DNA of 40,682 nt from NCBI GenBank assembly GCA_946481345.1, contig CAMLMY010000016.1:1-40682 (forward strand), given 5' to 3'. Below, piece by piece: positions 1 to 40,682 of this stretch (within the stretch, counting starts at the first letter, position 1; each line of letters opens with the position of its first letter). A program made the position numbers and the translations under genes. The stretch comes from an uncultured Gilliamella sp. Lineage in GTDB: Bacteria; Pseudomonadota; Gammaproteobacteria; Enterobacterales; Orbaceae. Under the pieces are notes generated by a model. That model was not told the origin of the DNA. It did no database searches and was given only the letters and a program-made list of their open reading frames with translations.

Positions 1-2
1 AA

Positions 3-79
3 TGGCGCACCCGAAGGGATTCGAACCCCTGACCGCTCGGTTCGAAGCCGAGTGCTCTATCCAGCTGAGCTACGGATGC
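3..79 (-). tRNA. tRNA-Arg, anticodon TCG
   Basis: On the minus strand this folds as a 77-nt cloverleaf with encoded CCA. The anticodon stem is CTCGG/CCGAG and the loop CTTCGAA, giving anticodon TCG (reads CGA). The acceptor is GCATCCG/CGGGTGC with a U4-G69 wobble and discriminator G. The body closely resembles the two tRNA-Arg(ACG) genes beside it, but differs in the anticodon, the anticodon stem, the acceptor 3' arm and the discriminator. It looks like a diverged copy from a tandem array. It is the last tRNA visible in the cluster; others could lie beyond the left edge. Confidence 0.95.
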
Positions 80-98
80 GTGTAAGTTCGTAAAAAAA

Positions 99-175
99 TG
101 GTGCATCCGAAGGGATTCGAACCCCTGACCGCCCGGTTCGTAGCCGGGTACTCTATCCAGCTGAGCTACGGATGC
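99..175 (-). tRNA. tRNA-Arg, anticodon ACG (copy 1)
   Basis: 77-nt cloverleaf with encoded CCA. The anticodon stem CCCGG/CCGGG and loop CTACGAA give anticodon ACG, normally edited to ICG. It is identical in sequence to the copy at 194-270. Position and order match the serV-argVYZQ array downstream of csrA in Escherichia coli. Confidence 0.97.
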
Positions 176-193
176 ATTTTGAATTTGTTAAAA

Positions 194-270
194 TGGTGCA
201 TCCGAAGGGATTCGAACCCCTGACCGCCCGGTTCGTAGCCGGGTACTCTATCCAGCTGAGCTACGGATGC
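194..270 (-). tRNA. tRNA-Arg, anticodon ACG (copy 2)
   Basis: An exact 77-nt duplicate of the tRNA-Arg at 99-175, separated from it by an 18-nt AT-rich spacer. The anticodon is ACG and CCA is encoded. It belongs to the same tandem transcription unit that starts upstream of the tRNA-Ser. Confidence 0.97.
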
Positions 271-289
271 ATATTTTAATTTTTTAAAA

Positions 290-382
290 TGGCGGTGAGA
301 GAGGGATTCGAACCCTCGATGCAGCTTTTGACCGCATACTCCCTTAGCAGGGGAGCGCCTTCAGCCTCTCGGCCATCTCACC
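290..382 (-). tRNA. serV: tRNA-Ser, anticodon GCT
   Basis: 93-nt class II tRNA with a long variable arm and encoded CCA. The anticodon stem CTCCC/GGGAG with loop CTGCTAA gives anticodon GCT (reads AGC/AGU). It is the first tRNA of the array, as serV is in E. coli, and lies between csrA and the arginine tRNAs. Confidence 0.96.
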
Positions 383-433
383 AAAAACATTATGACTTTG
401 CTTGAACAACAAAATCATAATGTCGTGGCGCAC

Positions 434-461
434 ATATTACGTTTTACAAAAAATAAGTCAA
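434..461 (-). promoter_or_regulatory. Predicted promoter of the tRNA-Ser/tRNA-Arg array
   Basis: Minus-strand -35 TTGACT (456-461), 16-nt spacer, -10 TAATAT (434-439). The -10 is followed directly by a GC-rich discriminator (GTGCGCC) in otherwise AT-rich DNA. GC-rich discriminators are typical of stable-RNA promoters under stringent control by ppGpp and DksA. Start of transcription is expected near 427, about 45 nt before the tRNA-Ser. The promoter is inferred from sequence only. Confidence 0.6.
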
Positions 462-507
462 ACATTTTTTTGCTTACGCGTGCTAGTTGTTTATTTCGTG
501 CCCAAAA

Positions 508-708
508 TTACTCTTTGGGCTCGGGTAATTCATCATTTTTGTTCTGAGATTGATGAATTCTATTGTATATCTCTTCTCGATGAATTGAGACTTCTTTAGG
601 TGCATTAATACCGATTCTGACTTGATTACCCTTCACGCCAAGAATAGTAATAACAACATCATCACCAATAATTAGTGTTTCACCTACTCTCCTAGTTAAA
701 ATTAACAT
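508..708 (-). CDS. csrA: Carbon storage regulator CsrA
   Basis: CsrA is a small dimeric RNA-binding protein that binds GGA motifs in mRNA leaders and controls translation or stability of carbon-metabolism, motility and biofilm mRNAs. The 66-residue product starts [12 protein letters not shown] and carries the conserved core [11 protein letters not shown] and [13 protein letters not shown], with the C-terminal RNA-contacting Arg in HREE. Family length is about 61-70. The start is fixed by the Shine-Dalgarno AGGAG about 7 nt upstream. That ribosome site (ATTAGGAGAT) is itself a plausible CsrA target, which would fit autorepression, as known in E. coli. The gene lies between alaS and the tRNA array, as in enterics. 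Confidence 0.97.
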
Positions 709-860
709 TAGATCTCCTAATATCAGTTAAGTATACATCACAATTTTAAGATATAGCTTCGTCAGCCCCCCATCAATAGGACAGAAAGACGGAATTTTAC
801 AGAAATATTCAAATATTCGATTAATAAATATCTTATTAACCAATATTAGAATATAACTGG

Positions 861-3494
861 CTAACTTGCTTGTAATTTATTACTGATTTCCTTTTTCATT
901 GAAGACAATGCTTCTGGTAATGCTGACAGATCCATTCCACCTGCTTGGGCGAAATCAGGCCGCCCACCGCCTTTACCACCTACTTTTAATGCTAATTGGG
1001 AAACTAATTCACCAGCTTTGACAACATTGATTAAATCATTTGTTACGCCAGCGGCTAAATTGATTTTGTCATCATTAACAGCAGCCAAAATAATTACGCC
1101 TGTTTTTAATTGATTTTTAAGATCATCAATCATAGTACGTAATACTTTTGCCTCAACATTATCAAGTTTAGCAATTAGTAAATTTTTATTATTGATTTTT
1201 TCACATTGATTAATTAATTGTGCGCTTTGTTGGCTAGCTTTTTGCGCCTTTAATTGCTCGATGTTTTTTTCAAGTAGTTTAGTTTGTTCGAGCAACTGCT
1301 CTACACGAACTAAAACTGCTGATTTATCGCTTTTAACCAATTGTGCAATTTGGCTTAATAAATTTGCTTCATGGTGTATAAAATCCATCGCATTTTGCCC
1401 AGAGGTTGCCTCAATACGGCGAACTCCAGAAGCGATGCTTGATTCAGATATTATTTTAAATAAACCTATATCGCCCGTTCTATTTACATGAGTACCACCA
1501 CATAATTCAATTGAGAAATCGCCCATAGTTAGAACACGAACAATATCTTCGTATTTTTCACCAAATAGTGCCATTGCCCCTTTATTTCTAGCTTCATCTA
1601 TTGGCATCAGTTCAACGTCAACAGGTAGATTACAACGAATTTGCTGGTTAACTAGATTTTCAATTTCAACAATTTGTTCTTGTGTGATGCTTTGATTATG
1701 CGAAAAATCAAAACGCAGATAGCTGTCATTCACTAAAGAACCTTTTTGATGAACATGGTTACCTAAAATTCGTTGTAATGCAGCTTGTAATAAATGGGTT
1801 GCTGAATGATTGCGTCTAATACGTTCTCTTAACTCAACATCAATTGCCGCTGTTACTAAATCACCAACTTTAAGGGAACCTTTAACAAGGTTACCGATAT
1901 GACCAATACTTTTGCCATATTTTTGGCTATCTAAAACAGTAAATTCGGCGTTTGCAGAAGTTAATAAACCTTTATCACCAATTTGTCCACCTGATTCTCC
2001 ATAAAATGGTGTCTTATCTAAGATGATAATCGCTTCATCACCAGCATTGACATTCTCTACTTTTTGACCATTTTGGAAAATGGCAATTACTTTCCCTGAT
2101 GCTTCGGTAGCTTGATAACCTAAAAATTCGGTTTTATCATCAAGTTTAATCACATTGCTATAGTCAACACTAAAAGTACTTGATTCACGAGCACGTTTAC
2201 GTTGTTCTTCCATGCATTGATTAAATCCATCTTCATCAATGGTGATATTTTTTTCGCGACATACATCTGCGGTTAAATCTAATGGAAAACCAAACGTATC
2301 GTAAAGTTTAAATGCAACATCACCAGGCAATACCGAATCGGTAATTTTAACCAATTCTTGATCAAGTAAAAATAATCCTCGTTCCAATGTTTTTAAGAAT
2401 TGCTCTTCTTCAAGTTTAAGTGCGTCTTCAACTATTTTTTGATTTTTCGCTAATTCAACTGCTGCACTACCCATTACATCAATGAGAGGTTTAACTAATT
2501 TGTAGAAGAATATTTCTTTAGCACCTAACATATGTCCATGACGCACAGCCCGTCGAATAATGCGACGTAAAACATAGCCACGACCTTCATTAGAAGGCAA
2601 TACACCATCAGAAATTAAAAATGCACAAGAACGAATATGGTCAGCAATAACACGTAAAGATTTACTTTCTAAATCTTTCGTTTGAATTACTTGTGCTGCA
2701 TCATGAATTAATTTCTTAAATAAATCAATTTCATAATTGGAATCAACATGTTGTAAAACAGCTGCAATTCTTTCTAAGCCCATACCCGTATCGACTGATG
2801 GCTTAGGTAATGGTTCCATTGTGCCATCAGGATGACGATTAAACTGCATAAAGACAATGTTCCAAATTTCAATGAATCGGTCACCGTCTTCTTCTGCGCT
2901 GCCTGGAGGTCCTCCCCAAATATGATCACCATGATCATAAAAAATTTCTGTACACGGTCCACATGGCCCTGTATCACCCATTTGCCAGAAGTTGTCTGAA
3001 GCATAGGGAGCACCTTTGTTGTCACCAATACGCACAATACGTTCTTTGGGTATACCAATTTCTTTTTCCCAAATTTCGTATGCTTCATCATCTGTTTCAT
3101 AAACAGTGACAGTTAATTTCTCTTTAGGAAGATTAAACCACTCTTTACTGGTTAATAATTCCCAAGCAAAATGGATCGCATCATGTTTAAAATAGTCACC
3201 GAAACTAAAGTTTCCTAACATTTCAAAAAAAGTATGATGTCGAGCAGTATAACCCACATTATCCAAATCATTGTGTTTACCACCAGCGCGAACACAGCGT
3301 TGTGCTGTTGTTGCTCTAGTATAAGGGCGTTTTTCTATCCCTAGAAATACATCCTTGAACTGATTCATTCCAGCGTTAGTAAATAATAGCGTTGGGTCAT
3401 TATGAGGAACAAGGGAACTACTTGCTACAATTTCATGTCCTTTGCTATTGAAAAAGTCAAGAAAAGTTTGACGAATTTCTGCAGTGCTTTTCAT
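861..3494 (-). CDS. alaS: Alanine--tRNA ligase
   Basis: Charges tRNA-Ala with alanine in the cytoplasm. The 877-residue protein has the usual AlaRS layout: N-terminal class II catalytic domain (about 1-250, with [18 protein letters not shown] and the GLERIAAV motif), tRNA-recognition helices (to about 450), an editing domain with [10 protein letters not shown] and the later CGGTH zinc-site motif, then a C-terminal coiled-coil and C-Ala domain ending in the glycine-rich [15 protein letters not shown]. Length is nearly identical to E. coli AlaS (876). The start [15 protein letters not shown] matches the family. It sits between recX and csrA, as in enterics, with a 212-nt spacer to recX in which I see no hairpin terminator. 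Confidence 0.98.
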
Positions 3495-3706
3495 TTAGGC
3501 ATCCATATAAACGATAAATTTTTAAACATAGTAATATACCTGTTACAACTAAAGTTGAAAAGTAAAGAAAGGTAAAATATTCTTTATAATACAGTTGGTC
3601 TAGCTAATATTACATGCAAATAAAAGGAAAAATAAATTGACTTAGTGAGCTTAACTAATGGGTATTGAATAATTTAATTCTCGTGTATTTTAGATATTAT
3701 CAAAAT

Positions 3707-4207
3707 TTAAGTCAATAAATTATACACATCTTTTATATCGTCTTGAGTATAACCTCGGGTAACTAAAAATTGCGTTACTTTCTGTTTTTCCGAGATATTT
3801 TTCACATTAACTTGTTTAAATTTTTTTAATAATTGCTTATGGGCATTATACACCCAATTTATATCTAATATACGTAAAAGTTCATGGATTAAGTCAGTGG
3901 ATAGACCGCGTTGTTTTAATTCCATGGCAATTTTATATCTTCCATAACCTTTATTAGCGCGCATAACAATATATTTTTCAATATATTGTGTGTCGTTCAT
4001 CCAATTCTGATTAGTACAATATTGAATGACATCAGCGGTTTCTATTTTAAGTTGATTTAATTGCTCATAGTATTCATCCTCTGAACATTTTATTTTTTTT
4101 GTAAAAAATTGGATAATTTTATTCGTTAGTTCGTAGGATGAATGATCGCGCTGTGCAAGTAATTGCACAGCTTTATTTAAAATTAATTTATTGAGTTTTT
4201 TGTCCAT
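3707..4207 (-). CDS. recX: Regulatory protein RecX
   Basis: RecX caps or inhibits RecA filaments and moderates the recombination and SOS response. The 166-residue product is made mostly of helical RecX repeats. Recognisable parts are RDHSSYELTNKI (repeat 1), YIVMRANKGYGRYKIAMELKQRGLS (repeat 2, the best-conserved stretch) and VTQFLVTRGYTQDDIKDV (repeat 3). The start codon overlaps the recA stop by one base (TAATG), so translation is probably coupled and expression should follow recA. Sequence is diverged and lysine-rich, but the family call is safe from position, length and the GYGR motif. Confidence 0.93.
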   Translation of the reverse strand: MDKKLNKLILNKAVQLLAQRDHSSYELTNKIIQFFTKKIKCSEDEYYEQLNQLKIETADVIQYCTNQNWMNDTQYIEKYIVMRANKGYGRYKIAMELKQRGLSTDLIHELLRILDINWVYNAHKQLLKKFKQVNVKNISEKQKVTQFLVTRGYTQDDIKDVYNLLT

Positions 4208-5253
4208 TATTCAAAGCTTTCATCTTCCGATGTAGTATCTACGTCATCCGCAGCAAAAACGGCAGGGCTATTTAATAATAAATCACGTAGTTTTGTTTCA
4301 AGCTCTTTGGCTATTTCTGGATGTTCTTGTAAAAATTTGATTGAATTCGCTTTGCCTTGACCCACTTTTTCACCATTGTAGCTATACCAAGCACCTGCTT
4401 TATCAACTAATTTATGTTTAACACCTAGATCAATCAATTCACCTTCTTTAGAAATACCACAACCGTAAAGAATTTGGAATTCAGCTTGTCTAAATGGTGC
4501 AGCAACTTTATTTTTCACCACTTTTACACGTGTATCACTACCAATGACATCTTCACCTTCTTTTACTGCACCAATGCGTCGAATATCTAAACGAACAGAT
4601 GCATAGAATTTAAGTGCATTACCACCAGTAGTTGTCTCTGGATTACCAAACATTACACCAATTTTCATACGAATTTGGTTGATAAATACCACTAAACAGT
4701 TAGCATTTTTGATATTTGCAGTTAATTTACGTAAAGCTTGTGACATTAAACGAGCTTGTAATCCCATATGAGAATCGCCCATTTCGCCTTCAATTTCTGC
4801 TTTAGGTGTTAATGCTGCTACTGAGTCAACAATAATAACATCAACAGCACCAGAACGAACTAAGGCATCACAAATTTCAAGTGCCTGTTCACCAGTATCA
4901 GGCTGAGAAACTAATAAATCATCAACTTGCACACCTAATTTAGCCGCATAAATTGGATCTAAAGCATGTTCAGCATCAATAAATGCGCATGTTTTACCTT
5001 CTTTTTGCGCTTGGGCGATAACTGATAAAGTTAATGTTGTCTTACCTGATGATTCTGGTCCAAAAATTTCAACGATTCGACCCATTGGTAAGCCGCCAAT
5101 ACCTAATGCAATATCGAGTCCTAAAGATCCAGTAGAGACAGAATCAACATCTAACGTTTGGGTATCCCCTAAACGCATAATAGAACCTTTACCAAATTGT
5201 TTTTCTATTTGACTTAATGCAGCTGAAAGTGCTCGTTGTTTGTTTTCGTTCAT
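4207..5253 (-). CDS. recA: Recombinase RecA
   Basis: RecA forms ATP-dependent filaments on single-stranded DNA, drives homologous recombination and triggers LexA self-cleavage. Visible motifs are the Walker [10 protein letters not shown] (about residues 65-73), the [22 protein letters not shown] stretch (in two parts: EGEMGD and [13 protein letters not shown]), L1/L2 loop sequences including [17 protein letters not shown], and an acidic C-terminus. I start it at the ATG at 5253 (MNENKQRAL, 348 aa), which aligns with known RecA N-termini and has GGAA upstream. A five-codon longer reading from a TTG at 5268 is unlikely. It is transcribed divergently from pqiA and followed by recX. Confidence 0.98.
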
Positions 5254-5289
5254 ATTATAAAATTCCAATGAGTTAGTATATTGACATAC

Positions 5290-5317
5290 ATTATACTGTA
5301 TTGTTATACAGTATCAA
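5290..5317 (-). promoter_or_regulatory. recA promoter with LexA (SOS) box
   Basis: On the minus strand, -35 TTGATA (5312-5317) and -10 TATAAT (5290-5295) are separated by 16 nt. That spacer is exactly the palindromic LexA box CTGTATAACAATACAG (5296-5311), of the form CTGT-N8-ACAG. LexA bound here would block RNA polymerase directly. The layout is the same as in the E. coli recA promoter. The leader to the ATG is about 30 nt. Confidence 0.93.
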
Positions 5318-5802
5318 GTTTTTTTTATATCCAATAATCATTTAATTAATAATGGGAAATGCTTCACAATTTTTTTCAAAATATTACTGGTTATCGTCTA
5401 TTTGATTGTAACAAATGGTGACGAAACGATAATATTCAAGATTAAATGTAACCCGATAAATGGATTTGATAGTGATATAACTTTGTATAAGGTTATTATG
5501 AGATTTTATGTATTTTGTCTTTGAGATGAGATTTTAGATTCAGCGTGTAAAAAATATTGTTTAACCAACTGAAATACTCAAAATCAAGTAATCAAATTAT
5601 GCTAATAGGAGTAGGTAATACTTTCATAAAAAAATGGCATTTGATATGATGAGCAAAGAAGAAGTTTTAGTCATTGTTGTATATTAAAAGTAGTTATCCC
5701 ACTAGAAATTGAGTAAAAGTAATTTATCAATTATTTACTTAAAGGTTATGCTAATCTGAAACATCTTTACATTTAAAATAATTATCAAATGAAAGGGAAA
5801 TA
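5318..5802. other. Intergenic region between recA and pqiA
   Basis: About 485 nt of AT-rich DNA upstream of two divergent genes. I see no intact gene. Only very short open frames occur, for example 16 codons from 5599 and 17 codons from 5634, with no recognisable family. In E. coli the neighbour on this side of recA is pncC (ygaD), so that gene has been lost or moved. The pqiA promoter presumably lies in the right part, but no clear -35/-10 pair stands out. Confidence 0.6.
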
Positions 5803-7056
5803 ATGACTGTTGATAAGCAACAATATGTTTTATGTTCGCACTGCGATTTGGTCATAGAATTATCCGATATAACAATAGGGCATAAAGCTATATGTCCTCG
5901 TTGTAATACCACATTAGCCAAAAAAAGCATTAATATGAAATTTCGAGCCGCAATGTATGCTGTTTGTTCACTCATTATGATTATTGTTGCTTGTGGTTTT
6001 ATTTTTATTGATATTCGCCTAGTCGGTAATTTAAATGGTGTAAGTGTTTTAGATATACCCAAAACTCTTTTTTTTGACAAATATAGTTATATTTCAGCGC
6101 TATTTATTTTATTTGTTTTAATTTTCCCCATAATAAATCTATTAATTATTAGTTTGCTTTGTTCAAAGTTTACAGTGTCAAAATATCGCAAAAGAGATTT
6201 ATTAATTATTTATGAAAAATTTAAACATTGGTGTATGCCTGAAATATTTATAACAGGCATTTTGGTTAGCTTTGTAAAACTAATGAGCTATGGCAGTATA
6301 GGTGTTACAAGTACCTTTTGGGCGTTTTGTTTATTTGTATTTTTTTATATAAAAGCACAAGTAATTTTTTCACCTGAAACAATTTGGGAAGAGATTAATA
6401 CCAATAATTTTGCTCAAGCACCATTAAAAGTCGGTAAGACGGCAATTAGTCAAAATTTGAAGCTGTGTGGTTGTTGTCATGCCATGATGCCAATAGCTTA
6501 TGTCAAATGCCCAAGATGTAAACAGAAAAGTGCCGTAAGAAATCGTGACAAAATACAGTGGACAATAGCATTATTGGTCACTTCACTAATTATTTATATT
6601 CCTGCAAATGTATTTGGGATTATGATAACGGTCGTTTTTGGTTCACCGTCAACGTCGACAATTATGGATGGTGTTATTTATATGTGGCAGGCGGGTGATG
6701 TACCTGTGGCATTAGTTATTTTTATTGCCAGCATAGTTATTCCAATTTTGAAAATAATTTCATTAAGTTGGCTTTGCTATTTTGCAATAGCTGTGAAAAA
6801 GAAAAATAAACATAATTGTTTAAAAATGAAAAAACTATATGGCGCGGTAGAATTTATTGGTAAATGGTCAATGATTGATATATTTGTTGTATCAGTTGTT
6901 TGTTCACTAGTTAGAAATCAACAAATGATGGGGGTTTATCCTGATATAGGCGTTACATTTTTCGCAACTGTTGTGATTATCACTATGATTGCATCGCAAA
7001 AATTTGATCCGCGTTTAATTTGGGATCATTCTCCAAATAAAAGTTATAATAAATAG
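5803..7056 (+). CDS. pqiA: PqiA, inner-membrane protein of the Pqi lipid-transport system
   Basis: PqiA is the multi-pass inner-membrane partner of PqiB and PqiC, an MCE system thought to move lipids between the membranes. The 417-residue length equals E. coli PqiA. Two homologous halves are visible. Each begins with a rubredoxin-like four-cysteine motif (CSHCDLVIEL...CPRCNTTL near residues 11-35; CGCCHAMMP...CPRCKQKS near 223-245) and is followed by four or so hydrophobic segments. The start has a Shine-Dalgarno AAAGGGAA. pqiB follows after 7 nt, so the three genes form one operon. In E. coli the pqi operon responds to SoxRS; I cannot show that here. Confidence 0.93.
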   Translation: MTVDKQQYVLCSHCDLVIELSDITIGHKAICPRCNTTLAKKSINMKFRAAMYAVCSLIMIIVACGFIFIDIRLVGNLNGVSVLDIPKTLFFDKYSYISALFILFVLIFPIINLLIISLLCSKFTVSKYRKRDLLIIYEKFKHWCMPEIFITGILVSFVKLMSYGSIGVTSTFWAFCLFVFFYIKAQVIFSPETIWEEINTNNFAQAPLKVGKTAISQNLKLCGCCHAMMPIAYVKCPRCKQKSAVRNRDKIQWTIALLVTSLIIYIPANVFGIMITVVFGSPSTSTIMDGVIYMWQAGDVPVALVIFIASIVIPILKIISLSWLCYFAIAVKKKNKHNCLKMKKLYGAVEFIGKWSMIDIFVVSVVCSLVRNQQMMGVYPDIGVTFFATVVIITMIASQKFDPRLIWDHSPNKSYNK

Positions 7057-7063
7057 GAACACT

Positions 7064-8701
7064 ATGGCAACATCAAGTAAATTAGCGAAAATCATCAAAA
7101 TTAGAGCCATCTCGGCGATATGGATTATTCCAATTGTTACTGCAATTGTAGGTCTTTGGATCATCTATTCTCATTTTGCTGATAGAGGGACTTCTTTTAC
7201 CTTACTTGCCAAAGATGCAAGTGGTATTGTGGCAGGTAAAACCGTTATTAAAAACCGCAGTGTTGATATCGGTATTGTCGATGAAGTAACGTTATCAGAA
7301 GACTTTGAAAAAGTGGTTATTAAAGGTCGAATCTATAATGATATGGAACCACTGCTTAAAAATGACTCTATTTTTTGGGTTGTCAAACCAGAGATTGGTC
7401 GTGATGGTGTAACTGGATTAGGTACTATTTTATCTGGTGTTTACATTGAATTAGCATCCGGAAACGATACACATAGTTTCAAAAATAATCCATTTATACT
7501 ATCGGATAACCCACCATTATCAGATCCAAGTATTAAGGGCATTCGAGTTAATCTTGAAAGTGATCAAAACGGTGTGATTCCGCGTGGGGCATCCGTGATG
7601 TTTCATGGTTATCGTGTAGGTAATGTTGAAACTTCTGAATTTGATATTGATTCACGTAAAATGAAATATCAAGTTTTTATCACCAAACCTTATGATGCTT
7701 TAGTCACTCAAAATGTTCGGTTTTGGAAAGAAGGAGGCATTGATTTAGCATTTTCTTCAGCGGGTGCAAGTCTTAACGTGCCTTCTTTAGATATATTAAT
7801 GTCGGGTGGTATTAGTTTTGATTTGCCTGATGGTTCTAAATTAGGCGCACCCGCAGAGCAACATGCCGTATATAAATTATATGAAGATAAAAAATCAATT
7901 CAAGATTCACAATATACAGAATATAAAGAATTTCTGATTATGCTTTCTGAATCCATATCTGGATTGGTTGAAGGTGCACCTGTTGAGTATCATGGTATTC
8001 GGCTAGGTACGGTATCTAAAGTACCATTTTATACACCTGAAATGTTAAATAAAACATTTATTTTAAATCAAAAAGTACCCGTATTAATTAGGATCGAGCC
8101 CGATCGCTTATCTGAGTTGGTTGATGAAAAGATCGATATTGCGACCTTAATTATGGATGAGCAAAAAAATGGTTTAAGAGCCTCGTTAAAAACTTCAAAT
8201 ATGTTTACAGGTGCGCTTTTTATTGATCTTGATTTTTATCCTGAATTAAAAAATAAATATAACTCCAAATCAAGTAATCTCTACGGTTATAACACTATAG
8301 AAACAACATCAACAGGTATTGCACAGATTCAGGCCAAAGTGATGCAGTTATTAGATAATTTCAATAATTTACCACTGAATAATACCATGACGGAATTTAA
8401 TAAATCGTTAGCTTCAACTCAGCGCTTAATGAATTCATTAAATCAAATTATGGCAAGTAATGAAATGCAAAATATGCCTGGCGATTTACAAGAAACGTTA
8501 AGAACGTTAAACGAAACTCTGAAAGGTATACAACCAGGTTCAGAACTTAATAAGCAAATGAATGAAAGTCTGCAAAAAGTTCAGCAAATGATGGATGAAT
8601 TAACACCATTACTTAATACACTTAATGATAAAAGTAATGCGTTGATTTTCTCTGCTCCAAATAAGAAAGACCAAGAACCGAAAGCGAAAGGTAAAAAGTA
8701 A
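7064..8701 (+). CDS. pqiB: PqiB, MCE-domain lipid transport protein
   Basis: PqiB is anchored in the inner membrane and forms a long periplasmic tube from three stacked MCE domains and a C-terminal coiled-coil needle. At 545 residues it matches E. coli PqiB (546). A transmembrane helix lies near residues 17-37. MCE repeats can be seen at about 38-135 (GIVAGKTVIKNRSVDIG), 155-250 (NGVIPRGASVMFHGYRVGNV) and 285-390 (GLVEGAPVEYHGIRLGTV). Residues from about 420 to 530 are helical, rich in Q, N, L and M, and fit the needle. The stop overlaps the pqiC start by one base. Confidence 0.94.
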   Translation: MATSSKLAKIIKIRAISAIWIIPIVTAIVGLWIIYSHFADRGTSFTLLAKDASGIVAGKTVIKNRSVDIGIVDEVTLSEDFEKVVIKGRIYNDMEPLLKNDSIFWVVKPEIGRDGVTGLGTILSGVYIELASGNDTHSFKNNPFILSDNPPLSDPSIKGIRVNLESDQNGVIPRGASVMFHGYRVGNVETSEFDIDSRKMKYQVFITKPYDALVTQNVRFWKEGGIDLAFSSAGASLNVPSLDILMSGGISFDLPDGSKLGAPAEQHAVYKLYEDKKSIQDSQYTEYKEFLIMLSESISGLVEGAPVEYHGIRLGTVSKVPFYTPEMLNKTFILNQKVPVLIRIEPDRLSELVDEKIDIATLIMDEQKNGLRASLKTSNMFTGALFIDLDFYPELKNKYNSKSSNLYGYNTIETTSTGIAQIQAKVMQLLDNFNNLPLNNTMTEFNKSLASTQRLMNSLNQIMASNEMQNMPGDLQETLRTLNETLKGIQPGSELNKQMNESLQKVQQMMDELTPLLNTLNDKSNALIFSAPNKKDQEPKAKGKK

Positions 8702-9285
8702 TGAATAAAATGATGCGAAATTTCCTTATAACATTTTGTGGAACTGCATTTATGTTACTCGTTGGCTGTTCAGCAAACACGGAAAATAAAAGTTATTTCC
8801 AATTAGCTAGTAATTTGCCTGTTCAAACACCAAAAACAATGAAATCAACTAATCGTTTTATAAAGATCGATTCCATTGATGTAGCCAGTTTCTTAAATAA
8901 ATCTGGTATTGTTTTGCAAACAGAAGATATCAAATATGTTACAGCTATAAATAATCTATGGGTTTCGACGCTTTCTCAACAGCTTGAAGAACGATTAGTA
9001 CAAGATTTAAGTTTGTTACTGCCAGATTATTTGATTTCGAGTAAGTCGCTAGCAACTCCAACATTAACCGTTAAACTTTTTATTGATGGTTTTCATGGTG
9101 GTTACAATGGAGATGCGATTATAAAGGGGCGTTGGATTGTTACAAACAATAAAAACCATATCGAAACAAAACCATTTGAACGACATATTCCATTAGCCAA
9201 AAATGGTTATGATGCTTTAGTTAAAGCGTTGTCAAAAGGATGGCAAGAAGAAGAGCAAGATTTTGCTAATTCTATAAGATATTAA
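8701..9285 (+). CDS. pqiC: PqiC, outer-membrane lipoprotein of the Pqi system
   Basis: PqiC is a lipoprotein that caps the PqiB tube at the outer membrane. The 194-residue product has a lipoprotein signal peptide ending in the lipobox LVGC, with the lipidated Cys at residue 23. The mature part has the DUF330/ABC-type transport auxiliary pattern: YFQLAS near the start, then IDSIDVASFLNKSGIVLQTEDIKYV and the ...NNLWVSTLSQQLEERLVQDL helix. Family length is about 187. The start codon overlaps the pqiB stop (TAATG), so it is probably translationally coupled. Confidence 0.9.
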   Translation: MNKMMRNFLITFCGTAFMLLVGCSANTENKSYFQLASNLPVQTPKTMKSTNRFIKIDSIDVASFLNKSGIVLQTEDIKYVTAINNLWVSTLSQQLEERLVQDLSLLLPDYLISSKSLATPTLTVKLFIDGFHGGYNGDAIIKGRWIVTNNKNHIETKPFERHIPLAKNGYDALVKALSKGWQEEEQDFANSIRY

Positions 9286-9292
9286 ATTAATA

Positions 9293-9324
9293 AAACATTC
9301 CGCCACCATTCTGGCGGAATGTTT
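9293..9324. terminator. Bidirectional terminator between pqiC and pabB
   Basis: A perfect 12-bp inverted repeat: AAACATTCCGCC at 9293-9304 and GGCGGAATGTTT at 9313-9324, with an 8-nt loop. It lies between two convergent genes. The A/T ends of the stem give a short U-tract in both directions, so it probably serves both. Confidence 0.88.
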
Positions 9325-9337
9325 CAATAATAGTAGA

Positions 9338-11092
9338 TCACAACATCTGCTTGAACCGATCAAATACCTTATCATCAATTTCAACCCATTTGCGAACACT
9401 ATTAATAAAAGCAATTTTATCAGCCTTTAATAATTCATCGATTAAAATTGTTTTTTCAATTATTTGTTTTTGATCCAAATAAAATTGTCGCATAGTACCA
9501 GCCAATAATCCCGATTTAATTTTAGGTGTAACCCATTGATTATTAATTAACAGCACAAGATTACCGTTTACAAATTCAGTTATTTCATTGTTTTGATTAA
9601 AATTAACATATTCTTTACCTATCGTTAGTTGCGGAAAATGTTCACGGTTTGATGTTTTGTGATACAAATAGATATTTTTATTATTCACACATTGTGGTGC
9701 GAGTGTGATTTCATTGATTTCCATTGGTACGTTAATAATGTCTTTGCTAATATCACATCGACCATCTTGTTGTAGTAAAATTCTGACCTTACAAATACTT
9801 TCACATTCTGTATTGGCTAATTTAATCAATTGCAATTTGATGGAATCAATATCACATTTAAAATCAAAATAGCATGCAGAATTAGCAAGTCTAGTTAAAT
9901 GTTCATCAAGTAATAAAAATTGCCCTTTTTCTAACAGTAATGATTCAATAAGATATTGGGGGATCCTTGCTGTGCGGTTTAATATAGCGGTTTTTGCTAA
10001 GATTTCACTATATTCATCGTTTGATGTTGAATCCCAAGTTATTCCACCGCCAACACCATAATGCATCTGCTGATTGTGAATTGTTAATGTACGAATGGGT
10101 ATATTAAATATTGCAGTTTTCATATAGGGAGTAATGTAACCTATGGTTCCACAATATACGCCTCTAGGTGAATTTTCAGTGTCTGCAATGATTTGCATTG
10201 TGCTTGTTTTAGGTGCTCCAGTAATTGAACCACAAGGAAACAATGCTTGAAAAATTTGATATAAACTGACCTGTTCAGCCAACTCGGCTTGAATGGTTGA
10301 GGTCAACTGCCAAACGGTAGGGTATTTTTCGGCAGAAAATAATTTTGGGACAACGACCGAGCCAGCTTTAGCAATTCGGCTTAAATCATTACGTAGTAAA
10401 TCAACAATCATCATATTTTCAGCCTGATTTTTCTCAGAAAATAATGTCTCTAACTGTTGTTTATCATGGTGAATATTTAAACCTCGAGCGGCAGTTCCTT
10501 TCATCGGTTTTGTTGTGATAGTTTGATTATCTAACTTAAAAAATAGTTCAGGAGAAATCGATAAAATCTGATAATTTTCAAATTCAAGATAAGCACAATA
10601 ACTCGCTTGGTTATTTTCTTGTAAAAATTTGTAATACTCATAGGCATTATCATTAAATGGTGCACTAAATTGAATCGTGTAGTTGGTTTGATACGTATTT
10701 CCCGATTCAATCTGCCCACGAATATAGTCAATTTTTTGGTTATATTCTTCGATTGAAGTGTCACATTTTAAATCGAAATGACAAGGTTTGTAATCACTTT
10801 TTGTTAATGATTCAACTGTTGAATAATCTTGATAAATTCCAAATAATAGTACAGGTAGTGCATCATCTGATTTTTGGATATTCTTGGTTTTATTTACTTG
10901 ATTAAATCCCATTGCACTTTCATAAGCAAGATAACCAACCGCATAAAAACCTTGCTGTGTGAACTTTTCGATTGCATCTAATTGTTGTTTAACCGTGGTG
11001 TAATCGTTGGATCTCAAAATCGTAATAGGATCAGAAAAACATTTCTGTTGACCTTCAAAATCAATATAAACTTTCATATTAATATTACTCAT
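9338..11092 (-). CDS. pabB: Fused aminodeoxychorismate synthase component I and aminodeoxychorismate lyase (PabB-PabC)
   Basis: Makes 4-aminobenzoate for folate. The N-terminal part, with PabA, converts chorismate to aminodeoxychorismate; the C-terminal part would release pyruvate. The 584 residues split into a chorismate-binding domain (to about 365; motifs PMKGTAARG, AENMMIVDLLRNDLSRIA, PCGSITGAPKTSTMQII and GVYCGTIGYI) and a class IV aminotransferase-fold PLP domain (about 375-584; LLLDEHLTRLANSA, a YHKTSNRE segment with the likely PLP lysine, and LLAGTMRQF). E. coli has separate pabB and pabC. The first ATG (11092) overlaps pabA by 8 nt and lacks a strong ribosome site, suggesting coupling; an ATG at 11077 (MKVYIDFEG) is also possible. 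Confidence 0.93.
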   Translation of the reverse strand: MSNINMKVYIDFEGQQKCFSDPITILRSNDYTTVKQQLDAIEKFTQQGFYAVGYLAYESAMGFNQVNKTKNIQKSDDALPVLLFGIYQDYSTVESLTKSDYKPCHFDLKCDTSIEEYNQKIDYIRGQIESGNTYQTNYTIQFSAPFNDNAYEYYKFLQENNQASYCAYLEFENYQILSISPELFFKLDNQTITTKPMKGTAARGLNIHHDKQQLETLFSEKNQAENMMIVDLLRNDLSRIAKAGSVVVPKLFSAEKYPTVWQLTSTIQAELAEQVSLYQIFQALFPCGSITGAPKTSTMQIIADTENSPRGVYCGTIGYITPYMKTAIFNIPIRTLTIHNQQMHYGVGGGITWDSTSNDEYSEILAKTAILNRTARIPQYLIESLLLEKGQFLLLDEHLTRLANSACYFDFKCDIDSIKLQLIKLANTECESICKVRILLQQDGRCDISKDIINVPMEINEITLAPQCVNNKNIYLYHKTSNREHFPQLTIGKEYVNFNQNNEITEFVNGNLVLLINNQWVTPKIKSGLLAGTMRQFYLDQKQIIEKTILIDELLKADKIAFINSVRKWVEIDDKVFDRFKQML

Positions 11093-11666
11093 AAATAAAA
11101 TTATGAATCATTTGTAAACCTGATTCTGTTTTAATTGCTTCTGGATGAAATTGCACGGATTCAATGGGTAATGTTTTATGTCGTAATCCCATAATTAATC
11201 CTTGTTTGTTACGAGCGGTAACCATGAGAGGTGACTTTATATGAGATAAATTATCGTCAGCAATTAAAGAGTGATAGCGAACTACAGAAAGAGGGTTTTT
11301 AATGCCTCTAAATAATCCTTGACCATCATGAATAATTTCATCGATTTTACCGTGCATAGGCATAGGTGCTTTGCAAATGGAATAGCCATAATACTGTGCA
11401 ATTGTTTGATGACCTAAACAGATACCTAATATTGGACAACAATTGGCAAATTCGGCAATCACTGTTAGTGATATTCCAGCATTATCGGGCGTTCCTGGAC
11501 CAGGAGAAATAATTATTTTAGAAAAGGTTAGCTCTTTTATTTGTTCAACGGTCATTTCATCATTTTTTATCACTTGGACTTTTGCACCCAATCGGCATAA
11601 ATAATCGTAAATATTGAACGTAAAAGAATCATAGTTATCTATTAATAGTATCAAAATATCTTCCAT
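11085..11666 (-). CDS. pabA: Aminodeoxychorismate synthase glutamine amidotransferase PabA
   Basis: Glutaminase subunit that feeds ammonia to PabB for 4-aminobenzoate synthesis. Class I amidotransferase signatures are clear: LLIDNYDSFTFN at the start, IISPGPGTP, the nucleophile motif ILGICLGHQ, and the catalytic His/Glu in ESVQFHPEAI. TrpG would look similar, but coupling to pabB settles the role. The ATG at 11666 has no visible ribosome site. A TTG four codons in (11654) would be preceded by GGAAG at good spacing and gives MILLIDNYDSF, exactly how E. coli PabA begins, so the real start may be that TTG. Confidence 0.94.
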   Translation of the reverse strand: MEDILILLIDNYDSFTFNIYDYLCRLGAKVQVIKNDEMTVEQIKELTFSKIIISPGPGTPDNAGISLTVIAEFANCCPILGICLGHQTIAQYYGYSICKAPMPMHGKIDEIIHDGQGLFRGIKNPLSVVRYHSLIADDNLSHIKSPLMVTARNKQGLIMGLRHKTLPIESVQFHPEAIKTESGLQMIHNFIYE

Positions 11667-11887
11667 TAATTAAAAAAAGAATTTTTTGTCAACTTGGTGA
11701 TTATGGAAATCATCATTATAAATGACAAGTCACCATTGCCGGCATTATGATTAAAAATTTCATTTCATTGTTTGATTAATCAAGCTAGGTTTAGTTTAAA
11801 TCTAACTATTATTGACGCCATTATACAAGCAAGAAGAACTAATAAGAGATGATTACTAACTTAATATTACTTTATTCCTATTTTTTT

Positions 11888-11927
11888 ACTTAAACGTACC
11901 CATAACCTGAAACTTTTTGACAAAAAT
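11888..11927 (+). repeat. 40-nt dispersed repeat, copy 1
   Basis: This stretch matches 40607-40646 at 36 of 40 positions. The shared core CATAACCTGAAACTTTTT is exact. AAACGTA on its left and ACAAAAAT on its right are also exact. Both copies are preceded by T-rich DNA. Here the copy ends 10 nt before a CRP box, so it is part of, or next to, the promoter of the yiaK-like operon. Confidence 0.85.
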
Positions 11928-11937
11928 ACCTTCTTTT

Positions 11938-11953
11938 TGTGATGACTCTCACA
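11938..11953 (+). promoter_or_regulatory. CRP-binding site, yiaK-like operon
   Basis: TGTGATGACTCTCACA is a perfect TGTGA-N6-TCACA palindrome flanked by TTTT and AAAA, close to the CRP consensus. Its centre is about 40-46 nt upstream of the likely start of transcription, depending on which -10 is used, consistent with class II activation by cAMP-CRP. Confidence 0.85.
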
Positions 11954-11970
11954 AAAGCCTACAGCTATTC

Positions 11971-11984
11971 TTGTATGGTAGTAT
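11971..11984 (+). promoter_or_regulatory. Shared 14-mer TTGTATGGTAGTAT (extended -10 and/or RspR operator), copy 1
   Basis: The identical 14-mer occurs at 15077-15090. In both places it begins 18 nt after the last base of a CRP box. It contains TGGTAGTAT, which reads as an extended -10 (TGN-TAGTAT). Because identity extends beyond the -10, it may also be the operator for RspR. No -35 is needed at a CRP-activated extended -10 promoter. Confidence 0.65.
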
Positions 11985-12149
11985 ATTTTATTATATTTTC
12001 CCTAAATTCAATCAACATAGGCTTTATTTAATAAAAACAACAAACAAATTAGACGTTTTTATGACTCCTTTTTTGATTGAATTATTAAACTCACCAAAAC
12101 TAAACATTAATAAAAGTTTCGACAGGTCTATTTATGTGAGGATACGAAT

Positions 12150-13163
12150 ATGCAAAAAATAACATTTGAAGAAATGAAAACGACTATAAAAAAAGCATTT
12201 CTTAATGCTGGATTATCTGAATCACAAGCAGAAATATGTGCACATATACATACCGAATCTACTTCTGACGGGGTTTATTCCCATGGGTTAAATCGTGTCG
12301 CTCGTTTTGTTGATTATGTCAATAAAGGTTGGGTAGATATTAACGCTAAACCTAGTTTAGTTAAATCACTGGGTGCGCTTGAAGTTTATGATGGAAATCA
12401 AGGGATCGGAATAACAAATGCACTTTTTGCTTTAGATAAAGCAATTGAATTAGCTAAAAAACATGCTGTTGGCATTATTGGATTACGTAATACAACGCAT
12501 TGGATGCGAGGCGGAACTTACGGTTGGAAAGCTGTAGAAAAGGGATTTGCAGCAATGTGTTGGACAAATATTGAATCGTGTATGCCTGCGTGGGGAGCAA
12601 AAAATACACGTTTAGGCAATAATCCATTCGTGATGGCAGTGCCGAGTTCAGATGGTTCAATCGTTGTTGATATGGCGATGTCACAATATGCATATGGTAA
12701 GCTTCAAGTCACTCGCTTAAAAGGTGAGAAACTTCCGTTTCCAGGAGGTTATGACAAAGATGGAAAATTAACTGATGATCCAGGATCAATAGAAGAATCA
12801 ATGCGAATTCTACCAACTGGATATTGGAAAGGGTCAAGTATGGCTATCGTATTAGATGCAATGGCTGCACTTTTATCGATGGGCAATCCAACTAATGAAA
12901 TTGATAAGATTCAAAAAGGAAGCTGTACTGGTGCTAGTCAGATTTTTATGGTATTTGACCCATCTCAATTAGGTGGCAAAGAATTTAACGAACAGATGGT
13001 TAATAGTATTACTCAATATGTTAATACATCAACACCGGCTGAAGGACAAAAAGCAGTTTTTTATCCAGGTGAATTATCAATAAAAACACGTAAAGATCAT
13101 CTAACCAATGGTATTCCTGTTGATACTGAAGTGTGGCGTGAAGTGGTTTCATTAGCAAATTAG
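12150..13163 (+). CDS. yiaK: YiaK/DlgD-family NAD(P)-dependent 2-oxoacid dehydrogenase (2,3-diketo-L-gulonate reductase-like)
   Basis: Belongs to the malate/L-sulfolactate/L-lactate dehydrogenase type 2 family. Within it, the closest relative I recognise is YiaK (DlgD), which reduces 2,3-diketo-L-gulonate to 3-keto-L-gulonate. Length 337 compares with 332 in E. coli. Shared motifs are GVYSHGLNRVARF (probable catalytic His45), LRNTTHWMRGGTYGW, CWTNIESCMPAWGAKNTRLGNNP, RILPTGYWKGSSMAIVLD and GASQIFM. Ribosome site GAGG precedes the ATG. It is first in an operon with a GPH symporter 86 nt downstream. The exact substrate is uncertain; no other ascorbate or diketogulonate genes are nearby. Confidence 0.85.
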   Translation: MQKITFEEMKTTIKKAFLNAGLSESQAEICAHIHTESTSDGVYSHGLNRVARFVDYVNKGWVDINAKPSLVKSLGALEVYDGNQGIGITNALFALDKAIELAKKHAVGIIGLRNTTHWMRGGTYGWKAVEKGFAAMCWTNIESCMPAWGAKNTRLGNNPFVMAVPSSDGSIVVDMAMSQYAYGKLQVTRLKGEKLPFPGGYDKDGKLTDDPGSIEESMRILPTGYWKGSSMAIVLDAMAALLSMGNPTNEIDKIQKGSCTGASQIFMVFDPSQLGGKEFNEQMVNSITQYVNTSTPAEGQKAVFYPGELSIKTRKDHLTNGIPVDTEVWREVVSLAN

Positions 13164-13249
13164 CTGAAATCAAAATTAATAATTAAAAAATATATAGCGA
13201 ATCATTAATTTTTACGCCAAACGACGAATTGATTAAAAAGGAATAGAAT

Positions 13250-14758
13250 ATGAATAATGCGGTTAGTGACAAGAAAAAAGTGACGATTCCAATCGCTATC
13301 GGTTATGGTTTAACAGATATTATGGGGGGTGGCGCCTTTACCATCATTGGAGCATGGTTACTCTTTTTTTATACCACCTTTGTAGGATTAACGCCTATTG
13401 AGGCAGCATCTATTGTGGCAATTGCAAGAATTGTTGATGCAATCGTTAGTTTATTTATGGGTAGTTTTACCGATAATTTTTACAAATATAAATTAGGACA
13501 AAAATTTGGTAGAAGACGGTTTTTCTTACTAATTGGTTCTCCTCTTATGTTGATTTATGTTTTACTTTGGATAACAGGGATGAATTATTGGTTTTATTTA
13601 ACCGTATATCTAGTATTTGAAATTGTTGCAGCTATTGTATTGATTCCTTGGGAGACATTACCCTCAGAAATGACTAAAGATTATAATGATCGAACCAAAT
13701 TATCTACAGGCCGGATGTTTTTATCTGCAAGTGGAACTTTCTTAGCAACTTTAGTGCCGGGTATTTTAATTCATAATTTTGGTGAAAATAACGCTTACGC
13801 TTATTTTATTAATGGACTTTTCTTCGCGATTATTTTTGCTGTTTGTGTATTTATTTCATATAAAGTTACGTGGGAACGAGAGCTGACTCCAGAGATGTTG
13901 AAGCATCAAGAACAAGGTGTGAACAAAAAGAGTTTTTCTGAAAAAGTAAGTGCTGTTAAACAACTAGTTAAGGATTATGTATCTACATTTCATATTAAAG
14001 CTTTTCGTCGTCATTTAGCTATCTATTTATTTTCATTTACAGCAAAAGATATTTTTAATACGGTTTTTGTCTTCTTTTGTGTCTATTGTTTATGTGTCTC
14101 TTCGTCATTTGCTGGAGGACTATTATCGTTAAGTATTATAGGGTTACCAATAACATTATTGGCTGGTGTTGCAATGGTAAAATACGGTCCAGGAAAGCTG
14201 TATGTTTTCTCTTATACAACTATGATCATCTGTATTCTTGGTTTTTATGCAATATATATAGTCGATCCGTCATCCAAAATCTGGTGGTTGTATATTATAG
14301 CGATTTGTTATCAAGCTGGTCGATGTATTTTAGAATTTACCCCATGGAATGTGTTCCCATTTATTCCTGATATTGACGAAATGCTCACCAGACAACGTCG
14401 AGAAGGTTTATTTGCTGCTGTAATGACATTTGGTCGCAAAACAACGGTTGCTATTGCAACGTTTATTGTGGGATTAATTCTACAAAAGGGTGGCTTTGTG
14501 CAAGGAAGTACTCAACAAAGTGCTGAAGCAATAAATACCATAAGTATTTTATTTGTTGGTGGTACAGTTGGTTTATTATTAATTGCGTTAATTTATGCTT
14601 TAACCTTTAAGTTAAATAAACAAACTCACACAATTTTGGTCGCAGAAATAGAACGTTTAAAAAATAATGGTTCAAAAAATGATGTTTCAGAACAGACACG
14701 TAAAGTTGTTGAAAATCTTACTGGTCATAAATATGAACATTTGTGGCGAGATAAATAA
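13250..14758 (+). CDS. GPH-family sugar or sugar-acid:cation symporter
   Basis: A 502-residue membrane protein with about 12 transmembrane helices in the glycoside-pentoside-hexuronide:cation symporter pattern. Seen are YGLTDIMGGGAF in helix 1, the helix 2-3 loop with RIVDAIVSLFMGSFTDN...KFGRRRFFLLIGSP, and ETLPSEMTKDYNDRTKLSTGRM in the middle of the N-terminal half; the C-terminus is charged and cytoplasmic. It sits behind the YiaK-like dehydrogenase, so it probably imports that enzyme's substrate or a precursor, such as a hexuronate, hexonate or oligogalacturonide. The substrate cannot be read from the sequence. AGGA ribosome site upstream; a strong hairpin terminator follows. Confidence 0.85.
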   Translation: MNNAVSDKKKVTIPIAIGYGLTDIMGGGAFTIIGAWLLFFYTTFVGLTPIEAASIVAIARIVDAIVSLFMGSFTDNFYKYKLGQKFGRRRFFLLIGSPLMLIYVLLWITGMNYWFYLTVYLVFEIVAAIVLIPWETLPSEMTKDYNDRTKLSTGRMFLSASGTFLATLVPGILIHNFGENNAYAYFINGLFFAIIFAVCVFISYKVTWERELTPEMLKHQEQGVNKKSFSEKVSAVKQLVKDYVSTFHIKAFRRHLAIYLFSFTAKDIFNTVFVFFCVYCLCVSSSFAGGLLSLSIIGLPITLLAGVAMVKYGPGKLYVFSYTTMIICILGFYAIYIVDPSSKIWWLYIIAICYQAGRCILEFTPWNVFPFIPDIDEMLTRQRREGLFAAVMTFGRKTTVAIATFIVGLILQKGGFVQGSTQQSAEAINTISILFVGGTVGLLLIALIYALTFKLNKQTHTILVAEIERLKNNGSKNDVSEQTRKVVENLTGHKYEHLWRDK

Positions 14759-14848
14759 TGCAATGATGAGGAGATACATCTTCGCTCATGATAAATATTG
14801 TTATCTTTAAGATCCTCTATCAAATCTGATATTTATAAATATTTTTAT

Positions 14849-14885
14849 AAAAAAATGTAATATTGATTCAATACTACATTTTTTT
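14849..14885. terminator. Terminator after the GPH symporter gene
   Basis: Near-perfect hairpin: AAAAAAATGTA at 14849-14859 pairs with TACATTTTTTT at 14875-14885, and TATTG/CAATA extends the stem after one mismatch, leaving a 3-nt loop. It ends in a run of T, a good intrinsic terminator that also isolates the downstream rspA promoter. Confidence 0.85.
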
Positions 14886-15043
14886 ATCTATCCCAAATAT
14901 ATCAATAATTAATTTTGATAATCTTGTTTAAAATCAACTTAATAATCTGATGATAATTATCTGATTAACTATTTTTTCAGCATTCCAATCTATAGTTAAA
15001 ACATTTGCTAAACCTCAATTTCTTTACGATCTCTCCTCCTTAG

Positions 15044-15059
15044 TGTGATCTTTCTCACA
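15044..15059 (+). promoter_or_regulatory. CRP-binding site, rspA operon
   Basis: TGTGATCTTTCTCACA is a perfect TGTGA-N6-TCACA palindrome followed by AAAA. Spacing to the downstream 14-mer is exactly the same as at the yiaK-like promoter. Confidence 0.87.
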
Positions 15060-15076
15060 AAAACATTCTAATCTAC

Positions 15077-15090
15077 TTGTATGGTAGTAT
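15077..15090 (+). promoter_or_regulatory. Shared 14-mer TTGTATGGTAGTAT, copy 2
   Basis: Identical to 11971-11984 and starts 18 nt after the end of the CRP box, as there. Includes the extended -10 TGGTAGTAT. Candidate RNA polymerase and RspR contact site. Confidence 0.65.
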
Positions 15091-15136
15091 TGGATCGATT
15101 AATTTGATGTTGCACTAATTATTAACGAGGTATTCA

Positions 15137-16351
15137 ATGAAAATTGTAAAAGCAGAAGTTTTTGTATGTAGTCCGGGTCGAAACTTTGTCACATTAAAAA
15201 TAACCACCGATGAAGGCGTTTATGGTGTTGGTGATGCAACACTTAACGGGCGAGAATTATCAGTAGCATCTTATCTTAAAGATCACCTTTGCCCTCAACT
15301 TATTGGGCGTGATCCTCATCAAATTGAAGATATTTTCCAATATTTTTATAAAGGAGCTTATTGGCGTCGTGGTCCAGTGACAATGTCAGCGATATCGGCA
15401 ATTGATATGGCGTTATGGGATATCAAAGGTAAAGTTGCCAATATGCCGCTTTATCAATTATTAGGTGGTGCTTCACGTACTGGCGTGATGGTGTATTGCC
15501 ATACCACTGGTAAAGATATCGAAGAAGCGTTAGATGATTATGCTAAACATAAAGAGATGGGTTTCAAAGCAATCCGAGTCCAATGCGGTATACCCGGAAT
15601 GAAAACGACTTATGGTCAAAGTAAAGGGAAAAATCTTGCATACGAACCCGCTACGCGTGGCAATTATCCTGAAGAACAGTTTTGGGCAACGGATAAATAT
15701 TTAGACTTTACGCCAAAATTATTTGAAGCAGTGCGAAACAAATTCGGTTTTAACGAACATCTATTGCATGACATGCACCATCGCTTAACCCCAATTGAAG
15801 CTGCGCGTTTTGGTAAAAGTATTGAAGATTATCGTCTATTTTGGATGGAAGATCCTACACCGGCTGAAAATCAAGAATGCTTCCGTTTAATTCGTCAACA
15901 CACTGTAACACCCATTGCTGTTGGTGAAGTATTTAACAGCATTTGGGACTGTAAACAACTTATTGAAGAACAGCTCATTGATTACATTCGAACCACAATA
16001 ACTCATGCTGGTGGTATCACTCACATGCGTCGAATAGCTGATTTTGCTGCGCTTTATCAAGTTAGAACTGGCTCTCATGGACCATCTGATTTATCACCAA
16101 TCTGTCATGCCGCAGCACTACATTTTGATATGTGGGTGCCTAACTTTGGTGTTCAAGAATTTATGGGTTACTCAGAACAGATGTTAGAAGTCTTTTCTCC
16201 AAATTGGACTTTCAATGATGGTTATATGCATCCAAGTGACAAACCAGGTTTGGGAATCGATTTTGATGAAAAACTAGCCGCTAAATATCCATACAACCCC
16301 GCTTATTTGCCAATTGCTCGTTTAGAAGATGGCACTTTGTGGAATTGGTAA
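15137..16351 (+). CDS. rspA: RspA, D-mannonate dehydratase-like enolase-superfamily protein
   Basis: Member of the ManD group of the enolase superfamily, which dehydrates D-mannonate to 2-keto-3-deoxygluconate. It has 404 residues, the same as E. coli RspA, and reads as very close to it throughout. Active-site residues by position: Arg147 and Tyr159 ([14 protein letters not shown]), metal ligands Asp212 (LHDMHHR), Glu238 (WMEDPTP) and Glu264 (VGEVFN), with His214 as catalytic acid/base. E. coli RspA was first named for starvation sensing, and some RspA/ManD proteins are poor catalysts, so real flux here is uncertain. GAGGT ribosome site; rspB follows after 15 nt. Confidence 0.95.
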
Positions 16352-16366
16352 GTTAAAGGAGTTTAT

Positions 16367-17383
16367 ATGAAAAGTATTGCAATAAAACAACCCAATGAAT
16401 TAGTAATCGAGGAACGTGAAGTTCCTCAACCTAAATCAGGTGAGGTTAGAGTAAGAGTAAAATTAGCTGGTATTTGTGGTTCAGATAGTCATATTTACCG
16501 CGGACATAATCCTTTTGCTAAATATCCAAGAGTAATTGGGCATGAATTTTTTGGGGTGATTGATGCTGTTGGAGAGGGGGTTGATCAATCTAGAATCGGT
16601 GAGCGTGTTTCTGTTGATCCTGTAATTAGCTGTGGATGTTGTTACCCTTGTTCAGTTGGTCGTCCTAATGTTTGTTCCTCTTTAACTGTTTTGGGTGTTC
16701 ATCGTGATGGCGGATTCAGTCAATATGCCGTTGTACCAAGTAAAAATGCTTATGTGATACCAAATGAAATCAATGATGAATTTGCTGTAATGATAGAGCC
16801 TTTCACAATAGCTGCTAATGCAACTGCACAACTAAAACCGACCCAAAATGATGTTGCATTAATTTATGGTGCAGGCCCAATGGGATTAACTTCAGTGCAA
16901 GCCCTGAAAGGTGTGTATAACGTTAAAGAAGTTATTGTTGTCGATCGTATTGATGAACGTTTAGCTATGGCAAAAAGTAGTGGTGCTGATCGGACTATTA
17001 ATAACACATCATTATCATTAAAAGATGAATTAGATAAATTGAATATCAAACCAACGGTAATCATTGATGCCGCTTGTCATCCTTCAATTTTGCAAGAAGC
17101 AATTACAATTGCATCGCCAGCCGCAAGAATTCTCATTATGGGTTTTTCAAGCGATCCATGTCAAATAACACAACAAGGTATTACCAGTAAAGAGCTTTCT
17201 ATTTTCTCTTCACGACTCAATGCAAACAAATTCCCAATCGTCATTGATTGGTTAAATAAAAAATTAATTGATCCTAACAAACTGATTACTCATCGATTTG
17301 ATTATACGGATGTGGTTCAGGCAATCCAAACTTTCGAAAAAGATCAGAAACAGTGTTGCAAGGTTTTATTGACTTTTAGTTAG
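16367..17383 (+). CDS. rspB: RspB, zinc-dependent sugar-acid dehydrogenase
   Basis: Zinc-binding medium-chain dehydrogenase, 338 residues (E. coli RspB 339). Catalytic zinc ligands are Cys37 (GICGSD), His59 and Glu60 (GHEFFG). The structural zinc site is Cys89, Cys92, Cys95 and Cys103. The Rossmann motif is GAGPMGL, followed by VVDRIDERL with an Asp suggesting NAD preference. RspB relatives have been reported as L-gulonate 5-dehydrogenases giving D-fructuronate; that activity is inferred here from family and context. AAGGAG ribosome site. It lies between rspA and an MHS transporter in the same operon. Confidence 0.94.
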   Translation: MKSIAIKQPNELVIEEREVPQPKSGEVRVRVKLAGICGSDSHIYRGHNPFAKYPRVIGHEFFGVIDAVGEGVDQSRIGERVSVDPVISCGCCYPCSVGRPNVCSSLTVLGVHRDGGFSQYAVVPSKNAYVIPNEINDEFAVMIEPFTIAANATAQLKPTQNDVALIYGAGPMGLTSVQALKGVYNVKEVIVVDRIDERLAMAKSSGADRTINNTSLSLKDELDKLNIKPTVIIDAACHPSILQEAITIASPAARILIMGFSSDPCQITQQGITSKELSIFSSRLNANKFPIVIDWLNKKLIDPNKLITHRFDYTDVVQAIQTFEKDQKQCCKVLLTFS

Positions 17384-17426
17384 GTCAATTTTTATAAACT
17401 AAATGATAAGTGAGAGCGAGTAAAAT

Positions 17427-18776
17427 ATGAATAAGATAGGAAATAATAAAAGTGAAAGAAATACTTCAGATTTAGTTAAAGCTGCTGTTTCTGGTTGGCT
17501 TGGAACCGCATTAGAGTTTATGGATTTCCAATTATATTCTTTAGGTGCTGCACTTGTATTTCATGAAATATTTTTCCCTGAACAATCAGCGATTATGGCA
17601 TTGATATTAGCGATGGGAACTTATGGCGCTGGATACGTTGCACGTATTGTTGGCGCTTTTGTTTTTGGCCGCATGGGTGATGCAATTGGTAGAAAGAAAG
17701 TATTATTTATCACTATCACTATGATGGGTATTTGTACCACATTGATAGGTTTTTTACCCACCTATGCTCAAGTCGGTATTTTAGCGCCATTAATGTTAGT
17801 TGTTTTGCGTATTATTCAAGGATTAGGTGCTGGTGCAGAAATTTCTGGTGCTGGCACTATGCTCGCAGAGTATGCGCCAAAAGGAAAACGAGGAATTGTT
17901 TCTTCACTTGTTGCGATGGGTACTAACTGTGGGACTTTAAGTGCGACAGCAATTTGGGCAATTATGTTTTTTATACTAGATAAAGATCAACTCATATCTT
18001 GGGGGTGGCGAGTACCATTTATTGCCAGTGTCATTGTTATGATCTTTGCCATTTGGCTCCGAATGAATTTAAAAGAGAGCCCTGTTTTTGATGATGTAAA
18101 TGATGCAACAGCAAAAACAAGTAATGAAAAACCAGCAATTAAACATATTTCATTATTGGAGATGTGTAAAAGTAAATCTTTTTGGTTAGCAACGGGGTTA
18201 CGCTTTGGTCAAGCTGGGAATTCTGGTTTAATTCAAACTTTTTTAGCCGGTTACTTAGTACAAGCATTGTTATTTGAGAAAAGCATACCAACTGATGCTT
18301 TAATGATCAGTTCAATTGTTGGTTTTTTCACAATTCCTTTCTTAGGTTGGTTATCCGATAAGATTGGGCGTCGCGTACCTTATATAATTATGACTTTATC
18401 AGCAATTATTCTTGCTTATCCAATGTTATCTATTATTGTTGATAAAAATCATTCAGTGAGTACCATTATGTTATGTTTGATTGTTATTCATAACGTTGCG
18501 GTATTGGGACTGTTTGCATTAGAAAACATCACAATGGCAGAAATGTTTGGCGCGCGTAATCGATTTACTCAAATGGCGATATCTAAAGAAGCAGGTGGAC
18601 TTATTGCGGTAGGATTTGGTCCAATATTAGCGGGAATTTTCTGTAAAATGGTTAACGATTGGTGGCCAATTGTTGTTATGATTATTATCTATTCTTGTAT
18701 TGGTTTAGTTTCTGCGATTTTTATGCCTGAGGTAAAAGATCGTAATTTAGCTGATTTAAAAGATGCAGCAGAATAA
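17427..18776 (+). CDS. ydfJ: MHS-family MFS transporter (YdfJ-like)
   Basis: Metabolite:H+ symporter subgroup of the major facilitator superfamily, 449 residues, about 12 transmembrane helices. MHS signatures are [22 protein letters not shown] in helix 1 (two stretches around MDFQLY), [13 protein letters not shown] in loop 2-3, [24 protein letters not shown] in helices 4-5 and [14 protein letters not shown] in loop 8-9. Its place between rspB and ydfI corresponds to ydfJ, which in E. coli K-12 is a transporter gene disrupted by the Qin prophage; here it is intact. Likely imports the sugar acid used by RspA, RspB and YdfI. The downstream gene overlaps or abuts it. Confidence 0.88.
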
Positions 18777-18792
18777 AAAAATGGGAAAAATA

Positions 18793-20274
18793 ATGAAATT
18801 ATCAAATCAAACTTTATCACAACTACCTGAAGCGGTAGTTGTACCAAATTATGATAGAAATCAGCTTAAAACTAAAATCGTTCATCTTGGTTTTGGTGCT
18901 TTTCATCGTGCTCATCAAGCTGTATTTGCCGATATTTTAGCTGCCGAACATGGTAGTGATTGGGGATACTGTGAAGTCAATTTAATTGGTGGTGAAAAAC
19001 AAATCGCTGATCTTAAAGAACAAAATTATCTATTTAGTGTTTGTGAAATGTCCTATGATAACTGGTCTACTCGAGTGGTGGGGGTCGCCAAAGAAGCATT
19101 ACATGCAGATATAGATGGTATAGCAAAAATTTTAGAGGTTATGACGCGTCCAGAAATCGCAATTATATCAATAACTGTCACTGAAAAAGGTTATTGCTAT
19201 TTACCCGCGACAGCATCAATTGATATCAATAATGTCCTTATTCAACACGACATTGACAATCCAACTCATCCTAAAAGTGTGCCGGGGGTCATTGTTGAAG
19301 CTTTACGTATTCGTAAAGAAAAAGGCTTGAAACCTTTTTCGGTCATGTCTTGTGACAATATGCCAGAAAATGGTCATGTAACACGTAATGTAGTTTCGGC
19401 TTTAGCAAAAATAAGGGATGCAAACTTATCCCAATGGATTGAAAAAAATGTCAGCTTTCCATCTACTATGGTTGACCGTATTGTGCCAGCAGTAACGCCA
19501 GATACAATAACAAAAATACAAAAGCAATTGGGGGGCATTGACGATCTTGCAGGTGTTGCTGGTGAGCCATTCAAGCAATGGGTAATTGAAGATAATTTTG
19601 TCGCAGGTCGTCCAGAATGGCAAAAATCGGGTGCAGAGTTAGTCAATGATGTTTTACCGTATGAAGAAATGAAATTACGCATGCTAAATGGCAGTCACTC
19701 CTTTTTTGCCTATCTAGGGTATTTGGCAGGATATTTACACATAGATGAATGTATGCAAGATCCCCATTATGTAAAAGCGGCTCGTCACCTTATGTTACAA
19801 GAACAAGCAACGACCTTACGCGTAAAAGGGGTTGATTTATCTGCTTACGCAGATTCGTTACTGGATCGTTATCGTAACACAGGCCTTAAACATCGTACTT
19901 GGCAAATTGCCATGGATGGTACATTAAAATTACCACAACGTATGCTTGATTCAGTTCGTTATCATTTAGCCAATAATACACCATTTGATTGTTTGGCTTT
20001 AGGTATTGCTGCTTGGATGCGATACGTTAGTGGTATCGATGATAATGGTAAAAATATTGAAATTAGTGATCCGGCCGCAGAGCAACTAAAAGAGTTGGTA
20101 TCAAACAGTCCCGATAATGAAGAGCGAGTCAAAGCATTATTATCATTGACGCATGTTTTTGGAAATGATTTATCTAATAATCAACATTTTATAGTTCAGG
20201 TTACCAACGCTTATTTATCTTTAAGAGATAAAGGTGCTAAACAAACCGTTCAACAATTAGCACAAAGTTTTTAA
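18793..20274 (+). CDS. ydfI: YdfI-like D-mannonate/fructuronate oxidoreductase
   Basis: Polyol-specific long-chain dehydrogenase family (mannitol dehydrogenase, UxuB). Expected reaction: NAD-dependent interconversion of D-mannonate and D-fructuronate. The Rossmann start is [17 protein letters not shown]. Other family blocks are [46 protein letters not shown] and the active-site region [22 protein letters not shown] place the start at 18793 (MKLSNQTL, 493 aa) because GGGA lies at good spacing. In-frame ATGs at 18763 and 18781 would make 503 or 497 residues, the first overlapping the transporter gene by 14 nt. Last gene of the operon; a terminator follows. Confidence 0.92.
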
Positions 20275-20301
20275 CACAACTAACAATAATTAATAAAACA
20301 C

Positions 20302-20334
20302 AAAGTGTAATAACCAGTAATGGTATTACACTTT
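20302..20334. terminator. Terminator after ydfI
   Basis: Hairpin AAAGTGTAAT (20302-20311) with ATTACACTTT (20325-20334), extended by a CC/GG pairing inside; the 3' arm ends in TTTTC. It separates the rsp operon from the regulator gene. Confidence 0.8.
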
Positions 20335-20458
20335 TCTAACTGTCTAAATATAAAGCAGCGCCTAATTTATTATTATGGGTATTTATCAAAAAAACTTTTC
20401 TTATGCTTAAAAATCACCTACTATTCTTAATTATTTATTCTTTTAAATAAGATGGTAT

Positions 20459-21142
20459 ATGTTTAAATCTATCGACTTAAATATTTCTGAACCTGTTAAT
20501 CAACAAATTTATCGTACATTACGAAAAGCTATTATTACCTGTTATGTATTACCAGGTGTTTTACTTTCAGAAAAAGAAATTTCCAGTCAATTCAATGTTT
20601 CTCGCCAACCTGTCCGTGAAGCATTTATTAAACTAGCTGAAGCAGGTCTTGTACAAATTCTTCCCCAACGTGGCACATTTGTAACGAAAATTTCTATCAA
20701 GAAAGTGATGGATGGGCAATTTATCCGTGAAGCAGTTGAATGCGCCATCATCAAGCGGGCAGCTATAGAGATTAGCCAATCAGACATTTTACTGTTGCAA
20801 AAAAATCTTGCGGAACAAAAACAAGCCAATGAACGTAAAGACATAAGCTATTTTTTGGAAAAAGATGACGAATTTCATCAAATATTAATGAATGTAATTG
20901 ATTGTCCTATGGCATGGCAAACAGTTGAAAATATCAAAGCAATGATGGATAGAGTTAGATATTTAACATTAGAAGATGTCTCTCCACCGGAAGATCTAGT
21001 TAAACAACATGAAAAAATTTTAATTGCACTGGAAAATCATGATCCAGAGCTTGCAGCACAAGCTTTACATGAACATTTGTCGGCGATTCTACAAACTATA
21101 ACAATCGTGTCGCAGCAAAAAAATGAATGGTTTGTTGATTAA
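20459..21142 (+). CDS. rspR: GntR/FadR-family regulator RspR
   Basis: Transcription factor with an N-terminal winged helix-turn-helix (about 1-75; SEKEISSQFNVSRQPVREAFIKLAEAGLVQILPQRGTFV, conserved around SRQPVREAF) and a helical FCD effector domain (about 80-215; FIREAVECAIIKRAA, DDEFHQILM, HEKILIALENHD with metal-ligand Asp and His residues). It closely matches E. coli RspR (YdfH, 228 aa), known to control rspAB. It stands alone after a terminator. GATGGTATATG at its own start codon resembles part of the shared 14-mer, a weak hint of autoregulation. Expected targets are the two promoters at 11.9 and 15.1 kb. Confidence 0.93.
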   Translation: MFKSIDLNISEPVNQQIYRTLRKAIITCYVLPGVLLSEKEISSQFNVSRQPVREAFIKLAEAGLVQILPQRGTFVTKISIKKVMDGQFIREAVECAIIKRAAIEISQSDILLLQKNLAEQKQANERKDISYFLEKDDEFHQILMNVIDCPMAWQTVENIKAMMDRVRYLTLEDVSPPEDLVKQHEKILIALENHDPELAAQALHEHLSAILQTITIVSQQKNEWFVD

Positions 21143-21304
21143 TACTGATATTATCTTATCTTTTTTTATTGTAAAACCTGATTATTTATTAAATTTTGTA
21201 TTCATATCTTTAGCTTATTTAGTTAAAAAAATTAATAAAATTACTGGTTATAATTATCACGCTATAATGTTTTTTGATTTGAAAAACCTAGGTAAGGTTG
21301 TAAT

Positions 21305-21583
21305 ATGATTAAACAAGTAAAAATTCAAGTGAGTGGACGGGTGCAAGGGGTTGGATTTCGTTTTTTTACTCATCAACAAGCAAAAAAGCTGGGTTTATTT
21401 GGCTACGTTAAAAATTTGGATAATGGTGATGTTGAAATTCTTATTCAAGGCGATAGTTTACAAATAACTAAATTTACTGAGTGGCTTAACCAAGGGGGAC
21501 CTTCTTCTGCCCGCATTAGCAATCTTAATATTTGTGAATTAGCACCTAAAAACGATCTAACTTCTTTTAATATCCGATATTAG
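21305..21583 (+). CDS. yccX: Acylphosphatase
   Basis: Hydrolyses carboxyl-phosphate bonds of acylphosphates. 92 residues, the standard family size. Signature I GRVQGVGFRFFTHQQA carries the phosphate-binding loop and catalytic Arg, and signature II is GYVKNLDNGDVEI with the catalytic Asn. GGPSSARI near the end is also typical. The short ribosome site AGGT is 10 or so nt upstream. It is probably transcribed alone or by readthrough from rspR; the downstream neighbour is convergent. Confidence 0.95.
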   Translation: MIKQVKIQVSGRVQGVGFRFFTHQQAKKLGLFGYVKNLDNGDVEILIQGDSLQITKFTEWLNQGGPSSARISNLNICELAPKNDLTSFNIRY

Positions 21584-21688
21584 TTTATTTAAATAAGTTA
21601 ATCTTAGATGATTTTTAATGGTAGTCACCCAGTTTCTCTAAATAATACTTAGATGGTTAATTAATATAAAATATTATTAAATTTGCTT

Positions 21689-22282
21689 TTAACGCTTACG
21701 TAAATAACCTAAAACACGAAAGGCATCTATTTTCCATAATCCATCTTTGTAAACTAGTGGAAACGTAGCTCGACTACTGGCAGTAGGGCCGGGATTTTGC
21801 TGAACGATCTCAATATCAGTGTCAGTAACTTTACTGATGATGGCTACATGACCATATCTAGACCAACCTAAAACAATAATATCGTCAACTTGAGGTTTAG
21901 TGGGGGAGCCATTATGGAATTGAAGTAAATTCCGTTTAGGATTGAGAGCTCCATCTGGTATCGAATCATCAAAAAAATCTTTAGCATGGCCATAACTGTC
22001 AGGCATTTTATGATTAAACCGTTCGTAATAGTAACGTTTAATAAACTCAACACACTGATACTTTAACCCTAAATTATAACCATCTTTTGCTACATTTCTA
22101 CCATTTACATGGTTTACTGCACCATTATAATAAACTTTAACACCATTAAATTCATCAACAACCATGCCAATTTTACTTTCATCAACATTTAAATCAGCAT
22201 AAACAAAATGATAAAAACCAATACCCAATAACATTACTAAAACAATTATTGAAAAAACAATTTTTTTAAAGCTTAATAACAT
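21689..22282 (-). CDS. Membrane-anchored CHAP-domain amidase or peptidase
   Basis: 197 residues. One hydrophobic segment at about 8-29 acts as an uncleaved anchor or signal; the rest would face the periplasm. Residues 60-190 form a CHAP (NlpC/P60-like) domain with likely catalytic Cys77 (KYQCVEFIKRYY), His145 (RYGHVAIISK) and polar Asn163 (VQQNPG). The QCVEF block is most like the amidase half of glutathionylspermidine synthetase/amidase, but the ligase half is absent. Possible roles are cleavage of a peptidoglycan peptide or of a glutathionylspermidine-like amide. It is a single gene, convergent with yccX and divergent from lptC. Confidence 0.8.
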   Translation of the reverse strand: MLLSFKKIVFSIIVLVMLLGIGFYHFVYADLNVDESKIGMVVDEFNGVKVYYNGAVNHVNGRNVAKDGYNLGLKYQCVEFIKRYYYERFNHKMPDSYGHAKDFFDDSIPDGALNPKRNLLQFHNGSPTKPQVDDIIVLGWSRYGHVAIISKVTDTDIEIVQQNPGPTASSRATFPLVYKDGLWKIDAFRVLGYLRKR

Positions 22283-22564
22283 CTGGGGTCCCTTTTACAT
22301 ATCTTTTTTATCTTAAAAACGAAGAATGTTCTAATCCTTGAATGTGTTATATATTATCATTAAAAGTTATCTGTTTTATAGTAAAAAGAAAATTTATAAG
22401 TAAATTATCAATATTTTCAATTATTATTTTGAGATTACTTAACTTCTTTTAATGTCAGATATTAATTTAATAAAAAATAAAGTAAAATAACCAAATTACA
22501 GAACTTAAAGATAACGATTTATCCTTGTTATTGATTAAACTTATTCGTGTGATAAAAATATGCT

Positions 22565-23128
22565 ATGAATAAAAAAAATTTAATCTATATCTTACTTATC
22601 ATTGTGGTGGTTGGTGTTTATTATAATTATCAGAAAGATGATGATTCAGATTCAATGTCAACAATCAGCTTATCGGATACGCCGATATATCAAAGTGATG
22701 ATATGATAACAAATATTTATGACATATCAGGAGAGATCATCTATAAAATTGAATCAGTTAAAGTAAGACATTATGATGAATCAAATAATACTGAATTTGA
22801 TTTACCCAATTTGACTATTTATGATCGGGAACATTCCGCTACATGGAATATTCACTCTCAAAAAGCAACGTTAACCAATGATAAATTGATTTATCTTAAT
22901 CAAAATGTTCAATTAGATAATTTAACTACTGGCGCTCAATTAAAGCATGTATTAACGGATAATGCCATTATTGATTTAACGACCCAAAATGTCACCTCTA
23001 AAGATCTTGTTACTATTAAAGGGGTTGGTTTTTTTTCAACGGGGCAAGGATTAATTGGAAATTTACGGACAAAAACTGCAAATATACTTGAAAATATAAA
23101 AACTTATTACAACACTGAGGCAAAATAA
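22565..23128 (+). CDS. lptC: LptC, LPS export protein
   Basis: LptC is anchored in the inner membrane and passes lipopolysaccharide from LptB2FG to LptA. 187 residues (E. coli 191). One transmembrane helix lies near residues 5-19, followed by a beta-jellyroll OstA-like periplasmic domain with NIYDISGEIIYKIESVKVRHY, FDLPNLTIYD and the A-x-L pattern typical of the fold. The sequence is diverged, and the call rests equally on its position before lptA and lptB. There is no clear Shine-Dalgarno before the ATG. The genes kdsD and kdsC, which precede lptC in E. coli, are absent. Confidence 0.9.
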   Translation: MNKKNLIYILLIIVVVGVYYNYQKDDDSDSMSTISLSDTPIYQSDDMITNIYDISGEIIYKIESVKVRHYDESNNTEFDLPNLTIYDREHSATWNIHSQKATLTNDKLIYLNQNVQLDNLTTGAQLKHVLTDNAIIDLTTQNVTSKDLVTIKGVGFFSTGQGLIGNLRTKTANILENIKTYYNTEAK

Positions 23129-23132
23129 AAAA

Positions 23133-23684
23133 ATGAGATTGCAAAAACGGTTTATTTATCCATTATTTTTTATGTTATCTATTTCATATGGGTGTTTTGC
23201 CGATGAGCCAAATACATCAACATCTGAAGAACAACATGATAAAAAGATGTTAGTTAATAATAAACCTATTACTATAGATGCTAATAATCAGCAGATTGAT
23301 ATTGAAAAAAATATCATAACATTTAGTGGTAATGTGCAAATAATTCAAGATGGTTTAACTATTTTAGCCGATAAAGTGATAGTGACTGATATGCAGGATT
23401 CCACAAAACAGAAAATTACAGCGTATGGTAATCCAGTCAATTTTAAACAAATTTTACCTCAAAATAATAAAGTTGTGACAGGGCATTCTGAGCAAATTAT
23501 CTATGATGTTAAACAAAATATTGTCACCTTACGGAACAACGCAGAGTTATTTCAGCAGGATAATCACGTGGTTAGTTCAATCATTTCTTATAATGTAAAA
23601 CAACAGTTGATACTTGCCCAACCCAAAAATGGTCGAGTAAAAAGCACTATTATTCCTAGCCAAGTTAAAGAGATAAATAAATAA
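23133..23684 (+). CDS. lptA: LptA, periplasmic LPS bridge protein
   Basis: Periplasmic component that oligomerises into the bridge carrying LPS from LptC to LptD. 183 residues. A signal peptide of about 24 residues ends at CFA, followed by DEPNTST. The OstA beta-jellyroll follows: [40 protein letters not shown] (key pattern IDxNxxxID...FxGNVxxxQ). The ribosome site GAGG lies inside the end of lptC, 4 nt away. Operon with lptC and lptB. Confidence 0.94.
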
Positions 23685-23685
23685 A

Positions 23686-24411
23686 ATGTCAATTTTAAAA
23701 GCGGAAAATTTAGCCAAAATTTACAAGAAACGTCGTGTGGTTGAAGATGTCAGTTTAACTGTAAACTCAGGTGAAATTGTTGGTTTATTAGGACCTAATG
23801 GTGCTGGTAAAACCACCACTTTTTATATGGTTGTTGGTATAGTAACTTTAAATGCGGGTAAAATATTTCTTGATGATCATGATATAAGTATATTGCCTCT
23901 ACATGAACGAGCCCAAAAGGGTATTGGATATTTACCGCAAGAAGCGTCAATTTTCAGAAAACTCTCGGTTATTGACAATATTATGGCTATTTTAGAAACA
24001 CGCAATGATATTGATAAAAGGGAAAAAATTGACCGAGCAGAAGAACTTCTTGAAGAATTTCATATCACCCATATACGTGACAGTATCGGACAATCTTTAT
24101 CAGGTGGTGAAAGACGTAGAGTTGAAATTGCCAGAGCGTTAGCGGCTAATCCTAAATTCATTTTACTTGATGAACCTTTCGCTGGGGTTGATCCTATATC
24201 GGTTATTGATATTAAAAATATCATTAAGCATTTACGTGATAGAGGACTTGGTGTATTAATCACGGACCATAATGTGCGCGAAACGTTAGATGTTTGTGAA
24301 CGTGCTTATATTGTAAATAAAGGACATTTAATTGCTGAAGGTTCACCAAGTGATATCTTAAGTAACGAATATGTTAAACGCGTTTACTTAGGAAATGAAT
24401 TTAGATTATGA
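23686..24411 (+). CDS. lptB: LptB, ATPase of the LPS exporter
   Basis: Cytoplasmic ATPase that powers LPS extraction by LptB2FG. 241 residues, identical in length to E. coli LptB. ABC motifs: Walker A GPNGAGKT (36-43), Q-loop YLPQEASIF, signature [15 protein letters not shown], Walker [13 protein letters not shown] and H-loop ITDHNVRE. It starts one base after the lptA stop and its end overlaps rpoN by 4 nt (ATGA), so the four genes are one operon. Confidence 0.97.
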
Positions 24412-25826
24412 TAAGACCCAGTTTACAACTGAAAATTTCTCAACAGTTGTCAATGACACCTCAACTTCAACTAGCCATTCGATTGTTGCAGTTGTCAACG
24501 TTAGAACTACAGCAAGAAATTCAAACGGCACTTGAAAATAATCCATTACTTGAGATTGCAGATCAATATGATGAAGTAAATATTGAGAAAATTGAGTTAA
24601 ATGAAAATGTTGACACTCGTGAAGCCTTAGATAGCCGAGAAATTCCAGACGACATCCCACTTGATGCATCATTAGATGATATTTATACGGCAGGTACGCC
24701 TTCTGGAACTCATTCTGATTATCGTAATGATGAGTTACCGGTTTACCAAGGTGAAACCCATGAAACATTATATGACTATTTAAAATGGCAACTTGATTTA
24801 ACCCCTTTTAGCGACATTGATCGTGCCATTGCTGTGTCAATTATTGATGCGATTGATGACAGAGGTTATTTAACTGTTTCATTAGATGAAATCTTGGAAG
24901 AACAAGGTAATGATGAGATTGAACTTGAAGAAGTTGAAACTGTTTTAAAACGAATTTGGCATTTTGACCCAATCGGTGTTGGTGCCAGAACGCTGCAAGA
25001 GTGTTTATCTATCCAAATCCAATATTTGACGCCACCAACATTTGTTAAGCAAATCATTGATGACTATCTTGATTTATTGGCAGTTCGGGATTATCGAACA
25101 TTAAAAAAAATGTTGAATGCAACAGATGAACAACTTAAAGAATCTATCGATTTTATTCAGCATTTACAGCCTTATCCGGGTGATTCGGTTAATACCACTT
25201 CCCCAGATTATGTGATTCCAGATGTATTAGTCAGAAAAATGGATGGGCGATGGGTCGTTGATTTAAATAATGACACCATGCCGACTTTACGCATTAATCA
25301 GCAATATGCAGCAATGGAAAAAATTGCCAGTCAAAGCGATAGTCAATATATAAAATCACATTTGCAAGATGCCAATTGGTTTATTAAAAGTATTGAAAAT
25401 CGTAACGAAACCTTGTTGAAAGTCAGCCAATTTATCGTTGAACACCAACAAGAATTTTTTGAGCATGGTGCAGAATATATGAAACCGATGATTTTGTCGG
25501 ATGTTGCTACAGCGATTGATATGCATGAATCCACGATTTCTCGTGTGACCACTCAAAAATATTTACAGTGTCCAACAGGAATATTTGAACTAAAATTCTT
25601 TTTTTCAAGCCATGTTAATACTGAATCTGGGGGCGAAGCATCGTCTACTGCTATTCGTGCTTTAATTAAAAAATATATATCCGCAGAAGACAGTAAAAAA
25701 CCATTGAGCGACAGTAAATTAGTTTCAATGTTAGAAAAACAAGGGATTATTATTGCTCGAAGGACAGTGGCCAAATATCGTGAAAGTTTGTCAATTCCAC
25801 CATCGAGTCAGCGAAAACAGCTTTGA
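24408..25826 (+). CDS. rpoN: RNA polymerase sigma-54 factor
   Basis: Sigma-54 directs RNA polymerase to -24/-12 promoters and needs AAA+ activators. 472 residues (E. coli 477). Region I at the N-terminus has the glutamine-rich [21 protein letters not shown] (key QQLxMTPQLQ), region II is acidic, and region III carries the helix-turn-helix ([19 protein letters not shown]) and the RpoN box ARRTVAKYR near the C-terminus. It overlaps lptB by 4 nt. The usual downstream genes (hpf, ptsN, rapZ, npr) are not here; the gene meets the convergent leu operon. I found no good -24/-12 promoter in this window. Confidence 0.97.
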
Positions 25827-25851
25827 GCGACAGACTAATTACAAAGCTGTT
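25814..25851 (-). terminator. Terminator of the leu-yafE transcript
   Basis: A perfect 10-bp inverted repeat, AACAGCTTTG (25816-25825) and CAAAGCTGTT (25842-25851), with a 16-nt loop. On the minus strand the stem is followed by TTTTC. It overlaps the rpoN stop codon, so it may also slow transcription from the rpoN side, where no T-run follows. Confidence 0.6.
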
Positions 25852-25874
25852 ATCTAACCATTTGAATTGAGAAA

Positions 25875-26639
25875 TCAAACAATTCTACTGGTTTCAATAA
25901 TCATCATATCTGTAGTAAATGAGCCATCAGGTTGCAGTTCAAAATAGTTTTTTGTATCACTAGCAGCTGTTTCTTGATAAGCTCTAATTGCTTCCACTAA
26001 TTGAGTTGGTGTACGCATGCGTTTAACCCAGGTATCAAAAGAGAGTGTTAAACGATGACGAGCAATATTATCAATAGTAAAACCAGCTTCGGTCAAAAAA
26101 GTTAACCATTCACCTGGCGTATAGTCACGAACATGTGATGTATCACGCAACGCTTCAATGGTTTGTAACCAGATATCTAATACTGGATGTCCGGGGGATA
26201 CCACATCCATAATTATTAATTTGCCATTTGGTTTAGTGATCCTATGTAGTTCACGTAAACTTTTACCCACATCGTGCCAATGATGTGCGGAATAGCGACT
26301 TGCGACAATATCAAATTGACTATCAGCAAAAGGTTGCTGTTCGGCATAACCTTGTACTGTGGTTAGATTATTTAAACCTCGTTCCTTAGCTGTTTGAGAA
26401 ACGACAGATAACATTTCATCGGATAGATCATAAGCGATAACGTGTTTTACATGCTGTGCGGCAATAAAACTAACATGACCTGCACCGCAACCCATATCAA
26501 GTAATTGAGCTTCAGGATAGTTAGCAAGCAAGTTAGATAAATATTGCAGATCGGGACCTTGGGCGTGAACTTTACTGGTCAAATAGGCATTAGCTTGTTC
26601 ACCAAATTGCTGTTTTACATGATCGTGATGTGTTGCCAT
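25875..26639 (-). CDS. yafE: YafE-like SAM-dependent methyltransferase
   Basis: Class I methyltransferase of unknown substrate. Motif I LLDMGCGAGHVSF, then VIAYDLSDEML (acidic end of strand 2), YAEQQPFADSQFDIVASRYSAHHWHD (motif II region, key SRYSAHHWHDV) and PNGKLIIMDVVSPGHP. It resembles E. coli YafE and the UbiE/BioC-type fold. I start at the ATG 26639 (MATHHDHVKQQFGEQA, 254 aa), with GGGA upstream; an upstream TTG at 26678 would extend into the spacer after leuD. It is the last gene of the leucine operon, an unusual position whose functional meaning is unknown. Confidence 0.88.
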   Translation of the reverse strand: MATHHDHVKQQFGEQANAYLTSKVHAQGPDLQYLSNLLANYPEAQLLDMGCGAGHVSFIAAQHVKHVIAYDLSDEMLSVVSQTAKERGLNNLTTVQGYAEQQPFADSQFDIVASRYSAHHWHDVGKSLRELHRITKPNGKLIIMDVVSPGHPVLDIWLQTIEALRDTSHVRDYTPGEWLTFLTEAGFTIDNIARHRLTLSFDTWVKRMRTPTQLVEAIRAYQETAASDTKNYFELQPDGSFTTDMMIIETSRIV

Positions 26640-26657
26640 AGCGATTTCCCATAATTT

Positions 26658-26674
26658 GGCGCCAAAAGGGCGCC
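26658..26674. repeat. GC-rich hairpin between leuD and yafE
   Basis: GGCGCC at 26658-26663 and again at 26669-26674, a 6-bp all-GC stem with a 5-nt loop in very AT-rich surroundings. There is no T-run on the minus strand after it, so it is more likely an mRNA-stabilising or attenuating structure than a full terminator. Confidence 0.6.
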
Positions 26675-26682
26675 TCAAATAA

Positions 26683-27285
26683 TTAAGCTAAAAAGGTTGG
26701 AATTTTGTTTTCAAATGCGCTAATCGCATCTTCATGCTGTAAGGTTAATCCAATATTATCCAAACCATTTAATAAACAGTGACGTTTAAATGCATCAATT
26801 TTAAATGAATATTGTTTATCGCCAGCAATCACGACTTCGTTAACCAGATCGATAGTAAATTCTATCCCTTCGTTAGCTTCAACAATTTTAAATAATTCAT
26901 CAACATCTTCTTCTGATAAATTAACTAATAGTAACTGATTATTAAACGAGTTATTGTAAAAAATATCAGCAAAACTTGAACCAATGATGGTTTTAAAACC
27001 ATAATCGGCAAGTGCCCATGGCGCATGTTCACGTGATGAACCACAACCAAAATTTTCGCGTGCTAATAAAATACTCGCGCCTTTATAACGTGGTTTGTTT
27101 AGTACGAAATCGGGATTTGGTTGCTGACCGGCATCATCTAAAAAGCGCCATTCATGAAATGCATGTTTACCAAAGCCAGTACGGGTTACTTTTTGTAAAA
27201 ACTGTTTAGGGATAATTGCATCAGTATCAACGTTAGCCGCATCTAAAGGTACGACTAGTCCGGTATGTTTTGTAAATTTAGCCAT
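26683..27285 (-). CDS. leuD: 3-isopropylmalate dehydratase small subunit
   Basis: With LeuC, isomerises 2-isopropylmalate to 3-isopropylmalate in leucine synthesis. 200 residues (E. coli 201). Swivel-domain signatures include [36 protein letters not shown] and [14 protein letters not shown]. It follows leuC after 11 nt with an AGGAGG-type ribosome site, so expression of the two subunits is probably matched. Confidence 0.97.
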
Positions 27286-27296
27286 GACAAGCCTCC

Positions 27297-28697
27297 TTAA
27301 AATGATTTGCGAATATCAGTAAAATGACCAGTAATAGCTGCCGCTGCTGCCATAGCAGGACTGACTAAATGCGTACGGGCATCACGACCTTGACGTCCTT
27401 CAAAATTACGGTTACTGGTTGATGCACAGCGGTCGCCCGGTGCTAACTTATCATCATTCATCGCTAAACACATTGAACAGCCCGGTAAACGCCATTCAAA
27501 ACCTGCTTCAATAAAAATTTTATCTAACCCTTCAGCTTCTGCTTGCTCTCGAACAGGCCCTGATCCAGGAACGACCAATGCTTGCACTCCATCGGCAACT
27601 TTACGACCTTTAGCAATTTGAGCCGCAGCACGTAAATCTTCAATACGTGAATTAGTACATGAACCGATGAAGACTTTATTAATTTTTATGTCCGACATTT
27701 TAGTTCCAGCTGTTAATCCCATGTAAGCTAAAGCACGTTCTGCTGAATGTTTCTCGATAGGATCAGTAAAATCATTAGGGTTTGGTACTTGAGCATCAAT
27801 CGAAGTTACCTGACCAGGATTAGTACCCCATGTTACTTGTGGCGCAATATCTTTACCTTCTAACGTTACAATGGTATCAAAATGAGCACCTTCATCTGTT
27901 TTTAATGTTTTCCAATAAGCGACTGCTTTGTCAAAATCTTCACCTTTTGGCGAAAATTGACGACCTTTCAAATATTCAAAGGTAACTTCATCGGGTGCGA
28001 TAATGCCCGCTTTTGCGCCCATTTCAATTGCCATATTACATAATGTCATACGGCCTTCCATAGATAAGGCTTTTATTGCTTCACCACAAAACTCAACCAC
28101 ATGTCCAGTACCACCAGCACTCGTTGTTTTACCAATAATTGCTAAAATAATATCTTTTGCGGTAATACCATCGGCAACATGCCCTTTAACTTCAATTTTC
28201 ATGGTTTTGGCACGACCCTGTTTTAGCGTTTGGGTTGCTAATACATGTTCAACTTCCGAAGTACCAATACCAAATGCCAATGCACCAAAAGCCCCGTGTG
28301 TAGCTGTATGGGAGTCACCGCATACAATGGTCATTCCTGGTAAAGTCATTCCTTGTTCTGGTCCTACCACATGAACAATACCGCGTAATGGGCTTTGTAA
28401 ACCATATAATGAAACCCCAAATTCTTTGGCATTTTTATCCAGTTCGGTTAATTGAATTCGAGCCATTTCACTACAAGCACTAAGATCATTACTTTTAGTT
28501 GAAGTATTATGATCCATCGTCGCAAAAGTTTTGTTAGGTTGACGTACTTTACGATTCATGGCTCGTAAACCATCAAATGCTTGCGGGGAGGTAACTTCAT
28601 GAACTAAATGACGATCGATATATAAGATAGGCGTCTCATTAGGCGCTTCGTAAACGACATGTGCATCATACAATTTTTGATACAGTGTTTTTGACAT
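27297..28697 (-). CDS. leuC: 3-isopropylmalate dehydratase large subunit
   Basis: Catalytic subunit of isopropylmalate isomerase, an aconitase-family [4Fe-4S] enzyme. 466 residues, same as E. coli LeuC. Cluster-binding cysteines are in [11 protein letters not shown] and [10 protein letters not shown] (two Cys). Other family blocks are [31 protein letters not shown] (key GDSHTxTHG) and the C-terminal [11 protein letters not shown]. It is separated from leuB by a 159-nt gap holding a large hairpin, whereas enteric leuB and leuC lie almost together. Confidence 0.97.
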
Positions 28698-28789
28698 TGC
28701 TGTTTTCCTTGTTATTTCTTATAACGGGTACTAAAAAATTAACTAACATATATCATTCTCTAACAGTTAAATAATCATCAAAACCTGAA

Positions 28790-28835
28790 AAGGGATATTA
28801 AAGAGTGACAAGTCAATAATACTCAAATATCCCTT
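28790..28835. repeat. Large hairpin in the leuB-leuC spacer
   Basis: AAGGGATATT (28790-28799) pairs with AATATCCCTT (28826-28835), a perfect 10-bp stem, with a further GAGT/ACTC pairing inside. On the minus strand the 3' side runs into TTTTC, so it could act as a partial terminator or as an RNase-processing site that lowers leuCD relative to leuAB. Confidence 0.65.
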
Positions 28836-28856
28836 AATCGGATTGATCAAAAACTA

Positions 28857-31546
<2,690 letters not shown>

Positions 31547-31597
31547 TGTTTTATCCTTTGTATATTCTAGCGCTATTGCGATATTTCAAGTTAAGAA

Positions 31598-31626
31598 AAC
31601 AAAAAACCCGCACTTTAGCGCGGGTT
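31598..31626 (-). terminator. Leucine attenuator terminator
   Basis: On the minus strand AACCCGC pairs with GCGGGTT (plus-strand 31605-31611 and 31620-31626), followed by a run of six T: a strong intrinsic terminator 52 nt upstream of leuA. The 5' arm also contains CCGCGC, able to pair with GCGCGG (31682-31687) in the leader instead, forming an antiterminator. Confidence 0.92.
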
Positions 31627-31661
31627 CTTGTTAATTAGTCGAGTTATTTAATAAATTATCT

Positions 31662-31736
31662 TTACTCCACACACAAGGTATCCGCGCAATAAGATGCGAG
31701 GAGGAGAGTGAGTAAAAGGTAATTTGTTTTAATCAT
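31662..31736 (-). CDS. leuL: leu operon leader peptide
   Basis: A 24-residue open frame starting at the ATG 31736. It contains the run LLLTLLL, encoded CTT TTA CTC ACT CTC CTC CTC, and one more Leu codon near the end. Seven of 24 codons are leucine. It ends at TAA 31664-31662, just upstream of the attenuator terminator. Ribosome stalling at these codons when leucyl-tRNA is scarce would free the downstream GCGCGG to pair with the terminator arm. Upstream GAGAG (TTAGAGAGTTTTA) is a plausible ribosome site. The end of the Leu run (CTTTTACTC) can pair with GAGTAAAG at the stop codon, the expected 1:2 hairpin. Confidence 0.9.
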   Translation of the reverse strand: MIKTNYLLLTLLLASYCADTLCVE

Positions 31737-31784
31737 TAAAACTCTCTAACTGGTTAATTTAAATTGGTCAAAATACTATCAATA

Positions 31785-31813
31785 GTTTTATCAAATAATA
31801 GTTTAAATGTCAA
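31785..31813 (-). promoter_or_regulatory. Predicted leu operon promoter
   Basis: Minus-strand -35 TTGACA (31808-31813, perfect), 17-nt spacer, -10 TAAAAC (31785-31790, weak). Transcription would start near 31778, about 42 nt before leuL, giving an attenuator leader of about 180 nt. Confidence 0.55.
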
Positions 31814-32152
31814 GATTAATATTTATAGAGTATTACTTTTAACGTACTAATTATTGGGTAAAAATTTGGTATGCATTAATAACAGTTGTTCATTATTATT
31901 AGCCATGCTAGTTTACCTATTTAATGGATTTTTTATGTAATCCTATACAGAGATATCATTTAAGCAACAATTACATTATAATTGAACAAAATGTGTGCAC
32001 AATATTAATCAATGTTTATTAAAAACATACTCATTATTTGAGCTAGTTTAATTGTTATCCAATTCATAAATTTGACAAGCGTATCTAATTAATCTAATTT
32101 TAAAAATCTTTAAGTTACCTTTCATTAACAATCATTAAGATGGAGTTATGAT
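31814..32152. other. Intergenic region between the leu promoter and the nitroreductase gene
   Basis: About 340 nt of AT-rich DNA between divergent genes. Besides the leu promoter at its left edge and a good promoter for the nitroreductase (32072-32100), I see no gene or clear palindrome. Confidence 0.6.
32072..32100 (+). promoter_or_regulatory. Predicted promoter of the nitroreductase gene
   Basis: -35 TTGACA (32072-32077), 17-nt spacer, -10 TAATTT (32095-32100). Start of transcription is expected near 32107, giving a leader of about 46 nt. Confidence 0.55.
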
Positions 32153-32797
32153 ATGAATATTGTCGAGATTTCCCAAAACCGTTACACAACCAAACATTAT
32201 GATAAGACTAAAAAAATCCCTAAAGAGAAAATTGAACAATTATTAACGGTTTTACGAAACAGTCCATCATCAGTCAATTCTCAGCCATGGCATTTTTTTG
32301 TGATTGATAATGATCCCGTTAAAAATAAAATTTTACCGGCAATTGCTGAGTTTAATCAACCTCGAGTTACAGACTCATCGCACACTATTGTTTTTTGTAT
32401 TAAATCGCCATTTGATGAAGCGCATTTAGTTAATTTATTAAAACAAGAAGAAAAAGATGGACGTATACCAACCGCAGAATTAAAAGATGCTCAGGACCAA
32501 GGTAGACGTTATTTTGTTAATTTAAATAGCTCAACACCTCAATCTCTGCAATGTTGGGAGGGTAAACAAACTTATCTCGCTTTAGGGCAATTGCTTTTTG
32601 CAGCAGCTGCTATTGGTATTGATTCAACAGCCGTTGAAGGATTTGATTGTGAAAAAATGGATGAGATTTTAGATTTAAAAGCAAAAGGATTAAAAAGTTT
32701 AGTGATTGCGACTCTAGGTTATCGATCTGAAAATGATGGTAATGCGCATCGTCCTAAATCACGTCTACCAAAAGAACAGATTTTTACTTTTTTATAA
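32153..32797 (+). CDS. nfsB: NfsB-like oxygen-insensitive NAD(P)H nitroreductase
   Basis: FMN flavoprotein that reduces nitroaromatics and quinones with NAD(P)H. 214 residues (E. coli NfsB 217). FMN-binding and family blocks: RYTTKHYD near the start, SPSSVNSQPWHFFVI, DSSHTIVFCIKSPFDE, KQTYLALGQLLFAAAAIGIDSTAVEGFD (key GxxLLAAAxxGIDSxxVEGFD) and the C-terminal KSRLPKEQIF. Ribosome site ATGGAG. It stands as a single gene between two predicted regulatory signals: its own promoter and a hairpin terminator. Confidence 0.92.
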   Translation: MNIVEISQNRYTTKHYDKTKKIPKEKIEQLLTVLRNSPSSVNSQPWHFFVIDNDPVKNKILPAIAEFNQPRVTDSSHTIVFCIKSPFDEAHLVNLLKQEEKDGRIPTAELKDAQDQGRRYFVNLNSSTPQSLQCWEGKQTYLALGQLLFAAAAIGIDSTAVEGFDCEKMDEILDLKAKGLKSLVIATLGYRSENDGNAHRPKSRLPKEQIFTFL

Positions 32798-32822
32798 ATA
32801 ATAAAATAGAGTAATATTTATG

Positions 32823-32852
32823 ATTATCCCGCCCAACAACGGGTGGGATAAT
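32823..32852 (+). terminator. Terminator after the nitroreductase gene
   Basis: ATTATCCCGCCC (32823-32834) pairs with GGGTGGGATAAT (32841-32852) through 12 bp including one G-U, with a 6-nt loop, followed by a short TTT. Good match to an intrinsic terminator. Confidence 0.8.
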
Positions 32853-33055
32853 TTAAAAAAACGGTACTATTTATTGAAAATAATTGTCAGATTTTAAGAA
32901 GATATCTTCAGTCATTTGTTGTTGTTCTGGTATAAATTTGTCATTATAAAAAAATAACCCTAGACCATACAGATAGAATCATTACAATATACGCCATCAA
33001 TCATTTAGCAATACAATAGGTTGTTAGTTTTAATTAATTAAACGGATGATGTTTT

Positions 33056-34723
33056 ATGGCACAATATGTCTATACCATGAATCGCGTAGGGAAGATTGTT
33101 CCCCCTAAACGCTATATTTTAAAAGATATCTCTTTAAGTTTTTTTCCGGGGGCCAAAATTGGGGTACTCGGTTTAAATGGTGCAGGTAAATCTACATTAT
33201 TACGCATTATGGCGGGTGTGGATACTGAGATTGAAGGCGAAGCTCGCCCACAACCCGATATTAAAATCGGTTATTTACCTCAAGAACCTAAGCTCGATCC
33301 TAAGCAAACTGTACGTGAGGCGATTGAACAGGCTGTGGGTGATGCCAAAAAAGCACTCGCTCGACTAGATGAAGTTTATGCTGCTTATGCTGATCCTGAT
33401 GCCGATTTTGATAAATTAGCCAAAGAACAAGCAGAGCTTGAAGCAATTATTCAATCGCAAGATGCCCACAATTTAGATAACCAATTAGAGCGTGCAGCCG
33501 ATGCTTTACGTTTACCTGATTGGGATGCAAAAATTGAAAATTTATCAGGTGGTGAGCGTCGTCGTGTCGCTATCTGTCAGTTATTGCTTGAAAAACCAGA
33601 CATGTTATTAATTGATGAACCAACTAACCATCTGGATGCTGAATCTGTAGCTTGGCTTGAACGTTTTCTACATGATTATGAAGGAACCGTTGTTGCTGTA
33701 ACTCATGACCGTTACTTCTTAGATAATGTTGCGGGATGGATTTTAGAGCTTGACCGTGGTGAGGGTATTCCTTGGGAAGGTAACTATTCATCTTGGCTTG
33801 AACAAAAAGATCAGCGCTTAGCGCAAGAAGCGGCAACCGAATCAGCACGTCGTAAATCGATTGAAAAAGAGCTTGAATGGGTAAGACAAAATCCAAAAGG
33901 TCGCCAAGCGAAGAGTAAAGCCCGTTTAGCTAGATTTGAAGAGTTAAACAGCAACGATTACCAAAAACGTAACGAAACAAACGAACTTTTTATTCCACCT
34001 GGGCAACGTTTAGGTGACAAAGTTATCGAAGTAAGCAATTTAAGTAAATCTTATGGTGATCGCGTACTGATTGATAATCTTTCATTCACTATTCCAAAAG
34101 GGGCAATTGTGGGGATCATTGGTCCAAATGGTGCCGGTAAATCAACTCTATTTAGAATGTTGTCAGGTAAAGAGCAGCCAGATTCAGGTACTATTACTTT
34201 AGGTGATACAGTACAATTAGCGTCGGTTGATCAGTTCCGCGATAGTATGGATGATAAAAAAACCGTTTGGGATGAAATATCCAACGGACAAGATATTATG
34301 CGTATCGGTAATTTTGAAATTCCAAGCCGTGCTTATGTTGGTCGCTTTAATTTTAAAGGCGTTGATCAGCAAAAACGTGTTGGAGAACTTTCCGGTGGTG
34401 AACGTGGACGAGTACATTTAGCCAAATTATTACAAGTTGGTGGTAATGTGTTATTGCTCGATGAACCGACCAATGACCTAGATGTTGAAACATTACGTGC
34501 GCTTGAAAATGCGTTATTAGAGTTTCCGGGCTGTGCCTTAGTGATTTCGCATGACCGTTGGTTCCTTGACCGTATTGCAACGCATATTTTGGATTACCAA
34601 GACGAAGGGCATGTTGAGTTCTTTGAAGGTAACTTTACTGAATATGAAGAGTGGAAAAAACGTACTTTAGGTGCAGAAGCTGTCGAACCAAAACGTGCTA
34701 AATACAAACGTATTACGAAATAG
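33056..34723 (+). CDS. ettA: Energy-dependent translational throttle protein EttA
   Basis: ABC-F protein that binds the ribosomal E site and gates the first elongation steps according to ATP/ADP. 555 residues, identical in length to E. coli EttA. Two ABC cassettes: Walker A GLNGAGKST (from residue 39) and GPNGAGKST in the second half; signatures [15 protein letters not shown] and LSGGERGRVHLAKLL; Walker B MLLIDEPTNHLD and VLLLDEPTNDLD. A charged P-site tRNA interaction motif lies between the cassettes (around EWVRQNPKGRQAKSKARL). No membrane part. Ribosome site CGGATG; terminator-like hairpin after the stop. Confidence 0.97.
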   Translation: MAQYVYTMNRVGKIVPPKRYILKDISLSFFPGAKIGVLGLNGAGKSTLLRIMAGVDTEIEGEARPQPDIKIGYLPQEPKLDPKQTVREAIEQAVGDAKKALARLDEVYAAYADPDADFDKLAKEQAELEAIIQSQDAHNLDNQLERAADALRLPDWDAKIENLSGGERRRVAICQLLLEKPDMLLIDEPTNHLDAESVAWLERFLHDYEGTVVAVTHDRYFLDNVAGWILELDRGEGIPWEGNYSSWLEQKDQRLAQEAATESARRKSIEKELEWVRQNPKGRQAKSKARLARFEELNSNDYQKRNETNELFIPPGQRLGDKVIEVSNLSKSYGDRVLIDNLSFTIPKGAIVGIIGPNGAGKSTLFRMLSGKEQPDSGTITLGDTVQLASVDQFRDSMDDKKTVWDEISNGQDIMRIGNFEIPSRAYVGRFNFKGVDQQKRVGELSGGERGRVHLAKLLQVGGNVLLLDEPTNDLDVETLRALENALLEFPGCALVISHDRWFLDRIATHILDYQDEGHVEFFEGNFTEYEEWKKRTLGAEAVEPKRAKYKRITK

Positions 34724-34745
34724 TTGATATTGTCAATTAAGCTTA

Positions 34746-34768
34746 TCCGCCGATAATGATTCGGCGGA
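34746..34768. terminator. Hairpin between convergent ettA and ybjD
   Basis: TCCGCCGA (34746-34753) pairs with TCGGCGGA (34761-34768), an 8-bp GC-rich stem with a 7-nt loop, directly after ettA and before the convergent ybjD gene. There is no long T-run on either side, so it is a weaker terminator than the others. Confidence 0.6.
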
Positions 34769-34889
34769 ATACTAATAAACAAGAAATAATTAGACACAAT
34801 CTCTATATCTACAACTGACATTTACAATAATCATTCTATCCATCCCATTAATTAACAAATCTTTTTAACAATACGGATGCAACAAGTGT

Positions 34890-36518
34890 TTAAGCAAAAT
34901 TTTTGGATGCTTTAACAATTTTAGCAAATGTATCAGTTAACAAATGTGGTATAGCATTTACGCCACGGGATTTTGCAGCATCACAAACAGCAATAGCTAA
35001 ATCGGGTTTAGAACTGCGATGAATCGCTTTTTGAATAATTTTAGGTACAGGCATATCAATATGTTGCACAGTATTATACGCTGCCAATTTATAAACATCA
35101 CTAAAACCATGTTTAAACAAGAAATTTTCAATATCGCGCGCAGGCAATACAGTTAAATAATCATTTGGATTTTTGCCTTCAGGACATAGTGATTTAACTG
35201 TATCAGCATATTTTTTACCTGCCATATCTCCATCGGTTATTACATACCAATGAATGCCCATTCGATTGGCATATTTTATCAACGGTTTTAAACCGCATTG
35301 AGCAAATTCAATTAACTGTACACCTTCCGAACTTAAATGATAACCACTCTGTTCAGCGAGTTCTCGCAGTAACCAAACTTCGGTTTCGCCTTCCACTAAT
35401 AACCAACAACGGGCAAATATGGCGCTGGCACGTCGATAGAAAATATGAAACAAAATTCGACGACTATCATCAGTTCCAAAAGAACGTGGCGTAATGTATT
35501 TTGCAATGATTTTATCCGGTAGACGAATCAAGCGATAAATGGTATCTAATGGAAAGAGTGATACTAAATCACTTGAATTAGAGGTGATAATTTTTTGCGT
35601 TGGTAGATGTTTGAGTAACCGAAATCCAACCGATAAGATGATAGGGTGGATTTGGCTTTCAGGCTCTTCTAAAATTAAAATGGGTACTGAACTTTGTGAA
35701 AGTGCAGTATTACCTTTGGCATTAATAAGCGACCCAAATACTCCTAACAAGGTTGCACGTAAGTAATCATCATCTAAATCATCTAAAATATTATTAATGC
35801 GTTCAAGTGAATCCCAATCTTCACTGCGTGGGCTGGTTTTTTTTGCCACTTGTTTATAATGATAACGATGCTGTTGATCCACAAAGTAATATTCCAAAAG
35901 CGCGCGAGCAGCTTGCAAACCGCGTTGTAATTCATTTTGACTTAATTGTGAAGAATGTGTCTTTAACTGATTTGACAGTTCCTCAACAAAATATTGTGAC
36001 AAGGGTTGATTGGTAATGGGTAAATCATCACTGTTAATTGTATTTTTTAACGCCATTATTGGATTGAGTTCAATTAAATTTGCAATCAACAATTTATGAT
36101 TTTCAATATTAAAAGGCTCTCCGTTTGCATCAACCAACACATGCTCACTAATAATATTATCACCTTGTTTATCGGCGCTAATATGGTAAGTAATGCGGCG
36201 CAACTTATCTTGTTCTGAATTAAAGCTAACTGGAATGAGTGAGTGATAAGCTTGCTTATCTAGCTCGTTTAAGGACGATTCACAATAAGTAATTTTGATG
36301 CTAATGTGATCTCCATAAACATGATTTTGGTCATGATAAAAGTCAGAATCAACAAATTGATAAAACTTATTGTTGAGGGATAACAACGTTAACGCACTAA
36401 TTAAACTTGAGCGTCCCCAACGGTTCTCGCCAATTAGTACGCTGGAACTTGCGTTAAATTTCAAAGATAATTGGCTAATACCCCGAAATCCTGTAATATC
36501 AATTTGCTCAATAAACAT
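34890..36518 (-). CDS. ybjD: YbjD, OLD-family ATPase with TOPRIM domain
   Basis: Overcoming-lysogenization-defect family protein: N-terminal SMC/ABC-like ATPase and C-terminal TOPRIM nuclease-like domain. 542 residues, close to E. coli YbjD (552) along the whole length. N-terminal IDITGFRGISQLSLKF, Walker A region GENRWGRSSL (30-39), signature-like area about 200-230, Walker B PILILEEPESQIHP, then TOPRIM with LLVEGETEVWLLRELA, the ITDGDMAGKKYA acidic motif and a conserved tail AIHRSSKPDLAIAV. The Walker A lysine is arginine (Arg36, codon CGC). E. coli YbjD has lysine. Substrate and role are unknown; it lies 14 nt after waaP in the LPS-core operon. Confidence 0.9.
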   Translation of the reverse strand: MFIEQIDITGFRGISQLSLKFNASSSVLIGENRWGRSSLISALTLLSLNNKFYQFVDSDFYHDQNHVYGDHISIKITYCESSLNELDKQAYHSLIPVSFNSEQDKLRRITYHISADKQGDNIISEHVLVDANGEPFNIENHKLLIANLIELNPIMALKNTINSDDLPITNQPLSQYFVEELSNQLKTHSSQLSQNELQRGLQAARALLEYYFVDQQHRYHYKQVAKKTSPRSEDWDSLERINNILDDLDDDYLRATLLGVFGSLINAKGNTALSQSSVPILILEEPESQIHPIILSVGFRLLKHLPTQKIITSNSSDLVSLFPLDTIYRLIRLPDKIIAKYITPRSFGTDDSRRILFHIFYRRASAIFARCWLLVEGETEVWLLRELAEQSGYHLSSEGVQLIEFAQCGLKPLIKYANRMGIHWYVITDGDMAGKKYADTVKSLCPEGKNPNDYLTVLPARDIENFLFKHGFSDVYKLAAYNTVQHIDMPVPKIIQKAIHRSSKPDLAIAVCDAAKSRGVNAIPHLLTDTFAKIVKASKNFA

Positions 36519-36532
36519 AGTATTTCCTTATG

Positions 36533-37336
36533 TTAAAGTTGATACTTCTGTGTCCGTTTACTAATTCGTTCTGCTTTTTGTTGTGCGCTGGTGATTAATT
36601 TATGCTCATCACGTAAAATTGTTTTAATGGGTTTATTAAAATAAACTTTCAAAAATCGCCAAATATCCCGATTTGTTAAGCCAATTTTAGTTGATGAAAA
36701 ATAAAGTCCAATCAGATCTTTATCACGCCAACGAGTAGGTACTTTATCGCGAATTTGGGCTCGGTGTAAATCGATTACTGATAATTTAATTTGCTGATGA
36801 TTTTCAAATAACGGTATATCAAGCAAAAAATGACACAAATAGCAGTCACGATGATTTACTCCAGCTGCATGCATTTTAGCGGTCATATTGGCTAAATAAA
36901 TAATCAATGAACGCTTTAAATGATAACTAGGAGGTTGGTTTGGCCATGGCTTAGTAAAATCTTCTAAACTTATGGTAGGGTTAAGATCTTTGGTAATAAT
37001 AAACGAGTGACGTGTCAGTGGATTTAATCCCTTTCGTCCAAATGCGCGCCCATCCATAGTATTTACGCCAGCTTGCTCTAAACGATGAATCGCATCCCAC
37101 TCTTGTTTGGCATCTAAAACAGGTAAACGTAGTGAAATTAGATTCTTTACAATCTCTTTAACGGTGGTGCCGCGGTGGATTTTAATAAAATATGATTCAT
37201 CTTCTAATTGAAAGTTTAACGTTTTACGCTGTTTGACTGCGCGATAGACTTTACCTGAAATTAATTCAACTTCAGTAAACGGATCTTTTTGTTGCCATAA
37301 CTGCTCAAAAGGTGATTTAAGTATAATTTCATTCAT
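36533..37336 (-). CDS. waaP: WaaP, LPS core heptose(I) kinase
   Basis: Phosphorylates heptose I of the LPS inner core in the cytoplasm, important for outer-membrane barrier function. 267 residues (E. coli 265). Kinase-like features: SYFIKIHRGTTVKEIVKNLISLRLPVL with the nucleotide-binding Lys, EWDAIHRLEQAGVNTM, catalytic Asp164 in NHRDCYLCHFLL, and VIDLHRAQ with the metal-binding Asp. C-terminal RWRDKDLIGLYFSS is strongly conserved. The start has AGGA at good spacing and overlaps the waaG end by 8 nt. Confidence 0.97.
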   Translation of the reverse strand: MNEIILKSPFEQLWQQKDPFTEVELISGKVYRAVKQRKTLNFQLEDESYFIKIHRGTTVKEIVKNLISLRLPVLDAKQEWDAIHRLEQAGVNTMDGRAFGRKGLNPLTRHSFIITKDLNPTISLEDFTKPWPNQPPSYHLKRSLIIYLANMTAKMHAAGVNHRDCYLCHFLLDIPLFENHQQIKLSVIDLHRAQIRDKVPTRWRDKDLIGLYFSSTKIGLTNRDIWRFLKVYFNKPIKTILRDEHKLITSAQQKAERISKRTQKYQL

Positions 37337-38450
37337 GATGACATCCTAAAATAATGTCTGCTGCACGCTGCGCTAAATGATATAAATCTTCACTATTACC
37401 ATAGGCAATGGCATTTTTATGCCAACTTAGCCATTGCTCTTTATCGTTAATTAATTTTGCCAATGTTTGATCTAAAGCACTTTGATGATAAGGTTCACTT
37501 AACACAATGCCCGCATTCGCTTGGTTAATATGATAAGCATATCCAGAAATACCTGATACAATAATAGGTACGCCCGCCGCTAATGCTTCAATCAGTACCA
37601 TACCAGCGGCTTCTTGTCTGGCTGGATGAAGTAATAGATCGGCTGAAAATAAAAAATCAGGAATATCATCACGACCCGAAAAAAATCGCACTTGTTTTAT
37701 AATATTTAATTCCTCAGCCAATTTTTGATAGGGTTCAGGTTTATCTTGCCCAACAACCAAATAGATGACTTTTTGTTTTGATTCATTAGGTAAAGCTGCA
37801 ATGGCTTTCAATGACCGATCCACCCCTTTACGTTTAAAATCTGAGCCAATTTGAACTATCACAAAATCATCTTGATTAATTTGATTTTTTTGTCGAAATT
37901 GTTCACGCTTTATTGGGGAGCAAACACTGTATTTACGATCTAACGCAATTCCCGGTGGTAATAAAAAGAATCGTTCATCTTGAGTATAATAATAATTTTT
38001 AAAATCTTGAGTTTGTTGTTTAGTCAACACCATGATTTTAGTCTTTGAACTTTGGTCAAAAACGGCTTGTTCAAAGGCTAAATAGTGTTTGCAACGTTTA
38101 GAGTGTTTATAAAAAAAGCCCTTGTGTGCTGCTTTTTCAGCAAAACAAGTATCACCTGCAAAATAGACATCTAATCCCGGCATTTTGTTAAATCCTACAA
38201 CACAATCAGCTGGATTGGCTTGTAAATGCGCTTGTACCCAATGGTAATAAGCTTGATTACGACTATGGTTAGTTAACCCTTTTTTAGGAACAATAATAAT
38301 ATCAAATCCCGCCGGTTTATCTCCCTGCCAGTCTAATACATAAACACGAATTTGATGCCCACGAGCTTGGCAAGCAGTAGCAACTTGCAAAAAATCACGT
38401 TGCAAACCACCAAAAGGGAAAAATTTATAAATACAAAAAGCCAGTTGCAT
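37329..38450 (-). CDS. waaG: WaaG, LPS core glucosyltransferase I
   Basis: Adds the first outer-core glucose to heptose II of LPS at the cytoplasmic face. 373 residues (E. coli 374). GT-B fold, GT4 family: N-terminal FCIYKFFPFGGLQRDF acceptor-loop motif, VVGFNKMPGLDVYFAGD, then QIGSDFKRKGVDRS, and the donor-site motif EAAGMVLIEALAAGVPIIVSG (EX7E, key Glu residues eight apart). It is first in a waaG-waaP-ybjD operon. Other core-assembly genes (waaC, waaF, waaQ) are not in the window. Confidence 0.96.
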   Translation of the reverse strand: MQLAFCIYKFFPFGGLQRDFLQVATACQARGHQIRVYVLDWQGDKPAGFDIIIVPKKGLTNHSRNQAYYHWVQAHLQANPADCVVGFNKMPGLDVYFAGDTCFAEKAAHKGFFYKHSKRCKHYLAFEQAVFDQSSKTKIMVLTKQQTQDFKNYYYTQDERFFLLPPGIALDRKYSVCSPIKREQFRQKNQINQDDFVIVQIGSDFKRKGVDRSLKAIAALPNESKQKVIYLVVGQDKPEPYQKLAEELNIIKQVRFFSGRDDIPDFLFSADLLLHPARQEAAGMVLIEALAAGVPIIVSGISGYAYHINQANAGIVLSEPYHQSALDQTLAKLINDKEQWLSWHKNAIAYGNSEDLYHLAQRAADIILGCHHE

Positions 38451-38855
38451 GCAGATTATCTCAAATGATAAAACGTCATTATATACTTGTTGTTAATAAA
38501 GGTACAAAAATACGCTGATTCAATTAATATTTTTCACTAAATTCGTATAAATAGTATGTAAAAATCTAAAAATGCCTTAAGTTATCACTTTATGGTTTTA
38601 TATTTAATCGATAATCGATATAGATAATTAAATTTACTTAAAAAATGAATGTGATACTATGTTCAACTTATTAGTGAAATATGAATGTTTATCACAATAA
38701 ATTAAAAATTATTAATATGTTGAAATGGATTAGGTAGTAAATGTTGTTTATAAATTTAAGCAATCCTTATTACTCACTTGGATAAAATTTAATTATACAA
38801 TGATTAGGGAATAACCATCGCATCTGCACGGTTTTTGAACTAAACGTTGAATAAA

Positions 38856-39056
38856 ATGAATCACGAATTAAATCATCGCTTAATTCAATATATTAATAAA
38901 ACAGATTTGAATCAATTTTTTGATAAAAATATTAAAGTAGTTTTCAATAAAACAATTCCTAATAGTAATAAATTAAATTTTACAGTTGGACTTGTTTTAT
39001 AAGTCGGTCTTGCTGATAGTGGATTATTTTTTACTTTAGGAAATTATATTTTTTGA
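38856..39056 (+). pseudogene. Possible gene remnant, plus strand
   Basis: An ATG at 38856 opens a 48-codon frame (MNHELNHRLIQYINKTDLNQ at its start) that stops at TAA 39000-39002. The same frame then continues with 17 more codons reading VGLADSGLFFTLGNYIF before TGA. The peptide after the stop looks like real protein sequence. There is no ribosome site, and I do not recognise the family. It may be a degraded gene or chance. Confidence 0.3.
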
Positions 39057-39152
39057 TGTTTGATTTTTTTCTGAAATAGAAATGTCCAATATCAGCATTT
39101 TTTATGCTCATACCATGAACTAATAAGTAGGATTAAACAAAAGGTAAGTATT

Positions 39153-39344
39153 TTATTTTTTGTTATCATGTAATTGACGTGTTAATTGTGGGCAGGAGAT
39201 AACCTTTTTATTTTGCTTTTTAAATAAAGCAAACACCTTAAATTCACTAACTTTATTATCTGTTTTTATTACTTCCATAAACTGGTGTGTATAAACTTGA
39301 TTTTATAATTCAGCAATTGCATCAATATTAACTTCAAATTTTTT
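39153..39344 (-). pseudogene. Possible gene remnant, minus strand
   Basis: On the minus strand a frame reads VKKFEVNIDAIAEL, then TAA, then continues in the same frame with NQVYTHQFMEV... for about 47 more codons to a TAA at 39155-39153. From the internal ATG (39278) this leaves 41 codons, ending TRQLHDNKK. The mixed composition and common frame either side of the stop suggest a decayed gene. I cannot name the family. Confidence 0.3.
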
Positions 39345-39486
39345 GACAGCTTACGCGAAGTAAACCCATATGTACATCAATTCATTGTATCTTAATAGTT
39401 TACATCGACATTTGGTTGCTAATTAATGTCAAAATATTCATTAATAAATTAAATAGTGCTTATTTAACTATATCAATGTTATTACT

Positions 39487-40413
39487 TTATCGTTTAAATT
39501 GGTAAGTATCACCAATCGCACTACCTTGAACACCAAATTGGCGTAAGTTGTTATCGACAGCATTCATGGATTGCCAATGATTTTCGCACCAATCAGGGGC
39601 GAGTAAAGTTGGTTTTCTGGCATTGGCTGAAATTCGATGATATAAAATATTAGCGGGAGTTTGTCGAATAATATCACCAGCAATATCCACATACTCCTCT
39701 AATGAAAATACCGTTAAGCGACCCGCTCGCCATGCTTTTGCCATAATACTGCCTTCAACAATATGCAAAGGATGTAGTTTTAACCCATCAACACCACTTG
39801 TTAACACGCGATCAAGCGTAATTAAACTATCTTGCTTGTTCTCATTTGGTAAACCAATAATTAAATGGGTACATACTTTTATACCAAGTTTACGGGCTTT
39901 TTGTACCGTTTGGTTATAATCGTCAAATGTATGCCCACGATTAATATGATGTAACGTTTTATCATTAGCAGTTTGCAAACCAAGTTCTAACCAAACTTCG
40001 TAACCTTGATCTTGATAATGAGCAAGTAAATCTAATGCTTCTTTAGGTACACAATCTGGGCGAGTACCAACACAAAGCCCGACAATATCAGCACTGTTGA
40101 GCGCTTCTTGATACATCTTTTTAAGAATTTCAACTTCGGCATAAGTGCTGGTATAAGCTTGAAAATAGGCAAGATAACGCTTTGATTTTTTCATTTGATG
40201 CGCTTGGGTTGCAAGCTGGTCAGAAATAGATTTGACTTGGATAGATTCATCGATAATTGACGCAACATTACAAAAAGTGCAACCGCCAACACCAAGAGTA
40301 CCATCACGATTTGGACAACTAAATCCACCATGTAACGTTAATTTATAGATCTTTTCTCCATAACGACGCTGCAAATCGGATCCAAACGTATTAACCACTA
40401 AATGTAATTGCAT
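39487..40413 (-). CDS. yhcC: YhcC-family radical SAM protein
   Basis: Radical SAM enzyme of the YhcC/TIGR01212 family (Elp3-like part of the superfamily); substrate not established. 308 residues (E. coli YhcC 309). The cluster motif is CPNRDGTLGVGGCTFC: Cys33, Cys45, Cys48, a C-x11-C-x2-C spacing typical of this family. Other blocks: KRYLAYFQAYTSTYAEVEIL, IVGLCVGTRPDCVP, EVWLELGLQTANDKTL, CTHLIIGLPNE, DGLKLHPLHIVEGS and RKPTLLAPDWCENHW. Only a weak ribosome site before the ATG. It is transcribed alone. Confidence 0.93.
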   Translation of the reverse strand: MQLHLVVNTFGSDLQRRYGEKIYKLTLHGGFSCPNRDGTLGVGGCTFCNVASIIDESIQVKSISDQLATQAHQMKKSKRYLAYFQAYTSTYAEVEILKKMYQEALNSADIVGLCVGTRPDCVPKEALDLLAHYQDQGYEVWLELGLQTANDKTLHHINRGHTFDDYNQTVQKARKLGIKVCTHLIIGLPNENKQDSLITLDRVLTSGVDGLKLHPLHIVEGSIMAKAWRAGRLTVFSLEEYVDIAGDIIRQTPANILYHRISANARKPTLLAPDWCENHWQSMNAVDNNLRQFGVQGSAIGDTYQFKR

Positions 40414-40606
40414 AACAAACCAAAATAAAAATTTTTTTTATTGTACGAAGATAACCAATGAACATCAAGAACTAACAAAACGTTACTTCAACTGTTCACT
40501 TTGCTGAAGTATGGTTTTAATACATTAGTTATTATGTCTCTTGATAACGTATTACTGTGCATTGGATAATTGATCCGTTAACTAGATTAATTTTTTATAT
40601 TTTTAT

Positions 40607-40646
40607 ACTGAAACGTAGGCATAACCTGAAACTTTTTAACAAAAAT
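40607..40646 (+). repeat. 40-nt dispersed repeat, copy 2
   Basis: Matches 11888-11927 at 36 of 40 positions, with T-rich DNA before it as in copy 1. At copy 1 a CRP box starts 10 nt further on. Here the window ends at 40682 with CCTGTGTG, which could be the first half of a CRP-like site cut by the edge. No gene follows within the window. Confidence 0.8.
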
Positions 40647-40682
40647 TAGCAAAATCTTGCATAAAAGAAAAATCCCTGTGTG

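Follow-up and report, generated by a model that had tools for sequence, protein, structure and literature searches.

In E. coli K-12, RspR is described as a single-target regulator, and the role of the genes under its control is debated, being seen either as starvation signalling or as mannonate use. The locus analysed here, part of a 40,682-nucleotide stretch of DNA from an uncultured Gilliamella sp. (hereafter the window), raises the question of whether a second operon, headed by a yiaK-type dehydrogenase gene, is switched together with rspA. Our answer is that one repressor, RspR, together with CRP as the activator for carbon starvation probably controls both window operons, because both carry the switch of the E. 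coli rspA promoter. The reading that we favour, with a probability of roughly 0.85, is that the promoters P1 (yiaK-GPH operon) and P2 (rspA operon) go back, by copying, to a single ancestor of the rspA type and make up a small local CRP and RspR regulon. The switch itself is already known; what is new is the yiaK-type operon as a probable second RspR target, and RspR control of such an operon, which we found nowhere in the open-licence literature (subscription papers and RegPrecise pages lie outside it), is well supported by sequence comparison.

Geometry of the two promoters and genes of the locus

An earlier note on this DNA had reported two CRP palindromes with an identical 14-mer 18 nt behind each, and both elements are confirmed in the window (Table 1). 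TGTGA-N6-TCACA occurs without mismatch at these two sites only, and TTGTATGGTAGTAT, found at 11971-11984 and 15077-15090, begins 18 nt past the last base of the CRP box in both promoters. The shared string is in fact a 15-mer, with an extra C at its 5' end (11970 and 15076). More regulon members were sought in the same genome (2.2 Mb, about 75% complete) and the idea was dropped: the only exact copies of TTGTATGGTAGTAT are the two at the rsp locus, and the two one-mismatch copies both lie within ORFs; two-mismatch sites number fifteen.

Table 1. Promoter elements and genes of the rsp locus in the window
Feature	Position	Strand	Basis or remark
CRP site of P1, TGTGATGACTCTCACA	11938..11953	+	exact TGTGA-N6-TCACA
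Predicted RspR operator region of P1	11967..11984	+	ATTCttGTAT plus conserved GGTAGTAT
Putative -35 of P1, TTGTAT	11971-11976	+	inside RspR operator region
Putative -10 of P1, TATTTT	11994..11999	+	17 bp after -35; sequence, column counts, E. coli start (PMC8249747)
yiaK-type Ldh_2 dehydrogenase, 337 aa	12150..13163	+	NCBIfam NF009750 3-dehydro-L-gulonate 2-dehydrogenase 401.9 bits, cut-off 316; Pfam Ldh_2
GPH-type symporter, 502 aa	13250..14758	+	Pfam MFS_2; TIGR00792 149.5 bits, below cut-off 231.35
CRP site of P2, TGTGATCTTTCTCACA	15044..15059	+	exact TGTGA-N6-TCACA
Predicted RspR operator region of P2	15073..15090	+	CTACttGTAT plus GGTAGTAT
Putative -35 of P2, TTGTAT	15077-15082	+	inside RspR operator region
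Putative -10 of P2, TAATTT	15100..15105	+	17 bp after -35; sequence, column counts, PMC8249747
rspA, D-mannonate dehydratase (ManD) family	15137..16351	+	NF043051 735.9 bits, cut-off 550
rspB, Zn-dependent dehydrogenase	16367..17383	+	NF007489 639.6 bits, cut-off 376
MHS-type metabolite:H+ symporter	17427..18776	+	TIGR00883 427 bits, just under cut-off 443.45; Pfam MFS_1
ydfI, fructuronate reductase / mannitol dehydrogenase family	18763..20274	+	NF011611 620.8 bits, cut-off 603
rspR (ydfH), GntR-FCD repressor	20459..21142	+	GntR and FCD domains

Both predicted operators, ATTCttGTAT in P1 and CTACttGTAT in P2, differ at one position from the E. coli box ATACnnGTAT, while the extended string CTTGTATGGTAG is matched exactly. 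Transcription is predicted to start near 12006 at P1 and near 15112 at P2. With a start 36 nt after the C of the box as in E. coli, where the box lies 66 nt before the ATG and the start 30 nt before it (PMC8249747), the CRP site would be centred at about -60.5, class I sites lying near -61.5. Gilliamella rspA promoters have TAnnnT 17 bp past TTGTAT, with T in column 24, A in column 25 and T in column 29 each present in 25/26, and a simple promoter scan, whose threshold excludes weak hexamers, did not report a sigma-70 consensus promoter at the box of P1 or of P2. This -35/-10 reading is not universal, because in Serratia and Symbiopectobacterium no more than 43-47 nt separate the box from the start codon, too few for a start 36 nt past the box and a ribosome site. 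The leader of the yiaK operon measures 180 nt from box to ATG and in four Gilliamella genomes contains the inverted repeat ATTCAATC/GATTGAAT; a structured leader was considered and rejected, its fold being no better than that of shuffles (z -0.82), with no Rfam family match at E 0.1.

The window RspR is 51% identical to E. coli RspR, and the recognition-helix stretch 47-61 is invariant in 5/5 aligned RspR proteins (Gilliamella, E. coli, Kluyvera, Serratia). The UxuR, ExuR and other NCBIfam models match the window RspR far below their cut-offs. Neither uxaC nor yiaL was seen among the window ORFs of the rsp locus.

Second boxed operons and the origin of the yiaK promoter

Second operons preceded by the box were found 12 times, and eight of them hold yiaK, either as yiaK-GPH in four Gilliamella (the window genome and three more) or as rspB-yiaK-yiaL in two Kluyvera, one Serratia and one Symbiopectobacterium. 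The other four consist of GPH alone (G001), rspB-MHS (G243) or an MFS gene (G114, G234). Comparison of the genera shows genes moving from one boxed operon to the other. In all six loci whose YiaK is at least 73% identical, the yiaK operon is preceded by a box; among the 35 of 41 loci with relatives at 63% identity or less, the seven inspected had no box at 0-1 mismatch. A YiaK orthologue occurs in only 4/80 genomes, all of one genus, and YiaK-type genes of 40-43% identity, in eight of the 80, are located away from the rsp locus. At base -1 of the box, 7/12 second-operon sites, in at least three lineages, have T, versus 1/55 rspA sites.

We offer only tentatively, as a possibility that we doubt, a modular two-operon RspR regulon, whose genes shuffle between boxed promoters, whose second operator is tuned to be weaker and whose real operator is TACTTGTATGGTAGTA and not ATACnnGTAT. 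If the second operator is tuned in this way, the yiaK, rspB or transporter module would come on before rspA or more strongly. Choosing by eye between the dyads ATACnnGTAT and TACT-N8-AGTA was abandoned, the positions being too few.

The differing DNA between the promoters had been taken in the earlier note as a sign of selected spacing and against recent duplication, an argument that gives way to one of common descent. In G001 the stretch from CRP site to box is identical in the two promoters (16/16 nt), and the window P1 spacer agrees with those of other Gilliamella rspA promoters at 12/16 positions, a level reached by 0.15% of shuffles; these matches make common descent of P1 and P2 likely, if not recent here. 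The yiaK promoter seems to descend from an rspA promoter copied long ago, and not to be an independent design. The same two matches would also suit a second promoter that is a passive recent duplicate, left by local rearrangement and of no regulatory effect on yiaK-GPH. We regard this as rather unlikely, since in the window the P1 spacer equals that of P2 at only 8/16 positions, yet both CRP palindromes are intact and the 15-mer does not differ, and the spacer similarity of G018 P1 (11/16, reached by 9% of shuffles) is not significant. Moreover, lost selection would give decay as in G010, a decayed remnant with an imperfect CRP half and an altered box end, and other genera have second boxes on different operons.

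Conservation of the box and its association with rspR

CTTGTATGGTAG is invariant in 55/55 rspA promoters, which come from Gilliamella and from enterics, and in 54 of these promoters TGTGA precedes it by 31-33 nt. The 55 comprise the promoters of 50 genome orthologues, RspA being present in 50/80 genomes and in each of these preceded by a box that departs from CTTGTATGGTAGT at one position or none, and those of five named loci. Left out were L010, L153 and L156, which are the same sites as L125, L131 and L126, and L182, a 59% paralogue in G171 with no box, while L162, L163 and L165 gave no RspA start. The ORF caller keeps the longest of overlapping ORFs, and genes unlisted there, such as rspA of L161 and L171, were placed by other searches. 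A search for the 14-mer near CRP boxes in relatives, which the earlier note had proposed as a check, bore the pairing out: TGTGA-N(13-43)-TTGTATGGTAG gave 64 matches in 55/394 genomes of the order, and N was 27-29 in 54 of them against about 6 expected with uniform spacing, which excludes chance for the composite motif. The remaining ten include three second TGTGA words at boxes already counted (G158, G225, G234); the matches in G198, both within ORFs, were discarded as chance. A step fixed at 18 nt proved too strict, since it ranges over 17-19 across promoters (G017 and G021, both Gilliamella, have 19 at rspA; enterics have 17-19). The first base of the ATACnnGTAT box is not conserved, being C in 24/26 Gilliamella rspA promoters.

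Among 80 genomes, the composite motif and rspR occur together in 50 and are both missing from 24, with rspR only in 2 and the motif only in 4, although P values for this association overstate independence because genomes share ancestry. The corresponding figures for the 35 Gilliamella genomes are 26, 7, 0 and 2. The motif is absent from 7/9 rspR-less Gilliamella genomes; in one of the other two the locus is a remnant, and the other is 67% complete. G297 has the box, rspA and rspB, and rspR was found neither genome-wide at E 1e-30 nor in the 15.5 kb of the locus.

These counts bear on whether TTGTATGGTAGTAT is a core-promoter element only, a -35 or an extended -10 (TGGTAGTAT) that works with CRP and whose right half is not read by RspR. 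In Gilliamella TTGTAT does fit a -35, TAnnnT lying 17 bp past it, and the short box-to-codon distance in Serratia and Symbiopectobacterium would suit a start nearer the box. However, such an element has no need of 12 invariant bases and would not vanish from rspR-less genomes, and the E. coli RspR footprint covers the TTGTATGGTAGTAT region (PMC8249747), so that we consider this quite improbable. It is very hard to believe that a different GntR-family regulator, of the UxuR or ExuR type, reads the box: related regulators exist in the family, but motif presence tracks RspR specifically in 74/80 genomes, and it is RspR that binds the E. coli rspA promoter (PMC8249747).

The proposed regulon and its known counterparts

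In the small local CRP and RspR regulon that we favour, the binding of RspR to the Gilliamella sites is inferred, as are the transcription starts, inducer and substrate. On each operon cAMP-CRP would act as a class I activator, its site being centred some 60 bp ahead of the start, and RspR, encoded just downstream, would repress both by occupying the conserved CTTGTATGGTAGTA region with the -35 hexamer. Low glucose, together with a hexonate or uronate-derived inducer relieving RspR, would turn both operons on, yiaK-GPH providing a keto-acid reductase as well as uptake, and rspA-rspB-MHS-ydfI possibly leading from L-gulonate or uronate through D-mannonate to 2-keto-3-deoxygluconate. The idea of one CRP and RspR regulon joining the yiaK-type operon to rspA-rspB-MHS-ydfI, already put forward in the earlier note, thus draws sequence-level support from the E. 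coli rspA geometry, rspR co-occurrence and the yiaK boxes of other genera. The boxed second operon, which occurs both in a bee-gut genus and in several enterics, encodes a YiaK-family enzyme together with sugar-acid transporters, and this speaks for sugar-acid catabolism as the job of RspR. A second RspR operon also supplies candidate substrates and inducers, and the conserved operator described here is longer and better kept than the published box.

The closest parallel is the E. coli rspA promoter, where RspR footprints and represses (PMC8249747), and for which CRP is the listed activator, with YdfH also listed (PMC7567609). This promoter reads TGTGATCACTCCGGCT-N17-TTGTATGGTAGTAG, the geometry of the window, with the same CTTGTATGGTAGTA string and 33 nt from TGTGA to TTGTAT, and its locus has the same rspA, ydfI and nearby rspR. 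Unlike the two targets predicted here, gSELEX gave one RspR target in E. coli; the downstream CRP half is poor there, whereas the window sites are perfect palindromes, and the left arm of the box is ATAC instead of CTAC or ATTC. The Kluyvera, Serratia and Symbiopectobacterium loci (L012-L015) have the same two boxed operons of homologous genes, with YiaK 73-74% identical and rspR nearby, but their downstream CRP halves are degenerate, and they are arranged as rspA-uxaC-GPH-ydfI and rspB-yiaK-yiaL, so that yiaK stands with rspB and yiaL there and with GPH in the window. For the chemistry, the L-gulonate pathway of Haemophilus influenzae, formed by HiGulD, UxuB and UxuA, makes the same steps plausible for RspB, YdfI and RspA, from L-gulonate to D-fructuronate, D-mannonate and KDG (PMC5788505). 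Its dehydratase is UxuA, whereas the window has an enolase-superfamily ManD and an added yiaK-type reductase. The E. coli yiaK (2,3-diketo-L-gulonate reductase) operon, finally, encodes an enzyme of the YiaK family, to which the window dehydrogenase also belongs by its NF009750 score above cut-off; this E. coli operon is under YiaJ.

Promoter design and identity of the shared string

The window is contig C16 of a Gilliamella genome. A perfect CRP palindrome stands ahead of each of its two operons, and TTGTATGGTAGTAT begins 18 nt past the final base of each palindrome. This arrangement holds as the earlier note described it, except that the string common to both promoters is 1 nt longer (15 nt), with a C 5' of each TTGTATGGTAGTAT copy.

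Features of the window locus
Feature	Positions	Remark
CRP site, yiaK-GPH promoter	11938-11953	
yiaK leader	12006-12149	long
Operon 1	12150-14758	yiaK-type dehydrogenase, GPH-type symporter
CRP site, rspA-operon promoter	15044-15059	
Operon 2	15137-20274	rspA, rspB, MHS-type symporter, ydfI; in tandem with operon 1
rspR	20459-21142	next after the two operons

The E. coli rspA promoter reads TGTGATCACTCCGGCT-N17-TTGTATGGTAGTAG, with a distance from CRP half-site to box equal to that in the window, and its ATACttGTAT box overlaps the 14-mer. According to PMC8249747, RspR represses E. coli rspA and leaves a 31-bp footprint on its promoter with ATACnnGTAT in the center, while PMC7567609 lists CRP as activator and YdfH (RspR) as repressor. 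This geometry, the overlap with the footprinted box, and the published roles of RspR and CRP therefore identify the 14-mer as a putative -35 element together with the right-hand two thirds of the operator region for RspR.

Conservation of the box and co-occurrence with rspR

The 80 genomes drawn from the order (42 from the window's family, 29 from family f19, and 9 others) form a set enriched for motif matches, because f19 holds most matches and supplies 29/80 genomes. RspA orthologues occur in 50 of the 80, and upstream of these, with no motif required beforehand, the stretch closest to CTTGTATGGTAGT is exact in 49 cases and has 1 mismatch in the other; an RspA paralogue in G171, 59% identical, is without the box. 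With five named loci added, CTTGTATGGTAG is unchanged in all 55 rspA promoters (26 from Gilliamella and 29 from enterics). In 54 of them TGTGA begins 31-33 nt upstream of the box C; the remaining one has CGTGA. An independent scan of 394 genomes for the composite motif, TGTGA-N-box, gave 64 matches in 55 genomes, and 54 of the 64 have N = 27-29.

In the 80-genome set, rspR (threshold E 1e-30) is found in 52 genomes and the composite motif in 54, both together in 50 and neither in 24; Fisher tests on this table count genomes as independent despite shared ancestry. The two genomes with rspR only (G130 and G380) keep the box, with CGTGA as CRP half. Four have the motif only: G010 has an orphan box, its rsp operon being gone; G024 is 67% complete; G297 has rspA and rspB with the motif, and a search for rspR found none; and in G198 both matches are intragenic and were rejected as chance. 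Within the genus (the window's genome and 34 others), 26 genomes have both, none rspR only, 2 the motif only, and 7 neither. All five aligned RspR proteins share the recognition stretch VSRQPVREAFIKLAE without change, at an overall identity of 50-88% to the window's RspR. Co-occurrence and conservation make the reading proposed from the window alone, control by RspR and CRP, well supported by comparison across genomes, and its extension to the yiaK operon probable; that operon would be one more member of a regulatory scheme already known.

Parts of the rsp locus are frequently lost or gained (L160-L163 and L165, from G243, G114, G234, G262, and G130); in G234, G262, and G130, rspA is absent and the box still stands ahead of the remaining operon. 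The orphan CRP-RspR box of G010 (locus L158, - strand, between ORFs 6289-6897 and 7358-7945) has an imperfect CRP half and a changed box end. This genome has no rspA, rspR, or yiaK match, and the box is a promoter remaining after rsp operon loss. In L172 (G372), four genes at 5943-9793 between rspB and ydfI look by eye like a set for a TRAP-type transporter plus one gene for another periplasmic protein.

Promoter geometry

Transcription of E. coli rspA starts 30 nt ahead of the start codon (PMC8249747), which, with 66 nt from box to ATG, places the start at box C + 36. Given the same start, CRP would be centered near -60.5 and the RspR box would lie at about -39 to -30, covering a -35 TTGTAT. 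In Gilliamella rspA promoters, columns 24, 25, and 29 are T, A, and T (25/26 each), and this TAnnnT, at 17 bp, is a putative -10. Together these positions would fit class I activation by CRP, with repression through RspR occlusion of the -35. The -35/-10 reading cannot hold everywhere because the box lies only 43-47 nt from the start codon in Serratia and Symbiopectobacterium, and because a simple sigma-70 scan of the window reports no site at either box. The yiaK leader carries an inverted repeat, ATTCAATC/GATTGAAT, that four Gilliamella genomes retain; the leader fold is no better than shuffles, and Rfam gave no match.

The second boxed operon

The fetched loci contain 12 boxes ahead of an operon other than that of rspA. 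In four Gilliamella genomes (G000, G002, G005, and G018) this second operon is yiaK-GPH, and G001 has GPH by itself. Two Kluyvera loci and one each from Symbiopectobacterium and Serratia have rspB-yiaK-yiaL, G243 has rspB-MHS, and in G114 and G234 the box precedes an MFS gene, with 88% identity between the two. In Kluyvera the second boxes differ at 1-2 positions of their right end, and the downstream half of the CRP site is poor. At box position -1, 7/12 second-operon sites (e.g., window 11969) carry T versus 1/55 rspA sites, a difference noticed post hoc among related genomes. Such a T may weaken an RspR half-site and may mean graded repression, which is the most interesting point.

The claim that the shared design is not a recent duplication has to be tempered. 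The 16-nt spacer separating box from CRP site at the window's yiaK promoter matches its own rspA promoter at only 8/16 positions, as that claim would have it, but matches other Gilliamella rspA promoters at up to 12/16, equaled by 0.15% of 2000 shuffles. The spacer is identical (16/16) in the G001 promoter pair, and similarity in G018 (11/16, reached by 9% of shuffles) is not significant. The second promoter likely arose long ago by copying of an rspA-type promoter, and in some lineages promoters were likely exchanged or copied again recently.

NCBIfam models score above cut-off for RspA (ManD D-mannonate dehydratase), YdfI (fructuronate reductase subfamily), and YiaK (3-dehydro-L-gulonate 2-dehydrogenase), and below it for the GPH and MHS symporters. 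By analogy with HiGulD (PMC5788505), RspB would be an L-gulonate 5-dehydrogenase. Our best guess is a route from L-gulonate, uronates, or keto-gulonates to D-mannonate and 2-keto-3-deoxygluconate. PMC10470603 mentions that fructuronate reductase and L-gulonate 5-dehydrogenase are typical for Gilliamella of bees and that one species has lost them. Operon gene contents differ between lineages, so genes change places between the two boxed operons, as expected of a single regulon: in Kluyvera/Serratia-type loci GPH accompanies uxaC and ydfI in the rspA operon, whereas in the window it lies beside yiaK.
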